NCBI GenBank assembly: GCA_903863885.1
Contig: CAIPEB010000389.1
Location: 1 to 61,833 of the forward strand
Source of the DNA: an uncultured Planctomycetaceae bacterium
Lineage (GTDB): Bacteria > Planctomycetota > Planctomycetia > Pirellulales > Pirellulaceae
Reading direction: 5' to 3'
DNA length: 61,833 nucleotides
The translations under genes and the position numbers were made by a program. The first letter of the stretch is position 1. Each line of letters begins with the position of its first letter. The notes beneath the pieces are model-generated. The model had not been told where the DNA came from. It was given only the letters and a program-made list of their open reading frames with translations, and did no database searches. Shown one piece after another: positions 1 to 61,833 of the stretch.

Positions 1-188
1 ACGATGGCAGCCGCAACCACGACGACAAATGGTACGCTCTCGCGAATCTCCTTGCGCCATTCGGTCCGCCACCAGAGAACAGCACCCACGATCGCAGCGG
101 CGACCGCCCAGAGCGCAATCGCGAGCCCCCAGCCGAACAGAGGCAGACCGAAAACTTCATGAGGTATATAGAAAAGCGTTTGACGCAT
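1..188 (-). CDS. lgt: Probable prolipoprotein diacylglyceryl transferase, N-terminal fragment
   Basis: The minus strand opens with an ATG at 188 and stays open to the window edge, giving 62 codons. The predicted start reads MRQTLFYIPHEVFG, followed by a hydrophobic, Trp- and Gly-rich segment (LPLFGWG, then a run of Ala, Val and Ile) typical of a first membrane helix. This opening resembles the N-terminus of planctomycete Lgt proteins, which transfer diacylglycerol to the lipobox cysteine of prelipoproteins in the inner membrane. That fits a window rich in lipoproteins. The active-site region lies outside the window, so the assignment rests only on the N-terminal look. An unrelated multi-pass membrane protein is possible. 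It follows panC on the same strand with 128 bases between. Confidence 0.5.
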   Translation of the reverse strand, partial: MRQTLFYIPHEVFGLPLFGWGLAIALWAVAAAIVGAVLWWRTEWRKEIRESVPFVVVVAAAI

Positions 189-316
189 TTCACTGACTCT
201 CAACATTCTTACGTTAGGTGTCTATACCGTTGACTCTATCGACGTTCGGCGTCGCATCGTTGCACCCCGTGTTCTTGCGCGGCCCTTTCCGGCGAAACGG
301 TTCAGCCGAGCGAGAG

Positions 317-1168
317 TCACTCGGGAACGTGAATGGCGGCGTTGTCGATGAGACGCGTCGTACCGACGAAGGCCGCCACGATCGCGACCACATCGCGGCT
401 GAGATGCCCCGCAGGCTGCAGCGTCTCCGGCTCGACCAGGGCCGCGTAATCGATGCGATCGACGTTACCGTCCCGCAGGGTCCGATGCATGGCCTCGACC
501 ACGAGCCGGCCGTCGCGCTGGCCGCCTGCGACGGCTTCCATCGCAGTGCTAAGGCACCGATACAGCGACAGGGCTCGCTGGCGATCCCGAGGGTCAAGGT
601 ATCGATTGCGCGAACTCATGGCGAGCCCGTCGGACTCCCGGACCGTCGGACAGACTCGGACCTCAACGGGCACGTTCAAGTCCCGGACCATTTCCTGGAT
701 CACGCGACACTGCTGATAATCCTTCCGCCCGAACAGCGCCACATGCGCGGGAATGGCCTGAAACAGCTTGAGCACCACGGTGGCCACGCCGCGAAAATGC
801 CCGGGACGGCATTCGCCCTCCCAGCGAGCGCCCACCGAGGGTGGTTCCACGTAGGTGGAAAAACCGCTCGGATACATTTCCTCGTGGGATGGCACAAATG
901 CAATGTCCGCACCGCAGCCGCGAATCGCCTCCAGATCGCTCTCCAGCGTGCGGGGATATTTCTGAAAATCTTCGCCGGGCCCGAACTGCGTCGGGTTCAC
1001 GAAGATCGTCACGATCGTCCGGTCGCAGCATTCGCGCGACGCGCGCACCAGGCTCAGGTGCCCCTCATGCAATGCGCCCATTGTCGGCACGACTCCGACC
1101 CGAATGCCCCGCTGACGCAACTCCAGCACGACGTCCTGCATCTCGCGACAAGCGTGTATGACGCGCAA
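317..1168 (-). CDS. panC: Pantothenate synthetase
   Basis: This enzyme makes pantothenate from pantoate, beta-alanine and ATP in the cytosol, the last step before coenzyme A assembly. Family motifs are clear: the nucleotide-binding PTMGALHEGHLSLV near residues 25-38, FGRKDYQQ in the middle, and MSSRNRYL in the pantoate/KMSKS-like region. The frame stays open upstream to 1264, but that extension overlaps the neighbouring folK gene and does not look like PanC. A TTG at 1168 gives the usual opening (L/M-R-V-I-x-x-x-x-E-M) and a normal length of 283 residues, so I take it as the start. The alternative ATG at 1141 would remove the first strand. It lies 44 bases downstream of folK on the same strand and is probably cotranscribed with it, pairing two vitamin pathways. 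Confidence 0.93.
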   Translation of the reverse strand: MRVIHACREMQDVVLELRQRGIRVGVVPTMGALHEGHLSLVRASRECCDRTIVTIFVNPTQFGPGEDFQKYPRTLESDLEAIRGCGADIAFVPSHEEMYPSGFSTYVEPPSVGARWEGECRPGHFRGVATVVLKLFQAIPAHVALFGRKDYQQCRVIQEMVRDLNVPVEVRVCPTVRESDGLAMSSRNRYLDPRDRQRALSLYRCLSTAMEAVAGGQRDGRLVVEAMHRTLRDGNVDRIDYAALVEPETLQPAGHLSRDVVAIVAAFVGTTRLIDNAAIHVPE

Positions 1169-1212
1169 GTCCGACCTGCCCGACTGGGAACTGCATGCGT
1201 TGTCGCTCAACC

Positions 1213-2265
1213 TCAGAGACCTTTCATCGCTTGAATGGCCGCCACAACCTCGACCGCGGCCCAATCCGCGTCGAGTCCGTCGAGCAACAGCACCGGCGAC
1301 TGGCGCGGAGCCAGCACGCGAGCCAGCAGAGCGTCGCGCAGCCTCTGCGACCGGTCGCCGAACTTGCCCATCATCTTGCCGGCGGAATCCCCCGCATCGG
1401 CGCGGTCGAGGAAAACCACCAATCGCGGACGCATAACCCGCGATTGAACTTCGTCCCAGTGCGCCGTGACGACGCTGAACAGACTATCGTCCAGCCCGAT
1501 GCGCGCATAGACCAACGCCTGGCCCAACCAGAAGTCGCTCAGCCACGGCCCGCATCCGTCGACTTCGCGCGGAGGTCGCCCAATCCGTTCGGCCCGCAAG
1601 TCCAGCCAGGCAAGTTCGAATCGGAGCGAGTTCTCCGGCGGACTGAACGATGCTGGCATTTCGGGCGTAACGTCCGACAGCACGCGGCCGCACACCGAAC
1701 TGGCAACCCGAACGGCCAATTGCGTTTTCCCTGCCCCCGGCGGGCCGCAAATCGCCACGTAGTCGTCCGCCTGATCCAACAACCGCAGCAATTCGCCAAT
1801 CGTCCATTCACTCGTTGGGTGAATCATCTCGCCGGCTATCTCCGCAGCCGGTGCTAGCACGAACCGCCGCCAAGCCATCCGCGGGTGAGGGATCTGCAGG
1901 TCGGCCATGCGAAGAATCTGCCGGTCGTAGAGCAGAATATCCAGATCAACCGTGCGGACTCCCCATCGCTCGGCGCGAACTCGCCCCAGACGATTTTCGA
2001 TCGACTGCAGATGAGCCAGCAGTTCAATCGGAAGGAGCGACGTTTCGATACGAGCCACGGCATTCAGAAAGCCCGGCTGCTGGCCGCCCGAGGCAGCGAC
2101 CGTCTCGTGACAACGACTGAGTGCGGTGATTCGCGTGGACGGCAATCGCGATATTTCAGCAACCGCTTGCTGCAGAAGGGCCGCACGGTCACCCAGGTTT
2201 GATCCCAACCCTATCAGCGATTCCGCCACCGGGATCTCTCCCAGTCGAGCGACCGATGTTTTCAC
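1213..2265 (-). CDS. folK: FolK (HPPK) fused to a P-loop nucleoside-kinase-like domain
   Basis: Residues about 14-165 are 6-hydroxymethyl-7,8-dihydropterin pyrophosphokinase, which transfers pyrophosphate from ATP in folate synthesis. Visible motifs are GLGSNLGDR at the start and the signature RWGVRTVDLDILLYD at 100-114, followed by IPHPRM. Normal FolK ends near 160-170 residues, but this protein runs to 350. A second domain begins at about 168 with a Walker A motif, GPPGAGKTQ (174-182), and continues as an alpha/beta domain resembling the deoxynucleoside kinase/adenylate kinase superfamily. A GTG at 2229, preceded by GGGAGAG, may be the true start rather than the ATG at 2265. The fused domain's substrate cannot be told from the sequence. 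The tail contains RLVVFLDRADA, a plausible Walker B-like strand. Confidence 0.88.
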   Translation of the reverse strand: MKTSVARLGEIPVAESLIGLGSNLGDRAALLQQAVAEISRLPSTRITALSRCHETVAASGGQQPGFLNAVARIETSLLPIELLAHLQSIENRLGRVRAERWGVRTVDLDILLYDRQILRMADLQIPHPRMAWRRFVLAPAAEIAGEMIHPTSEWTIGELLRLLDQADDYVAICGPPGAGKTQLAVRVASSVCGRVLSDVTPEMPASFSPPENSLRFELAWLDLRAERIGRPPREVDGCGPWLSDFWLGQALVYARIGLDDSLFSVVTAHWDEVQSRVMRPRLVVFLDRADAGDSAGKMMGKFGDRSQRLRDALLARVLAPRQSPVLLLDGLDADWAAVEVVAAIQAMKGL

Positions 2266-2890
2266 TGCGAGCTGACCGACAACATCCGGTTCGCGGTCAA
2301 CTCAAACGCGAGAGAGCTTTCATTTCTCGCAGACAGCTCACCCGCCAACGCGTGATTCAAAGACGGCTATCATCCAGAAGGGTCAGGAAAGGTGTAAAGC
2401 GGGGGAGCCTCCGTTCAGCGCACCAGTCGCCGACATTCGCTCCTGTCAGTTGTCGCCCCCGACATTTCTTTCTTTGACACACCTGTGTGCGGCGCACCGC
2501 ACGGACCACATTGTGCGAACATCGCATCATTTGTCAACCGGCAGAACAGCAAGGAAAAATACGATTCGTTTCAACTCAGCGCACAAAAATCCGCTTGTCC
2601 CGTTGCAACTGGATTTCTGACTTGTTAAGCGAATTCCAAGCTGTTTTCGCGGCGATTTTCGGCTGCCATGTACCTTGTCGCTGCAGGCGACGCGGCTGCC
2701 GCCGGCATGCCTGCTAGCGGATTTCTCTCTTGACCCAGTTTGCCTCGCTCACTATCGTCGCCCCGCCCAATCCTCCCGCAGTCAGCACTCGTGGAGGCGA
2801 AGGCGGTTCGTGTTGATCAGGTCATCGGTTCGCAACGATCAGGTCATCCCAGCGCTGTCGTTTCGAAGAGCAGCGCTTCGGAGGGAAGCC
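2266..2890. other. Divergent intergenic region between folK and the FlgI-like gene
   Basis: About 625 bases separate the minus-strand folK start from the plus-strand start at 2891. Open frames run through the region, but they lack ribosome sites and recognisable protein features. The stretch around 2480-2640 is more AT-rich than its surroundings and probably carries the divergent promoters. I could not identify convincing -35/-10 pairs, riboswitch folds or repeats. Confidence 0.5.
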
Positions 2891-4702
2891 ATGCAGCGGC
2901 CTCAAATCTGGTTCTGGGTTCCTTGGATGCTCGCGGTTTGCGGATGCACTTCACCGCTGTTTCGTGCGCAGAGTCCGGAGACGGAAGAAGTCGCGGAGGC
3001 TCCGCCGGAGGAATCCGGGGCTCGGCTGGTCGAAGACTACGCCATTCCCTGGAACGTCTCGTACTTGAAGGTCGAGTGCGTGGGCCTGATCACGCAACTG
3101 GACAAGACGGGAAGCGACCCGCCCCAATCCACGCTGCGCGATCAGTTGGTCAAAGAGATGCAGACCCATGACGCGAAGGAGATACCGAAAATCCTGGCGT
3201 CCGGCGACACTTCGCTCGTGATGGTGAAGGGATACATTCCGCCCGGGGCCGAGAAGGGTGATGTTTTCGACGTGGAAGTGCGGGTTCCACCGCGATCAAC
3301 GACCACGAGCCTTCGCGGCGGCTGGCTGATGCAGGCGAGGCTTCAGGAGATGCAGGTCCTCGACAACAATCTGCACACGGGCCGTCAACTGGCCACGGCG
3401 GAGGGTCCGGTCGTGGTGGATGCGCTGTTTCAGGCGTCGGACGACAAGGTGATGCTGACGCGAGGACGCGTCATCAGCGGCGGCGTCGTGGCGAGACCTC
3501 GACAACTCGGTCTCGTGATCAGGCAGGAGCACAGTTCGGTCCGCAGTTCGGCGCTGATCGGCGCCGTGATCAACGACCGCTTCAACACCTACAATCGCGG
3601 AACCAAATCCGGCGTTGCCAACCCGAGTCGGGACGACCTGATCGAACTGGACGTGCAGCCGCGCTACAAGCACAACATTGCCAGATATCTGAGGATCGTC
3701 GGCAAGATCGCCGTGGGCGAGTCGGCCGATGCGAGAATCGTCCGCATGCAGACTCTGGAACGCATGCTGATGGAACCGACTTCGGCGGAAGACGCCGCGA
3801 TGCAGCTTGAGGCGATCGGCTCGGAGAGCATTCCCGTCCTGTGCCGCGCATTGAAATCGAACGACAAAGAGGTGCGGTTCTACGCGGCCGAGTCGCTCGC
3901 GTACCTGGACGACAGCTCCCCCGCGGACGCGTTGTACGAGGCCGCTCGCGACGTGCGAGCCTTCCGTTGGCGGGCGATGGCCGCGCTTTCCGTGATGGAT
4001 CAGTACATTGCGCAAGAGCGACTGACGGCGCTGATGAACGAACCGAGCGCCGAGACTCGCTACGGCGCCTTCCGTGCTTTGCGGACGATGAACCACACGG
4101 ACCCGGTGGTCCGCGGCGAGATGCTGGGCAAGCAACTGTGGCTGCACGTCGTCAATTCAACGGGCGAACCGATGGTGGCTTTCTCGCATTCGCGCCGTCC
4201 GGAAGTTGTGGTTTTCGGCCGCAATCTGCGGATCCAACCGCCGCCATTCCTCTATGCCGGAGACAAGATCCTCATCAAATCGGTCAATGACTCGCAGGTC
4301 AAGATGACCAAATACGAAGCCGGCAAGGATTCCGAGCAGGTGGTGTGTTCGACGGAGGTGACCGACATCGTACGGAACATCATCCAGCTGGGCGGCGGAT
4401 ACGCCGACGTGCTGCAGGCACTGCAGTCTGCCAAGCAGAAGAACTACCTGACGTGCCGCCTGGAGATGGACGCCATGCCCAGATCGAACCGCGTCTACCA
4501 CCGCGACGAAACGCTGGCTGAAAACGGAGACTGCGACTCCAAGATCGAGGTGAACCACCCGGTTCCGGATCTGTTCGTGGACCTGTTATCCAACTCGAAC
4601 GACCGCTCCGGCGAATCTCGCACCGATATCGATCCGCCTGACGACAGTGAGACAACCGAGAAAGGGTTCTTCACGCGAATGACCTCCTGGTGGAAGGAGT
4701 AG
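2891..4702 (+). CDS. FlgI-like (P-ring related) lipoprotein with HEAT-like repeats
   Basis: The start is ATG 2891, preceded by GGAGGGAAGCC; the frame is open further upstream but without a signal sequence. The protein (603 residues) begins with a hydrophobic stretch ending in the lipobox AVCGC, so it is probably a lipoprotein. Residues about 45-270 resemble flagellar P-ring protein FlgI: KGDVFDVEVRVPP, a following SLRGGWLMQARL, and a later GRVISGGVVARP-like segment. Residues about 285-370 look like HEAT-type helical repeats (ESIPVLCRALKSNDKEVRFY, then two or three more). The C-terminal 200 residues contain an LGGGYADVLQALQSA helix region, also FlgI-like. Such FlgI-like proteins are annotated in planctomycetes, but no flagellar gene is adjacent here, so an envelope role other than motility is possible. 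Confidence 0.72.
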   Translation: MQRPQIWFWVPWMLAVCGCTSPLFRAQSPETEEVAEAPPEESGARLVEDYAIPWNVSYLKVECVGLITQLDKTGSDPPQSTLRDQLVKEMQTHDAKEIPKILASGDTSLVMVKGYIPPGAEKGDVFDVEVRVPPRSTTTSLRGGWLMQARLQEMQVLDNNLHTGRQLATAEGPVVVDALFQASDDKVMLTRGRVISGGVVARPRQLGLVIRQEHSSVRSSALIGAVINDRFNTYNRGTKSGVANPSRDDLIELDVQPRYKHNIARYLRIVGKIAVGESADARIVRMQTLERMLMEPTSAEDAAMQLEAIGSESIPVLCRALKSNDKEVRFYAAESLAYLDDSSPADALYEAARDVRAFRWRAMAALSVMDQYIAQERLTALMNEPSAETRYGAFRALRTMNHTDPVVRGEMLGKQLWLHVVNSTGEPMVAFSHSRRPEVVVFGRNLRIQPPPFLYAGDKILIKSVNDSQVKMTKYEAGKDSEQVVCSTEVTDIVRNIIQLGGGYADVLQALQSAKQKNYLTCRLEMDAMPRSNRVYHRDETLAENGDCDSKIEVNHPVPDLFVDLLSNSNDRSGESRTDIDPPDDSETTEKGFFTRMTSWWKE

Positions 4703-4936
4703 TTCGTATTGGCCGCGCCGGCACCGCGAGTTGCCCCGGGGCTCATCCGCGGAGTCGGTCTGCGGAGTCCGTGGGGTGACGAATTGCAGACCGATTGAAC
4801 CACAGGGCTGCAGAACCGCCAGCCCAATCGGCGCTGCCGCACCGGGTGAATAGCCCGTTCCCGTCGGTAGCGGGACTTGGTGCGAAAAACAGACGTTCTG
4901 ACGGTCAATGCCACAGATCTTCGGCTCGGCGCGACT

Positions 4937-7900
4937 ATGCTCAAAGCACTCGAACTGATCGGCTTCAAGAGCTTTGCCGACAAGACGCGCTTTGAGTTCC
5001 CGCCCGGCATCACGGTCATCGTCGGCCCGAACGGCTCGGGCAAGTCCAACATCGTGGACGCCATGAAGTGGGTGCTTGGCGAGCAGAGCGCCAAGAGCCT
5101 TCGCGGCAAGGACATGGCGGATGTGATCTTCAAAGGATCGGGCGACGGCGGCCGCAAGATGGTCAACTCGGCCGAGGCAACCCTGATCTTCGACAATTCC
5201 GCCGGGCAGCTGGCCATCGATGCGCCGGAGGTTCACGTCACGCGGCGAGTCTACCGCAGCGGCGAAGGCGAATACCTGATCAACCGTCAGCCCTGCAGGC
5301 TGAAGGATATCCGCGGCCTGTTTCGCGGCACGGGCGTCGGCGGCGACGCGTACAGTCTGATCGAGCAAGGCAAAGTCGACCGCATGCTGCAGGCCTCGCC
5401 GCGCGACCGCCGTTCGATTTTCGAGGAAGCCGCCGGAATCAGCCGCTTCAAGGCCAAGAAGGTCGAAGCTCAGCGGAGGCTCGAGCGGGTTGAGCAGAAC
5501 CTGCTGCGGCTGTCCGATATTGTCGAAGAGGTCGAGAGCCGCCTGCGCAGCGTGCGATCCCAGGCCACCAAGGCCCGCCGCTATCGGGAATACCGCGATC
5601 GACTGCAGGAACTCCGCACCCAGGCCGGACTGGCCGACTGGCGGCAATTGAGCGTTCAGGTGGAGGCCGCCGAACAGTCCCTAGCGAACCTGCGAAGCCA
5701 GACGGAGGAGTGCAGCCAGCACGTCGAGAGACTGGCCGCCGAACTGGCCGTTCAGGACGAACAGATGACGGCCGCGCTGGATGCAATCCGCGCCTGCGAA
5801 AACAGGTCAGCCCAGAATCGCGAGCAGATTGCCGTGCGACAATCGTCGCTTGAACAGTCGCGTCGCCGCGCCGGCGAACTGGAAGAGACGGCCGCCGGAC
5901 ATCGCCGCCACCTTGCCTCCCAGACCGGCCGGACAGGCGACTTGCAGCAGCGCATCGACGACATTCAGAGTCGACTCGCGCAGGCGGAGCATTCCAGGCA
6001 GGACGCTCAGGCTCGCGCGGTCGAGAAATCCGCGGCGCTGGAACAACTCGCCGCCGATCTGGAGAAGGCCCGGAGCCAATACGAGTCCGATCGACGCGTG
6101 CAGTTCGACGCACTCCGGTCCGTCGCGGCACTTGAAAGCCGCATCACCAGCCTCCAGTCGCAACTCGAATCCGCCCGCGCGTCCGTCACGCGTACCCGCG
6201 AATCGCTGGCAGGAATCGAGGAAACGCTCTCCGTCTGCGAACAGGACTTACAGCGATCGCAGGAACAAACGCGCCTGTTTGCCGCCAAGCGGGACGAGCA
6301 CGCCGAATCGCTGCGGGCCTGCCGGCAGAAAGCGGCCGAACTTCGCCAACTCCAGTCGCAGCAGCGCGACTCGCTCTCCGCATTTCAGCAACGCCGCACC
6401 GCGGCCAGCGAACGAGTCGCGGTCCTCGACGAACTCGACCGCAACTACGAAGGCCTCGCTCAGGGCGTGCGCGAAGTCCTTGAACTCTCACGCGAGGCGA
6501 CCAGCGGTCCATTCGCCGAGGTGCAAGGACTGGTTGCCGACTTGATCGAAGCCAGCGTCGAGTTCGCGCCTCTGGTGGACGTGGCACTCGGAGACAAGGC
6601 ACAGCACATCGTGCTGACAACCCGCGAATTGCTGGACGACATCCAGTCGGGACGCTATCAGCCGGCCGGCCGCGTCGGTTTTGTTTCGCTCGACTCCGTC
6701 TCGCCCTCGCGACGCGTCCCATCGCCCCCCGATGGCCAGGGACTGGTCGGGCAACTCGAGACCATGGTCGCATGCGACGAGCGAGTGCGGCCTATGGTCC
6801 AGAGACTGCTCGGCGATGTCTGGTGCGTCGAAACGCTGCGGGATGCGATGGCGCTGCACGCTTCGAATCCGCCGGCGACCCGGTTCGTGACTCTGGCCGG
6901 AGAACTCGTCGACAACGACGGCACCGTCGTCGTGGGGCTCCGCTCGACAATGGCAGGTCTGGTCTCCCGCCGAAGCGAACTCCGCGCCTTGCAGGACGAA
7001 GTGGCTGCATTGGAGTTGAAAATCGAGCAAGCGGAAGGAGAACTGGCCGAAACGGAACGTCAACTGCACGAAATCGAGAAGAAACAGAGCCAGCTTGACG
7101 ACGAGCACCGCAGCGTCGAACGCTCGCTTGCCGATCATCAGGCCCGAAGCCGGGCGTTGGAAGATCGCGGAACCGAACTGGCGCTGAAGCGCGATGCGAT
7201 GGCAGCCGACCTGGAACTGGCCAACACGGCCGCCGCCCGCGCGAGCGACGAACTCGATGCCGCACAGCCTGAACTGCAGAACCTCCAAAGCGCGGCGACC
7301 GGGTGCGAAAATCGACTCCGGGATCTCGAAGCCAGCCTGACCGCCATGGAGACCGAGCGGGAACGCCTGGCGAAGGAGACCACCGCGGCGCGCATCGATG
7401 CGGCGACGTGCGAGCAGAACGCCGAGAGTCTGCGGCTGAACCTGTCCCAGTTGCAGGAAGACCGCCACGAGCGTCATCGCGCGCTGTCCGAATCCGACCG
7501 GCAACTCACTCTGTGCCTGAAACGGCAGCTGGAAACCGACCTGGAAATACTGCGGACAACCAGCGAATTGGCCGGCCTCTATCTCGGCAAGGACCGGTTG
7601 GAACAGGAGTCGCGACAGTCGGCACGGCACCGAACTGCCTGCGTCTCCCAGAGAACCAGAGTCGCCGAAGAATTGCAGTCCGTCCGCCAGCGTCTGCGGC
7701 AGCTCGAGGACTCGCAGCACCAGCGGGAACTCGAAGTCGGCGAGTTCCGGCACCAGCGAAACACGCTGGCGGAACGACTTCGCGAAGACTACGAAATCAA
7801 CATCGAACAACTCGTTCAGCAGCTATCGACGCAGGAGGTCGAGCAGCGAGATGAAGTCGAGCGGGAAATCGCCGACCTGCGCCGCAAGCTGAATAACATC

Positions 7901-8575
7901 GGCGCGGTCAACATGGACGCGTTGGCCGAACTCGATTCCCTGGAAAGCCGGTTCGCGGCCCTCTCCAAGCAATACCAGGACCTCCGCGACGGCAAAGAGG
8001 CTCTGCAGCGGATCATCAGCAAGATCAATGCCGATAGCCGCCGCCTGTTCGAGGAAACCCTCGAGGCAATCCGAGTCAATTTCCAGACGCTCTATCGCAA
8101 GGCGTTCGGCGGCGGACGCGCCGACCTCGTCCTCGAAGAGGGCGTCGACCTGCTTGAAGCCGGCGTGGATATCATCGCCACGCCACCCGGCAAGCCCTCG
8201 TTCAGCAACTCCCTGCTCAGCGGCGGTGAAAAGGCCCTGACGGCCGTCTCGCTGCTGCTGGCCATCTTCCAGTATCGCCCGAGTCCCTTCTGCGTCCTCG
8301 ACGAAGTCGACGCGCCTTTCGATGAAGCAAACATCGGACGGTTCGTCGATGTGATGAAGGGCTTCCTGGACTGGACCAAGTTCGTCATCGTCACGCATTC
8401 CAAGAAGACGATGACCGCTGCCTCCACGCTCTACGGCGTCACCATGCAGGAATCCGGCGTCTCCAAGCGAGTGTCCGTCCGATTCGAGGACGTGACCGAG
8501 GATGGCCACATCCGATCCGAAGCCTTCGAAGGCAAAGACTCGCAGACGCCGACCCAGGATCGCGAAGCGGCCTGA
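4937..8575 (+). CDS. smc: Chromosome segregation protein SMC
   Basis: SMC dimers organise and segregate the chromosome together with ScpA and ScpB. The protein (1212 residues from ATG 4937) has the full family plan: an N-terminal ATPase half with Walker A GPNGSGKSN (about residues 32-40), a Gln- and Arg-rich coiled coil to about 510, a hinge around 520-640, a returning coiled coil, and a C-terminal half with signature LLSGGEKALTA and Walker B CVLDEVDAPFDEAN. The frame opens 20 codons earlier, but MLKALELIGFKSF is the standard SMC opening, so 4937 is the start. Length is normal. No scpA or scpB is adjacent. A short hairpin of 6 paired bases (8577-8592) follows the stop codon. Confidence 0.97.
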   Translation: MLKALELIGFKSFADKTRFEFPPGITVIVGPNGSGKSNIVDAMKWVLGEQSAKSLRGKDMADVIFKGSGDGGRKMVNSAEATLIFDNSAGQLAIDAPEVHVTRRVYRSGEGEYLINRQPCRLKDIRGLFRGTGVGGDAYSLIEQGKVDRMLQASPRDRRSIFEEAAGISRFKAKKVEAQRRLERVEQNLLRLSDIVEEVESRLRSVRSQATKARRYREYRDRLQELRTQAGLADWRQLSVQVEAAEQSLANLRSQTEECSQHVERLAAELAVQDEQMTAALDAIRACENRSAQNREQIAVRQSSLEQSRRRAGELEETAAGHRRHLASQTGRTGDLQQRIDDIQSRLAQAEHSRQDAQARAVEKSAALEQLAADLEKARSQYESDRRVQFDALRSVAALESRITSLQSQLESARASVTRTRESLAGIEETLSVCEQDLQRSQEQTRLFAAKRDEHAESLRACRQKAAELRQLQSQQRDSLSAFQQRRTAASERVAVLDELDRNYEGLAQGVREVLELSREATSGPFAEVQGLVADLIEASVEFAPLVDVALGDKAQHIVLTTRELLDDIQSGRYQPAGRVGFVSLDSVSPSRRVPSPPDGQGLVGQLETMVACDERVRPMVQRLLGDVWCVETLRDAMALHASNPPATRFVTLAGELVDNDGTVVVGLRSTMAGLVSRRSELRALQDEVAALELKIEQAEGELAETERQLHEIEKKQSQLDDEHRSVERSLADHQARSRALEDRGTELALKRDAMAADLELANTAAARASDELDAAQPELQNLQSAATGCENRLRDLEASLTAMETERERLAKETTAARIDAATCEQNAESLRLNLSQLQEDRHERHRALSESDRQLTLCLKRQLETDLEILRTTSELAGLYLGKDRLEQESRQSARHRTACVSQRTRVAEELQSVRQRLRQLEDSQHQRELEVGEFRHQRNTLAERLREDYEINIEQLVQQLSTQEVEQRDEVEREIADLRRKLNNIGAVNMDALAELDSLESRFAALSKQYQDLRDGKEALQRIISKINADSRRLFEETLEAIRVNFQTLYRKAFGGGRADLVLEEGVDLLEAGVDIIATPPGKPSFSNSLLSGGEKALTAVSLLLAIFQYRPSPFCVLDEVDAPFDEANIGRFVDVMKGFLDWTKFVIVTHSKKTMTAASTLYGVTMQESGVSKRVSVRFEDVTEDGHIRSEAFEGKDSQTPTQDREAA

Positions 8576-9364
8576 GGCCGGTTCACACCGGCGGCGACCG
8601 ATGTGCCATGGCCGGACCAGCACAATCGGGATCGGTCGGATATCCGCAATCGTGGTTGAGCCGCGTATTCCAGTCCGCGCAATCGCTCGCTCCGCGAGTA
8701 TCGACAAGAGATCGACAGCCGGCGCATCAAGGAATGCCGCAAATTCGTGCACAGACACTTCTTTGTTTCTTCAAATGCAACGTCGCGATTTGTGTTGTGA
8801 CCGGTTCGTCCGTTACGACTTGCGAAAGTTTCTAAAGAAACAACATCGTTTGAATCGAAACTGTATTTCGGAGAGCTTGCTTTCAGCCTTGCCTCTGCTT
8901 CAGGCGAACTGAAAAGCAGGATTTCCAGGGGGGAATTTGCCGCAGGCTCCAATGCCTTCAAGAGGTTCGCGGTCCGTCCGACCCGTCGGCCCGAGCTTCC
9001 CGCTTCAAACTCCCGCCTTTGTGTACCTCGCCGAGTACTGCCGTTTTGGGCATCGAGCAGCACGGAAGATGCCGTAATGGATGGTCGAATCGACTTATCT
9101 AATTTACGGGAATTTGCCAAGCTTTCGTTGTCCATTTTTCCGATGTTACCTAAGGGCGCGGATCAGAAGGAACTGAACCTCTGCCACAAAGAAGCAAGTT
9201 ACGCCCCGACCCAGTCGTCTATCCCAATCCGGTTCCCCGCATCCGGACCAGCGGCGCGCCTTAAACGCCAACCGCGGGATGGACAGGGGTGAAAAGCCGA
9301 GGGGAAGCCAATAACTTCCGCCCGGCGATCGAAGAAACAACGAGCGAGTAACGGAGAGCCTGAG
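8576..9364. other. Long intergenic region without a supported gene
   Basis: About 790 bases separate smc from the next gene. A minus-strand frame continues from inside smc to 9135, but its composition is that of an antisense shadow. The section 8740-9140 is clearly AT-richer than its surroundings and holds a small near-palindrome, GTTTCTAAAGAAAC, at 8828-8841. No tRNA, RNase P, SRP or 6S-like core motif was recognised. It could carry an unrecognised small RNA or a promoter region for the gene at 9365. Confidence 0.45.
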
Positions 9365-9937
9365 ATGAAGGTCTTCACAACGGGACAGGTCGCGAAGATC
9401 TGTAAAGTGGCGCCGCGCACGGTCAGCAAGTGGTTTGATTCCGGCCGCCTGAAGGGATACCGGATTCCCGGTTCCCAGGACCGTCGCATCCCGCGCGAAT
9501 ACTTGATCCGATTTTTGAAAGAACACGGAATGCCCCTGGGCGACCTCGAAGACGAGGCAATGGCCAAGGTCTTGATCGTGGCCCAGGACCAAATACTGAT
9601 TGAAAATCTCCGCCGTGAACTTCCCGCGGAACGTCGTTTCAAGGTGGCTGTGGCTGCCAGCGGCTTCGAAGCGGGCATTCAAGCGGAAAGCTTTCACCCG
9701 GACTGCATCATTGTGGACTTCTCGATCGGCAAGGTGGAAGCCCTGCAGATTTGCCAGAACCTCCGCAAGAACGTCGATTTCTCTGAGACGATTCTGATCG
9801 CGTTGCTGCCGGACGATGGAAACCCGATGAGTTTCGATCGCTCCAGCATCAACGAGACATTTAAGAAGCCGTTCGACGCCAACCTGTTGGCCGAACGCCT
9901 TCGCACGCTGATCGGCGCTAAGAAGGAACTCGTCTAG
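9365..9937 (+). CDS. Excisionase/MerR-type HTH protein with response-regulator receiver-like domain
   Basis: The start ATG 9365 follows a GGAGAGCC ribosome site. Residues 1-60 form an excisionase/MerR-like helix-turn-helix, with TGQVAKICKVAPRTVSKW as the helix pair and GYRIPGSQDRRIPREYL as the wing. Residues about 67-188 resemble a CheY-type receiver: strand AKVLIVAQD, phospho-acceptor strand CIIVDFS, and a C-terminal FKKPF carrying the conserved Lys. The usual acidic pair after strand 1 is reduced to one Asp and the Thr/Ser after strand 4 is missing (LIALLPDD), so phosphorylation may be impaired. DNA-binding at the N-terminus with receiver at the C-terminus is the reverse of the common order. 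Proteins of this build occur in planctomycetes; the target genes are unknown. A strong hairpin lies about 110 bases downstream. Confidence 0.8.
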   Translation: MKVFTTGQVAKICKVAPRTVSKWFDSGRLKGYRIPGSQDRRIPREYLIRFLKEHGMPLGDLEDEAMAKVLIVAQDQILIENLRRELPAERRFKVAVAASGFEAGIQAESFHPDCIIVDFSIGKVEALQICQNLRKNVDFSETILIALLPDDGNPMSFDRSSINETFKKPFDANLLAERLRTLIGAKKELV

Positions 9938-10046
9938 TCCTTCCCGCCATCGCCGCAGCAATCTCAGATACAGCCCAACACCGCCGTGGCGGACCCCCAC
10001 GGTGGAAAACATAGTAATAATCGGGTGGTCGTACCCATCGACCAAC

Positions 10047-10078
10047 AGGGGTGTCAGGAAACCCGTCCTGACACCCCT
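10047..10078 (+). terminator. Intrinsic terminator-like hairpin
   Basis: AGGGGTGTCAGGA (10047-10059) pairs perfectly with TCCTGACACCCCT (10066-10078) around a 6-base loop. The right arm is followed by TCCTTGTTTCTT, a moderately T-rich tail. It lies 110 bases after the HTH-receiver gene and probably ends its transcript. Confidence 0.7.
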
Positions 10079-10103
10079 TCCTTGTTTCTTGGCAGCATGT
10101 CGG

Positions 10104-10238
10104 GGAGTCGGGAGTCTGGAGTCTGGAGTCCGGAGGCTGGAGTCTGGAGGCTGGAGTCTGGAGCTTGAATCGGGAGATACTCGTTTTTCCGTCTGACTAC
10201 CGACTATCGGCATCCGGCATCTGACTGCCGGCATCCGC
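10104..10238 (-). repeat. Dispersed heptamer-array intergenic element, copy A
   Basis: On the plus strand nine head-to-tail 7-base units (GGAGTCT with variants GGAGTCC, GGAGGCT, GGAGCTT) run from 10104 to 10166. After a short spacer come the sequence TTTTTCCGTCTGAC, a degenerate GACTATCGG-type part, and CCGGCATCCGC at 10228-10238. Read on the minus strand this is the same order as copies B (15877-16023) and C (43832-43930): GCGGATGCCGG, then TAGTCGG-like units, GACGGAAAAACG, a spacer, and CTCCAGA-type units. No coding signal is present. It lies between the HTH-receiver gene and moaC. Confidence 0.85.
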
Positions 10239-10460
10239 TATCCAGCCCCCACAATCGGGGTAGCGAGTTAACTTCCACGCTCGAATGCGGTTTTTCTTCA
10301 GGGTGCAATCGTCTTGTTCCGGCACCCAAAGTTGTGGCGATTTTGGCCGATTCGGCTCTCGACGCACGTTTGCCTCTCCATACAATCAGGGGTTCTGAAG
10401 AGACGGGCGTATTTCCTACCCCCCTGTAATACGGTGTTTTCCCTAAATCGTCTTGATCGC

Positions 10461-10490
10461 GGTGAGTTTCGAGGCAGGTGAGTTTCGAGG
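10461..10490 (+). repeat. Tandem 14-base direct repeat upstream of moaC
   Basis: GGTGAGTTTCGAGG occurs at 10461-10474 and again at 10477-10490, a period of 16 bases, ending 46 bases before the moaC GTG. It lies in the 5' untranslated region or promoter. A third partial match, CGAGGTATTACGAGTG, follows at the ribosome site itself. It may be a regulator site or a slippage duplication. Confidence 0.6.
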
Positions 10491-10536
10491 TACTCGTTTG
10501 AGTTCGGAGTGTTCCTCCCAAATCGAGGTATTACGA

Positions 10537-11019
10537 GTGAGTAATCCGCTGACGCACTTTGACGACATGGGCGGCAGCCGCATGGTCGATGTCAGCGACA
10601 AAGCTCCGACCCACCGCGTCGCAAGAGCTTCGGCATCGCTGGTAATGGCCCCGGGCACACTCCGCTTGATACGCGAACGGGGCACGGCCAAAGGGAATGT
10701 TCTGGAAGTTGCTCGCCTCGCCGGGATCATGGCGGCGAAACGAACGGCCGATTTGATTCCTTTATGCCACCCGCTGCCTCTGGATTCCGTTTCGGTGACC
10801 TTCGATTATCCTGATGAAAAAACGTTGAAACTGGAGGCCGTCGTCGGCGTTCATGCCCGCACCGGGGTGGAAATGGAAGCGCTCACGGCTGCTAGCATCG
10901 CAGCGTTGACCGTTTACGACATGTGCAAGTCTGCGGACCGTGGAATGATCATCCAACGCATCCAGTTGGAGGAAAAGGACGGCGGCCGCAGCGGACATTA
11001 CCTCCGCAAGGAACGTTGA
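10537..11019 (+). CDS. moaC: Cyclic pyranopterin monophosphate synthase
   Basis: MoaC converts the MoaA product to cyclic pyranopterin monophosphate, the first stable intermediate of molybdenum cofactor. The protein is 160 residues, normal for the family. Visible features are the opening [16 protein letters not shown], the motif [15 protein letters not shown], the segment [13 protein letters not shown], and the C-terminal [10 protein letters not shown]. The frame is open upstream to 10453, but a GTG at 10537 preceded by GAGGT at 8 bases gives the standard start ([10 protein letters not shown]). The stop codon is one base before the start of the next gene, so the two are very likely translated from one transcript. 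No other moa gene is in the window. Confidence 0.95.
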
Positions 11020-11020
11020 T

Positions 11021-12025
11021 GTGAGTCCAACTTTGAGTCGAGCTGAACCTGCAAGTCCGGCCCTGCGAGATCTGTACGCTCCCGTCGCGGAGGAAATGCG
11101 ACAGGTCGATGAACTGATGCGCAGCGCTTTGCGAAGTGAGCATTCGTACATCGACGAACTGGTCCGCTACGGCTGCATGCTCGGCGGGAAGCGACTCCGA
11201 CCGGCTCTCGTGCTATTGTGCGGCAAGGCTCTGGGCGGCACCGTGCCGGCACACATCACGATGGCTGCCGTCATGGAACTGGTGCACACGGCCTCGTTGA
11301 TTCACGACGATATCCTCGATGATGCGGCCACGCGCCGGCACCTGGCCACTGTGAATTCGCGATGGGACAACAAGGCAAGTGTGCTGTTGGGGGACTACCT
11401 TTTCACGCATGCGTTCTGCCTCGCGGCCGCCATCGGATCCGTGTGGGCATGCCAGGAAATCGCCCGCTCGATCAACTTGGTCTGCGAAGGCGAACTTCGC
11501 CAGAAGGGGGCCCGCGGCGATTACCACCTGAACGAGACCTCGTACATGGAGATCATCTCCGCGAAAACTGCCACGCTTTATGCGTGCAGCTGCGCGCTGG
11601 GCGCGCATTTCGCCGGAGGGACGACCGAGCAAGTCAAGCAACTTTCGCTGTACGGTCAGGACCTGGGCATCGCGTTTCAGATTGTCGACGATGTGCTGGA
11701 CCTTGCCGGCGACGAGGCGACGGTCGGAAAATCGCTGGGCACCGACCTGGAACAGCAGAAGCTGACGCTTCCTCTGATTCATCTGCTGTCCGTCGCTGAG
11801 CCCGCCCAGCGTCGAGAGGTCTTGGATATTCTCCAGTGTGCGGGCAACCATCGGCGTCAGGCGCTGTCGCCGTACCTTGAGCGATATGATGCGTTCTCCT
11901 ATTCGTATGCGGTGGCGAGGCAGTACATCCAAAGCGCGATCCGGCGTCTGGACCGCTTGCCGCCAAGCGTGGCCTTGCAGCAACTGCAGGCGATCACCGA
12001 GTTTGTCGTCACGCGCAGCGTCTGA
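11021..12025 (+). CDS. Polyprenyl diphosphate synthase (long-chain, trans)
   Basis: This enzyme condenses isopentenyl diphosphate onto allylic diphosphates to make the long isoprenoid tail, most likely of menaquinone. The 334-residue protein has both aspartate-rich motifs: HDDILDDAATRRH (first, near residue 95) and QIVDDVLDLAGDE (second, near residue 225). It also has GGKRLRPALVLL, which binds diphosphate. Small residues (HTASLIH) just before the first Asp motif suit a long-chain product rather than farnesyl or geranylgeranyl diphosphate. It starts at GTG 11021, one base after the moaC stop. Exact chain length cannot be read from the sequence, so no precise symbol is given. Confidence 0.92.
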   Translation: MSPTLSRAEPASPALRDLYAPVAEEMRQVDELMRSALRSEHSYIDELVRYGCMLGGKRLRPALVLLCGKALGGTVPAHITMAAVMELVHTASLIHDDILDDAATRRHLATVNSRWDNKASVLLGDYLFTHAFCLAAAIGSVWACQEIARSINLVCEGELRQKGARGDYHLNETSYMEIISAKTATLYACSCALGAHFAGGTTEQVKQLSLYGQDLGIAFQIVDDVLDLAGDEATVGKSLGTDLEQQKLTLPLIHLLSVAEPAQRREVLDILQCAGNHRRQALSPYLERYDAFSYSYAVARQYIQSAIRRLDRLPPSVALQQLQAITEFVVTRSV

Positions 12026-12085
12026 TCCGGTGGACGGGAAGACGAGTCCGGCAGTCCCGCAAGGCGGCGGTCGTGTTTTCTCTCG

Positions 12086-12919
12086 ATGGCAATGAACGAG
12101 CCTTTTGATCCGCAGCGGCTGCAACTCGAAACGTGCGTTCGCCAGGTCGACTACCATGACGCCTTGGACTCAACCAGCGACCGTGCGCTGAAACTCGCCG
12201 GAGCAGAGGATCTGCAACTGCCTCTGCTGGTGCTGGCCGATCGACAACTGGCGGGCCGAGGACGAGGCGACAACCGCTGGTGGTCGGGCGACGGCGCGCT
12301 CACGTTTTCATTGATCCTGCCCAAGCATCCGGCAGCCGCCTCACATCGCACTGCGACTCAACGGGAGACCTCCGTACTCGCGACTCCTCGCCCCGAGGGC
12401 GCTTTCGTCTCTTTGGGAGCTGCGATAGCTGTAGAGCGTGCTATTGCGGCAACTCTTCCGGACTGTGAACTGCGTTTGAAGTGGCCGAATGATGTCTACC
12501 TGCAGCGAAAGAAGGTATGCGGTGTGCTTGTCGAGTCTCCGGCAGTCGCGCGCCCGGTCTTCGTGACTGGCATCGGCATAAACGTCAACAACTCGCTGAA
12601 GGGTGCACCTGACGAGGTGAGGGCCCGAGCCATTTCGATGTGCGACGCAGGCGGCCGCAGCCTTGACCGCAACGAGTTGCTGGTGCGAGTCCTGCGGGAA
12701 TTCGAGCTGATCCTGTCCGGACTTGCCGACGGATCGCTGTCCTTGCGCGAGATGTGGACGCGGGCCTGCATGCTGCAGGGACGGCAAGTCAGCGTTCAGT
12801 CGGGCGGACAGATCACGACCGGACTGTGCGAGGGGATCGACGACGACGGCAATCTGCTGATTCGCAGTGGTGGCGGACTCGTACGATGCTCGACGGGCGT
12901 TATTGCTCGCAGCGAGTAG
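12086..12919 (+). CDS. birA: Biotin--[acetyl-CoA-carboxylase] ligase, single-domain type
   Basis: This enzyme activates biotin as biotinyl-AMP and attaches it to a lysine of biotin carboxyl carrier protein. Motifs seen in the 277 residues are LDSTSDRAL, the biotinyl-AMP loop GRGRGDNRWWS, LKWPNDVYL, and KKVCGVLVES followed by GIGINVN. The C-terminal SH3-like domain is present (GRQVSVQSGG, then EGIDDDGNLLI). There is no N-terminal winged helix, so this is the class I form without the biotin-operon repressor function of E. coli BirA. ATGs at 12086 and 12092 are both possible. It follows the prenyl synthase by 60 bases on the same strand. Confidence 0.94.
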   Translation: MAMNEPFDPQRLQLETCVRQVDYHDALDSTSDRALKLAGAEDLQLPLLVLADRQLAGRGRGDNRWWSGDGALTFSLILPKHPAAASHRTATQRETSVLATPRPEGAFVSLGAAIAVERAIAATLPDCELRLKWPNDVYLQRKKVCGVLVESPAVARPVFVTGIGINVNNSLKGAPDEVRARAISMCDAGGRSLDRNELLVRVLREFELILSGLADGSLSLREMWTRACMLQGRQVSVQSGGQITTGLCEGIDDDGNLLIRSGGGLVRCSTGVIARSE

Positions 12920-13123
12920 CCGTTTCCCGCCAGTGAACCGCCTCTGTCGCGCGTCGCCGCGCTGCAATTGGGAAGTTCGCCGCACTTCAGTAACTGGCCG
13001 CGAGGAGAATACTCCCCGCCGGGGACTGCCGCAGCGAAACAAGCCTTGGCACTTAGCCGACTTGACCATGCCCGAAAGCGCTGCGCATCGCTACAATCCA
13101 GTGAGCCAACCAAAGGAGAATCT

Positions 13124-15844
13124 ATGCGAGCCTCGACTGCCGACCGCCGGACCACGCTCGCTGCAATTGCAGCATTTGCATTTCTCGCCGTTGTTTCCTG
13201 CGCGACGACGACCCGCGGTCAGGCGATACTCCTCGGCGAACCCTTTGGCGTCGCATCGGTGCGAGTTCCTCTTTCGGATCCGGCGTCAGCGAGCCTCTAC
13301 GCATCCGGTGGGCTGATGCTGACTGAACGCGGCGGACGGGCGCATTACCCAACACTCAACAACACTGGACTGCTTGAGCGACTTGGCGAAAACCTGCTGC
13401 AGATCGAATTGCCGCCGCCGAGCAGCGTCGAGATGTTGTTCTTGTTTCAAGGAACTGAACCCCTCGATTTGACGATTTACACGCCTTCGCCTCGCAAGAT
13501 CCGCCTGGAGCCGACATCGGAGCGTCCGGTGGTTGCCAACCGCCTGCTGCAGCGATGGTGGCGGGCCTACTACACTGCAGCGCGCCAGCAGGCCAGGTCC
13601 GGGGACTACCCCGCGACCGTCAACAACTACCTTCTGATGATGCTCGCAAACCGACTGCGCCTTTCGCCGCCACTTTTGAGCCAGCTGAACCGCGACAATT
13701 CCTCAAGCTGGCCGAGAAGCATCGAACTGCTCGCAGGGACGCAGAACCTCCGCGAAGCGGCCATGCGGGCCACGATGCAGGGCAGTCGTCCCGCCGATCT
13801 GCGAGCCGACCGACCGATTCCCTCGGAACCCGAGTGGCAGGAACTGACAATTCCTGAAGCGGCCGCGGATACGGCCATTGAACCGATCGCCATGCATGTG
13901 CCCGAGGAGTGTTTCTATATCCGCTTCGGGACCTTTGAAAACTACCTGTGGTTTCGGGATTTCCTGCGGGAATCCGGGGGCGACCTGGCGCGTCTGTTCA
14001 CGCTGCGCGGCACCGATATGGAATTGGACAAGCGTCTCCAGCGGCAACTGGCGGTATCGGACTCGGTGCTGGTGGACCTCTTCGGCGCGCGCGTCGCATC
14101 GGACGTCGCCCTGATCGGAAGGGACCTGTTTTTCCGGGAGGGACCGGCACTTGGCGTCGTGCTGGTGGCCAAGAACACGCAGATGCTCGGCACCGGCTTG
14201 CGCCAGCAGCGTCAGGAAGCCCTGGCGGCCGAAAAGACAAACGGAGCTAAACTGGAGACCGTGACGATCAGTGGCCGCGAGGTCTCTTTCCTATCCACGC
14301 CCGACAATCGGCTTCGTTCGTTCTACGTCGTCGACGGCGACTACCATCTGGTGACAACCTCGCGAACGATCGTCGAGCGGTTTCTCGCGGCCGGGCAGGG
14401 CGAACGCCCGCTGGGCGCGGCGGCTGAATTTCGATCGGCGCGAACGCAGATGCCGCTCGAACAACAGCACACGCTGTTCGCCTATTTTTCCGCCACGTTC
14501 TTCCAGGGGCTCTTCAGCCCGCAGTACCAGATTGAACTTCCCAGGCGGCTTCAGGCTGTCACCGATCTCGAACTCGTTCAACTGGCCAGACTCGCGGCCA
14601 AGTCCGAATCGAAGCCGTCCGAATCGATCGGAGAACTTGTTGCCGCCGGCTTCCTGCCCGAGGGCTTCGGCAGTCGGGCCGACGAAAGCAGTCCGCTGCT
14701 TGAATCCGACCGCGCCGTCGACTCGATGCGAGGCGCGCGAGGTTCCTTCCTGCCCGTGCCCGATGTGGCGTTGAGCGGAGCGACGGAAAAAGAAGCGGCC
14801 GAGTACGCCGAACATGCGGCCGAATATCGCAATGGATGGCGGCAACTGGATCCCCTCCTGGTCGCCGTCGGGCGGCGCGACGGAGGCGCCAAAGGCAAGG
14901 AACACATCACGATTGACGCCAACTTGTCGCCGCTTTCTGAGGAGAAATACGGCATCCTCCTTTCGCTCCTGGGCGATCCCGAACCTCGGCGAGTCGCCCT
15001 GGGCCCGAAGAATCTGATCAGTATCGAGGCTTCGGTTCGCGGCGGAACGGCATTTCCCGGCGTCTTGCCCCACTGTTTGTTTCTCGGCCTTGAGGACCTG
15101 CCGGTGGTGGCCGATCCGACTGCGGACAATGCCTTGAAATGGCTGCGATTTGCGCAGAAGGCGCCGACGCTGCTTGGCGCCTGGCCTGCCCCGGGGTTTC
15201 TCGATCGGCTGCCGATCAACCTGGTTGGAGAACCGGACGCGGACGGCTTTTCGGAACTCCCGCTCGGGCTCTTGCGCTGGCAGGGGCGGGATTTTTCGCT
15301 TCTTTCCTTCCATCGGCCGGTTCTCGACAGCGTAATCCCGTCGCTCAAATTGGAGGACGCTGAAGCACCGGCGCAAATCCGAGTCCACGCATCCGACCTG
15401 TCCAACTCCACTCTCGTGCCATGGCTGAACAGCCTGTACGAACAAAAGGCGCGTGAGGTGGCCCTGGCGAATGTGCGACTTCTGCACTCGCTGTCCAACC
15501 AGCTGAGTGTTCCTCGCGAGAGAGCTCTGGATGCCGCGCGGGGCCTGCTCGATACACAACTTGTGCCGTTGCCCGGCGGCGCCTACCAGCTTGCGGCCAA
15601 CGACGGCGGATGCTCGAACTGGCAAGCCACGGGATGGAAGAAGGACGAGGATCGCACGGCACCGATTCTGAAGTGGTTCCGCGGACTGGAATTGAACGTC
15701 CGAAAGGACGGCAAGCAGCTCACCATGCACGCCGAACTCGACATGCAGCGTCAGGCCGCGGCCGCTTCAAAGCTGCAGATTTTTGAAAACCTGTTCAACG
15801 GCAAGTCGGCGGAAAAGCAGACGCCGAAAGATGCCGCCCCTTGA
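13124..15844 (+). CDS. Large secreted or lipid-anchored protein of unknown function
   Basis: I do not recognise a family. The start is ATG 13124, preceded by AAAGGAGAA, giving 906 residues; the frame opens further upstream without features. The N-terminus has Arg residues followed by a hydrophobic stretch (LAAIAAFAFLAVVSC) that fits either a signal peptide or a lipobox ending VVSC. The body is soluble, with alternating strand-like and helical stretches and no obvious repeats or metal motifs. It contains several conserved-looking segments, including ECFYIRFGTFENYLWFRDF and an EITISGREVSFLSTPDNR-like strand region. It is probably periplasmic or envelope-bound. Copy B of the heptamer element lies just downstream, between this gene and the convergent Nudix gene. 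Confidence 0.75.
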   Translation: MRASTADRRTTLAAIAAFAFLAVVSCATTTRGQAILLGEPFGVASVRVPLSDPASASLYASGGLMLTERGGRAHYPTLNNTGLLERLGENLLQIELPPPSSVEMLFLFQGTEPLDLTIYTPSPRKIRLEPTSERPVVANRLLQRWWRAYYTAARQQARSGDYPATVNNYLLMMLANRLRLSPPLLSQLNRDNSSSWPRSIELLAGTQNLREAAMRATMQGSRPADLRADRPIPSEPEWQELTIPEAAADTAIEPIAMHVPEECFYIRFGTFENYLWFRDFLRESGGDLARLFTLRGTDMELDKRLQRQLAVSDSVLVDLFGARVASDVALIGRDLFFREGPALGVVLVAKNTQMLGTGLRQQRQEALAAEKTNGAKLETVTISGREVSFLSTPDNRLRSFYVVDGDYHLVTTSRTIVERFLAAGQGERPLGAAAEFRSARTQMPLEQQHTLFAYFSATFFQGLFSPQYQIELPRRLQAVTDLELVQLARLAAKSESKPSESIGELVAAGFLPEGFGSRADESSPLLESDRAVDSMRGARGSFLPVPDVALSGATEKEAAEYAEHAAEYRNGWRQLDPLLVAVGRRDGGAKGKEHITIDANLSPLSEEKYGILLSLLGDPEPRRVALGPKNLISIEASVRGGTAFPGVLPHCLFLGLEDLPVVADPTADNALKWLRFAQKAPTLLGAWPAPGFLDRLPINLVGEPDADGFSELPLGLLRWQGRDFSLLSFHRPVLDSVIPSLKLEDAEAPAQIRVHASDLSNSTLVPWLNSLYEQKAREVALANVRLLHSLSNQLSVPRERALDAARGLLDTQLVPLPGGAYQLAANDGGCSNWQATGWKKDEDRTAPILKWFRGLELNVRKDGKQLTMHAELDMQRQAAAASKLQIFENLFNGKSAEKQTPKDAAP

Positions 15845-15876
15845 TGCGGCACGATCCACAGAGCGGACGTGAGGGA

Positions 15877-16023
15877 GATTCGCCACGCAGGATGAAAATG
15901 CGGATGCCGGCTGCCGGTAGCCGGTAGCCGGTAGCCGGTAGTGAGATGGAAAACCGTTTGCCCCCGAACTCCGGACTCCGGACTCCGGACTCCGGACTCC
16001 AGACTCCAGACTCCAGACTCCCG
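15877..16023 (+). repeat. Dispersed heptamer-array intergenic element, copy B
   Basis: This is the fullest copy. Order on the plus strand: head GATTCGCCACGCAGGATG at 15877, GCGGATGCCGG, four exact CCGGTAG units at 15914-15941, the link GAGATGGAAAACCG, a short spacer, then eight 7-base units at 15968-16023 (four ACTCCGG, three ACTCCAG, one ACTCCCG). It sits between the stop codons of two convergent genes. The 16041 end of the Nudix gene is only 17 bases away. Confidence 0.9.
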
Positions 16024-16040
16024 TCTGCTCCCAAGAGCGA

Positions 16041-16649
16041 TCAGGTCAGATGCTTCGCCGCGATGTGAATACCGGCGTAAACGCGCACATCGACCTTCCG
16101 GCCCGCATTGTGCTGGGCGTCGAGCCACTCGAACGCCTCGGCCAGCGGCACCTCGTGGACCACAATATTCTCGTTTTCCACTCCGCCGCCGGCATGAATC
16201 TTCTGGAGTCCGGTGGCCAGAAAGATGCTCACCTGCTCGTCGGTCAAACCCGCGCTGGACGGACCGGAGAAGATCTCGCGAAGCTGCCCCGCATCGTAGC
16301 CAGTCTCTTCCAGCAACTCGCGGCGGGCGGCCTCGGCACAGGACTCGACCGAAATGCCCACCTGATCGTTCACCAGGCCGGCCGGCAATTCGATTACCTG
16401 CGAGTCTACCGGAGGACGATACTGCTCGACGAGCAGCAGCTTCCCATGCGGCGTGACGGCCACGACCAGAACTACGCCCGTGGCGTTGCGTCTCCGGATG
16501 AACTCCCAGCGGCCACGGCAGACCAGATCCAGAAAACGTCCCTGGGCTACGATTCGGAGCTCAGCCTGAGTGCCGGCATTGGGGGCTGTGGATTCGTCGT
16601 TCGTCAACGGCAGAACTCCGTTTGTCAAACAGCTCACGCGTCTGGGCAT
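16041..16649 (-). CDS. Nudix hydrolase, ADP-ribose pyrophosphatase-like
   Basis: Residues about 55-195 form a Nudix domain. VEQYRPP and QVIELPAGLV are typical of the ADP-ribose pyrophosphatase/NudF group, which cleaves ADP-ribose or sugar nucleotides. The catalytic helix is intact: EAARRELLEETGY. The stretch between PAG and the first Nudix glutamate is about five residues longer than the consensus spacing. The first 35 residues look poorly conserved, and the true start may lie downstream of the ATG at 16649. It is 30 bases downstream of the NHL gene on the same strand. The convergent neighbour and copy B of the repeat lie at its 3' end. Confidence 0.87.
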   Translation of the reverse strand: MPRRVSCLTNGVLPLTNDESTAPNAGTQAELRIVAQGRFLDLVCRGRWEFIRRRNATGVVLVVAVTPHGKLLLVEQYRPPVDSQVIELPAGLVNDQVGISVESCAEAARRELLEETGYDAGQLREIFSGPSSAGLTDEQVSIFLATGLQKIHAGGGVENENIVVHEVPLAEAFEWLDAQHNAGRKVDVRVYAGIHIAAKHLT

Positions 16650-16679
16650 GTGTCTTTCAAGAAACGGGACCGACGTAAA

Positions 16680-17540
16680 TCAGGAAGCCGGTTTGACAAC
16701 CCGGCGAGTGGCTTTGCCGGCTGCGTCGATCTCCAGCAGTGCTTTCGCGTGCGGATCCACGACGAGCAGTTTGTCACCTTGAAGATCCATGCCGACCGGC
16801 CTGACGAGCGGATCGCCCGACACCCACTTCTCGGGCTGCTTGCCGGGAGCGATGCGCCAGATGGCCTGAGCATAGTTGTCGCAGACAAACGCGGTGCCGT
16901 CGGCGGAGACAGCGACGGTCTGCGGGAACTGAAACACGCCTTCCCCCACGACGGTCTCAGGCTTGCCATCGGGACCGATGCGCAACAGTTTGCGGCCGGA
17001 AACCACCCACAGCTGTTTCTTGCCGTCATAAAACATGCCGCGGGGAGCATTCACCGCGGCGAATTCCGTGACCTTTCCTCCGGCCTTGGGTACTTTCACG
17101 ATGCGGTGCAGTTCCAGGTCCGACACCAGAAAGTTGCCTTCCGCATCCACGACAATATCCATCGGGATCCCGATCTGGCCGTATCCCTTTCCTTCATCGG
17201 TCAGCGGCTGAGGTTTTCCGGCGTCATCGAATCGATAGATATCGCGAGTGGCGCTATCTCCCGCCACGACCTTGCCGTCCGCGTCCAGGGCAACGCAGCG
17301 AACCGCATTGAGGGGCGTGCGGAACTTGTTCGACCCCTTAAACAGGACCTTGAGTTGTTCGCCTTCGAGCTTCCACACGCCGTGGAATTCCCTGTCGGCG
17401 ATCAGCACATTTCCCGCCGGATCGACGGCCACGGAAACGGGATACACAAGATCTTCCGCAGCGCACGCGAGGTTGGCGGATCGTTCACCGACACAGAGAA
17501 CGGCAATCAAGGCCAGCCCGAATTGAAATCGAAAGGTCAT
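16680..17540 (-). CDS. Secreted NHL/SMP-30-type beta-propeller protein
   Basis: The start is taken at ATG 17540 because it gives a clean signal peptide (FQFGLALIAVLCVGERSANL, then ACAAED). The mature part has repeated units of the NHL/gluconolactonase type: VSVAVDPAGNVLIADR, VRCVALDADGKVVAGDS, IPMDIVVDAEGNFLVSD, and TVAVSADGTAFVCDN. These make a six-bladed propeller likely. NHL propellers bind ligands or proteins, and some act as lactonases; no catalytic metal ligands were identified with confidence. The protein is 286 residues and is probably periplasmic. It stands first in a two-gene minus-strand unit with the Nudix hydrolase. Confidence 0.85.
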   Translation of the reverse strand: MTFRFQFGLALIAVLCVGERSANLACAAEDLVYPVSVAVDPAGNVLIADREFHGVWKLEGEQLKVLFKGSNKFRTPLNAVRCVALDADGKVVAGDSATRDIYRFDDAGKPQPLTDEGKGYGQIGIPMDIVVDAEGNFLVSDLELHRIVKVPKAGGKVTEFAAVNAPRGMFYDGKKQLWVVSGRKLLRIGPDGKPETVVGEGVFQFPQTVAVSADGTAFVCDNYAQAIWRIAPGKQPEKWVSGDPLVRPVGMDLQGDKLLVVDPHAKALLEIDAAGKATRRVVKPAS

Positions 17541-17867
17541 GGTCCAGACACCCTGTCGAGAAATCACGCGTCGGAACTTCGTTACGCTTGAATGTGTATC
17601 ATAACCTCCATCCGCAGCGGGGCCAGTCCGCGCCGCAATCAGACCGGTGTGAAACGCATAATCGGCACAAGGGGCTCGGGGCTGCAACTTGCGGAGACCG
17701 GCAGCACGCTGCGGCGATTGTCCGGATTTTCCGAACCGTCGGCGCGTCGCCGTCCTGTATCGCGGCCGAGTTGGCAGCTAAGATATTGTGTCGCAACACG
17801 GAAACGGACTGCCCGAACCCAGCCCTGCTGTCCACCTCGGCTGGCACACACCCGCGGAAACAAGCAC
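17541..17867. other. Divergent intergenic region
   Basis: The 327 bases lie between the NHL gene (minus) and the response regulator gene (plus). Frames that run through have no ribosome site or domain. It must hold the promoters for both directions, but I could not identify clear elements. Confidence 0.4.
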
Positions 17868-18755
17868 ATGGCAACGATTCTGGTCGTGGACGACTCGCCG
17901 CTCGACCGCCGGTTCACCAGCCGCATGCTCGAGGAAATCGGGCTGCTGGTGTTATGCGCCGGGGACGGCAGAGAGGCGTTGCGGATGATCGACGAGATCC
18001 CGGTCGACGTTGTGCTGACCGATATGCAGATGCCCGAAATCGACGGGCTGAAGCTGGTGGATGAAGTCGGCCGCCGTCATCCGTCGCTCCCGGTGATCTT
18101 GATGACGGCCTTCGGCAGCGAGGAAATCGCAGTGACCGCGCTGCAGCGAGGGGCGGCCAGCTATGTCCCCAAATGCAATCTGGCCCGCGATCTGATCGAT
18201 ACGGTCAAGAACGTGCTGTCGGTTTCGCGAGCCCGGCGCGAGACTCGCGCCATTCTTGATTCGATGACCCGCCTCGACTGTGATTTCATTCTCGGCAACA
18301 CGGTGGAGGGACTGGAAGCGCTGATCGGCCATCTGAAAGATCAGTTCCGCCAGATCGGCCTTCTCCGCGAACGCGACATCCTGCGCGTCGGAACGGCGGT
18401 TTACGAAGCACTGGTGAACGCAATCGAACACGGCAATCTCGAACTGCGTTCGGGTGAACGCCTGGAAGCGGGTTCTTCCTATCGGCGACTGATGGAAGAG
18501 CGATCGCGGCAGGCGCCTTTCCGGAACCGCCACGTGCACCTGAAGACATCCCTCACCCGCAGCGAGGTGACCATCGTGGTTCGCGACGAAGGGCACGGCT
18601 TCAACCCCCTCCTGCTGCCCGATCCTCTCGATCCCGAGAACGTCGAGCACGTCAACGGCCGCGGCCTGTTCCTGATCCGCACGTTCATGGACGAGGTAAG
18701 ATTCAACGATGTCGGCAATGAGATCACGATGATCAAACGCCGCGCGGTCGATTGA
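17868..18755 (+). CDS. Response regulator with C-terminal anti-sigma-type HATPase domain
   Basis: The start is ATG 17868, directly before the receiver strand TILVVDDSPLDRR. Residues 1-120 are a complete receiver with the acidic pair (VDDS), phospho-acceptor Asp in VVLTDMQMPEIDG, Thr in LMTAFG, and Lys in VPKCN. Residues about 160-290 are a GHKL ATPase of the RsbW/SpoIIAB type with N-box ALVNAIEHGN, DEGHGFNP, and GRGLFLIRTFMDEV. There is no DNA-binding output, so signalling probably goes through binding or phosphorylating an anti-anti-sigma-like partner. It is followed after 30 bases by a hybrid histidine kinase, which is its likely phosphodonor. No STAS or PP2C gene is in the window. Confidence 0.9.
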   Translation: MATILVVDDSPLDRRFTSRMLEEIGLLVLCAGDGREALRMIDEIPVDVVLTDMQMPEIDGLKLVDEVGRRHPSLPVILMTAFGSEEIAVTALQRGAASYVPKCNLARDLIDTVKNVLSVSRARRETRAILDSMTRLDCDFILGNTVEGLEALIGHLKDQFRQIGLLRERDILRVGTAVYEALVNAIEHGNLELRSGERLEAGSSYRRLMEERSRQAPFRNRHVHLKTSLTRSEVTIVVRDEGHGFNPLLLPDPLDPENVEHVNGRGLFLIRTFMDEVRFNDVGNEITMIKRRAVD

Positions 18756-18785
18756 TCGTTCTTGTTACCGTGAGCGGCCGGCCCC

Positions 18786-21965
<3,180 letters not shown>

Positions 21966-22063
21966 CCACCATACAATACGCAACCACTTACCACGAAGTA
22001 CCTTACCGCAACCCGGAAACTCCCCCTTTTCAATCTTTCCGGCGGCTGACTACGATCTGAAGC

Positions 22064-24073
22064 ATGGCTCACGGATTGAACAAAGCTCAGCAGGACGCAG
22101 TCACCACGCTGTCCGGACCCCTTATGGTCCTGGCGGGCGCGGGCACCGGCAAGACTCGCGTGGTGACCTACCGTATCGCCGAGTTGATCCGGCACGGAGT
22201 CGAACCGACGCGCATTCTCGCCGTCACGTTCACGAACAAAGCGGCGGCCGAAATGCTGCAACGCATCCAGGAACTGCTGCGGCGGCCGCCCACGGAACGC
22301 CCGGTCGTCGGGACGTTCCATTCTTATTGCCTCAAAATCCTGCGACGCAATGCGCGCAAACTCGGCTACCCGGATTATTTCACCGTCTACGACCGGGGCG
22401 ATCAGGAAAGCCTGGCACGCAGCGTACTGCGCGACATCAAGGTCTCCGGCACGTCGCTGAGGCCCAATGACCTGCTGTATCACATCAGCCGCTGGAAAAT
22501 GCAGTCGATCCGTCCGGAACGTGCTGCGACACATGCTTCCACCGACAAAGAGCATCTGGCCGCGACCGCGTATCGCCGTTATCAGCAGGCGCTGCGCTGC
22601 GCCGGAGCCTTCGACTTTGACGATCTGCTGATGTCGACGGAAGAACTTCTCGAGTCGCATGAAGATGTTCATCGCACCGAGGCGAGTCGCTTTGATCACC
22701 TGCTCATCGACGAGTATCAGGACACCAACGGCAGCCAATACCGGATTGTCAAAGCTCTGGCCTCGCCTCACCGCAATCTCTGCGTGGTAGGGGACGACGA
22801 CCAGTCGATTTACGGATGGCGGGGGGCCGAGGTCCAGCACATTCTGAGTTTTCAGCATGACTGGCCTGACGCAAAGGTCGTCCGTCTCGAAGAAAACTAC
22901 CGATCGACGTCCGAGATTCTCGCGATGGCCAACCGCCTGATAGCCTTCAACAAGACGCGGCACGTCAAGGAACTGCGGGCGGCGCGGCCTGGCGGAGACA
23001 AGCCGCGAATCGAGCAGTATCGCGACGGCGACGCGGAGGCTCAGGGAGTAGCGGCCGATATCGATGGCTGGCTGCGACGCGGAGGATGGGAACCTCGCGA
23101 CTTTGCGATCCTGTTCCGCACGAACGAGCAACCGCGGGCTTTCGAGGCGGCACTTCGCAGCGCGAAGTTGCCCTACGTTCTGGTGGGCGCATCGTCCTTC
23201 TTCGACCGCAGAGAAGTGCGGGACGTGCTCGCCTACATCCGGGTACTCGCACATCCCAAGGATGAGATCTCGCTCCTTCGCATTATCAACACACCGCCCC
23301 GCGGCATCGGCGAAAAAACCGTCGAACTGCTGCTCGACCAGGCGGTGGGGAGCGGGCGAACGGTCTGGGAGATCCTGCACCAGCCCCACGAACTCGACAA
23401 ACTGCCGGATCGGTCCGGCAAGCACTTGCACGATTTCGTGGCGTTCATCGATGCTTTCCGAAAACGCATGCACGGGAATAAACTGGCCGAAGCAACCCGG
23501 CATCTGCTCGAGGCGATCGGCTACCAGTCGGAAGTGACGCACCGGTACGACGACCCCGTGGAACGCGATGCGAGATGGGCAACGGTGGAGGAAGTCGTGA
23601 ACTCGATAGCCTCGTACGAATCCAAGAACCCGAAAGGATCGCTGGCGGGCTACCTCGATGAAGTCACCCTGGCCGGACCGGAATTCGACAACGAGAAAGA
23701 AAAACAGTTGCAGCGTAACGCGATTGTGCTCATGACGCTCCACAGCGCGAAAGGGCTGGAGTTCCCCCACGTCTACCTGGTGGGCATGGAGGAAGGCCTG
23801 CTCCCGCACAAGAACAGCATCGACGTGAACGAGTCGGGCATCGACGAGGAACGCCGCCTCTGTTACGTGGGAGTCACGCGGGCACAGGATCGACTGACCC
23901 TCAGCATGGCACTGACCCGTCTCAAATGGGGCAAGCCGCGCGACACCGTCCCGAGCCGATTCCTGTTCGAACTGATCGGCCAGGCCGATCGGCCGTCCGC
24001 GCGCAAACCAACCGCGGCGCGAGGCCAAGCTCGCGCCGCGTCTCCGCCTCCGAAAAAACGCCCTAGCCGTTGA
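22064..24073 (+). CDS. UvrD/PcrA/Rep-type DNA helicase (superfamily 1)
   Basis: This is an ATP-dependent 3'-5' DNA helicase acting in repair or replication restart. Motifs in order are Q-motif LNKAQQDAV, Walker A GAGTGKT (25-31), motif Ia AVTFTNKAAAEM, motif II DEYQDTN, motif III VVGDDDQSIYGWRGAE, motif IV ENYRSTSEIL, motif V MTLHSAKGLEFPHV and motif VI RLCYVGVTRAQD. The 669 residues are close to Rep in length and slightly shorter than UvrD or PcrA, with a short C-terminal tail, so I do not choose among those names. The last 11 bases overlap the tail of the convergent oxidoreductase gene. Confidence 0.93.
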   Translation: MAHGLNKAQQDAVTTLSGPLMVLAGAGTGKTRVVTYRIAELIRHGVEPTRILAVTFTNKAAAEMLQRIQELLRRPPTERPVVGTFHSYCLKILRRNARKLGYPDYFTVYDRGDQESLARSVLRDIKVSGTSLRPNDLLYHISRWKMQSIRPERAATHASTDKEHLAATAYRRYQQALRCAGAFDFDDLLMSTEELLESHEDVHRTEASRFDHLLIDEYQDTNGSQYRIVKALASPHRNLCVVGDDDQSIYGWRGAEVQHILSFQHDWPDAKVVRLEENYRSTSEILAMANRLIAFNKTRHVKELRAARPGGDKPRIEQYRDGDAEAQGVAADIDGWLRRGGWEPRDFAILFRTNEQPRAFEAALRSAKLPYVLVGASSFFDRREVRDVLAYIRVLAHPKDEISLLRIINTPPRGIGEKTVELLLDQAVGSGRTVWEILHQPHELDKLPDRSGKHLHDFVAFIDAFRKRMHGNKLAEATRHLLEAIGYQSEVTHRYDDPVERDARWATVEEVVNSIASYESKNPKGSLAGYLDEVTLAGPEFDNEKEKQLQRNAIVLMTLHSAKGLEFPHVYLVGMEEGLLPHKNSIDVNESGIDEERRLCYVGVTRAQDRLTLSMALTRLKWGKPRDTVPSRFLFELIGQADRPSARKPTAARGQARAASPPPKKRPSR

Positions 24074-25433
24074 GCGTCCAGCCGGGCCGATACTCGCGCT
24101 GAAGGAACGCGTTCGCTTCGGGGCAGTTCGTCACACGCCCCGCCTGCCCGTCGTATTCGATCTTCTTGCCGACACGATAGGAAACGTGGGCCAGCAGCAT
24201 CTGCTCGATCAGCGTGCCGCTGTAGTCGAAATCGCAGGAGGTCTTCAACGACCCCTTGCAGGCCTGCGTCCACTCCTTCTGGAAGTGGTTCATCGCCGGG
24301 ATCACATCCTCCTTGGCCCGTCGCTTGAAGTACGTCAGGTCCGCGTTGTCGCCGTGGGGAATGATCAGGCGAGTGTCGAAGTTGGCAATCAGAAATCCCA
24401 GACTTCCTTTGAACATCACACCGTGATCGATCTTCGTCAGATCGACATATTCGCGAGGCGACCTCGGCATCGCCCCGCCCTGGTACCAGGAAACGCCGAT
24501 CGCCGGCCGCCATTCATTGGCCGGGTGATCGAACGTCGCCGTCATCTCGACGGGCGTTACCTCGGCGTTGAACGGTTCACCGGAGGCGGTAGCCGATGTC
24601 GGAAGTCCCGCGTCGATGGCGTTCCACGCCAAGTCCATGGTGTGGCTTCCCATGTCGCCAAGTTGCCCGCTGCCGAAATCCCAGTACATATTCCAAGAAA
24701 GGCAGTTCATTCCCGGACCTCCGGCAAAATAGCCCGGATTGTAGGGATGGAACGGCGAAGGACCGATCCAGAGATCGTATTTCAACGAGGCTGGCGGGTC
24801 GCCTGCGGCGGGCAGGTAGCCCGGGCGCCGCAACTGACGATTGCCCCACACGTGTACGTGCGAGAGTTCGCCGATCGCGCCGTCGCGGATCAACTCCCGC
24901 ACCCGGTTGAAGTTCTCCTTCGCGTGCCGCTGGGTTCCGCACTGCGTGGCCAGTTTTCCCTTGTTCTTCAGGTAGTTTGCTCGAACGATCCGCGCCTCCT
25001 CGACGGAATTAGCCAGCGGCTTTTCGCAGTAGACGTGCTTCCCACGATTCATGGCCCAGTTGGCGATGAATGCATGGGTGTGGTCGGTGGTGCAACAAAT
25101 GACCGCATCGATGTCTTTCTGCTCAAGACACTTCCGCCAGTCAACATATTGTTTCGCATTCGGAAACTGCTTGGCACCGAACGCCAGGTGCTCTTCGTTC
25201 ACGTCGCAGAGCGCCACCACGTTGTCGTCGGCCAGCGCGCTGAAGTGCGCTTCGGCCCGCCCCCAGGTGCCGATCATCGCAATGTTCAGCTTGTTGCTCG
25301 GAGCGTCCGCCCCGCGCAAGTGACCGCTGGGAAGAATCATCCAGCCGGCGCCGATTGCCGCCGCCGACTTGAGGAAATCGCGCCTTTGCGCAGTGGTCGA
25401 AGATCTTCGCGTTCGATTCGATGATTCACGCAT
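24063..25433 (-). CDS. Tat-exported Gfo/Idh/MocA-family oxidoreductase
   Basis: ATG 25433 gives an N-terminus with the twin-arginine signal QRRDFLKSAAAIGAG. The upstream in-frame extension has no signal character. The mature part is an NAD(P)-dependent sugar oxidoreductase type: strand NIAMIGTWGRAEAHF (a shortened nucleotide-binding loop), VALCDVNEEH, and the diagnostic CEKPLANSVEEAR. A large C-terminal domain contains GSGQLGDMGSHTMDLAW. Proteins like this are often multi-copy in planctomycetes, and their substrates are generally unknown. It stops 11 bases inside the helicase gene on the opposite strand. The related gene upstream (25607-27013) is on the same strand, 173 bases away. Confidence 0.92.
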   Translation of the reverse strand: MRESSNRTRRSSTTAQRRDFLKSAAAIGAGWMILPSGHLRGADAPSNKLNIAMIGTWGRAEAHFSALADDNVVALCDVNEEHLAFGAKQFPNAKQYVDWRKCLEQKDIDAVICCTTDHTHAFIANWAMNRGKHVYCEKPLANSVEEARIVRANYLKNKGKLATQCGTQRHAKENFNRVRELIRDGAIGELSHVHVWGNRQLRRPGYLPAAGDPPASLKYDLWIGPSPFHPYNPGYFAGGPGMNCLSWNMYWDFGSGQLGDMGSHTMDLAWNAIDAGLPTSATASGEPFNAEVTPVEMTATFDHPANEWRPAIGVSWYQGGAMPRSPREYVDLTKIDHGVMFKGSLGFLIANFDTRLIIPHGDNADLTYFKRRAKEDVIPAMNHFQKEWTQACKGSLKTSCDFDYSGTLIEQMLLAHVSYRVGKKIEYDGQAGRVTNCPEANAFLQREYRPGWTLNG

Positions 25434-25606
25434 TTCCAGTGGCTCCCTGTCGAGAATCGGATCCCGTTGAATGAAGCGGCCGCGCCGGGCACCGGACGCC
25501 GAGCCAGTGCCCGCGAGCGACCTGAAATGAACAACCGTTCCCTGCAAAGTCCGCGTAATATCCGAAAACGACGCTGGTCCCCATGTCCAGCGCCGCAACC
25601 GACGGC

Positions 25607-27013
25607 CTAGATTTCCTTCCAGACTCCCGGTACGGGGGCCGGATAGCATCCTTCTTCGTTGGCTTTAACCGGCGCGGGGCTGTCCACCGTGAGTTCGGCC
25701 GCATTTGCGCAGAACTGGAAGTTCGAGCCCATTATTTCGTCCCAAGTGACGACGGCGCCGGTATGCACTGCCGCGCGTCCCATGATCGCGCCGAGATTGG
25801 CCAATCCCGCGCGGCGCGCTTCATTGTGCGGCCGGTCGTTGCGAATCGCATCCAGCAGCACATTCCATTCGGCCTGCCAAGGGTTGACCGTCTCTTTTTC
25901 AGGCTTCCAGGAGATGTTATCCGACGCGATCCGCTGGTCCTTGTACATGTGCGACGAAGGGGCATGGATGTTGCCGGAAAACTGCGCCGCACACTTCGTG
26001 CCATGGAGATAAGTGGCGAAGTCGTTGAAACAGTTGGGAATGTACCGCCCGGTGACCTGCGCTTTGGTTCCGTCGGCAAACGTGTATTCGATTCCGTAGC
26101 TGTCCAGGTTCTGGCTGCAATCCGTGCTGCCCGCGAAGCGTCCCCCGATACCGTGGGCCGAAACGGGCCACGAATCCTTGATCCAGAAACACTCGTCGAT
26201 CTGATGGATCATCAATTCAATGAAGATGCCGCCCGATGACCAGAGGAATTGGTAGGGCCGCCCGGGGCGGAGCTGCCACAGCAGTTCATTTTCATTTTTC
26301 GGGAAGGGAGGCATGCGGTAGCCCGGATCCATACGATAGGCACGCACTAGTTGGATTTCACCCATCGCCCCGTCCCGGATCTTCTGAATCAGCGCCTGCC
26401 GGGCCGAGGAATGCCGGCACATGAGCCCGGCTCCGATCTTGAGGTTCTTCTTCTCCGCAGCCTCGCCGGCGCGCAGAATCCGCTGGATTCCGCCCGGATC
26501 GGGAGCAAAGTTCTTTTCCATGAAGACGTTGACTCCCTTGGCCACCGCGTATTCGAGATGCGCGGCGCGAAACCCCGCGTGAGTCGCCAGCACCGCCACG
26601 TCGCCCGGCTTCAAGCAGTCGATGGCCTTGCGATAGGCATCGAATCCGATAAACCGCCGTTCTTTGGGAACATCGACGCAGTCGCCGAGCATCTTCTGCA
26701 AGGCGTCGTGCGATTGATCGAGCCGTTCGGGAATCAGATCCGCCATCGCGATCAGTTTGACCATTCCGGCCGATCCGGGCGTCTGCTTCCGCTCGCCCTC
26801 GTCCCCCAGGACCAACCCGCCCGCCGACATTGCGTTGGCAATCGCGCCGCTGCCTCGGCCGCCGCTGCCGATCAAGGCGAGTTGAATCGTGTGGTCTTCC
26901 CCCGCGTGAACTCGCGGCACCACGAGCCCCGCCATCGCGGACGCAGCGGCGATTCGCGCGGACTGCTTGATGAACTCGCGGCGCGGGGTCGCGTTCGGTC
27001 TCACGTCGGACAT
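25607..27013 (-). CDS. Tat-exported Gfo/Idh/MocA-family oxidoreductase
   Basis: The 468-residue protein begins with a twin-arginine signal, PRREFIKQSARIAAASA, ending near RVHAGEDH. The nucleotide-binding motif is complete, LALIGSGGRGSGAI, unlike that of its neighbour. The family motif appears as FMEKNFAPDPGG, with Asn-Phe instead of the common Pro-Leu. The C-terminal domain includes IFIELMIHQIDECFW. The two oxidoreductases are only distantly similar, so this is not a recent duplication. They may be cotranscribed in the order 25607 gene, then 24063 gene. The substrate is unknown; export suggests an extracytoplasmic sugar or polyol. Confidence 0.92.
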   Translation of the reverse strand: MSDVRPNATPRREFIKQSARIAAASAMAGLVVPRVHAGEDHTIQLALIGSGGRGSGAIANAMSAGGLVLGDEGERKQTPGSAGMVKLIAMADLIPERLDQSHDALQKMLGDCVDVPKERRFIGFDAYRKAIDCLKPGDVAVLATHAGFRAAHLEYAVAKGVNVFMEKNFAPDPGGIQRILRAGEAAEKKNLKIGAGLMCRHSSARQALIQKIRDGAMGEIQLVRAYRMDPGYRMPPFPKNENELLWQLRPGRPYQFLWSSGGIFIELMIHQIDECFWIKDSWPVSAHGIGGRFAGSTDCSQNLDSYGIEYTFADGTKAQVTGRYIPNCFNDFATYLHGTKCAAQFSGNIHAPSSHMYKDQRIASDNISWKPEKETVNPWQAEWNVLLDAIRNDRPHNEARRAGLANLGAIMGRAAVHTGAVVTWDEIMGSNFQFCANAAELTVDSPAPVKANEEGCYPAPVPGVWKEI

Positions 27014-27478
27014 GGTTCTTTCCCTTCCCTCAGATGAAGTAGCGTCGGTTGTCTAATCGAGATTCGCCAATCGAGTCCGTGGCGGCGAGCGCAAATCGGG
27101 AGCGCAACTCCGCGCATAATCTCGCTGGAAAATCCGAGCAAGTCAACTTGCAGCGCACAATCGTCGCGTCGCGCCTCCGCGGAAACCGCTCGGCCCGGCA
27201 GAAATCCGCAGGATGAAACTGAAATCGCAAACGCTGCCCGATGCGAATTGCCGCGCATCAGGTCGCCACCCGGTGGAGACGCCGCACTGCGATCGGAGGG
27301 CACCGGCTGGCCGAGCCGGGTTCTGATAAACGGGTCCGAACGGGTAAAGATTTCCGTTGAGTGAAACCTGCCGATCAGTACGAAAGGCTGGACCTTTTGC
27401 CATTTCAGCGTTCCCCGACCATACTAAAGAACTTCATGTATCGAAGTAGCCTGTTTACCCTCCTGTTAGCCCACAGCA
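27014..27478. other. Divergent intergenic region upstream of the exosortase U-like gene
   Basis: The 465 bases lie between the oxidoreductase start (minus) and the exosortase-like start (plus). Minus-strand frames extend through it but show Arg/Ala-rich composition without domains. The section 27405-27478 is relatively AT-rich and probably contains the plus-strand promoter. Nothing else was recognised. Confidence 0.4.
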
Positions 27479-29254
27479 ATGGATCCATCATCGCCCGACG
27501 CACCCATGCGTTCGGATCGGCGGTCTGACATCGCTGATCGGAAACCGCGTCTGCGACGCATGGAGACGCTGCTCGTGCTTGCACCATTGCCCCTCGCGAT
27601 GGTGCAGATTTTCGGCCTGTTGTCCAAGGACGCTTACAGGTTCATTCCGCTCCTGCTCATTGCGATTGTCTATCTGCTCAAGCGTAGACTCGCCAAGTAC
27701 GGCATCGCACCGGCCAAACACCTCACGAGGTCTGCCAGACTCCTGATCGCCTTCGCCCTGACAACGGTCGCGGCCAGCATCTTGCTGGCCTCCCCCTGGC
27801 TGGCGACCGTGGCGATGATCTGTATGTCCGGCGGAGTTGCCTCCCGAGTCGTTGGCGGCACCTTCCGAAGACACGTGCTGCCGATCTGGTGTCTGCTCTG
27901 GTTTCTGCTTCCTCCCCCGTTCGGCTTCGACCTGTGGCTTGTCCATGCATTTGACGAAGGTGTGCGCAAGGCGGCGGAAGCGATTCTTGACTTGCACGGC
28001 TACGTCCATTGGCTGGCGGGAGACGTGCTGCAAACGACCGACGGCAAATTCGTCCTGAATTTCGATTTCGCAAGATTTGTGACGCCGTTCGCGTGCATGG
28101 CCTTCGCCGCCGTATTGGCGGTCAATCGGAGGCGCAGCTTCCTGCAGGCAATCATCCTGGTATTGAGCGCCGTGTGGTGGCTGGGGCTCAGCGAAGTACT
28201 GGGGATCGTCGCGATTCCGGTCGTCTTTCGAGCGTGGGCTATCGACTTGACGACGTTCTGGCTGTCGCTCGCGGCAAACAGCCTGATCCTCGCTTCCGCT
28301 GTGCTGCTGATCCATAGCACCGACGTGTTGTTCAAACCGATTGCCGCCACAGCATTGACGTTAAGGGCAGTCATACTGGAATTCGCAAGAGAACTGCCTC
28401 GGCGATTAAGGTTCAGGAAGAAACGGACTCGTCGCGCAAAGTCGAGTCGGCGCACGGGCGACACGGCGGCACCGGTTCAGCGGAATGAACAGGGGAGCGA
28501 AAGCCGCCAGGCTCTGCCCGTCGCCCGCGGCCGCAATCGTCGCAGCCGCAGATTGCGTCGAAGCCGGCCGTTGCCGCCTATCGTCTCAAGAATCACGATT
28601 GTCAGTTGCGTCGTTGCCATCTGCCTGCAGTTCGGGTTGATAGTTCACGGCGTGCATCAGGCCCCCGGCAGGACCGTGGCGATGCAGGAAATATCGGAAG
28701 TGGTATCGGCGGCGCCGCGCGAACTTGGAATGTGGGAGCGCGCCGCCGAAAACGCAGCAGACCCTTCGCCGGCCGCGTCGGCAGCGAGAACCTGGCGTTT
28801 CAACTCGGCAGACTCGCATATCGAGACAATCCTGTCTCCGCTCTCCAGTCAAATCCCGGAAATCAACACGGGGCACAGCCGCCGGGGCTGGAACGTCTAC
28901 CAGCGAACCCGCAATTCCGCGCAATCGTGGCGGATGGCGGCGCAAATGCCCCATACCGAAATCGATATGGTCAACGCGGGCGGCGAGTCGGCCTGGCTCG
29001 TTTATGGTGCAATCGATGCGAGAGGTACTCCGCGAAGCGCGACCGGAGCCGCAATCCTGGCGAGTTTTTCCGAAACCCCCGCATCGTGGCTTCTGCAGGG
29101 CCTGGGGATCCGGCGACCCGCGACCGGCCTGCTTTTCGGTCTGCAGTTCCTGGTCACCGCCGAGGAACCGCTTTCTTCACGCGAGCGGGAATCGGTGCGA
29201 CAAGCCTGCAGGCAGTTGATCGAGATCATTCGGAATGGCCGTGGCAAGGGATAG
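27479..29254 (+). CDS. xrtU: Exosortase U-like membrane protease with fused EpsI-like domain
   Basis: Exosortases are multi-pass membrane cysteine transpeptidases that process C-terminal sorting signals on exported proteins and often work with exopolysaccharide genes. Residues about 30-290 contain roughly eight membrane helices. The candidate catalytic Cys (206) sits in FARFVTPFACMAFAA, with candidate Arg251 in IPVVFRAW and His279 in LLIHSTD, matching the family order Cys-Arg-His. A basic linker (about 295-365) leads to another helix near 370-390 and a C-terminal domain (about 395-590) resembling EpsI, with TGHSRRGWNVYQR and an FSETPASWL-like stretch. This build fits the planctomycete exosortase U group. 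The start is uncertain; ATGs at 27506 and 27560 are alternatives. A TPR membrane protein follows after 57 bases. Confidence 0.75.
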   Translation: MDPSSPDAPMRSDRRSDIADRKPRLRRMETLLVLAPLPLAMVQIFGLLSKDAYRFIPLLLIAIVYLLKRRLAKYGIAPAKHLTRSARLLIAFALTTVAASILLASPWLATVAMICMSGGVASRVVGGTFRRHVLPIWCLLWFLLPPPFGFDLWLVHAFDEGVRKAAEAILDLHGYVHWLAGDVLQTTDGKFVLNFDFARFVTPFACMAFAAVLAVNRRRSFLQAIILVLSAVWWLGLSEVLGIVAIPVVFRAWAIDLTTFWLSLAANSLILASAVLLIHSTDVLFKPIAATALTLRAVILEFARELPRRLRFRKKRTRRAKSSRRTGDTAAPVQRNEQGSESRQALPVARGRNRRSRRLRRSRPLPPIVSRITIVSCVVAICLQFGLIVHGVHQAPGRTVAMQEISEVVSAAPRELGMWERAAENAADPSPAASAARTWRFNSADSHIETILSPLSSQIPEINTGHSRRGWNVYQRTRNSAQSWRMAAQMPHTEIDMVNAGGESAWLVYGAIDARGTPRSATGAAILASFSETPASWLLQGLGIRRPATGLLFGLQFLVTAEEPLSSRERESVRQACRQLIEIIRNGRGKG

Positions 29255-29311
29255 CAGAAACCGCTTTAACAATACGCTGGGGCCATCGCAAGAACACGCT
29301 CAGGTCGCACA

Positions 29312-30850
29312 ATGAGTCGCCACCACAGGAAACGCCGAAGCAGCAACCCGTGGGCACGCCGCCTGCGCGAACTGCGTCGGTACTTGGCCGCGAATGTCGA
29401 GGGGATTCTCCGGCTGCCGAAGATGTTTGTCCGGAAACGGAAGAGGCGGACTTTCTGGAAATACGCTTTGTGCTTGCCCGCTCTTTTCGGAATTGCCTTT
29501 TCGATCTGGGAGACCGTCGCGATCGTCAATTCGCCATCCGGAAGATGCCTTGCGAAATACCAGAAAGCCGCAGAAGATGCCCTTGCCGCAAAGAACTTCG
29601 ACGTCGCTCGCTGGTGCAACCGGAAGCTGATTTACCTGACGCCGGACGACGAAGAGCCAAGGGTCAATATGGCGTTGATTGCCGAGAAAACCGGCGACAA
29701 GGCCCGAGCCGAACGACTGATGCGCCGGATTGCTCCGCTGACGGAACCGGGATACCCACAGGCTCATCTTTGGTTGGCCCGCAAGTTGATGGACGACCCT
29801 CTGCCCAAAAACGCGAAGCAGCAAAACGATCTCGTCGCCGAGATCCAGCAGCATCTCAGGCGAGTGGTGGAACGAGAACCGCGGAACATGGAAGCCAGGG
29901 CGAGCCTGGGAAAAATCTGTGCGCAGTGGGGTCAGATTGACGAAGCGATCTCGAACCTGACGGTGGCGAGCACGTCGGATCCGACCGAGAACCTGGAGCT
30001 GGGACAGTTGTACCTCATACAGGGCAACCGTTCGCTCGCTGAAGTGCACGGCAAAGCCGCCCGCGACCATTTCCAGAGCGAACTCGCATCGCATCCGGGT
30101 GACGTCGACGCGGAATTGGGGCTGGCCGCGTCGGAATTGTTCCTCGGAGAGGCTCAGCGAGCCATTGAGGTCCTTTCCAGAGGACTCGAGCGCACCAAAG
30201 ACCGCCGGTTTGAAGCGGGGTTGACGAGCGCTTACGTGCTCGCGTTCGACCAAACCAATCCTGCTGATGTGGACCAGCGGCTGCAACTCATTCAGAAAGC
30301 GTGGAAGCATGGTCCGGACAATGCTGCGGTGAATCGTCGTCTCACGGCTCTGGCAGGCGGCAACGAACAAGAGGCCCGGCAGGCCAGACAGACGCTCGAG
30401 GAGTCGATCAAGACCGGCAAGTCGACCGGAATCGCGCACTACGCGATGGTCAGCGTGGCCGCTCGCGAAGGAGACTACAAGAGAGCGCTGGTACATGCCG
30501 AGGCGGCCTACACCGCAATGCCCAACATGCCCGAGATGGGAAACAACCTGGCATACCTGCTGTCGAAGGTCGAACCGCCCGATCTCCAGCGGGCGATCAA
30601 GCTGGCGGATGCGGCGGTCGCCGCTGCGCCGAACAATGCTCACTTCCGCGAGACCCGCGGCGAAGTGCTGCTGAAACTCCGGCGTTATCGCGAGGCGGCC
30701 GCAGATCTCGAACTGGCCCTCGCTCAGCTGCAGAATCTGCCGGCCATCCACACTTCATTGGCCGAGGCCTACGAGCATCTTGGCGATGCCGAACTCGCAG
30801 CCAAACATAAGGCACTGGCCGCGGAAAAAACACAACCCCGGCCCCAATAG
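29312..30850 (+). CDS. Membrane-anchored tetratricopeptide repeat protein
   Basis: The 512-residue protein has a strongly basic N-terminus of about 47 residues (RHHRKRRSS, later RKRKRRTFW). One membrane helix follows (about 50-68, YALCLPALFGIAFSIW). The rest is a long series of TPR-type helix pairs, for example ALAAKNFDVARWCNRKLIYL, NMEARASLGKICAQWGQIDE and YREAAADLELALAQLQNLP. These would form a protein-binding superhelix outside or beside the membrane. It lies 57 bases after the exosortase-like gene on the same strand and is probably cotranscribed, so it may assist assembly of exported or sorted products. The gene at 30970 is a shorter, convergent relative. Confidence 0.88.
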   Translation: MSRHHRKRRSSNPWARRLRELRRYLAANVEGILRLPKMFVRKRKRRTFWKYALCLPALFGIAFSIWETVAIVNSPSGRCLAKYQKAAEDALAAKNFDVARWCNRKLIYLTPDDEEPRVNMALIAEKTGDKARAERLMRRIAPLTEPGYPQAHLWLARKLMDDPLPKNAKQQNDLVAEIQQHLRRVVEREPRNMEARASLGKICAQWGQIDEAISNLTVASTSDPTENLELGQLYLIQGNRSLAEVHGKAARDHFQSELASHPGDVDAELGLAASELFLGEAQRAIEVLSRGLERTKDRRFEAGLTSAYVLAFDQTNPADVDQRLQLIQKAWKHGPDNAAVNRRLTALAGGNEQEARQARQTLEESIKTGKSTGIAHYAMVSVAAREGDYKRALVHAEAAYTAMPNMPEMGNNLAYLLSKVEPPDLQRAIKLADAAVAAAPNNAHFRETRGEVLLKLRRYREAAADLELALAQLQNLPAIHTSLAEAYEHLGDAELAAKHKALAAEKTQPRPQ

Positions 30851-30969
30851 ATCGGAGACGGACTTAATTGCGGCAACAGCGGCCGCAGTGCGATGACAAG
30901 TTCGGCCGTCAATGCGGCGGTTCGCCGAATTGAACGGGAGACTCGTGACTTGCACGACATTCGTTCAGG

Positions 30970-32169
30970 CTATTTTTCCTCCGCGTACTTCCCCGCGCCG
31001 GGCCACAACCGTTCAGCCTGCGCCAGATGCATCTTCACGGCATCCGGGTCTTTTTCGCACGTAGCCAGGATCAGGTGCCCGATCCAGCCCACCTTGCCTG
31101 CCGCGAGCAATTCCTTCACGCTGGCCGCATCGGCCGTATTCCATTTTGCCAGTCGGTCCTTAATCTCCTGCGGCTTCGCGTCGCACTCGATCGCAAGCTG
31201 GATCGCCTGGAGTCTGATCGCGACGGAATCGCCGCTGGCCCGGGCATCCAGACTGTCATAGAACGCAAGGCCAATCGCGGCCAGCTCCTGGCGACATCGA
31301 GCGCCATCGGGCTTGTCGAATCGCTCACGGAGTATTGCCTCCGCAATCTGGACATTCCCGGCGAGGATCATCGTGCGGGCCAACAAAATCCGCGATTCCG
31401 TGTCAGAGGAATTGGCAACGAGCCGCCCGCGAAAGAACTCCACGGCACGCGCTAACTCGGCCTTGGCTTCATCGGGTCGATTTGCCTGAAAGAGCAGTTG
31501 AGCTATGGCCAGACGCAACTCGGGGCGGTCCTTTACGGAAATCTGAAAACTCGCCAGGGCCTCCTCTGCCCGTTGCGTCATCAGGTACATCTGGCCCAGC
31601 AGTTGCTCGGCATCGGCGCGCAGCTTGGCATCCGAAGCCGCGGCTTTCGCGTGATGCTCGAACCGCTTGAGTTCGTCCTTTGACAGCGGCTCCTTTTTCT
31701 TGATCATGCCGATCACCACGGCGAAATGTGCCGGTGCGTAACCGACGCGATCGTCCGGCGCCAATCTCTTGATAACTTCGAGTGCCTGCTTCTGGTCCCC
31801 CTTCTCCTGCAGAACACCGGCCAGCGTATACTCAGCCTGCCGGTCTTCGGCGTTCAACTGCAGCAATTTACGACTGTACAGCTCGGCTGCCGCCCAATCC
31901 TCGCTGCGGATTGCGTTCCCCACCGCCAGTCGATAGCGATCCACGCGAGCCGCCAATGGCCGCTGCGTCTGCCAGACGGCCGTCGCGACCATCACTCCGG
32001 CGACGACGATAGCCGGGCTGCCAAGCAGCAGGTATTTGTAGTTCCGAGTGGCGAAATAAGCGCCCACGACTCGCGATACATAGAGAGCCGGCACCACAAT
32101 CAAGACTCGAAGCACCGGCAGCGCAATGTTGGTGAACTCCCCAAACCGACTTCGTCGTCTGCGCGCCAT
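30970..32169 (-). CDS. Membrane-anchored tetratricopeptide repeat protein (relative of the 29312 gene)
   Basis: ATG 32169 gives MARRRRSRFGEF; an in-frame ATG at 32211 would add 14 residues. The N-terminus is basic, then two hydrophobic stretches follow (about 15-35 and 45-65, LLLGSPAIVVAGVMVATAVW). A TPR-like region comes next: AVGNAIRSEDWAAAELYSRK, AEYTLAGVLQEKGDQKQALE and RADAEQLLGQMYLMTQRAEE. The phrase around SEDWAAAELYSRKLLQL resembles KNFDVARWCNRKLIYL of the 29312 protein, and both genes share the basic tail, anchor and TPR order. They face each other with 119 bases between. The function is unknown; a scaffold role linked to the exosortase locus is inferred from position. Confidence 0.85.
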   Translation of the reverse strand: MARRRRSRFGEFTNIALPVLRVLIVVPALYVSRVVGAYFATRNYKYLLLGSPAIVVAGVMVATAVWQTQRPLAARVDRYRLAVGNAIRSEDWAAAELYSRKLLQLNAEDRQAEYTLAGVLQEKGDQKQALEVIKRLAPDDRVGYAPAHFAVVIGMIKKKEPLSKDELKRFEHHAKAAASDAKLRADAEQLLGQMYLMTQRAEEALASFQISVKDRPELRLAIAQLLFQANRPDEAKAELARAVEFFRGRLVANSSDTESRILLARTMILAGNVQIAEAILRERFDKPDGARCRQELAAIGLAFYDSLDARASGDSVAIRLQAIQLAIECDAKPQEIKDRLAKWNTADAASVKELLAAGKVGWIGHLILATCEKDPDAVKMHLAQAERLWPGAGKYAEEK

Positions 32170-32333
32170 CACTGCCTGTCCTTCGACCAATCCGTCGCCG
32201 CGGGCCGCCATTCATCACCAATGTGCGTTGCCCCGATCCGCCGTATTCCCTTCCATACTAACCACAAGCCTGCAATTCCCGCTACGCCATCATGCGACGT
32301 CAATAACAGCGACTGCCGACAGAATCCAAGAAA

Positions 32334-32372
32334 CACAAAAACCCCCGAGAAATTATCGTCTTTCTCGGAGGT
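32334..32372 (-). terminator. Intrinsic terminator of the tRNA-Arg gene
   Basis: Read on the minus strand, ACCTCCGAGAAA pairs over 12 positions (one G-T) with TTTCTCGGGGGT around an 8-base loop, followed by TTTTTGTGTTT. It starts 17 bases after the tRNA 3' end. This is the clearest factor-independent terminator in the window. Confidence 0.92.
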
Positions 32373-32388
32373 TTCAGAGTTGGATAAG

Positions 32389-32462
32389 TACGCCCGAGAG
32401 GACTCGAACCTCTAACCCTTGGTTCCGAAGACCAATGCTCTGTCCAATTGAGCTACGGGCGC
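32389..32462 (-). tRNA. tRNA-Arg (anticodon TCG)
   Basis: The minus strand folds into a full cloverleaf. The acceptor is GCGCCCG with CGGGCGT (first pair G-T), the D arm is GCTC/GAGC, the anticodon stem is TTGGT/ACCAA around loop CTTCGGA, and the T arm is AGAGG-TTCGAGT-CCTCT. The anticodon is TCG, which reads CGA-family arginine codons. The discriminator base is A and CCA is not encoded. The gene stands alone. Confidence 0.95.
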
Positions 32463-32760
32463 AACCGCGATGCACACCAGTTTACCGTGTATTGCATTGC
32501 GCGAAAAGCGGCGGAGAGACCGGTTGATGCAGCCTCTTCCCTCGACGGAACGGTGCGAGTTCCCCGAAATGGCAGGGACATCGCCCGCGGGACAACCCTC
32601 CTTGGATCACTCGAACTTCCGCCGAAGCGTCCTCCGATAGATTGCGAGGACGCTCCCTGCCATACTGGTGCGGAAGATCCGAAGCCGTATTCCGTGGCAA
32701 AGCCGATCGCAATGGCGGCAACCGCGTTGGTACGCAAATTTTCTCGCAAGGAGTTGAACC

Positions 32761-35754
32761 GTGAAGTGGCAACATGCTGCGATGCTGATTGTCGGCGTGA
32801 CCCTGGCTGTCACCGCAAATCGCCTGACCGCGGACGAACAACGGCCGTTCAATGGCTCCTATTCGGGCCCGAACCTGAACCGCGTGGCCTTTCCGATCGG
32901 CGGTATGGGAGCCGGAATGTACTGCCTCGAGGGCACCGGGGCAATTTCGCACATGTCCGTGCGGCACCACCTCGAATTCTTCAACGAGCCAACGGTGTTT
33001 GCCGCCATTTGTGTGCTCGGCGATGGCAATTCCCCGCCGACGACGCGGGTACTTGAAGGACCGATTCCGGACTGGAAGTTCTTTGGCAGCGGCGGCACGG
33101 GCAACGGAGGCACCGGAACCACCTACGGGTTCCCGAGATTTCGCCAGTGCGAGTTTCTCGCGAGATTTCCGTTCGCGACGGTCGGCTTGCGAGATCAGGC
33201 CATGCCGATCGAAGTCACGATGACGGGCTGGAGCCCCTTCACTCCACCGGATCCGGATCCGTCCAGCCTGCCGGTCGGAGCGATCGAATACGCATTCAAG
33301 AACACGTCGGAAAAGCCGCTGCGGATGGTATTCTCGTTCAACGCGAGGAACTTCATGGGAGATGGCTCCATCGGCAGCGTCGAGGGAGGGTTCGCCCTGT
33401 ATACGGCCCAGGGAAAAGAGCGAGACAAGAGCGGCGCGTTCGCCTTCTTCGTCCAGGGCGAAAAACCGGTCGTCGACCACTGCTGGTTCCGAGGCGGATG
33501 GTGGGACGCCCTCACGATCGCCTGGACCAACGTGTCTCAGGGAGTCGTGATCGACAATCCGCCCGTCGAATCCAATGCTCCAGGCGCGACGCTGGCTGTT
33601 CCCTTCGAACTGGCCCCCGGCCAGCAGCGAACCCTGCGACTGCTGACGTGCTGGCACGTCCCGTCGTCCGACCTTCGCTTCGGGCGGCGAGTCTCCGGTC
33701 CCGCCTTCCGAAAGGCTCCTTCGCACGGCGCGTCCCGCAACCAGCAGAAAATCACGGGATTTCTCGGCAAGGGCCTGGTCAATACGTACGATCCCGATGG
33801 GGACAACTCGATCGGCACCCTGACCTCGCCTGGTTTCAAGGCTCGCAAACAGTACCTGCATTTCCTCATCGGCGGAGGCAATGACCCCAAAACCAACGTC
33901 CATATTCTCCAGGGCAACAAGACGGTGCTGAGCAAATCGGGAAATCAGAACGAGGATATGCAGTGGGCCACGTTCGATCTCGCGCCGTGGAAAGACAAGG
34001 AACTGCAGATCGTCATCGAGGACAACAGCGCGGAACCGTGGGGCCACATTCTCGCCGACCAGTTCCTGCTGAGCGACGAACCGCTGGAGAGCCTGAGGGA
34101 TCCGCAGAATCAGACCGTCTCGAGCGCCCCCGACCGAGTCACGGTGCTTGCCGACTTCGAGGGCGAAGACTATGCATCGTGGATCGCTGAACCGAACAAT
34201 ATCAACTGCGATTGCGTGTCGGGCGAGTGCGGCCCAATCCCCGACACCTACACCGCCTGGTACACGACGAAATTCAAGAACGTTGGCGAAGTGGCCGGCT
34301 TCTGGCGAGCGAACTATGATTCGCTCCGAGAAAAGAGTGCGGTGTTCCGCGATGCGTTCTACGACTCGACCCTTCCTCCCGAAGTGATCGAAGCCGCCGC
34401 GGCCAACCTGACGATTCTCAAGTCGCCGACCGTTCTGCGGCAGCAGGATGGACGGCTGTGGTGTTTTGAAGGGTGCTCGGACAACAGCGGATGCTGCGCC
34501 GGCTCCTGCACGCATGTCTGGAACTACGCGCAGGCCATCTGCCATCTCTTTCCGTCGCTGGAACGGTCACTGCGCCAGACGGAATACCACGAATCCCAGA
34601 ATGCCGAAGGCCGTCAGGCTTTTCGCGCAAACCTGCCGATCGCCGAAGGAGGAGGCCAGTTCGACGCATCGGACGGACAACTGGGCGGCATCATGAAGAT
34701 CCACCGCGAATGGAAGATCTCCGGCGACAAGAAGTGGCTGACCGAGTACTGGCCGCTCGTCAAACTGAGCCTGGATTTCATGATCGCCAAGTACGATCCG
34801 CGCCATACGGGACTGCTCGAGGAGGACCATCACAATACTTACGATATCAACTACTTCGGTCCCGACGGCCATTGCGGCAGTTTTTATCTCGGCGCGCTGG
34901 CAGCAGCGGTCGCGATGGGAACCGAGGTCGGCGACAACGTGGACCAGTACCGCCAGCTTCTGGACAAGGGCCGGCAGCGGATGCTCGGCGAGTTGTTCAA
35001 TGGCGAGTACTTCATCCAGATTGTGAAGAAGGACGGCCTCACGCATAACTTCGCTCCAACGGATCCGCTTGCGCAAAGCGCCGCGTATCGCGCCGTGGCG
35101 CAACGCGTAAACGAACAAGGCCCGAAGTATCAGTACGGAACAGGCTGCCTTTCCGACGGAGTACTGGGCCTATGGATGGCTGCGACGTGCGGGCTGGATG
35201 AACCGATCATCCCCGCCGACAAAGTGCGCAGCCATCTTCTGGCCGTTTACAAACACAACCTGAAACGTGATCTGTCCCAGCACGCGAACCCGCAACGTCC
35301 CACGTACGCGATGGGCAACGACGGAGGCTTGCTGCTCTGTTCATGGCCCAACGGCGGCAAGCCCCTGCTGCCGTTTGTCTACAGCGACGAAGTGTGGACG
35401 GGCATCGAATACCAGGTTGCTTCCCATCTTTTCATGCTGGGATGCGTTCCAGAAGGCCTGGAAATCGTCCGCACATGCCGGCTGCGATACGACGGGCGGC
35501 GGCGAAATCCGTTCAACGAATACGAGTGCGGCCACTGGTACGCTCGCGCGATGTCCAGCTACGCGCTGCTCCAGGGACTGACCGGCGTCCGCTACGACGC
35601 GACGACGCAGACGTTGCATGTGAACTCGCGAATCGGCGATTTTCGCTCGTTTCTCGGCACGGCAACTGGTTTCGGCATCGTAACATTCAAGAACGGCAAA
35701 GCGACGGTCGAAGTTCGCTCGGGGGCCATCCCCGTGAAACAGGTCTCGCTGTAA
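32761..35754 (+). CDS. GH116-like (GBA2-type) glucosidase, secreted
   Basis: The start is GTG 32761 with AAGGAGTTG upstream. A signal peptide (AAMLIVGVTLAVTANRLTA) precedes an N-terminal beta-sandwich domain with YSGPNLNRVAFPIGGMGAG, then RHHLEFFN, as in bacterial homologues of the bile-acid beta-glucosidase GBA2. The C-terminal (alpha/alpha)6 part has THVWNYAQAICHLFPSLERS, DGQLGGIMKIHREWKISGD, and EEDHHNTYDINYFG. Asp695 in NTYD is the likely acid/base by position. A region in the middle (about 330-430: YLHFLIGGGND and KDKELQIVIEDNS) looks inserted relative to the family and may be an extra binding module. Length is 997 residues. The likely role is release of glucose or related sugars outside the cytoplasm. 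Confidence 0.85.
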   Translation: MKWQHAAMLIVGVTLAVTANRLTADEQRPFNGSYSGPNLNRVAFPIGGMGAGMYCLEGTGAISHMSVRHHLEFFNEPTVFAAICVLGDGNSPPTTRVLEGPIPDWKFFGSGGTGNGGTGTTYGFPRFRQCEFLARFPFATVGLRDQAMPIEVTMTGWSPFTPPDPDPSSLPVGAIEYAFKNTSEKPLRMVFSFNARNFMGDGSIGSVEGGFALYTAQGKERDKSGAFAFFVQGEKPVVDHCWFRGGWWDALTIAWTNVSQGVVIDNPPVESNAPGATLAVPFELAPGQQRTLRLLTCWHVPSSDLRFGRRVSGPAFRKAPSHGASRNQQKITGFLGKGLVNTYDPDGDNSIGTLTSPGFKARKQYLHFLIGGGNDPKTNVHILQGNKTVLSKSGNQNEDMQWATFDLAPWKDKELQIVIEDNSAEPWGHILADQFLLSDEPLESLRDPQNQTVSSAPDRVTVLADFEGEDYASWIAEPNNINCDCVSGECGPIPDTYTAWYTTKFKNVGEVAGFWRANYDSLREKSAVFRDAFYDSTLPPEVIEAAAANLTILKSPTVLRQQDGRLWCFEGCSDNSGCCAGSCTHVWNYAQAICHLFPSLERSLRQTEYHESQNAEGRQAFRANLPIAEGGGQFDASDGQLGGIMKIHREWKISGDKKWLTEYWPLVKLSLDFMIAKYDPRHTGLLEEDHHNTYDINYFGPDGHCGSFYLGALAAAVAMGTEVGDNVDQYRQLLDKGRQRMLGELFNGEYFIQIVKKDGLTHNFAPTDPLAQSAAYRAVAQRVNEQGPKYQYGTGCLSDGVLGLWMAATCGLDEPIIPADKVRSHLLAVYKHNLKRDLSQHANPQRPTYAMGNDGGLLLCSWPNGGKPLLPFVYSDEVWTGIEYQVASHLFMLGCVPEGLEIVRTCRLRYDGRRRNPFNEYECGHWYARAMSSYALLQGLTGVRYDATTQTLHVNSRIGDFRSFLGTATGFGIVTFKNGKATVEVRSGAIPVKQVSL

Positions 35755-35951
35755 CGTCCGGTGCGGCACCGACCGAGCCGCTTCGGTCGCTGCCCCGCTC
35801 AGCAAATTCGGAACATCCGGAGCCTCCGGCACTCGCACGTTTTTCAAATCACCTTGAAATGCCCCGCGCACCTTGACCTTGGAAACAGCCGGATGCTATA
35901 AGCGCAAGTTGGTGCGGGAAGACCTGAAACGACATTGGGCTGAAGTTCCTC

Positions 35952-36629
35952 ATGGGTGGAATCACGCTGCGAGTCCTCGACGGCGCCGATCGCGGCCGCG
36001 TGTACGGCGAACTCACTCCGCCCGTAACCATCGGGCGCGAAGAGGGGAACACCATTCAACTCAATGACGAGCGAGTCAGCCGCTTTCATTTGAAGATCCA
36101 GGAAGACCACGAGAAGCTTGTCCTCACAGACCTCGAAAGCACCAACGGCACCAAGGTCAACGGCGAAGATATTCAACTGCGGATCCTGCGATTCGGTGAT
36201 ATGATCGCCATCGGTCGCTCGGTCCTCCTTTACGGTTCGCGCGACCAGATCGCAGGCCGTCTCGCCGATTTGAAGCGAGTGAGCCAGCCGGGCAAAGGAA
36301 CGCTCACCCCGTCCAAGATGGCCGAACTGGGCGAAGGACTTCCTTCCGACTTCGACTTCAATCTCTCCGACGAAAGCGACTCGCAGAACCCTCTCCACAG
36401 CCTTCAGCCGCCCGATCTGCCCGAGCGTCTCACACCCGGCCAGGCCGCACAAGTTGCCGAACTGCTGGAGTACCTGCACATCCGCGTCCGCAACCTGATC
36501 AACTCCGTGAAGATGGACGGCAAAGGTGACCGAGTGGCTATTGCCGTCAATCAATGGCAGAGCCTGCTCGATCTGCAGTCCCGATTGGCCGAGTACCTGC
36601 GATCCGTCAGCGACCCGAATCGCCCGTGA
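35952..36629 (+). CDS. FHA-domain protein
   Basis: Residues 1-100 are a forkhead-associated domain, which binds phosphothreonine. The key residues are visible: IGREEGNTIQL, SRFHLKI, and LESTNGTKVNG. The rest (about 105-225) is a linker and a helical region, LTPGQAAQVAELLEYLHIRV, of no known family. It is cytosolic, with no signal peptide or membrane segment. No Ser/Thr kinase is adjacent, so the partner is unknown. It converges with the fucosidase gene. Confidence 0.9.
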   Translation: MGGITLRVLDGADRGRVYGELTPPVTIGREEGNTIQLNDERVSRFHLKIQEDHEKLVLTDLESTNGTKVNGEDIQLRILRFGDMIAIGRSVLLYGSRDQIAGRLADLKRVSQPGKGTLTPSKMAELGEGLPSDFDFNLSDESDSQNPLHSLQPPDLPERLTPGQAAQVAELLEYLHIRVRNLINSVKMDGKGDRVAIAVNQWQSLLDLQSRLAEYLRSVSDPNRP

Positions 36630-36735
36630 CGGCCCGGCGCTGTGCCCTGGCATCGCGACCGCAGGTCTGCGAACAGCACAACGCCAAGATGGCTCGCAGT
36701 CTTCTCTGCGTGCAGACAACGCCGACGACGCACCG

Positions 36736-38133
36736 TCAGCGGCGCAGTGGGTCCCCTGGCTCCGGCGCGTTGCCCGGACCGTTCGGGGTCGGTATTTGCT
36801 CGAACTCCATCTTCACCACGAGCACCGTGTTGGCCAATTCGTTCACCGGCAGTTTGGTCAGCCGAAGATAGCCCTGCTGTTCCACGTGGTCGCTCGGAAC
36901 CATGTCCGTCGCAAACGCGACCGCTTGGCCGGTATTCAACAGTGTGCATCGCTTGGGAGCAGCCTTCAGGGGTTTGAGCTTCACTGCTTCGCTGACCGGA
37001 TCCTTGTGCAGATGCACGTACAGCGAGTTGTCTTTCCGGGTCAGTAACACGTTGCGATTGGAAGTCAAATGCGACGCGGGGGCAGTACCTTCAAGCGATT
37101 CCGCAACCGCGTGATACCATTTGCCGATGCGGCGCAGAATCGAAGCCGGCCGATCCGGAATCGTCCCATCCGGAGCCGGGCCCACATTAAGCAGGTAGTT
37201 CGCATCCCTGGCCAGATACTTGTCGATGCTGCGCAGCAGGTGCCGGTCGTCGTAGTAATCCTCGTCCGCCCGGTATCCCCAGCTCTCCGTTCCCACGGAC
37301 TGGCAGGCCTCAGTCCGCTTGTCAAAGGTGAGCGACTCCTCGCCGTTCTTGTCGTAATCGCGCTCGGGAGTCCCGAAATCCCCCGCATCAAAGCCTCGGT
37401 TGTTGATCACGGCGTTGGGTTGCAGTTTGCGGATCATGTCGTTGATCGACGGATCGATGTGCTGATCCACATTCATGTCCCACCAGAACCCGCCGAGTTC
37501 CCCGTAATTGGTGCAGAGTTCCTGAACCTGGAGACGCAGAAAATCAAGGTACTTGGGCAGACTCGGATCGTCGCCGGGTTGAGGCGGCAGTTCGTGATGC
37601 CGCCCCTGATTCGGATAATTCGGGTGATGCCAGTCCGCAATCGAATAGTAAAGACAAAGCGGCACGCCCCGCCGATGGCATGCGTCGGACAGCAATCGCA
37701 GGACATCCTTCCCATACGGCGTGTTCATCGTGTTATAGGAGGTCTGACGCGTGTCCCACAAACAGAATCCATCGTGGTGCTTCGTTGTGATGCAGAGGTA
37801 CTTCATCCCCGTTTCCGCGGCCAAGTCCAGCCACGCGTCCGGATCGAACCGCACCGGATTCCATTGTCTGGCCAACTCGACGTACTGTTTCCTCGGCACG
37901 CGAGCCCGCCATTGCTCCTGCTCGTGAAAACCGTGAATGGCATAGAGCCCCCAGTGAACGAACATGCCGAACCGTTTGGAAAACCACCAGTCGCGACCAT
38001 CGCCGAACCGCGGCGCAGGCCGGGGTGCTTCATTCCTCGACGATTCAGCACTCAAGGCGATCCGGGACGGGCCGGCCATCGCAACTGCGGACGCACCGCC
38101 GACAGCTGCTTTCAGGAAATCACGTCGCTGCAT
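36736..38133 (-). CDS. Tat-exported GH29 alpha-L-fucosidase
   Basis: The start MQRRDFLKAAVGGASAVAM is a twin-arginine signal. The catalytic domain shows GH29 features: SKRFGMFVHWGLYAI, CITTKHHDGFCLWDT, and GGFWWDMN with candidate nucleophile Asp219. NYLLNVGPAPDGTIP follows, which is very typical of the family. The enzyme would remove terminal fucose from exported or environmental glycans. At 465 residues it has the catalytic barrel and a C-terminal beta domain of normal size. The exact acid/base residue could not be fixed. It is divergent from the 38314 operon (180 bases). Confidence 0.94.
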   Translation of the reverse strand: MQRRDFLKAAVGGASAVAMAGPSRIALSAESSRNEAPRPAPRFGDGRDWWFSKRFGMFVHWGLYAIHGFHEQEQWRARVPRKQYVELARQWNPVRFDPDAWLDLAAETGMKYLCITTKHHDGFCLWDTRQTSYNTMNTPYGKDVLRLLSDACHRRGVPLCLYYSIADWHHPNYPNQGRHHELPPQPGDDPSLPKYLDFLRLQVQELCTNYGELGGFWWDMNVDQHIDPSINDMIRKLQPNAVINNRGFDAGDFGTPERDYDKNGEESLTFDKRTEACQSVGTESWGYRADEDYYDDRHLLRSIDKYLARDANYLLNVGPAPDGTIPDRPASILRRIGKWYHAVAESLEGTAPASHLTSNRNVLLTRKDNSLYVHLHKDPVSEAVKLKPLKAAPKRCTLLNTGQAVAFATDMVPSDHVEQQGYLRLTKLPVNELANTVLVVKMEFEQIPTPNGPGNAPEPGDPLRR

Positions 38134-38313
38134 GATGGCACCAGATGTGAAACGATGTGGGAAAAAGAGCAGTGTAGCCGCGATTTCCGGGCATCACCAT
38201 GCGCGGAAGCACTGACGATCATCATGATTCCGCGACTACTTTCGCCGGCCCATCCGCGAGGTTAATCTCTTGAGATACGGCAGTTCACGAAACGTGCCCG
38301 GAGCCTTCGATTC

Positions 38314-39171
38314 ATGCGGGTCCCGCCTGTTTTTTCAGCGATTGTCCTGTCGCTCGCGTTGTTCCGTTCCGGCCAGTCGGCCGATCGGACGGCCGTCCCG
38401 TCCCGGCAGCTTAACCTGATCGTCTTCTGCAGCGATCGATCGGGCCCATGGCACATCTGGACCGTTCGGCCCGATGGCTCTGATCTACGGGAGATCACCA
38501 AGGGCAACGAACAGGAGAATGACGTCGATCCGGTTGTCGACCCCGGCGGCACGCAAGTCCTTTTCTCGTCGACGCGGGGCGGACGCGCCGGAGTGTGGCG
38601 CATGGCAATCGACGGCACTGCCATGGAGCGGGTCTGCGACGGCGATCAGGCCGAATGGTCTCCGCAAGGCGATATGCTGGCCCTGCGCCACGAAGACAAG
38701 ATCGTGGTCCGCGACCTCAAGTCAGGCTCGCAGCGCACGGTATCTCCCGAAAAACTGCCGCACTGCAGCGGCCCTGCGTGGAGCCCGGATGGACGCGAAT
38801 TGGCTTTCGCGGGCCGAACCGACGGAGCCAACGCACTCTATCGGGTCGCCGTTCACGGCGGAGAAGCCGTCCCGGTCTACAACCGCAAAGGTGCCTGCGA
38901 GCCGCACTGGTCTCCGGACGGAACCCGTCTGGTCTATGAAACCGAGACACAGATCTGCACGATTCAACCCGACGGAAAGAAGAACCAGGTAGTGACGTTC
39001 TTCGGAGGCGTACAGCGTTACGGGCGATACAGCCCCGACGGCAAATGGATCGTATTCTGCCAGGGGAGTTCGGAACGCGGCCCATGGGAACTCTACAAGA
39101 TCCCCGTCGCGGGCGGCACGCCTGTCCGCATCACGGAAGCCGGTTCGGACATGTTTCCCGACTGGCGGTGA
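38314..39171 (+). CDS. Secreted TolB-like (PD40) beta-propeller protein
   Basis: A short signal peptide (VFSAIVLSLALFRSGQSA) is followed by WD40-like PD40 blades of the TolB type: NLIVFCSDRSGPWHIWTV, DPGGTQVLFSSTRGG, PAWSPDGRELAFAGR, EPHWSPDGTRLVYET and YSPDGKWIVFC. TolB-type propellers usually bind partner proteins in the periplasm. The 285 residues fit one propeller without TolB's N-terminal domain, so this is not TolB itself. It heads a run of seven genes on the plus strand; the next gene starts 21 bases later. A second, related propeller is at 41919. Confidence 0.86.
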   Translation: MRVPPVFSAIVLSLALFRSGQSADRTAVPSRQLNLIVFCSDRSGPWHIWTVRPDGSDLREITKGNEQENDVDPVVDPGGTQVLFSSTRGGRAGVWRMAIDGTAMERVCDGDQAEWSPQGDMLALRHEDKIVVRDLKSGSQRTVSPEKLPHCSGPAWSPDGRELAFAGRTDGANALYRVAVHGGEAVPVYNRKGACEPHWSPDGTRLVYETETQICTIQPDGKKNQVVTFFGGVQRYGRYSPDGKWIVFCQGSSERGPWELYKIPVAGGTPVRITEAGSDMFPDWR

Positions 39172-39192
39172 AAACAACGTCAGGACGCAATA

Positions 39193-40944
39193 ATGTCTCC
39201 ACGCATTCACCGCACCCTGCGACGACTCTTGAACCATACATCGACAATTCTCGCGATTGCGATCGCGACAACGACTTTTCTGCGGGCAGCGGAAGTCGTC
39301 CCCTTCACGCAGTTCCTCGATACGCAGACGCATTCCAGTTCTCCCTGGGCAGGACGCATCGCAGCCGAACACACGGGGTGGCGACCGTTGGCCGAGGACG
39401 TCCTGAAACACGACTTCCGCGGAGATTTTGCCCTGGCCAACGATCGGCTCACGGTCGTGGCACGTGCCGGGGCAAGCCGAGTCGAACTCTACGGCCGCGA
39501 GGTTTCGATTGCCGGTCCATGTGTCGAACTGGGCGTCTTACGAGGCGACACGGACCCGTCAACGGGCATCAGCAACTGCCGCATCACCGAGAACTCGCAG
39601 AGCACCATTGCCGCGGAGTTGGACTTTGCTTTCAAATCCGGCGATATCGGAACTCTGCAGTTGCGATTGACGACGGGCCAGCCCATTCTCGAAACGCAAA
39701 TCGTGAAAGGCGCGGATCGAATCGAGGTCATCGGCCAACCGCGTTTCATCGTCGCACCCGCATTCTTTGGCAGCGATGACGCGTTTGGACCATCGACGAC
39801 CTGGACCGCAGAGATCCCGGTCGACAACCAGTTGCTTCAGTTCGGATCCGAAGATTTGATGATCATGTCGGTGACGAGCCGGCCATTCCGCTCAGTTCGC
39901 TTCACAACGACTCCGGAATCCCGCGGCAAGCCGACCGGCTGTTCGATGTCGCTGAAACCGGGCGTCTCCTTGTGGACGGCGATTTTGCAGGGGCAGAGAA
40001 TATGGCACGCGGTTTCCGTCGGAGAATCGACGGGAGATGCTAAGGTGACACTCGACTGGAAACCTCCCTTCGAAGCGAAATGGCGAGCCGATCTGATATG
40101 CGCCGACGGCCACTCGCGAAGCTGGTATTTCGGCAGCAGCGAACAATCCTCCAGGGAAGCGGCGGACGGGCAAGCCGGCTGTCCCTGCCGAATCGAGCGC
40201 GGGCAGGTTGCGGTGCGTTTCTCTTCCGAATTGCTCGCGTCACGGGACGCAGGCTCGGCGCTGCTGCTGTATCCGATGGACCGCAGCCGCAGCACGCCGC
40301 TCACCGCGGTGCTGCCGATCGATGTCCTGCGAAACACGCTGGGAGTCGGCCCGTGCCAGTACCTTCTTCAATGCGAAGGGCTCGCAACCGAAAGCGACCC
40401 GACGCCGGCCGCTGTGATGGACGGGATCGAACGCCTTTTCAGCCGTAAGCGAGATCGGCAGGCCGCGGGCGAAATCAACGAGCGGCTCGATGAAATGCTG
40501 AAACACCTCGGCGACGCCCAGAGGCGGATCGATCAGCATCGCGAGACCGAAAAGAGACTTCGCGGTGCATTCAATTCTTGCGTGTCAGCCGCTCCTGCAA
40601 CCGCCGCCGCACCGATTCAACGCGAATTGGACCGACTGCAGGCGTTGTTGGCCGACAGCGCGGCGGCATCTGCCGCAACCGGTGACGGCGCGCGATTGGC
40701 ATCTCAAGTTAGAGAACTGATCGGAAAACCCAATTCCGTCGAGGAAGTTCGCCGGTTCGGAACCGAACTCCGTTCGATCGGCGAACGGCAGGATGCGGCG
40801 AGGTCGGGCGCTCTGCAACTCTACCGGCGACTGTATGCCCTGACGAATCAGGCCAGCACGGCCGGCCAGAACCGCTGGGCCCCGCTGATGCGAGAGCTAA
40901 CTCCTTTGCTGGAACAACCCCTGGAAAACAACCGACCGAAATGA
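39193..40944 (+). CDS. Secreted protein of unknown function with C-terminal coiled coil
   Basis: I do not recognise the family. A signal peptide (HTSTILAIAIATTTFLRAAE) is followed by about 390 residues of mostly beta character (for example RLTVVARAGASRVELYGREV and EVIGQPRFIVAPAFFG). A helical segment at about 410-580 is rich in Glu, Arg and Gln, including EINERLDEMLKHLGDAQRR, and suggests a coiled coil or rod. The first half may be a carbohydrate-binding beta-sandwich, but this is inference. The gene is 21 bases after the first PD40 gene and 9 bases before the first FGE-like gene, so it is translated in the same unit. Confidence 0.82.
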   Translation: MSPRIHRTLRRLLNHTSTILAIAIATTTFLRAAEVVPFTQFLDTQTHSSSPWAGRIAAEHTGWRPLAEDVLKHDFRGDFALANDRLTVVARAGASRVELYGREVSIAGPCVELGVLRGDTDPSTGISNCRITENSQSTIAAELDFAFKSGDIGTLQLRLTTGQPILETQIVKGADRIEVIGQPRFIVAPAFFGSDDAFGPSTTWTAEIPVDNQLLQFGSEDLMIMSVTSRPFRSVRFTTTPESRGKPTGCSMSLKPGVSLWTAILQGQRIWHAVSVGESTGDAKVTLDWKPPFEAKWRADLICADGHSRSWYFGSSEQSSREAADGQAGCPCRIERGQVAVRFSSELLASRDAGSALLLYPMDRSRSTPLTAVLPIDVLRNTLGVGPCQYLLQCEGLATESDPTPAAVMDGIERLFSRKRDRQAAGEINERLDEMLKHLGDAQRRIDQHRETEKRLRGAFNSCVSAAPATAAAPIQRELDRLQALLADSAAASAATGDGARLASQVRELIGKPNSVEEVRRFGTELRSIGERQDAARSGALQLYRRLYALTNQASTAGQNRWAPLMRELTPLLEQPLENNRPK

Positions 40945-40953
40945 GCCTCCAAG

Positions 40954-41886
40954 ATGATGAGGAGTGCGCCCGTGCTGACCACGTCGCGGATGCCGCTGGC
41001 CTGTTTGACTCTTTGCATCGCGTTTACGGCATGCGACAAGCCGAAGGCGCGGGTTGGCGCCGACAGCAGATCCAGCGCCGGCAAGAAAACGACGCTCTAC
41101 ATTTCGACCAAATCGGGCGTTGACATGGTGGAAATCCCAGCGGGCGAATTCGTCATGGGAAGTGACATCGGTTCCGATGATGAAAAGCCGGTGCGAACCG
41201 TGACGATCAGCGCTTTTATGATCGACCGCAACGAAGTCACGCAGGAATCGTTCCAGAGCATGATGGGCAAGAACCCGGCCAAATCGGTGAATCCCGCCCA
41301 GCCGGTGGAACGCGTGACTTGGACCTGGGCCGTCCAGTACTGCAACATGCGGTCGCTCCGGGAAGGGCTGCAGCCCTGCTACGACCCCAAGACGCTCTTG
41401 TGCGACCGGACGAAGAACGGATATCGTCTTCCGACCGAAGCGGAGTGGGAATACGCATGCCGCGCCGGGTCGAAATCGGATTTCGCCTTCGGAGACGATC
41501 CGCAGAAGCTGGCTCGCAGTGCGTGGTTCAAGGACAATGCGGAAAACCGCCCGCATCCCGCCGGCCAGAAGGACGCCAACAACTGGGGCCTCTTCGACAT
41601 GCACGGAAACGTGGCTGAATGGTGCGAGGACTACTACGCGGAGTCCTACGATCCGGCGGCAACCACCGACCCGGCGGGGCCGCCGAGCGGCGAAGAACGA
41701 GTGCTCCGCGGCGGAAGCTGGAAGTCCACGGCCGATGCGTGCCGTTCTTCAGCGCGGTTCAGCCAGCCGCCGGGACTGGCCGACGTCTGCTTCGGCTACG
41801 ACGCATACGGTTTCCGTTGCGTACGATCGGTACTGAGCAATGTCGGACCCAAGAACACCGACTCGCAAACGCCCGGAAAACCGTAA
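40954..41886 (+). CDS. FGE/SUMF1-like lipoprotein lacking one catalytic cysteine
   Basis: The N-terminus ends in a lipobox (CIAFTACDK), so it is probably an inner- or outer-membrane lipoprotein. The rest is an FGE-sulfatase/SUMF1 domain: VEIPAGEFVMGSDIGSDD, RLPTEAEWEYACRAGS, DMHGNVAEWCEDYY, VLRGGSWKSTADACRSSAR and YGFRCVR. Formylglycine-generating enzymes use two copper-ligand cysteines in the pattern RGGSYxCxxxxC. Here the first is Ser (RGGSWKS) and the second is Cys (ADAC), so sulfatase activation by this protein is unlikely. Many FGE-fold proteins have other roles. It is followed after 32 bases by a second PD40 gene. Confidence 0.9.
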   Translation: MMRSAPVLTTSRMPLACLTLCIAFTACDKPKARVGADSRSSAGKKTTLYISTKSGVDMVEIPAGEFVMGSDIGSDDEKPVRTVTISAFMIDRNEVTQESFQSMMGKNPAKSVNPAQPVERVTWTWAVQYCNMRSLREGLQPCYDPKTLLCDRTKNGYRLPTEAEWEYACRAGSKSDFAFGDDPQKLARSAWFKDNAENRPHPAGQKDANNWGLFDMHGNVAEWCEDYYAESYDPAATTDPAGPPSGEERVLRGGSWKSTADACRSSARFSQPPGLADVCFGYDAYGFRCVRSVLSNVGPKNTDSQTPGKP

Positions 41887-41918
41887 GCGGGCAAACCTCA
41901 ACTCCAGGGGAATCACAC

Positions 41919-42926
41919 GTGATTCGTAGGACCATCCTGTCGATCGTCTGCGCGGGCGGAATGATCTGGTCGGCAATCGGCCATTGGTCGGAGGCGGCCG
42001 AATTGACTGACGAACTTAAGGAGGTTCGCGGACAAATCGTCTACGAGAGCCACCGCGAAGGAAACTGGGATCTGTTCGTCTGCAATGCCGATGGCTCAAA
42101 CAGCCGGAATCTCACGCAGACCCCGACCGTCGACGAACTGTACCCGAAGGTATCTCCGGATGGCACCAGGATCTGCTTTCTCGCGGACGAAGGCACAGGC
42201 AAAGAAAAGGTGCGGAACGTCTACTACATGCTTCGAGACGGAACTCAGCGGCAACTCGTGGCAAGAAATGGTCGTGACCCGTGCTGGAGCCCGGACGGCA
42301 CACGCATCGCGTATCTCCCCGGCGAATTCGAACAGTACACGCTGAAGGACTTTGCCAGCCGCGGCCTGTCGATCTTCGACCTGGCCACCGGCAAATCATC
42401 TCCGCATCCCAACCTCGACCTGCATCACCTTTACAACCTGTGCTGGTCCGCCGACGGCAATTGGTTCGTGGCCACGGTTCACGGCGGCATGGGATTCCAG
42501 CACGCCATCATCGCGTTCGAGGCGAAGGGAAAGCGAGTTGTCAATCTGAACATCCCCGGTTGCCGGCCGGATCTCAGTTCGGATGGCAAACACATTGCGT
42601 GGGGCGCCAGCGATTTCGCGTTGCGGGCCGCCGAAATTGACTGGAGCGGACCGCGAGTCGTCGGTGCCCACGACCTCATCACGAGCGACAAACCCATCGA
42701 GGTCTATCACATCGACTGGTCCGGCGACGGCCGGCACATCACCTTCAGCCGCGGACCATCGCACAAGTCGCTCGGTGCGCCGCCTGAGATGATCGGCGCG
42801 ACAGCCGATGGCTGGGATATCTGTGTTGCAGCCACCGACGCCCCCAATCGCATGCTGCAGATCACGCACGACGGGAAGGGAAACAAGGAACCCGACTGGC
42901 TGCCCGCGGGAGCGACGAATAAATGA
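41919..42926 (+). CDS. Secreted TolB-like (PD40) beta-propeller protein, second copy
   Basis: The start is GTG 41919 (CCAGGGGAA upstream); the frame is open earlier inside the FGE-like gene but without a signal. A signal peptide (ILSIVCAGGMIWSAIGHW) ends near EAAELT. Blades are clear: IVYESHREGNWDLFVCNADG, KVSPDGTRICFLADE, PCWSPDGTRIAYLPGE, NLCWSADGNWFVATVH and DWSGDGRHITFSRGP. It is 335 residues, probably six blades. The stop overlaps the start of the next gene by 4 bases (ATGA), so the two are translationally coupled. It is the second member of a repeated propeller-then-FGE pattern in this operon. Confidence 0.88.
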   Translation: MIRRTILSIVCAGGMIWSAIGHWSEAAELTDELKEVRGQIVYESHREGNWDLFVCNADGSNSRNLTQTPTVDELYPKVSPDGTRICFLADEGTGKEKVRNVYYMLRDGTQRQLVARNGRDPCWSPDGTRIAYLPGEFEQYTLKDFASRGLSIFDLATGKSSPHPNLDLHHLYNLCWSADGNWFVATVHGGMGFQHAIIAFEAKGKRVVNLNIPGCRPDLSSDGKHIAWGASDFALRAAEIDWSGPRVVGAHDLITSDKPIEVYHIDWSGDGRHITFSRGPSHKSLGAPPEMIGATADGWDICVAATDAPNRMLQITHDGKGNKEPDWLPAGATNK

Positions 42927-43804
42927 GGAAGCCGTCACGATTCACTGCTATGAAATTCTCCTGCTGCGCTCTCGTCGCAACGTTTACGACCGTCGGGTGC
43001 AACAGTTCCTCGCAAGTCGCTCCGCCCGCAACCCCCGCGACGGACTCCGGCAGCGCGGAAATGGCCCTGATCCCCGCAGGGAAGTTCATCATGGGGAGCG
43101 AGTCAGGCAATGCGGACGAGCAACCGAAGCACGAGGTGCTGATCTCGTCGTTCCTCATGGACTGCGCGGAAGTGACCCAGGAACAGTACGACAAGTTCGC
43201 ATTGGGCAACCCGTCCCATTTCAAAGGTCCCAAACTGCCGGTGGAACAGATCAGTTGGGCCGACGCGGCACTGTACTGCAATGCGAGGTCGCGAGCCGAG
43301 GGACTGACTCCCTGCTACGACGAACAGACGGCCGAATGCAACTCTGCCGCAAACGGCTACCGGCTGCCGACCGAGGCTGAGTGGGAATACGCGTGCCGTG
43401 CGGGCAGTACCGCCGACTTTGGCTTCGGCAACGACCCGCGATCATTGAAAGACCATGCATGGCACGCTGACAACGCGGGCAAGAAAACTCACGCGGTTCG
43501 CCAGAAACGCCCCAATGCGTGGGGACTCTATGACATGCACGGCAATGTTGCCGAATGGTGCAACGACCGGTACTCGGAACAGTATTATGCGTCGAGCCCT
43601 CCCGAGAATCCGCAGGGCCCGAAGGATGGAGAACGCTACGTTCTTCGAGGCGGAGCGTGGAACTGCAGGGGCGAGCAGTGCCGGTCGTCATCCCGCGCCG
43701 CGGAGGATCCGGGCTTCCAGGATGCATGCTTTGCGCGGGATGCGATTGGTTTCCGCTGCGTGCGAACTGCCCCGCCGGCCACCGGCAACCCGCCCCAACC
43801 CTGA
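42923..43804 (+). CDS. FGE/SUMF1-like lipoprotein with both candidate copper cysteines
   Basis: A lipobox (FTTVGCNSS) follows the signal peptide. The FGE domain runs from ALIPAGKFIMGSESGN through RLPTEAEWEYACRAGS and DMHGNVAEWCNDRYS to GFRCVR. The critical region reads RGGAWNCRGEQCRSSSR, with Cys at both positions equivalent to the two copper-binding, catalytic cysteines of formylglycine-generating enzymes (RGGSYMCHRSYC in human SUMF1). This makes it the likelier active oxidase of the two paralogues, although extra Cys residues (ACFARDA) exist and the family includes non-FGE members. No sulfatase gene lies in the window. The gene overlaps the preceding PD40 gene by 4 bases. Confidence 0.9.
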   Translation: MRKPSRFTAMKFSCCALVATFTTVGCNSSSQVAPPATPATDSGSAEMALIPAGKFIMGSESGNADEQPKHEVLISSFLMDCAEVTQEQYDKFALGNPSHFKGPKLPVEQISWADAALYCNARSRAEGLTPCYDEQTAECNSAANGYRLPTEAEWEYACRAGSTADFGFGNDPRSLKDHAWHADNAGKKTHAVRQKRPNAWGLYDMHGNVAEWCNDRYSEQYYASSPPENPQGPKDGERYVLRGGAWNCRGEQCRSSSRAAEDPGFQDACFARDAIGFRCVRTAPPATGNPPQP

Positions 43805-43831
43805 TAATTACCCGAAGATTGGCACGAAGGC

Positions 43832-43930
43832 GATTCACCACGCAGGATGGAAAGGCGGATGCCGGATGCCAGTAATCAGTAATCGGTAATCGGATGGAGG
43901 CTTGTCTTCCTCCGGACTCCGGACTCCAGA
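43832..43930 (+). repeat. Dispersed heptamer-array intergenic element, copy C
   Basis: The order matches copy B: head GATTCACCACGCAGGATG at 43832, GCGGATGCCGG, three 7-base units (AGTAATC twice, GGTAATC once) at 43871-43891, the link GGATGGAGG, a spacer, then CTCCGGA, CTCCGGA, CTCCAGA at 43910-43930. It ends 25 bases before the ATG of the SGNH gene and interrupts an otherwise tightly spaced operon. Confidence 0.88.
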
Positions 43931-43955
43931 CTTCTTCGCACGAGAAACTCCGTCG

Positions 43956-45080
43956 ATGGCACACACTGACAAAACGCCGTTTGCGGCAAACGCACAGCGT
44001 CTGTCGCTTGCACAATGGTGCCTGGCTGGTGCAATCCTGCTCGCCGTGACAAGCGGCCTGCCGCTCGCGTGGCAGCGGATTGAACCACTGCCCGGATTGA
44101 CCGATAACCGCATCCCCTTCCGACTCGGAAACGACTACTGGATGTTCGATCGATACGCCCGCGAGGACGTCGGCGCAAACGCGACGCTGTTACTGGGCGA
44201 TTCCGTGATCTGGGGGCACTACGTCTCACGCGAACAGACTCTTTCCGCACACCTGAATCGAATCGCCGGCGCCGGAGATTTCGCCAATCTGGGAGTCGAT
44301 GGCATTCATCCGGCGGCACTGGCAGGACTGCTGGATTGCTATGGCCAGCGCATCGCGGGTCAGCGGGTGGTGCTGCAATGCAATCTGCTGTGGATGAGTT
44401 CTCCGCAACACGACCTGACCAGCGGCAAAGAATTCGCTTTCAATCACTCGACGCTTGTCCCCCAATTCTGGCCGCGGATCAACTGTTATCGCGAACCGCT
44501 GTCCGCCCGCCTGTCAAATGTGGTCAATCGCAACAGTCGTTTCCTGAGTTGGGCCAAGCACCTGCAGATCGCGTATCTCGGCGGCAGCGACTGGGCCACT
44601 TGGACCCTTGATCACCCTTACGACAATCCGTTGGGGCAACTCACCTTGTCCCTCCCCTCGCCCGATGAACGTCCCACACCGGCACCGACCCTGAAGCCCT
44701 GGACCGAACAGGGCATTCGCCCGGCGAACTTCCGCTGGGTGGACTTCTCGAAGTCGTATCAGTGGGAATCGTTTCAAAGGGCCGTTCAACTTCTGCGGGA
44801 GCGAGACAATTCACTGTTCGTTGTGGTCGGCCCGTTCAACGAGCACATGATCCAACCGGAAAGCCTCAAGTTGTATCGATCCCGCAAGGAAACAGTGGCC
44901 CGCTGGCTGGACGAGCAGCACGTCCCTTTCGTGATAGCCGACGTGCTGCCCAGTGAAACCTATGCCGACGCCAGCCACCCGCTTGACGACGGATATCGAA
45001 TCTGGGCCGAGAGACTGATGAGCGACAGCGTGTTTCGACGATTTTCACGGCGTATCTACTCCGGGGAGCAACTGCAATGA
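43956..45080 (+). CDS. Membrane-anchored SGNH/GDSL-type hydrolase
   Basis: ATG 43956 is the first start after the heptamer element; the frame extends upstream into the repeat, which is not protein-like. One membrane helix (LAGAILLAVTSGLPL) precedes the catalytic part. SGNH block I is LLLGDSVIWG with the nucleophile Ser, block II-like is FANLGVDGIHP, and the C-terminal block V is DASHPLDDGYRIW with Asp and His. Such enzymes are esterases or acyltransferases on polysaccharides, for instance alginate or peptidoglycan O-acetyl modification. No MBOAT partner is adjacent, so deacetylation or esterase activity is more likely. It overlaps the next gene by 4 bases (ATGA). Confidence 0.83.
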   Translation: MAHTDKTPFAANAQRLSLAQWCLAGAILLAVTSGLPLAWQRIEPLPGLTDNRIPFRLGNDYWMFDRYAREDVGANATLLLGDSVIWGHYVSREQTLSAHLNRIAGAGDFANLGVDGIHPAALAGLLDCYGQRIAGQRVVLQCNLLWMSSPQHDLTSGKEFAFNHSTLVPQFWPRINCYREPLSARLSNVVNRNSRFLSWAKHLQIAYLGGSDWATWTLDHPYDNPLGQLTLSLPSPDERPTPAPTLKPWTEQGIRPANFRWVDFSKSYQWESFQRAVQLLRERDNSLFVVVGPFNEHMIQPESLKLYRSRKETVARWLDEQHVPFVIADVLPSETYADASHPLDDGYRIWAERLMSDSVFRRFSRRIYSGEQLQ

Positions 45081-47929
45081 TTGACAGGCAAACTCGTCGC
45101 GATTTCCTGCGCAGCGGGAGCTTGGTCGTCGCTTCCGGATTCGGACTGCCGGTCTGGTCGCAGACTGCACGGGCGGCCGAGCCCGTCTGCTCGCTGGAGA
45201 CCAAGACCTTTCGCTTGGGCGTCGGCAGCGATGCGAGGGTATGTGAATTCACCGATAAACAGTCGAACACCAACCTGATCGCCGGCCCCGCGTCTTTCGC
45301 CGAAGTGCGGATCGCGGGCCGCACCCACACAGCGTCATCCTTGCGAGACGAACACGGTGATCTTGCGGTCGGGTTTGCGGATACGGATGTTCGCGCCGTC
45401 CTCCGCGCCTGCGCAGCGGAAAGACACGTCGTCATCGAAGTCATTTCGCTAACGGGTGCAAATGTCGAGGAGTTCACGTTCCTGAACATCGCGACGAAAT
45501 TGAAGGCCGCACGCGACGAGCCGTTTGCCGCGTGTGTTCTGGCCCTCAATCTCCAGACCAACGTGGCTGAATTGCCTCGACCGGCCAGCCAACTACGCGC
45601 GGTCTGCTATCCGCAGTTCGGCTTTGCCGGAGCGAAGGGGGCGATCGTCGGCTGTCCTCAAGCCGATTTGCGCAGCGCCCTTCAGGATGCAGTCTCGAGT
45701 TCGCCCGACCTGCCCCACTCGAAATTAGGCGGCCCCTGGGCCTGGGATCAGCCCATCAATCGGGGCTCGTACCTTTTCAACTTCGATGGCGTGACCGAGC
45801 AGAACGTCGATCGCTGGATCGAACTGGCCCGAAGCCTCGGATTGAGCCAGATCGATTTCCACGGAGGACAGTCGTTCCGCTTCGGAGATTGCCTCCCGCG
45901 ACCCGACCTTTATCCGAAGGGCGTCGAGAGCCTTAAGGCGGTGATCGATCGCCTGCACGACGCGGGTATCTCCGCCGGATTGCACACCTACGCGTTCTTC
46001 ATTGCGAAGACATGCCCCTGGGTCACGCCGTCGGCCGACGAGCGACTCGCGCACTCGGCAACCTTCACACTCAGCAAAGCGATCGGACCGCAGGACAACA
46101 GCGTCCCCGTCGAAGAACCGACCACCAAGGTCTCGACAATCACGGGCTTTTTTGTTCGAAACAGCGTAACCGTCCGCATCGACCAGGAACTGATCATCTT
46201 CAACGGAGTTTCGGCGGACGCTCCCTTCGCATTCACCGGATGCCAGCGCGGCGCGTATGGCACGGTGCCCGCGGCCCACTCAGCAGGCACGAGGGTCTTT
46301 CACCTGAAAGAGTGTTTTGGACTCTTCGCTCCCGATCCCGACTCGACGCTGCTCGCCGAAGTTGCCGCGAGGACGGCGGAGACATACAACGCGTGCGGTT
46401 TCGACATGATCTACCTCGACGCACTCGACGGGGCAGACGTGCTCGACCTGCACGGCGGCGGACGATTTGCCTGGCATTATTCGGCGAGATTCACGTACGA
46501 AATCTGCAAGCGGCTCAAACGCCCGGCGCTGATGGAGATGAGCACCTTTTTCCATCACCTGTGGTGCGTGCGATCGAGGTACTGCGCATGGGACCATCCG
46601 AACCGGAATTACAAGCGTTTCGTTGATATCCATCGGCTGGACAACGAAGACAGCTTCCGCATGTTCCTGCCCGGCGAACTGGGCTGGTGGGCGCTCAAGA
46701 ATTGGACCGGCCCGCAGGTCGAACCGACGTATGCGGACGACATCGAGTACCTGATGACCAAATGCCTTGCAACGGACACGGGCTTCGCTCTGATGGGCAT
46801 CGATCCGAATAACGCAAAGAACATCCCTTCGCTGCCGCGTCTCGGCGCCATCATCAAACGCTATGAGGATCTGCGGCACTCGCGGCAGGTCCCTGAAGCG
46901 ATCAAGGCCCGACTCCGCGAACCCGGCAGGGAGTTTACGCTGCTCGGCGATCGAGACCGTGGCTGGCAGTTTCTGCCGGTGCAGTACTCGCAGCATCGCG
47001 TCGAGGATAAAAGCGGCCCCTCTTGCGCATGGCACGTCGAAAACCAATTCGAACCTCAACCGCTGAAGCTGCGCATCGCCGCACTGATGGGGGCTGAAAG
47101 TTATGATGCCCCCGGCAACGTCGTCGTTGCCGAGTTCACGACGGCCGATGAATTCCCGCGACGCAGCTCACAATCACAGGTTGAGGGCGACTTGAGCATC
47201 GCCACGGATGTCGTGCGATGCGCCCCCTCGAGCGGTCGCCTCCGCGCGTCAAGCAAGAATTCGGCGCGGAACTCCTCTTGGCTCAGCATCGAGAAGCCAT
47301 TGTCGTCGCCGCTGGACCTCCATGATCGGCAGGCACTTGGACTTTGGGTCCATGGCGACGGGCAAGGTGAAGTGCTGAACATCCAACTCCGCAGCCCCGA
47401 GCATCTCGCCGGCGGCATCGGCGACCACTACATCCCGATCGACTTCACCGGATGGAGGTACTTTGAACTGATCGAACCGGAAGGTGCCAGATATGCGGAT
47501 TTCAGCTGGCCTTACGGCAATATCTACTCGATATACCGCGAGTCGGTGCAATTCAATGCGATTTCATCGCTGGGACTCTGGTACAACAACCTGCCGGCCG
47601 ACAAGGAAGTGCGCTGCCACCTGAGTCCAATCAAGGCGATCCCGCTCGCCAGGACACGCGTTGTACGTCCGACGGTTGCTATCGGCGGAAGGTCGATCGT
47701 ATTCCCGGTTGAGATTGAAAGCGGCTGTTATCTGGAATTCACATCCAGGTCCGACTGCAAGCTTTACGGACCCCAGGGAGAGTTCCTGAGAGATGTGACT
47801 CCGGAAGGCGAGGCTCCGCAGGTGGCCCACGGCGACAATGCAGTGACCTTCTCGTGCGAGTCACCCGCGGGAATCCGCGCGCGGGCAAATGTAACTCTGA
47901 TCACACAGGGCGTGCCGCTGACGGCTTAA
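45077..47929 (+). CDS. Large Tat-exported TIM-barrel protein, glycoside-hydrolase-like
   Basis: A twin-arginine signal (TRRDFLRSGSLVVASG) starts the 950-residue protein. Residues about 40-210 are beta-rich. About 220-600 looks like a TIM barrel with strands LGLSQIDFHGGQSF, ISAGLHTYAFF and GFDMIYLDALDG, the last with the Asp pattern of alpha-galactosidase-like clans. PALMEMSTFFHHLW follows, then a region up to 690 with GFALMGIDPNN. Residues about 700-950 are a beta-sandwich tail (LGLWVHGDGQGEVLNIQLR) that may bind carbohydrate. The family is not recognised with certainty. A role in glycan breakdown fits the neighbouring fucosidase and esterase. Catalytic residues cannot be assigned without a structure or alignment. 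Confidence 0.7.
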   Translation: MIDRQTRRDFLRSGSLVVASGFGLPVWSQTARAAEPVCSLETKTFRLGVGSDARVCEFTDKQSNTNLIAGPASFAEVRIAGRTHTASSLRDEHGDLAVGFADTDVRAVLRACAAERHVVIEVISLTGANVEEFTFLNIATKLKAARDEPFAACVLALNLQTNVAELPRPASQLRAVCYPQFGFAGAKGAIVGCPQADLRSALQDAVSSSPDLPHSKLGGPWAWDQPINRGSYLFNFDGVTEQNVDRWIELARSLGLSQIDFHGGQSFRFGDCLPRPDLYPKGVESLKAVIDRLHDAGISAGLHTYAFFIAKTCPWVTPSADERLAHSATFTLSKAIGPQDNSVPVEEPTTKVSTITGFFVRNSVTVRIDQELIIFNGVSADAPFAFTGCQRGAYGTVPAAHSAGTRVFHLKECFGLFAPDPDSTLLAEVAARTAETYNACGFDMIYLDALDGADVLDLHGGGRFAWHYSARFTYEICKRLKRPALMEMSTFFHHLWCVRSRYCAWDHPNRNYKRFVDIHRLDNEDSFRMFLPGELGWWALKNWTGPQVEPTYADDIEYLMTKCLATDTGFALMGIDPNNAKNIPSLPRLGAIIKRYEDLRHSRQVPEAIKARLREPGREFTLLGDRDRGWQFLPVQYSQHRVEDKSGPSCAWHVENQFEPQPLKLRIAALMGAESYDAPGNVVVAEFTTADEFPRRSSQSQVEGDLSIATDVVRCAPSSGRLRASSKNSARNSSWLSIEKPLSSPLDLHDRQALGLWVHGDGQGEVLNIQLRSPEHLAGGIGDHYIPIDFTGWRYFELIEPEGARYADFSWPYGNIYSIYRESVQFNAISSLGLWYNNLPADKEVRCHLSPIKAIPLARTRVVRPTVAIGGRSIVFPVEIESGCYLEFTSRSDCKLYGPQGEFLRDVTPEGEAPQVAHGDNAVTFSCESPAGIRARANVTLITQGVPLTA

Positions 47930-47936
47930 GCCGTGC

Positions 47937-47965
47937 TCCCTGCCGATCGCTTGCACCGGCAGGGA
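47937..47965 (+). terminator. Hairpin after the PD40/FGE operon
   Basis: TCCCTGCCG (47937-47945) pairs with CGGCAGGGA (47957-47965) around an 11-base loop, eight bases after the operon's last stop codon. There is no T-tract, so termination strength is uncertain. It may instead stabilise the 3' end. Confidence 0.5.
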
Positions 47966-48074
47966 ACACGTGCTGAATGCTGTATTCGGTTTCTTCAATT
48001 CTTGCAGGTCTCGGGGCCGGAACGATCTCCGCCCCGCAGCAGCTGCGATTACGGAATCGACTGTCAGAGGCGGT

Positions 48075-49124
48075 TCAATTGCCGCCGCTTCGCTTCTTGT
48101 CCGTCAGCGCATTGAGAAACGCCACAATGTCAGCCACTTCTTCGGCCTTCAGGTCGTGCCCGAGCTGCAGGTCAGCCATCTGCTTGACGGCGTCTTCCAG
48201 AGAAGCAGCCTTGCCGTCGTGGAAATAGGGCTGCGTAATCGCGATGTTGCGCAGCGACGGGACCTTAAAGACGAACTTGTCTTCATCCTTGTTCGTCACC
48301 TTGTTCCGGCCCAGATCTTCGGTATTCGCGTACGGCTTGGCATCGCCCATTTTTTCATAACGGTCGCCGCCGAGTAGCGCGCCGGCATGGCAGTTCGTGC
48401 AGCCCATGGCCATGAACGTCTTGAGGCCCTGCTCTTCCTTTGCGGTCAAGGCGCCGGCCTTTCCGCCGAGATAGTCGTCGAAACGGTCGCGGGTGATGAG
48501 CGTTCGCTCAAATGCAGCGACCGCCTCGGCATAGTTGTCGTAGGTCAGCGGACTGTCTCCGCCGAACACCTTCTTGAACTCATCCTCGTATCCGGCCTCT
48601 TTCAGCCGAGCAAGTACGGCGGCCTCGTCGGCCATTCCCATTTCGATCGGATTAAGCACCGGCCCTTTGGCTTGAGCGGCGAGATCCGGAGCGCGGCCGT
48701 CCCAGAATTGCGCGATGTGCAGCCCGGCATTCAGTGAGGTCGGGGCGTTTCGTCCACCCAGCTTACCCTCTGCACCGGTCGAGGTCGGCTGGTTGTCCAC
48801 ACCGCCCCGGCCTTCGTCCAGACGGTGGCAGCTGTTGCAGGACTGCGTCTTGTTGATCGAAATACACGTCTCGTTGTACAGTTTTTCTCCGAGTGCGATT
48901 TTTTCTTTCGTATCCTTCTCGGAACCCGGCATTTTTTCCGGCAGGGGCGCAAAGACCTTCTTCGCATCGGCGAGCACCGGCGAGGCCGTTTCCTGGCCGC
49001 GTCCCAGAAGCTTGCGACGTTCCTTTTTGCGCTGGGCTTCAGCCGGCGTGACCGTCATTGTGACGATGGCAAGTCCCAGCAGGGCCGATCCGAAAACCAT
49101 CCATCGGTTGCTTGTGGCTCTCAT
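48075..49124 (-). CDS. Di-haem cytochrome c peroxidase
   Basis: ATG 49124 has GAGGAG upstream and opens a signal peptide (FGSALLGLAIVTMTVTPAEA); the longer frame to 49232 is not needed. Two haem c sites are present: CNSCH (low-potential site region, ETCISINKTQSCNSCHRL) and CTNCH (GLKTFMAMGCTNCHAG). Between them are FWDGRAPDLAAQAKGP and ERTLITRDRFDDYLGG, as in the CcpA/MauG family, and the C-terminal part has VPSLRNIAITQPYFHDG. The enzyme reduces hydrogen peroxide in the periplasm using electrons from small cytochromes. Length (349) is normal. It converges with the preceding operon, with 145 bases between. Confidence 0.95.
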   Translation of the reverse strand: MRATSNRWMVFGSALLGLAIVTMTVTPAEAQRKKERRKLLGRGQETASPVLADAKKVFAPLPEKMPGSEKDTKEKIALGEKLYNETCISINKTQSCNSCHRLDEGRGGVDNQPTSTGAEGKLGGRNAPTSLNAGLHIAQFWDGRAPDLAAQAKGPVLNPIEMGMADEAAVLARLKEAGYEDEFKKVFGGDSPLTYDNYAEAVAAFERTLITRDRFDDYLGGKAGALTAKEEQGLKTFMAMGCTNCHAGALLGGDRYEKMGDAKPYANTEDLGRNKVTNKDEDKFVFKVPSLRNIAITQPYFHDGKAASLEDAVKQMADLQLGHDLKAEEVADIVAFLNALTDKKRSGGN

Positions 49125-49647
49125 CAAACATCTCCTCGTGATGAAGTAAAACGTTTCGAAGTACCGCCCCATCAACGCGTGCCGTGATTTTATAGTGAAC
49201 TCAATTGGGATTTCCAGCACACGCCACCCCAATCGACGGGGGGTATCTCGTGTGCGCTCAACCCGAAATCACGGGGACGTGAGAGGCCAAACTGGAAGCT
49301 GCGTGGCCCCCCCTCGCCAACCGCCCGCAATCCGACTAGGCTTAATGTCGCACCCTGCAAAACACGATTACGTGCACACGCCAAAGCCTGTCCACTAAGC
49401 ACTTTACAGTTAGACTCACAGACCGAAAAAGTTTACGTGCACCGAAAGCCGATCCGGAATCTCAGGTTCGATGCGAAGGCCATAATTTCTACGAAGGCAG
49501 CGCGGGCTGTCGCGGGCAGCGCTGCGGCACGAAAGATGGCTCCTCGACATCAGGGAACACCGTATCCGTCAATCCGACGGCGACAAGGCAGCGGACGCCA
49601 GGACCGGGAACAGAACGAAGCGGGAGCAGCCCCACAGGAGGCCTGAA
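49125..49647. other. Divergent intergenic region
   Basis: About 520 bases lie between the cytochrome c peroxidase start (minus) and the SorC-like start (plus). It has no supported gene. The part 49380-49440 is AT-richer and may hold the plus-strand promoter; frames in 49437-49646 lack a ribosome site and domain features. Confidence 0.4.
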
Positions 49648-50772
49648 ATGACAGAACGTACTTCCGTCGATGACCGCATCGACCAGCTGATGAATCGAAT
49701 GAACCTCCACAGCCGAGAGCGGATGGAGTTGATGTCGCTGGTGTGCCACTTGTTCTGCCAGGGAAAAACGGCCGATCAGATTGCCAAACTTGTGCGCAAA
49801 GACCCTCGGTACGGCGGATCCTTCAAGCGAGAGCACGCATGGCGACTGGTGCGATATGCGGCGAAGGAAGGCTGGTTGCGGTTCACCGCCCCCGCCGAGC
49901 AGCAGTTGGCGGATGCGCTGGCGGAAAAATACTCATGGCGTCGCAGTCGAGTCACCGTGGTCCGCACGGCCGTGCTGGACGATCTTGCGCGTCACGCAGC
50001 CGAGCGGTTGCTGGACATGGTGCGAGACCACTGTGTTTCGCGCAACACGAAAGAGATCCATGTCGGGTTCGCGGGCGGACGGACGCTGCGCAAAGTCGCC
50101 AAGCACTTTGCCGATCTGCTGCGAGACCCGGCGGAGGCAAATCCCAAGAAGATCGTCTTTCATGCGATGGTTGCGGCGTTCAATGAAAACGACTTCGAGG
50201 CCGACCCGAACAACTTCATCACGTACTTCCTGCACGAAGACATTTCCGTGGATATCGCGTGCGTGCGCATGCCGGCTCCGGGAATTGTCGAGACCGAACT
50301 CTATTCCCAACTGCGGGACTTTGAAGCAATCCGCCGCGTGTACAGCGATGCGGCGAAGATGGACATTGTCGTAACCAGCGGCGGGCGCCGGGGAGATCAG
50401 CACAGTACACTGGCAACCTACCTGAAGCAGATCGGCGACAACGTCGATGAAGTGCTCGAAAAGCATGGGGCCGTGGGAGACCTGCTGTGGCAACCGCTCT
50501 CCAAGGAAGGCCCCATCGAGATTGATCCGTCACATTACCGCTTCCGAGCCACGACGCTGATGGAGTTGCAGGAACTGCCCGATTTCATCCAGCAGGGAGG
50601 ACGCGTGCTGATGGTCCTCGGATCATGCAGCGAATGCCACGCGCCCAAGGGCGAACTGCTGCACGTTATCCTCCACGGTGATCCGAGACTCGTGACCGAT
50701 ATCGTCGTCGACTCCCCGACCGTCCACGACTTGTTCAAGAATCCGCCGCCCGCAAGTCCGCTCAAGGGCTGA
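49648..50772 (+). CDS. SorC/DeoR-like sugar-binding transcriptional regulator
   Basis: The start ATG 49648 is preceded by ACAGGAGGCCTGAA. Residues about 25-85 are a helix-turn-helix-like region (QGKTADQIAKLV, then REHAWRLVRYAAKEGWL). The rest resembles the effector-binding domain of SorC-family regulators: EIHVGFAGGRTLRKVAKH, MDIVVTSGGRRGDQHST, HGAVGDLLWQPLSKEG and a C-terminal stretch before RVLMVLGSCSECHA. These domains bind phosphorylated sugars in classical members. The HTH is longer and less canonical than usual, so DNA-binding is inferred. The effector and targets are unknown. It converges with the ABC exporter genes. Confidence 0.75.
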   Translation: MTERTSVDDRIDQLMNRMNLHSRERMELMSLVCHLFCQGKTADQIAKLVRKDPRYGGSFKREHAWRLVRYAAKEGWLRFTAPAEQQLADALAEKYSWRRSRVTVVRTAVLDDLARHAAERLLDMVRDHCVSRNTKEIHVGFAGGRTLRKVAKHFADLLRDPAEANPKKIVFHAMVAAFNENDFEADPNNFITYFLHEDISVDIACVRMPAPGIVETELYSQLRDFEAIRRVYSDAAKMDIVVTSGGRRGDQHSTLATYLKQIGDNVDEVLEKHGAVGDLLWQPLSKEGPIEIDPSHYRFRATTLMELQELPDFIQQGGRVLMVLGSCSECHAPKGELLHVILHGDPRLVTDIVVDSPTVHDLFKNPPPASPLKG

Positions 50773-50831
50773 CTCACGCAGGCGGCCCGAACGTCAGCGG
50801 TCGTCTCCCGGCGAGGGGCGAGAGGAATGCG

Positions 50832-52673
50832 TCAGGCGGCATCCGCAAATCGGCGGTAAAGCGAAGAGTACGCCCCCGTTCCCCGCACCAGATCGGAATG
50901 CCGCCCCCGCTCCACAATACGCCCCCGATCGAGCACCAGCACCAGATCCGCGTTTTGAATGGTGCTCAGACGGTGAGCGACAACGAAGCTCGTTCGACCG
51001 GCCAGCAGAGTCGAAAGCGCCGACTGCACCCGCCGCTCGGTCTCGCTGTCGATGCTGCTGGTAGCTTCGTCGAGAACCAGAATGCGGGGGTCCGCCAGCA
51101 GCGCCCGCGCGAAACATACCAACTGCCGCTGCCCCGCGGATAAGGAAACGCCTCGCTCGCCGACCATCGTATCGAGGCCGTGGGGCAGGGCCTCCAGCAG
51201 ATCCACGCAATCCAATCGTTCGAATGTCTCCCGAATTTCCGCCTCCGTGGCGTCAGGCCGACCAATGCGGAGGTTTTCGGCCACGGTGCCCTGAAAGAGA
51301 AAATTCTGCTGCGGGACCAACCCCATCTGGCGGTGCAACGACTCGCTCGAAATCTGCCTGATATCGCAACCGTCAATCAACAGACGTCCCGATGTCGGAA
51401 GATAGAATTTCGCGATCAGACTGGTAATCGTCGACTTGCCGCTGCCGGTATGCCCGACGAGCGCAACAGTCTGTCCCGGTTCTGCTGCGAAGGAAATATC
51501 GCGCAGCACATCGCGCTGCGGCGAGTAGGCGAAACGCACACTCAGGAATTCAACCCGCCCCCGCAGACAGAACTTCCTCGCCCCGGGCGGATCGGACCAT
51601 TCGGGCGGCGTATCAAGCAGCGCAAAGACCCGCTCGGCGCCTGCCATGGCCGTCAGCGCCTGGTGATACTGGTTGCCCAGAACCGAAATAGGCGAGAAGA
51701 ACATATTCGCCATGAAAAAGAAACTGACCATCGCGCCGATGGACGTATGCCCCGAAGGATCGATCACGAGATATCCGCCGACGAGCAGCAGTGCGCTGAT
51801 GAACGCCTGATTGTTCAGATCGAGCAGCGGCAGAAAGAGGCCGTGAGTCCGAAGCACCGCCGTGTTGTAACACGAGTGACTTTCGACCAGTTCACGGAAC
51901 AGCCGGGCGTTCTCATCCTGGCGCACGAAGCCCTGGGTAACCCGTATGCCCATGATCGACTCGGCGAGGGTCGCCACGACGCGACTGTAGGATCTCCGCA
52001 TCGCACGCATCGTGGCGCTCAACCGCCGGTGGAAGAAATGGTTCACCAGCCACAATACTGGAGCGAGGCCGAGCACTATCAGAAACAACCTCGGCTCGTA
52101 CCACAGCATGCAGATCGCGGCAACGATCATCTGCCCGAGTTGAACGAGACTGACATACAGCACTTCCTGAACGCCGATTCGCACATCCTCGACATCCGAG
52201 GTCACGCGGCTGATGATGCGTCCGACCTTGTTGCGGTGATGCCAGGCCATCGTCATCGATTGCAGGTGCTCGAACAGCCTGCCACGCAGATCGCAGACTA
52301 CCGCCTCCCCGAGTTCCAGCGCGTACCGCTGCCGGAAGTGCAGGACGATCTGCGTAAAGACCATGAGCAGCGCGAATCCGCATGCGCCGAGGGCGACCCC
52401 TTTCAGATCTCTGCGCTGGACCGGACCATCGATAATGGCAGCCACAACCCAGGTGAGCGCCGGCAACTGAACAGCCCTCAGTGCCACCAGCAGCAGGAGC
52501 CATCCCCGAAGACGCCGATGGGAGCGAGTGAATTCAAATAAGCGTCGGATCAGACGAAAATCGAGCGGACGTTCACGAGGCTCCTCGCCGTCGGCCGAAT
52601 CAACCCGCGTCAGGAGGCGGCAGGGAGAGGACGATCGAGCGAACACCGCCGTTTTTTTCGGAATGCCGATCAT
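50832..52673 (-). CDS. ABC exporter half-transporter, subunit with canonical Walker B/H-loop
   Basis: The start ATG 52673 overlaps the stop of the upstream partner by 4 bases; an in-frame extension to 52781 lies inside that partner. Residues about 50-350 have six membrane helices of an ABC exporter. The ATPase part has Walker A VGHTGSGKST, Q-loop VPQQNFLF, signature LSAGQRQL (the second Gly is Ala), Walker B ILVLDEATSSID with the catalytic Glu, and switch His in VVAHRLST. It is most likely the second half of a heterodimer with the 52670-54553 product. Substrates of this class are lipids, drugs or peptides and cannot be told here. Confidence 0.95.
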   Translation of the reverse strand: MIGIPKKTAVFARSSSPCRLLTRVDSADGEEPRERPLDFRLIRRLFEFTRSHRRLRGWLLLLVALRAVQLPALTWVVAAIIDGPVQRRDLKGVALGACGFALLMVFTQIVLHFRQRYALELGEAVVCDLRGRLFEHLQSMTMAWHHRNKVGRIISRVTSDVEDVRIGVQEVLYVSLVQLGQMIVAAICMLWYEPRLFLIVLGLAPVLWLVNHFFHRRLSATMRAMRRSYSRVVATLAESIMGIRVTQGFVRQDENARLFRELVESHSCYNTAVLRTHGLFLPLLDLNNQAFISALLLVGGYLVIDPSGHTSIGAMVSFFFMANMFFSPISVLGNQYHQALTAMAGAERVFALLDTPPEWSDPPGARKFCLRGRVEFLSVRFAYSPQRDVLRDISFAAEPGQTVALVGHTGSGKSTITSLIAKFYLPTSGRLLIDGCDIRQISSESLHRQMGLVPQQNFLFQGTVAENLRIGRPDATEAEIRETFERLDCVDLLEALPHGLDTMVGERGVSLSAGQRQLVCFARALLADPRILVLDEATSSIDSETERRVQSALSTLLAGRTSFVVAHRLSTIQNADLVLVLDRGRIVERGRHSDLVRGTGAYSSLYRRFADAA

Positions 52674-54553
52674 GCCCCGCAGGCCTCCCTGCTTGCAGGA
52701 CTGCACTGCAGTTCCCAGAGCCTCCGATAATACCCGGGCTGTTCGAGCAACTCCGATGGGCGGCCGAATTGCGTAATACACCCTGCCTGCAGCACAACGA
52801 TCCGATCGGCTCGCGAAAGCGAACTGACCCGATTCGAAACGAGCAGCGTCGTGCGTCCGCGCAGAGAACGGTCAAACGCCTGCTGAATCTCATGCTCTGT
52901 TTCCGGATCGACCGATGCCATAGCATCGTCGAGCAGCAGGATGGGAGGGTCATGCAGCAACGCTCTGGCCAAGGTCAACCGCTGCCTCTGTCCGCCCGAC
53001 AGATTGGAGCCGTGCTCACCCACGACCGTATCGTATCCTTCCGGCAGATCCTGTATGAACCGGTCAGCCGCCGCCAGTCGCGCCGCACGCACGACTTCGA
53101 ACTGCGATGCATGCGGACGTCCGAAGGCAATATTCGCCCGAACCGTATTGCTGAAGAGAAAGCTCTCCTGAAACACGATCCCCACGCTGCGCCGCAGGGC
53201 GTGGAGATCCCATTCGCGAACGTCAACGCCATCGACGAGAACAGCCCCGCCGCTGACGTCATACAGGCGGGCGACCATCGCAAGCAGCGTGCTCTTGCCG
53301 GCGCCGGTTTCTCCGGCGATTCCCAGGCACTGCCCCGCCTCCACCTCCAGACCGATTCCGCGTAACACGGGAACACCCGACGCATAGCAGAAGTCAACGC
53401 CGTCGAATCTCAGCGCCCCTAACGCTCGCCCCGAACGCGCCGGCCGAACCGGGCACGAAACATCGGCGGGCGAATCCAGCACATCGAAAACCCGCTGTGC
53501 ACCGGCCAGACTCGTTTGAATCGTATTGGAGATGTTCGTGATGTTGCCGATCTGTGCTGCGAATTCCTGCAGAAGGTTGGCCATCACGAACAACCCCGCG
53601 CCCAGCGATATCTCCCGGCGCACCGCCAGGATTCCCCCGTAGGCCAGCAGGACCAGCAGACTGCTCTGTGTGATCGCCCCCATCAGCGGCTGGAATGTGC
53701 TTATCTTCCAGAAAATGGCTTCGCGTTCCTGCCGGACCCGTCGTGTCGCTTCAGCAAATTTCGCAATCTGTTCGGACTGGCGGCCGAAGCCTTTGACCAC
53801 CTGCGCTCCGTTCACGTTTTCGACGAGAATCGAAACAGCGCGGTCCATCAACTCACTTGCGCGACGATAGGAAGGCTGGACGGCGCGAGAAAACCGGACG
53901 GCTCCGATCCAAAGCAGAGGCGTTGCCGCCAGGCAGGCAAGCGTCAATCCGACGTGGACGCGGAGCATGTAGACAAAGTAGATCAACAGCGTCAGCAAGA
54001 CGGTCACTATCTTGACAATCACGCCATCGACAAACGTCCGCACCGCCTGAGCGTCGCTTCCGGCGCGGTTGATCAAGGAACTGCTCTCGTGCGTGTCGAA
54101 GTAGCGGAAACTCAGACGCTGCAACTTGTCGTAGATCTCGCAGCGAAGATCGGTAAGCACTCGCTGTGAAAGATCGGCCGCGCGGATCGCCGCGAGCCAC
54201 CGCAGGACCGCATTTCCGCAGGCGAGTAACAGCACGCCCGCCGCAATCGAGGCCATGACGACCATGGGCCGCGTATCTGCCGAGACCGCGGTTCCCCACG
54301 GCCACACAGGCATGGGGCTGCGCATGTCGACACAGTGACGCAGGTAGTCGATCCCCAACCCCGTTAACCCGAGCCCGCCCAACCCCAGCACCACCAGCGC
54401 GAGTTGAAACGCGATTACACGCAGACAATCCCACCGGTAGCGGAGCGACAAGAACAGCAGTCGCCCTAGCAGTCGTTGCCGGCCCACTCCCTTTCGATTC
54501 AATGCTGGCCAGCGCGGGAGCAGGCGGCCAGCAATTCTCTCAAAGTGTTCCAT
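52670..54553 (-). CDS. ABC exporter half-transporter, subunit with degenerate ATP site
   Basis: ATG 54553 (MEHFERIAGRLLPRW) is preferred to 54592. Six membrane helices span about 45-330. The ATPase part has Walker A GETGAGKST, Q-loop VFQESFLF, signature LSGGQRQR, and Walker B ILLLDDAMASVD, where the catalytic Glu is Asp. The switch His is Asn (LLVSNRVSSL). The two changes mark the degenerate site of heterodimeric exporters such as TM287/TM288. It is translated just ahead of its partner with an ATGA overlap, which favours equal synthesis. An open frame of about 73 codons upstream on the same strand (54666-54884) is not supported as a gene. Confidence 0.95.
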   Translation of the reverse strand: MEHFERIAGRLLPRWPALNRKGVGRQRLLGRLLFLSLRYRWDCLRVIAFQLALVVLGLGGLGLTGLGIDYLRHCVDMRSPMPVWPWGTAVSADTRPMVVMASIAAGVLLLACGNAVLRWLAAIRAADLSQRVLTDLRCEIYDKLQRLSFRYFDTHESSSLINRAGSDAQAVRTFVDGVIVKIVTVLLTLLIYFVYMLRVHVGLTLACLAATPLLWIGAVRFSRAVQPSYRRASELMDRAVSILVENVNGAQVVKGFGRQSEQIAKFAEATRRVRQEREAIFWKISTFQPLMGAITQSSLLVLLAYGGILAVRREISLGAGLFVMANLLQEFAAQIGNITNISNTIQTSLAGAQRVFDVLDSPADVSCPVRPARSGRALGALRFDGVDFCYASGVPVLRGIGLEVEAGQCLGIAGETGAGKSTLLAMVARLYDVSGGAVLVDGVDVREWDLHALRRSVGIVFQESFLFSNTVRANIAFGRPHASQFEVVRAARLAAADRFIQDLPEGYDTVVGEHGSNLSGGQRQRLTLARALLHDPPILLLDDAMASVDPETEHEIQQAFDRSLRGRTTLLVSNRVSSLSRADRIVVLQAGCITQFGRPSELLEQPGYYRRLWELQCSPASREACGA

Positions 54554-55013
54554 CACGTCGTCGGGGCCGGAACTGTACCAGACAATTCCCAATCAAAAGA
54601 GAAAACCGATGCCGCCCACCGCCTGACGAGCGGCGGTCGGCACAATCGCCCTTGGGCGGCGGATTCTAGAGACGACCGCCGACGGCGCGAAGTTCAGTAA
54701 TAAACGCTGTGCCAGCAATTACTGCATGCTCGCATTTGTGACGTTGAACCTGAATGGCACGGATCAGCAAATCCCGCAGGCGAAGACCGAGTTGCAGAAT
54801 TCGTCCAACGTCCGAATTGAATTCGCGGGGACAACCTGAATGCCCGTCTCGACCGCGTCCGAGAGCTTCAGCGTCCGGGCTCATTTGTACCAGTCCGAAA
54901 ACGAAAAGAGCCGCACGGATCATTCCTGGCGACAACTACTCCCCCTGATCATCTCGAGGGGAGCAGTCGCCGGAAACGAGTGCGGCTCCGGTTGAAGCCT
55001 AGCAGCGAAGATC
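54554..55013. other. Intergenic region between the ABC exporter and the isomerase-like gene
   Basis: About 460 bases. A minus-strand frame at 54666-54884 could encode about 72 residues, but it lacks a clear ribosome site and any domain. A CTCCCC/GGGGAG hairpin near 54945 may end the isomerase transcript. Nothing else was seen. Confidence 0.4.
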
Positions 55014-55940
55014 TCAGGCGCCGACGTCTTCCGCAGCGGCGGCGGCAGCGGCAGCGGCCACTGTCGCGGGTGCCTTCACTGGACGCGCCAGGCCGATCGA
55101 GCGCCACATGTCCTCGAGAAGATTGCCGCAGTGCTGTACGATCGCGTCACGCGTCTTGCCCGTCACGCATCGGGGATTCGGCGCCAGTGTCACGGGGCCT
55201 TTATAGCCCAGTTCGTTGAGCAGAGCGATGACGGCCAGATTGTTGACTGGGCCATCCGAGTACGGCAGCATTCTCTGGTCTTCACTCAGATTGTCGGCAG
55301 TGGCGTCGGCGGGCGCATCAGCCAGATAGGCAGACACGATTCCCTTTTCGCCGAGGCCACGCAGAGCATCCAGCGTTCCGCCGGCAAAGTGCCAATTCCA
55401 CGTGTCGAGCATGAGTCCGACATTGTCGGAGCCGATTGACTTGAGCAACGTGACGAGCGATTCGGCCTCTCGGATGAACTGGAACTGTTGATCCTGGCGG
55501 TGCGCTGGGGCGACGAGCAACCCGATGCCGAGTCGCACGCCCTGCTGGCCGAGCAAGTCGCCGATTGTCGCCAACCGCTTGCGGTGCAACTCGAAATTTT
55601 CGTGATAAGGCAGTTCATTGCTTCCCGGCAGCACGTGCGTATGACAGCACTTTCCGCCGATGGCAACCGCGAAGCCGAGGATTTCGGGCAACTTTTCCAA
55701 GTCGGCCTTGAAAGTGGCCTCGTCCGCTCGCCACCGGATCGGCAACTCAAAGCCGCCGATTTTCAACTGCGAACTGCGGATGAAGCGAGATGCGTGATCG
55801 AGCCCCCGATGACCGACCCGCTTGGCAAAGTCGTAAATGTCCAGTTCCAAGCCGCGAAAGCCGTAAGTCAGGGCCAATTCGATGATTTCGCTCTGGCGCC
55901 CGGTAATCCCCAAAGCCTTCGGGCTAAGGTTCCTAAACAT
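55014..55940 (-). CDS. Sugar phosphate isomerase/epimerase-like TIM-barrel protein
   Basis: The start is ATG 55940 with a strong AGGAGGATTCG site; the long upstream frame to 56222 has no homology look. The 308 residues follow the xylose-isomerase-like TIM-barrel pattern: LALTYGFRGLELDIYDFAKR (strand 1), LGFAVAIGGKCCHTHV, GIGLLVAPAHRQDQQ, and SDNVGLMLDTWNWHFAGG with Asp and His as probable metal ligands. VSAYLADAPAD and GPVTLAPNP follow. Such proteins isomerise or epimerise sugars with a divalent metal. The tail is a run of ten Ala (TVAAAAAAAAAAED). The substrate is unknown. No sugar kinase is adjacent. Confidence 0.85.
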   Translation of the reverse strand: MFRNLSPKALGITGRQSEIIELALTYGFRGLELDIYDFAKRVGHRGLDHASRFIRSSQLKIGGFELPIRWRADEATFKADLEKLPEILGFAVAIGGKCCHTHVLPGSNELPYHENFELHRKRLATIGDLLGQQGVRLGIGLLVAPAHRQDQQFQFIREAESLVTLLKSIGSDNVGLMLDTWNWHFAGGTLDALRGLGEKGIVSAYLADAPADATADNLSEDQRMLPYSDGPVNNLAVIALLNELGYKGPVTLAPNPRCVTGKTRDAIVQHCGNLLEDMWRSIGLARPVKAPATVAAAAAAAAAEDVGA

Positions 55941-56373
55941 CGAATCCTCCTGTATTTTTCCAAAATATCGCTCAATAGAATCACCCATTATGGCAAAACT
56001 CGTGGTCCGGTCCAAGGGGGGCGTGAGCTTGCATTCGCTCCTGCCTGCCATGGCGTTGGCGTGAATCCGATTCACCACGCCAGGGGGGATTAATGGGCCC
56101 GGATTGTTGATTTCGGATAGCGAGAAACGCCAATTGAATCGATCTGCATTTACTTTGTGCGAATCCGTGGCATTTCCCCCTCCGGACTCTCGTCCGAACC
56201 GACCTTTCTGCGCCGTGGCCACTTTACCGAGACTGCCGATTGCGTACTATTCTCCTTGCTAGTCGGCCGTTTTCGGAAAAGTGAAGCCGAACCATTGAAC
56301 CGTCGGATATTCTCAGACAGCGACAATCTGTCGGCAATCAGCGGCTTGACTGGCATGTACCCATACTTCAGAA
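55941..56373. other. Intergenic region upstream of the tmRNA gene
   Basis: About 430 bases between the isomerase-like start (minus) and the tmRNA (plus), with no supported gene. It must hold the tmRNA promoter, but a well-spaced -35/-10 pair was not found. The 13-base sequence CGATTCACCACGC at 56068-56080 equals the head of heptamer-element copy C, and its continuation (CAGG) also matches loosely. Confidence 0.4.
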
Positions 56374-56730
56374 GGGGGCGAACTGGATTCGACCGGATAG
56401 CTTGAAGTGGAAGTGGCGTGTCGTGGTTGGTCAGTCGGCCACGTTAAAAGCTGACCACAAATTTAAACGCTGAGGGTAACCTCGCAATGGCGGCCTAACA
56501 CAGGTCTCCCCGACTGCGAGACTTCGCCGGAGAGTCTCAAAAGTCGGTTGTAATTCCGGATCGTCGTGAGTCACGCCGGGTACGTTCACGATCAGAACTC
56601 GTTCCTGGATAGCCTGTCTGGGACCCCGCCGATTGGGGCCTGGGCACGCGAAACACCAAAGAATCGGCTACACACGTAGATGCTTTCATGGAAATGTCTC
56701 GGGACGCGGGTTCGATTCCCGCCGCCTCCA
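56374..56730 (+). ncRNA. ssrA: Transfer-messenger RNA (tmRNA)
   Basis: tmRNA rescues stalled ribosomes and tags the unfinished protein for proteolysis. The 5' end GGGGGCGAACTGGATTCGAC and the 3' end GGGTTCGATTCCCGCCGCCT are typical, and GGGGGCG pairs with CGCCTCC (one G-T) to form the acceptor stem; the discriminator is A and CCA is not encoded. The internal frame giving the most typical tag starts with GCT at 56469 and reads Ala-Glu-Gly-Asn-Leu-Ala-Met-Ala-Ala, ending at TAA 56496-56498. This matches the A-x-x-N-x-A-x-A-A tag form. The length of 357 bases is normal for a one-piece tmRNA. Confidence 0.95.
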
Positions 56731-56824
56731 CTTTTGGGCATCGGAGTCATCCGGTGCCTTTTTTTGTCGACCAGCGTCAGAAGATGACGTTTCACAAGGA
56801 CTTCCGTCGCGACTTTCTGCAGCG

Positions 56825-57030
56825 TCATCGTACTGTGCAGCGACAGTCGGCCCCCTGGAGGCAGCCAAAGTCGCCTGAAATACTGACAATATGCTGACAC
56901 GGATTCGGAAGGGCTGCCAAGGCCCGAGCTTGATTGCCCATGCCAATGTGCGTGTACCGCATGGTCATCTTGATATCTGAAGGACGGGCCAGCTTCATGG
57001 CTTGCGCCGGGTCCGGTTGCGTCGTCACGG
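56825..57030 (-). pseudogene. C-terminal remnant of a tyrosine recombinase (integrase)
   Basis: The minus-strand frame just after the AAA gene reads DPAQAMKLARPSDIKMTM, then RYTHIGMGNQARALAALP, the C-terminal signature of phage-type tyrosine integrases with the nucleophile Tyr in YTHIG. The normal His of the GHSDI box is Pro here (ARPSDI). Only about 60 residues remain; the N-terminal and main catalytic parts are replaced by the AAA gene's 3' end. It ends at 56825, 94 bases from the tmRNA 3' end, a common attachment site for such integrases. It therefore looks like a relic of an integrated element. Confidence 0.8.
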
Positions 57031-57033
57031 CAG

Positions 57034-58341
57034 CTAACTGAGCCGTAGCGTGCGCGGCCGCAATAAAGCCAGATCGGGACTGATTTCGTAGTAGACATTT
57101 CGCCCGCGGCGTTCCGCAGGATGGATGAGGTGCAGGTCGAGGAACCGATTCGTGTACTTGGTGATGTTCTGCTTGCCCTTGCCGGTCGCTTTGACCAGCG
57201 ACGAATTCGTGAAGCGAACTTCGCGCACCGCGGCCCGAAGCACAAACAGCTCCGCTTCCGATAGGAGGCTCTTGACTCGTTCCCATGTGAGCTGTTCAAG
57301 GAGCGACTGAGCGGACTCCGTGGCAAGTGTGCCGGTCATGCCGTCTGGCAGGTGCGTTACGAGCGATGTGATCGCATCCATGACGAAGCGAATGCGCCCC
57401 TTGAAGACCTCGTACAAGTAGTCAACCACGAGGTCGTCGACCGGTGGAATCCAACGCTTCGGCTGGACCGCCAGGAGCTCATACCGCCGAGCAATTGCCT
57501 GATGGACTTCCTCTCGGCTCAGTGGCGGCAAGTGGATTGAGCGGCCGAAGAAGACGCTGCGCACCCTTTCGTGCGGCACGATGATCTGCTGAAACATGCC
57601 GGTGTATCCGACAAAGACAAAGTAAACGCTTGGGGTCTGCAGGACGTCGCGCACCTCTTCGAAGAAGGAAACGAGACCCGCGGGGTCGCGACGTGCAAGC
57701 AACTCGAGGTTGTTGAAGTGGAGAATGACGCCGACGTAGCCGAGCTGGCGTACACGTTCGAGCAGCTTGTGGAGGTACTCGCGCAGCCCCGCTGTACTGA
57801 TCTCCCCGCGCTGGACGGCCAGGGACTTGGTCTTCCCGGCATTTCCGCCAATCCCCAATATTGATATACCGCCGCTAACGCTAGCCCACTCTCTTACCAG
57901 CACGCCGGTCAGGGCTTGAATCTCGGTCAGCAAGTGATCGCTTCTGAGCTTTTTCGGCGTCATACTCAGGCTCAAGCGCCCTGCCAGCAGCGTGAGCACG
58001 TTGAGCAGCAACTCGCGTGTCCCCCAGTCACCTTGCACAGAGATTTCCGTCGCCGGTGTCAGCAGTTTGGTCTTGGCTTCCTTCTGCCACAGATAACGAT
58101 GGTAGTTGACAAAGGTCGTCTTGCCGACGCCCACGTCCCCCTCGACGACGACGCGACCGCCGCCTGAACTGCGCAGGAAATTCGTCATGAGATTCGATTC
58201 CGGCGACGTCATTGCCCGGCCGACAAAAGCGTCCGCTACCGATAGCAGGCTACCTGGCGAGAGCGACAAGGCCCGCGTGTCAAACGGATTATCCCGGAAC
58301 CCATATCGTTCCCAGAGGTTCTGCGTCAGTACGAAGTCCAT
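57034..58341 (-). CDS. AAA/ORC-like P-loop ATPase with C-terminal winged-helix region
   Basis: The 435-residue cytosolic protein has Walker A VEGDVGVGKTTF near residue 70 and a Walker B-like strand GVILHFNNLELL (near 210). Sensor-like YFVFVGYTGMF and a C-terminal helical section (WERVKSLLSEAELFVLRAAV, then SSLVKATGKGKQNITKYTN) resemble a winged helix. The order recalls ORC/Cdc6-type or Cdc6-like STAND ATPases. The acidic residue usual after Walker B Asp is not obvious; Asn-Asn-Leu-Glu occurs. The function is unknown; association with mobile islands suggests a defence or maintenance role, but this is inference. An inverted repeat (58370-58403) and a run of nine C (58347-58355) precede the start. 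Confidence 0.78.
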   Translation of the reverse strand: MDFVLTQNLWERYGFRDNPFDTRALSLSPGSLLSVADAFVGRAMTSPESNLMTNFLRSSGGGRVVVEGDVGVGKTTFVNYHRYLWQKEAKTKLLTPATEISVQGDWGTRELLLNVLTLLAGRLSLSMTPKKLRSDHLLTEIQALTGVLVREWASVSGGISILGIGGNAGKTKSLAVQRGEISTAGLREYLHKLLERVRQLGYVGVILHFNNLELLARRDPAGLVSFFEEVRDVLQTPSVYFVFVGYTGMFQQIIVPHERVRSVFFGRSIHLPPLSREEVHQAIARRYELLAVQPKRWIPPVDDLVVDYLYEVFKGRIRFVMDAITSLVTHLPDGMTGTLATESAQSLLEQLTWERVKSLLSEAELFVLRAAVREVRFTNSSLVKATGKGKQNITKYTNRFLDLHLIHPAERRGRNVYYEISPDLALLRPRTLRLS

Positions 58342-58369
58342 GTTCGCCCCCCCCCGGAAACCGACTGTA

Positions 58370-58403
58370 ATAAATAGTAAACCAAAAACAGTTTACCATT
58401 TAC
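58370..58403 (-). promoter_or_regulatory. Inverted-repeat candidate operator upstream of the AAA ATPase gene
   Basis: ATAAATAGTAAAC (58370-58382) and GTTTACCATTTAC (58391-58403) form a 13-base inverted repeat with two mismatches around an 8-base spacer. It is about 29 bases upstream of the start codon and lies in a strongly AT-rich stretch, unlike its surroundings. A dimeric regulator, perhaps the AAA protein's own winged helix, could bind here. Confidence 0.6.
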
Positions 58404-58516
58404 TACCGTTCGTCGAGACGTCGTGGGCGGTAGCTTCAGGCCCAATTTCGAGACCCGTTTCGCGTCTTCGCGGCCGCCTCCATTTAGTCGGATTCCGCAA
58501 CCCGTCTCGATCCAAA

Positions 58517-58548
58517 CAGGGCCTGCCGGTGAGAACTGGCAGGCCCTG
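58517..58548 (+). terminator. Terminator-like hairpin
   Basis: CAGGGCCTGCC (58517-58527) pairs exactly with GGCAGGCCCTG (58538-58548) around a 10-base loop. The flanks CCAAA and GTTTGG can extend the pairing imperfectly. It lies 35 bases after a GCCGCCTCCA fragment of the tmRNA 3' end, so it may be the original tmRNA terminator displaced by the island. Confidence 0.5.
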
Positions 58549-58670
58549 CTCGTTTGGTGCACGTATAGCGGGATTTGCGGCGGCCGGTGTCGCCGCCCAG
58601 CCCCAAACCGCGTAACGCGGTAATGGCCAGTAAGGCCCGAAAATTCTCGATCTGGTTCAAGAGTCTCGAA

Positions 58671-58703
58671 ATCGCGTGACGAGAACCCAACGCGTCACGC
58701 GAT
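58671..58703. repeat. Perfect 11-base inverted repeat
   Basis: ATCGCGTGACG (58671-58681) and CGTCACGCGAT (58693-58703) form a perfect inverted repeat with an 11-base gap. The near-palindrome CCGCGTAACGCGG lies just upstream at about 58607-58619, also CG-rich. It could be a regulator site or RNA hairpin ahead of the LRR gene. Confidence 0.5.
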
Positions 58704-58986
58704 GCAAGTAGTCGTAGATCTGCCGGTTGCGGAAACCGAGATTTTCCGAGTTTGGCGCGATCTGCCAGTAGGCGATCAGCCTAAAACTTGCTCACCACGT
58801 AACTCCGCAAAAGGGCACATTGATGAATCATCCCTCGTGTCGGCAGTGGGGCAGAGAAGCTGGCTGGTGCATGGGCAACGAGACAGACTGAATTGAGCGG
58901 TCGCGAGCGCCTATCGAGTCCGTTGTCTCACAACTAGAATCGGCCCTACGGATGCGTCGCGTTGTTAGGCAGAGTCGAGGTGGGTG

Positions 58987-60201
58987 ATGCGCAGGGTTCT
59001 TCTCTGGGTTTGCCTGGTTCTTCAAGGAGTCTTTGCCGCTGTGGTCTGCGCCGAGAAGCGGCCAGCGGTGACGGTTCCAGCGGAACCCGATCCGAAGGTG
59101 GTGGAAGCGATTCGGCAGGCGGGGGGCCAGATCAATCGCATCGACAATGGCCACATCGTCTTTATGGGGTTTTACAGCGAGCAGGCAAGGACCAATTGCC
59201 GCTTTGAGTTCCTGAAGAAGCTGGATCGCCTGCAGGAGTTGGCTGTCAATTACACCGCGTCGGCAGAATGGATGGAATCGATCGCTCAGTTACCAGAATT
59301 GTGGAAGCTGACGACCTACCGTTGCGAGATTACGGATCCGGCGCTCGGGCATCTCCAGACAGTCAAATCACTGCGCCATCTGGAACTGGAAGTGAGTCCC
59401 GTGACCGATGAAGGGCTCAAGGCGCTGGTCGGCCTCCCGCGTCTGAACACGCTTCTCCTGCGCCATCTGCCGGTCACCGATGAAGGGCTCAAGACGATCG
59501 CTCAGCTGCCTGGATTGAAGAAGCTCTCGCTGGTCGCATTGAAGATCACGCCCGCCGGCATTCTCGCTCTGCGCGATTCGCCCGTCGAAGAGCTCGTCTG
59601 GTGGGATGACGACCGGCCGCATCTGACGTATCTGCCGTACGTCAAGAAGCTGAAGAACCTGAAGCGACTCGATCTGTCATCCAAACTTGTCACTGACGAG
59701 GTTGCCGAACAACTGTGTGAAATCACGACATTAGAAACGCTCGACCTGTACGATCATCGCCTGAGTGACGAGGGGCTCAGGAGACTGTCCGAACTAACCA
59801 ACCTCCGCGAACTTAACCTGTCGCTCGGCTTAGAAGAGCATCGGCAGAATTACCCGCATCCAATCAGCGATCGCGGCCTCGAGCATCTCACGCGGTTCAA
59901 GGAGCTTCGAGTGCTGTCGTTGTCGAGCACGGCGATGACGGACACAGGTCTGCGGCAGGTCGCAAAGCTGACGCAACTGCGGCAACTCGACATCGGCGGC
60001 ACGAAAGTCTCCGCGTCCGGCCTGGCTGCCTTGGGAACACTTCAGCACCTCGAAAAGCTTGACATCACGGCGACCGCCGCCCAGGCGGAGCCCCAGATCG
60101 ATCTCCGTTCGCTGAAAAACTTGAAGACTGTCTATGCGTACGAATCGGACGAACGCACAATTCTCGTGCCCGAAGGCTGTTCCGTTATCACATTCGATTG
60201 A
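58987..60201 (+). CDS. Secreted leucine-rich-repeat protein
   Basis: ATG 58987 follows CGAGGTGG; an adjacent GTG at 58984 would add one residue. A signal peptide (VLLWVCLVLQGVFAAVVCAE) precedes about ten ribonuclease-inhibitor-type LRRs: LRHLELEVSPVTDEGLKAL, LNTLLLRHLPVTDEGLKTI, TLETLDLYDHRLSDEGLRRL and LRVLSLSSTAMTDTGLRQV. One repeat (ALRDSPVEELVWWDDDRP) is irregular. LRR proteins bind other proteins; planctomycetes carry many. There is no transmembrane anchor, so it is probably periplasmic or released. Confidence 0.92.
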   Translation: MRRVLLWVCLVLQGVFAAVVCAEKRPAVTVPAEPDPKVVEAIRQAGGQINRIDNGHIVFMGFYSEQARTNCRFEFLKKLDRLQELAVNYTASAEWMESIAQLPELWKLTTYRCEITDPALGHLQTVKSLRHLELEVSPVTDEGLKALVGLPRLNTLLLRHLPVTDEGLKTIAQLPGLKKLSLVALKITPAGILALRDSPVEELVWWDDDRPHLTYLPYVKKLKNLKRLDLSSKLVTDEVAEQLCEITTLETLDLYDHRLSDEGLRRLSELTNLRELNLSLGLEEHRQNYPHPISDRGLEHLTRFKELRVLSLSSTAMTDTGLRQVAKLTQLRQLDIGGTKVSASGLAALGTLQHLEKLDITATAAQAEPQIDLRSLKNLKTVYAYESDERTILVPEGCSVITFD

Positions 60202-60812
60202 GGATGCCGGTACGATGTCATTCGCCTTCCTGCGAGAGAAGTGCTTGAGATCCCATTCGAGGTAGTCCATCGAATTGACTCGTACATGCAGTAGTGTTCG
60301 GATACGCGCGATTCGGCAAGTCCTTGGGGATATCATAAAGGCGTTGGAGCCACGAGAGGTCGTTCTATCGCTCGGCCCATCTAAACAATACAGTCCGGAT
60401 CAACCGCTCTACCGCCATTGGGTGTCGTACTGTCGCGATGGCATGCAACAGAAGCTCAACGAAGTCACTCACATTGGTGATATGTCAAATGGAGGCGGAG
60501 CAGACACTGCACCGCCGGTCACGTGATTAAGGTGACGGCGGGGTCGACTGCAGCTGAAGAAGCACAGCGATTTCTGCCGAGTATTTTTTTGCTCCGGCAA
60601 TCGGCACGCACACTAGGCAGGATGGCGGATGTGCTGAAAATCCACGGGTTGCACTGGTCGTATCGCACACGACGCCCCTTTTCGGACGGTGCGAGATTGA
60701 TCTCGCCCCGTGTCCCGGGGACAAATCGTCTGGCTCAAGTGGATAAAAAGGTGTACACGTAGTGCGATGTGTGTGCGTTTTTATCCACAGTGGTCAACGG
60801 AGGCCCGCGTCC
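60202..60812. other. Intergenic region before the AbiE-like pair
   Basis: About 610 bases. Short frames cross it but none has a ribosome site or domain. The last 75 bases contain the inverted-repeat operator (60739-60788) and the ribosome site of the AbiEi-like gene. The rest may be island debris. Confidence 0.4.
60739..60788 (+). promoter_or_regulatory. Inverted-repeat operator of the AbiE-like pair
   Basis: GTGGATAAAAA (60739-60749) and TTTTTATCCAC (60778-60788) are perfect inverted arms, with TGTACAC and GTGTGT between them. It ends 24 bases before the AbiEi-like ATG. AbiEi antitoxins are known to repress their own promoter by binding inverted repeats, so this is the expected position. 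Confidence 0.7.
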
Positions 60813-61415
60813 ATGGCTTCCCCGACGGATGCAGCCCGACAGATTTTCCATCAGCACGGCGGGACGCTGCGAACGCGCGAGGCACTCGCTGCCGGGATTC
60901 ATCCGCGTACCCTCTAAGCCATGCGGAATGCCGGGGAACTGGAACGGCTCGGATGGGGCGTTTATCGGCTCGCCGAGCTGCCACCTCTGAGTGATCCTGA
61001 TTTGGCCACTGTGGCCAAGCGAGTCCCGCAGGGTGTCATCTGCCTGATTTCGGCACTGGCCTACCATGAGCTGACGACGCAGATTCCTCATGAGGTGCAC
61101 CTGGCACTGCCACGCACGGCTCGCTCACCGGTGCTCGCACATCCGCCACTGCGTGTCTTTCGCTTTTCCCCCGCAGCATTTAATGCGGGCATTGAAATAC
61201 GCGCGATCGACAGCGTATCGGTCCGGATCTACGGCCCGGAGAAAACGCTGGCCGACTGCTTCAAGTTCCGCAATAAAATCGGGCTCGACGTTGCCTTAGA
61301 ATCGCTACGCACGTATCGCAGCCAGCGGAGCGCAAGGCTCCAGGAAGTGCCTCACTACGCACGTATCTGTCGCGTGGAAAAGGTGGTGCGTCCTGTTCTG
61401 GAAGCTCTGGCATGA
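60813..61415 (+). pseudogene. abiEi: AbiEi-type antitoxin gene with an in-frame nonsense codon
   Basis: ATG 60813 (GGAGG upstream) opens the typical AbiEi winged-helix start: HQHGGTLRTREALAAGIHPR, then a TAA at 60915-60917 where homologues usually have Tyr. The frame continues without shift as MRNAGELERLGWGVYRLAEL, VAKRVPQGVICLISALAYHE, and EKTLADCFKFRNKIGLDVAL, all typical of the family. Translation could restart at ATG 60921, giving 164 residues that lack the first helices of the DNA-binding domain. AbiEi is the transcription-repressing antitoxin of a type IV system. The ATGA overlap with the next gene is retained. Confidence 0.87.
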
Positions 61416-61795
61416 ACAATTCCCGAGCAGCCTCCGTGCACCAGCGTCTGTTAAACATCGCACATCGCGAAAGTCGGCGTTTCAAAGATCTGCTGCAACA
61501 TTACGCTCTCGAACGCTGGCTATTCCGTCTCTCACGATCTTCGCACAACGAGCAATTGATCCTGAAGGGTGCACTCTTTCTAACGGTGTGGCAATCGCCA
61601 ATTAGGCGTCCTACTCGCGATATTGACCTTCGGGTAACCATCAGGAAAGGCGTTCCGTGCGGACGCAAGCAGGTGACCGCGCAGCGGAAGAGTTCCTTCT
61701 CCCTTCTCCCCGAAGCTCGCTTTCGGGGAGAAGCGACGAGGTTGAGGGGGGGCCCCATCGAGAACTCGTTTGCCGCGGGTGCACACCCCAAGTGA
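61412..61795 (+). pseudogene. abiEii: Truncated AbiEii-type nucleotidyltransferase toxin
   Basis: The start overlaps the antitoxin stop (ATGA). Residues 1-74 match AbiEii openings: HRESRRFKDLLQHYALERWL, EQLILKGALFLTVWQS and RPTRDIDLR, the last holding the metal-binding Asp-x-Asp of the nucleotidyltransferase fold. From about nucleotide 61640 family likeness stops and the frame runs through a palindromic repeat to a stop at 61793. Normal AbiEii proteins are about 270-300 residues, so this copy has lost most of its substrate-binding part. It is probably inactive, unless the remainder lies beyond the window. Confidence 0.85.
61703..61733. repeat. Palindromic intergenic repeat within the AbiEii remnant
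   Basis: CTTCTCCCCGAA (61703-61714) and TTCGGGGAGAAG (61722-61733) form a perfect 12-base inverted repeat, flanked by TTCTCC and GAGGTTGAGGGGG. It resembles the small palindromic repeats (CTTCTCCCC..GGGGAGAAG) found in many bacterial genomes. It sits where AbiEii homology has ended, which suggests an insertion disrupted the gene. Confidence 0.65.
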
Positions 61796-61833
61796 GTCCC
61801 GTGCTGGGCGTCCGGTGAAGACAACAGGTAGCG

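Follow-up and report, generated by a model that had tools for sequence, protein, structure and literature searches.

A composite repeat built from two different arrays of seven-base units, carried by an uncultured Planctomycetaceae bacterium, is one of a large family of dispersed elements that lie between genes, are short and do not encode protein. Probably these elements were copied as units and their heptad arrays then changed by slippage, and possibly they have a role at the 3' ends of genes. In our judgement the repeat is old, dispersed and non-autonomous and its arrays are prone to slippage; its route of spread, as well as any function, we infer. The window, i.e., the whole stretch of DNA that was analysed, is a contig of 61,833 nucleotides (C389) from a genome of 11.0 Mb in 789 contigs. 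A preliminary description made from the sequence had named three copies in this window (here A, B and C), and direct reading of the sequence bears out their positions, order and strand (Table 1).

Table 1. Parts of the three copies of the element in the window and the basis on which each was placed.
Feature	Position	Strand	Basis
Copy A array 1, GGATGCC / GGTAGTC units, without head	10193..10238	-	Direct reading; no R1 match listed
Copy A link, divergent	10164..10192	-	Direct reading
Copy A array 2, CTCCAGA / CTCCGGA, ∼8 units	10104..10163	-	Direct reading, Tandem Repeats Finder
Copy B head (ACAGAGCGGACGTGAGGGAGATTCGCCACGCAGGATGAAAATG)	15858..15900	+	Head model R1 match 15849-15920, E 1.2e-17; boundary from alignment
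Copy B array 1, GGATGCC units followed by GGTAGCC units, G-rich on +	15901..15941	+	Direct reading, Tandem Repeats Finder, period scan
Copy B link, divergent	15942..15963	+	Direct reading
Copy B array 2, CTCCGGA followed by CTCCAGA, G-rich on -	15964..16021	+	Tandem Repeats Finder, period scan
Copy C head	43813..43854	+	Model R1 match 43817-43875, E 4.8e-15; boundary as placed in flank analysis
Copy C array 1, GGATGCC then AGTAATC/GGTAATC	43855..43893	+	Direct reading, period scan
Copy C link, end = TTGTCTTC	43894..43909	+	Direct reading; exact link-plus-array match 43902-43920
Copy C array 2, CTCCGGA CTCCGGA CTCCAGA CT	43910..43932	+	Direct reading, period scan
Copy C right end TCTTCGCACGAG	43933..43944	+	Direct reading, right-end search

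In the aligned copies the left boundary of the element is near ACGGAGTTGACATGAAGG; the head of the preliminary description follows, then GATGAAAACGCGGATGCCGG, array 1, a link that closes with TTGTCTTC, array 2 and, last, a right end resembling TTCTTCGTACGAG. The parts that the preliminary description had named are present, and the element is larger than described there: the head begins ∼17 bases further upstream, at ACGGAGTTGACATGAAGG, and many copies carry a right end like TTCTTCGTACGAG. In a full copy the head runs from about ACGGAGTTGACATGAAGG to CACGCAGGATG (∼40–60 bases). The heptads of array 1 read GGATGCC or GGTARTC (GGTAGTC or GGTAATC) on one strand; array 2 is CTCCRGA, with its G-rich strand (GGAGTCC/GGAGTCT) opposite to that of array 1. 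A right end like TTCGTACGAG, which is often present, was recognised in 15 of 32 head-bearing copies under a 4-mismatch rule, 6 of the 15 being at 4 mismatches and 3 of those 6 doubtful. Copy A lacks the head, as had been claimed, and headless copies are common in the genome. Tandem Repeats Finder reported period-7 arrays in the window at 10104-10163, 15913-15941 and 15964-16021; the short arrays of copy C (43832-43930) fall below its threshold and were detected by the period scan. Blocks hold 2–9 perfect units, and length changes in whole heptads. Array 2 also shows a polarity of units, the first being G-type in 20 and the last A-type in 26 of 31 perfect arrays of at least 3 units. By these counts CTCCGGA, in the CTCC arrays of this genome, is usually interior and CTCCAGA usually outer. 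The distance between the two arrays follows no strict phase (gap modulo 7 of 4 in 6 of 14 cases, and of 3, 5 or 0 in the rest).

Other dispersed sequences were seen around these copies. A second module, CGTGGGTTGAAACCCACG plus TTCATGCCGTCGCTNCGCGAC, lies beside array 1 or replaces it in some copies and stands alone elsewhere; CGTGGGTTGAAACCCACG forms a perfect hairpin (e.g., L092:3281-3345, L069:12140-12204 and L081:6995-7051). Several copies of this module have GTAG adjoining on the other strand, and resemble in this the GTAG-tagged REPs described in the sections of PMC3733652 used here. Variants of another phrase, ATCCGTG...ATCCGTGGCCTCTTCC, take the place of the usual link before some CTCC arrays (L069:8419, L083:14161 and L090:4439).

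Genome-wide pattern searches, with reversed patterns as controls, returned far more than three copies. With up to 3 mismatches, the head pattern GATTCRCCACGCAGGATG gave 79 matches against 7 for its reversed control, and the link plus array, TTGTCTTCCTCCRGACTCC, gave 176 against 1; CTCCRGACTCCRGACTCC, with up to 1 mismatch, gave 795 overlapping matches against none. A sequence model of the head built from 27 copies matched at least 89 places at E ≤0.01, a lower bound because the best 150 of 4783 first-look candidates were scored. The comparison of these head matches with the 176 link-plus-array matches indicates that many copies are partial. Neither of the outcomes named beforehand as contrary to the preliminary description, three copies alone or arrays occurring independently, was observed. 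The genome also contains 56 matches to PF07596, and none of 14 control genomes matches. PF07596 is greatly expanded in planctomycetes.

Arrays were analysed in a sample of 1,616,810 bases, consisting of the window and 80 further stretches of the same genome; this sample leans to repeat-bearing contigs, because contigs were taken from those named in pattern hits. At a score of at least 14, period 7 accounted for 48 arrays, period 14 for 32 and period 21 for 22. The other periods together gave 34 rows, with at most 7 at any one of them between 3 and 20, the next commonest being period 18 with 7 arrays; shuffled sequence gave 0–1 per period. The first 833,010 bases contain 29 CTCC-array blocks, and array 1 lies upstream, on the same strand and within 200 bases, in 16 of them; in none of the 29 was array 1 found downstream, or on the opposite strand within 250 bases. 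The fixed order of the two arrays was thus upheld. This order and the many copies fit a small non-autonomous dispersed element whose length changes in whole units, and the common link and common order of unit types point to shared descent rather than to independent expansion.

Defining the direction of an array by its G-richer strand (more G than C), we found at T=10 a total of 67 arrays in the whole sample, of which 4 lie in genes and 59 are intergenic with two flanks, 58 of these being oriented; at T=12, 4 of 57 arrays lie within called genes. The arrays are thus mostly non-coding. Per spacer, the directions at T=10 were 12 ‘>’, 16 ‘<’, 11 ‘><’, 2 ‘>><’, 1 ‘<<’ and 0 ‘<>’. In all 13 sampled spacers with both directions, therefore, the G-rich strands face each other; these counts are not independent origins, because the arrays are parts of one fixed-order element. 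The sole ‘<<’ spacer is L153:11940, where the strand rule misjudges a type-1 array.

The placement of the arrays was measured relative to genes called by our own codon-usage script rather than by a standard gene finder. At T=10, the 5' side of the G-strand is the nearer to a gene in 42 of the 58 oriented arrays. The 5' end of this strand lies within 20 bases of a gene in 22 of the 58, against 1 for the 3' side, although the scarcity on the 3' side arises in part because the other array occupies that side. Random placement in the same spacers gave an expectation of 7.9 arrays within 20 bases and a maximum of 17 in 5,000 trials; within 6 bases of a gene, 15 arrays were observed and 2.6 expected. 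Twenty of the 22 gene-adjacent arrays are at stop codons and 2 at start codons. Of the 38 CTCC-type arrays in the sample, 16 begin no more than 20 bases away from a stop codon; for array 2 of copy B in the window this distance is 19 bases, the stop codon being that of a NUDIX gene (16041-16628, -). The copies are mostly outside genes and occur in both orientations relative to their neighbours: among 45 module clusters in the first 833,010 bases, 16 are antisense and 8 sense to co-directed genes, 12 lie between divergent and 6 between convergent genes, 2 are at stretch edges and 1 is inside a called gene.

Among the 351 pairs of 27 aligned heads the best identity is 92% and the median 72%, and no pair reaches 95%. 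These values argue for copies that are old rather than recent. According to the scheme that we favour, the whole unit would have been copied some time ago by a non-autonomous route, dispersing the copies, and the arrays would later have grown and shrunk seven bases at a time through replication slippage, a change that would be tolerated mainly outside coding sequence. The weakest part of the scheme concerns the site just behind stop codons: there the G-rich heptads would begin the 3' untranslated part of many mRNAs and could have a slowing effect on ribosomes, RNA decay or RNA polymerase, as is reported of REP elements within 15 bases of stop codons. None of our tests shows selection for a stop-codon-proximal role.

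A different origin would be a transposon-derived element, MITE- or REPIN-like, with a transposase recognising its ends and the heptads as putative binding sites. The right end counted above in 15 of 32 head-bearing copies (with 3 of the 6 matches at 4 mismatches doubtful), the second, perfect-hairpin module interwoven with some copies, and a common core of ∼30 bases that lies in both orientations between heptad arms in another genome of the phylum (G182) are all consistent with such an origin. However, target duplications, which the preliminary description had proposed to check, were not found in the flanks of 15 copies, in which the longest shared flank word averaged 3.80 against 3.76 with shuffled flanks, so that transposition stands as no more than a candidate route. 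Inverted terminal repeats were not seen by eye in the copies of this genome, and neither of its two matches to Y1 transposase adjoins a head. A transposon-derived origin is therefore, in our estimate, unlikely. The two Y1 loci share 597 bases at 93% identity. One of them holds a CTCC array nearby, where the head model matches just the array-1 end; at the second locus none of the three module models has a match. No partner transposase was identified from these two loci. A plasmid search returned no homologue of the head.

The preliminary description had offered a non-autonomous element expanding by slippage or a functional RNA or DNA structure. Many copies, the fixed order and blocks of 2–9 perfect units speak for the first; the second proved to be without support in this genome. 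Among 27 copies of the head, the 6 predicted pairs showed no compensatory change, and a conserved RNA structure in the head was rejected. The two arrays are not complementary, and a hairpin between them was likewise discarded for this genome. The covariance models of Rfam 15 gave no match above gathering score on the element; in the window they match tmRNA and tRNA only (the tmRNA gene is at 56374-56733, +). Examination of head, arms and folds, the last unremarkable to moderate, revealed no palindrome or hairpin of REP/REPIN type in each copy.

The structural alternative can nevertheless be put more specifically: the facing arrays would base-pair into a stem-loop or a cruciform, which would terminate transcription or shield mRNA 3' ends, their sequence being kept for that. 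Evidence for it comes from other genomes of the phylum, in which the arms are complementary: four chosen examples (from G231, G182 and G136) fold with z of -5.6 to -13.9, and in a G231 sample unpicked for the pattern (324,736 bases), an inverted partner that beats 95% of control spacers is present within the same spacer for 9 of 20 arrays. This complementary-arm result rests on G231, since G182, G353, G422 and G136 contribute 1–3 arrays each, three of these genomes without a control spacer, and G237 has none in called spacers. In the genome of the window, by contrast, 1 of 59 arrays has such a partner. The folds of 10 elements of this genome gave z of +0.3 to -2.8 on the top strand and -0.6 to -3.5 on the bottom strand; the latter is negative in all 10 (mean ∼-2.0), i.e., the ten elements lean mildly to greater stability than shuffled sequence on one strand, and for one of them, L070, both arrays pair with each other in the predicted fold. 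However, when the columns of the right array were permuted, its pairing with the left array was as good as that of the real sequence in 10–50% of cases. We thus regard a functional hairpin as distinctly unlikely.

We asked how far the element extends in the phylum. The CTCC pattern was found in 5 of 59 relatives, none of the same genus as the genome of the window, at 1–6 places each, and in 39 of 391 other genomes of the phylum, against 21 for the reversed control. Because of these control hits, single matches mean little and only genomes with many hits count: G231 has 132 places, G182 21, G353 17, G237 16, G136 12 and G127 10. G100 has 27 hits of the reversed control pattern, which suggests arrays of a different heptad. 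The head model gave one weak partial match among 118 other genomes of the family, under strict filters and with the best 40 candidates scored per genome. The link plus array, with up to 2 mismatches, occurs at 103 places in the genome of the window, and at 15 places in 14 of 293 other genomes against 11 for the reversed control, i.e., without excess outside this genome. Thus the composite is specific to its own genome, as far as searched, and the heptad and the facing arrangement are wider. An exact 24-base link-plus-array match, without head, lies in a Candidatus Hydrogenedentota MAG (L114, JAPLKX010000178.1:1394-1431, -) and is followed by an ATCATTC-like heptad run; it could reflect transfer, chance or mis-binning.

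Regions of nine other genomes, chosen for their CTCC hits, were examined. In these picked regions, facing arrays with like units in both arms are present in G182, G231, G136, G353 and G422, and single-sided arrays in stretches of G237, G278, G127 and G340. Less favourable to our reading is the unpicked G231 sample, in which the rule of more G than C gave one ‘<>’ and one ‘><’ spacer, the ‘<>’ spacer being a complementary pair in which this rule misjudges the strand; the 5' side is the nearer to a gene in 13 of 19 arrays, and the distance to the gene is 20 bases or less on the 5' side for 10 arrays and on the 3' side for 5. Pooling the G231 samples, we found inverted heptad pairs in 11 of 188 spacers (e.g., L230:9485-9585 and L230:13313-13497), 7 of the 11 coming from stretches picked for the CTCC pattern and 4 from others. 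Seven of the 11 have arms of 30–32 bases. For 10 of the 11 a gene stands no more than 14 bases away on at least one side, and for 5 this is so on both sides. One heptad is common to both arms of a spacer, with four kinds of unit between spacers, and the sequences that the arms enclose resemble one another no more than they do after shuffling (mean score 6.9 against 6.5, 45 pairs). ATTGCCACG or its complement stands beside an arm in 3 of the 11 pairs, in one of them on both sides.

Because the G231 pairs share a heptad within each spacer, adjoin genes and enclose unrelated cores, one may suppose a process that starts at gene borders, adds seven bases at a time towards the interior of the spacer and copies these steps into inverted arms; the facing arrays at spacer edges would come from it, and the window element would be a copied, asymmetric descendant. 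We hold this to be very improbable. The arrangement resembles fused telomeres, for which reason telomere-like addition of one fixed repeat at breaks was considered; it was rejected, as G231 uses different units in different spacers. Copying of whole units followed by slippage remains the reading that we prefer.

Among the papers listed in searches of the open-licence literature, none was by its title or abstract start about such repeats in planctomycetes. The tandem heptanucleotides of cyanobacteria, named STRR, are described as intergenic arrays of seven-base units, as ours are, and we know of no fixed two-array composite among STRR. Those of Calothrix are mentioned in the sections of PMC4692102 used here. 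REP, BIME and REPIN elements are, in the portions of PMC3733652, PMC12306157 and PMC3116915 drawn on, short, dispersed and intergenic, with a share within 15–20 bases of stop codons; however, REPs are palindromic, whereas our element consists of heptads in tandem and its genome yielded no conserved palindrome. The available parts of PMC6749651 and PMC4853749 hold nothing decisive for these repeats. The TAACTGA direct repeats of Beggiatoaceae, Cyanobacteria and Bacteroidetes (MacGregor 2015, PMC4679880) are likewise intergenic heptamer arrays beside ORF ends, and are reported there to be patchy across phyla. In contrast to ours, they have a single unit, are nearly always direct and lie close to start rather than stop codons; the parts of MacGregor 2015 used here do not describe a composite.

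The closest parallel is with the G-rich heptamers GGGNATC of Xanthomonas and GGGGA(C/T)T of Nostoc (Rehm et al. 2015, PMC4692102). In the sections of that paper used here, these are mostly intergenic and dispersed, the G-strand starts near the neighbouring ORF whichever its direction, and convergent pairs number 70 in Xcc and 75 in Xac and are few in Nostoc; heptamers are also said there to be over-represented among the simple repeats of many bacterial genomes and to have received little detailed work. Our arrays share the mostly non-coding tandem seven-base units, a G-strand that starts close to an ORF (22 of 58 within 20 bases, 7.9 expected) and the convergence of paired arrays (11 ‘><’ plus 2 ‘>><’, 0 ‘<>’). 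They differ in that the facing arrays have differing units and are set in a composite with head, link and right end, and in that the units GGATGCC, GGTARTC and GGAGTCY have two consecutive G, against three or four in the heptamers of Rehm et al. As has been suggested for Xanthomonas and Nostoc and for Beggiatoaceae, the G-rich heptads might be candidate binding sites for nucleic acid or protein at gene ends, through a G-quadruplex or a repeat-binding protein. The gene-adjacent placement by G-strand, as reported in PMC4692102, and the heptamers near start codons reported in PMC4679880 agree with this, but runs of three or more consecutive G, as for a G-quadruplex, are absent from our units, which have just two, and the unit sequence varies between the two arrays and between genomes; we give such binding sites little credence. 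A genome led by period 7, with facing and often stop-adjacent arrays, and its relatives with complementary arms constitute a system for asking why seven, and also what makes array pairs face each other. The convergent, gene-adjacent heptamer arrangement is itself already known from Xanthomonas (PMC4692102); what is new is that the pair is asymmetric, being made of two types of unit and accompanied by a head, a link and a right end, together with the range of units found across the phylum.
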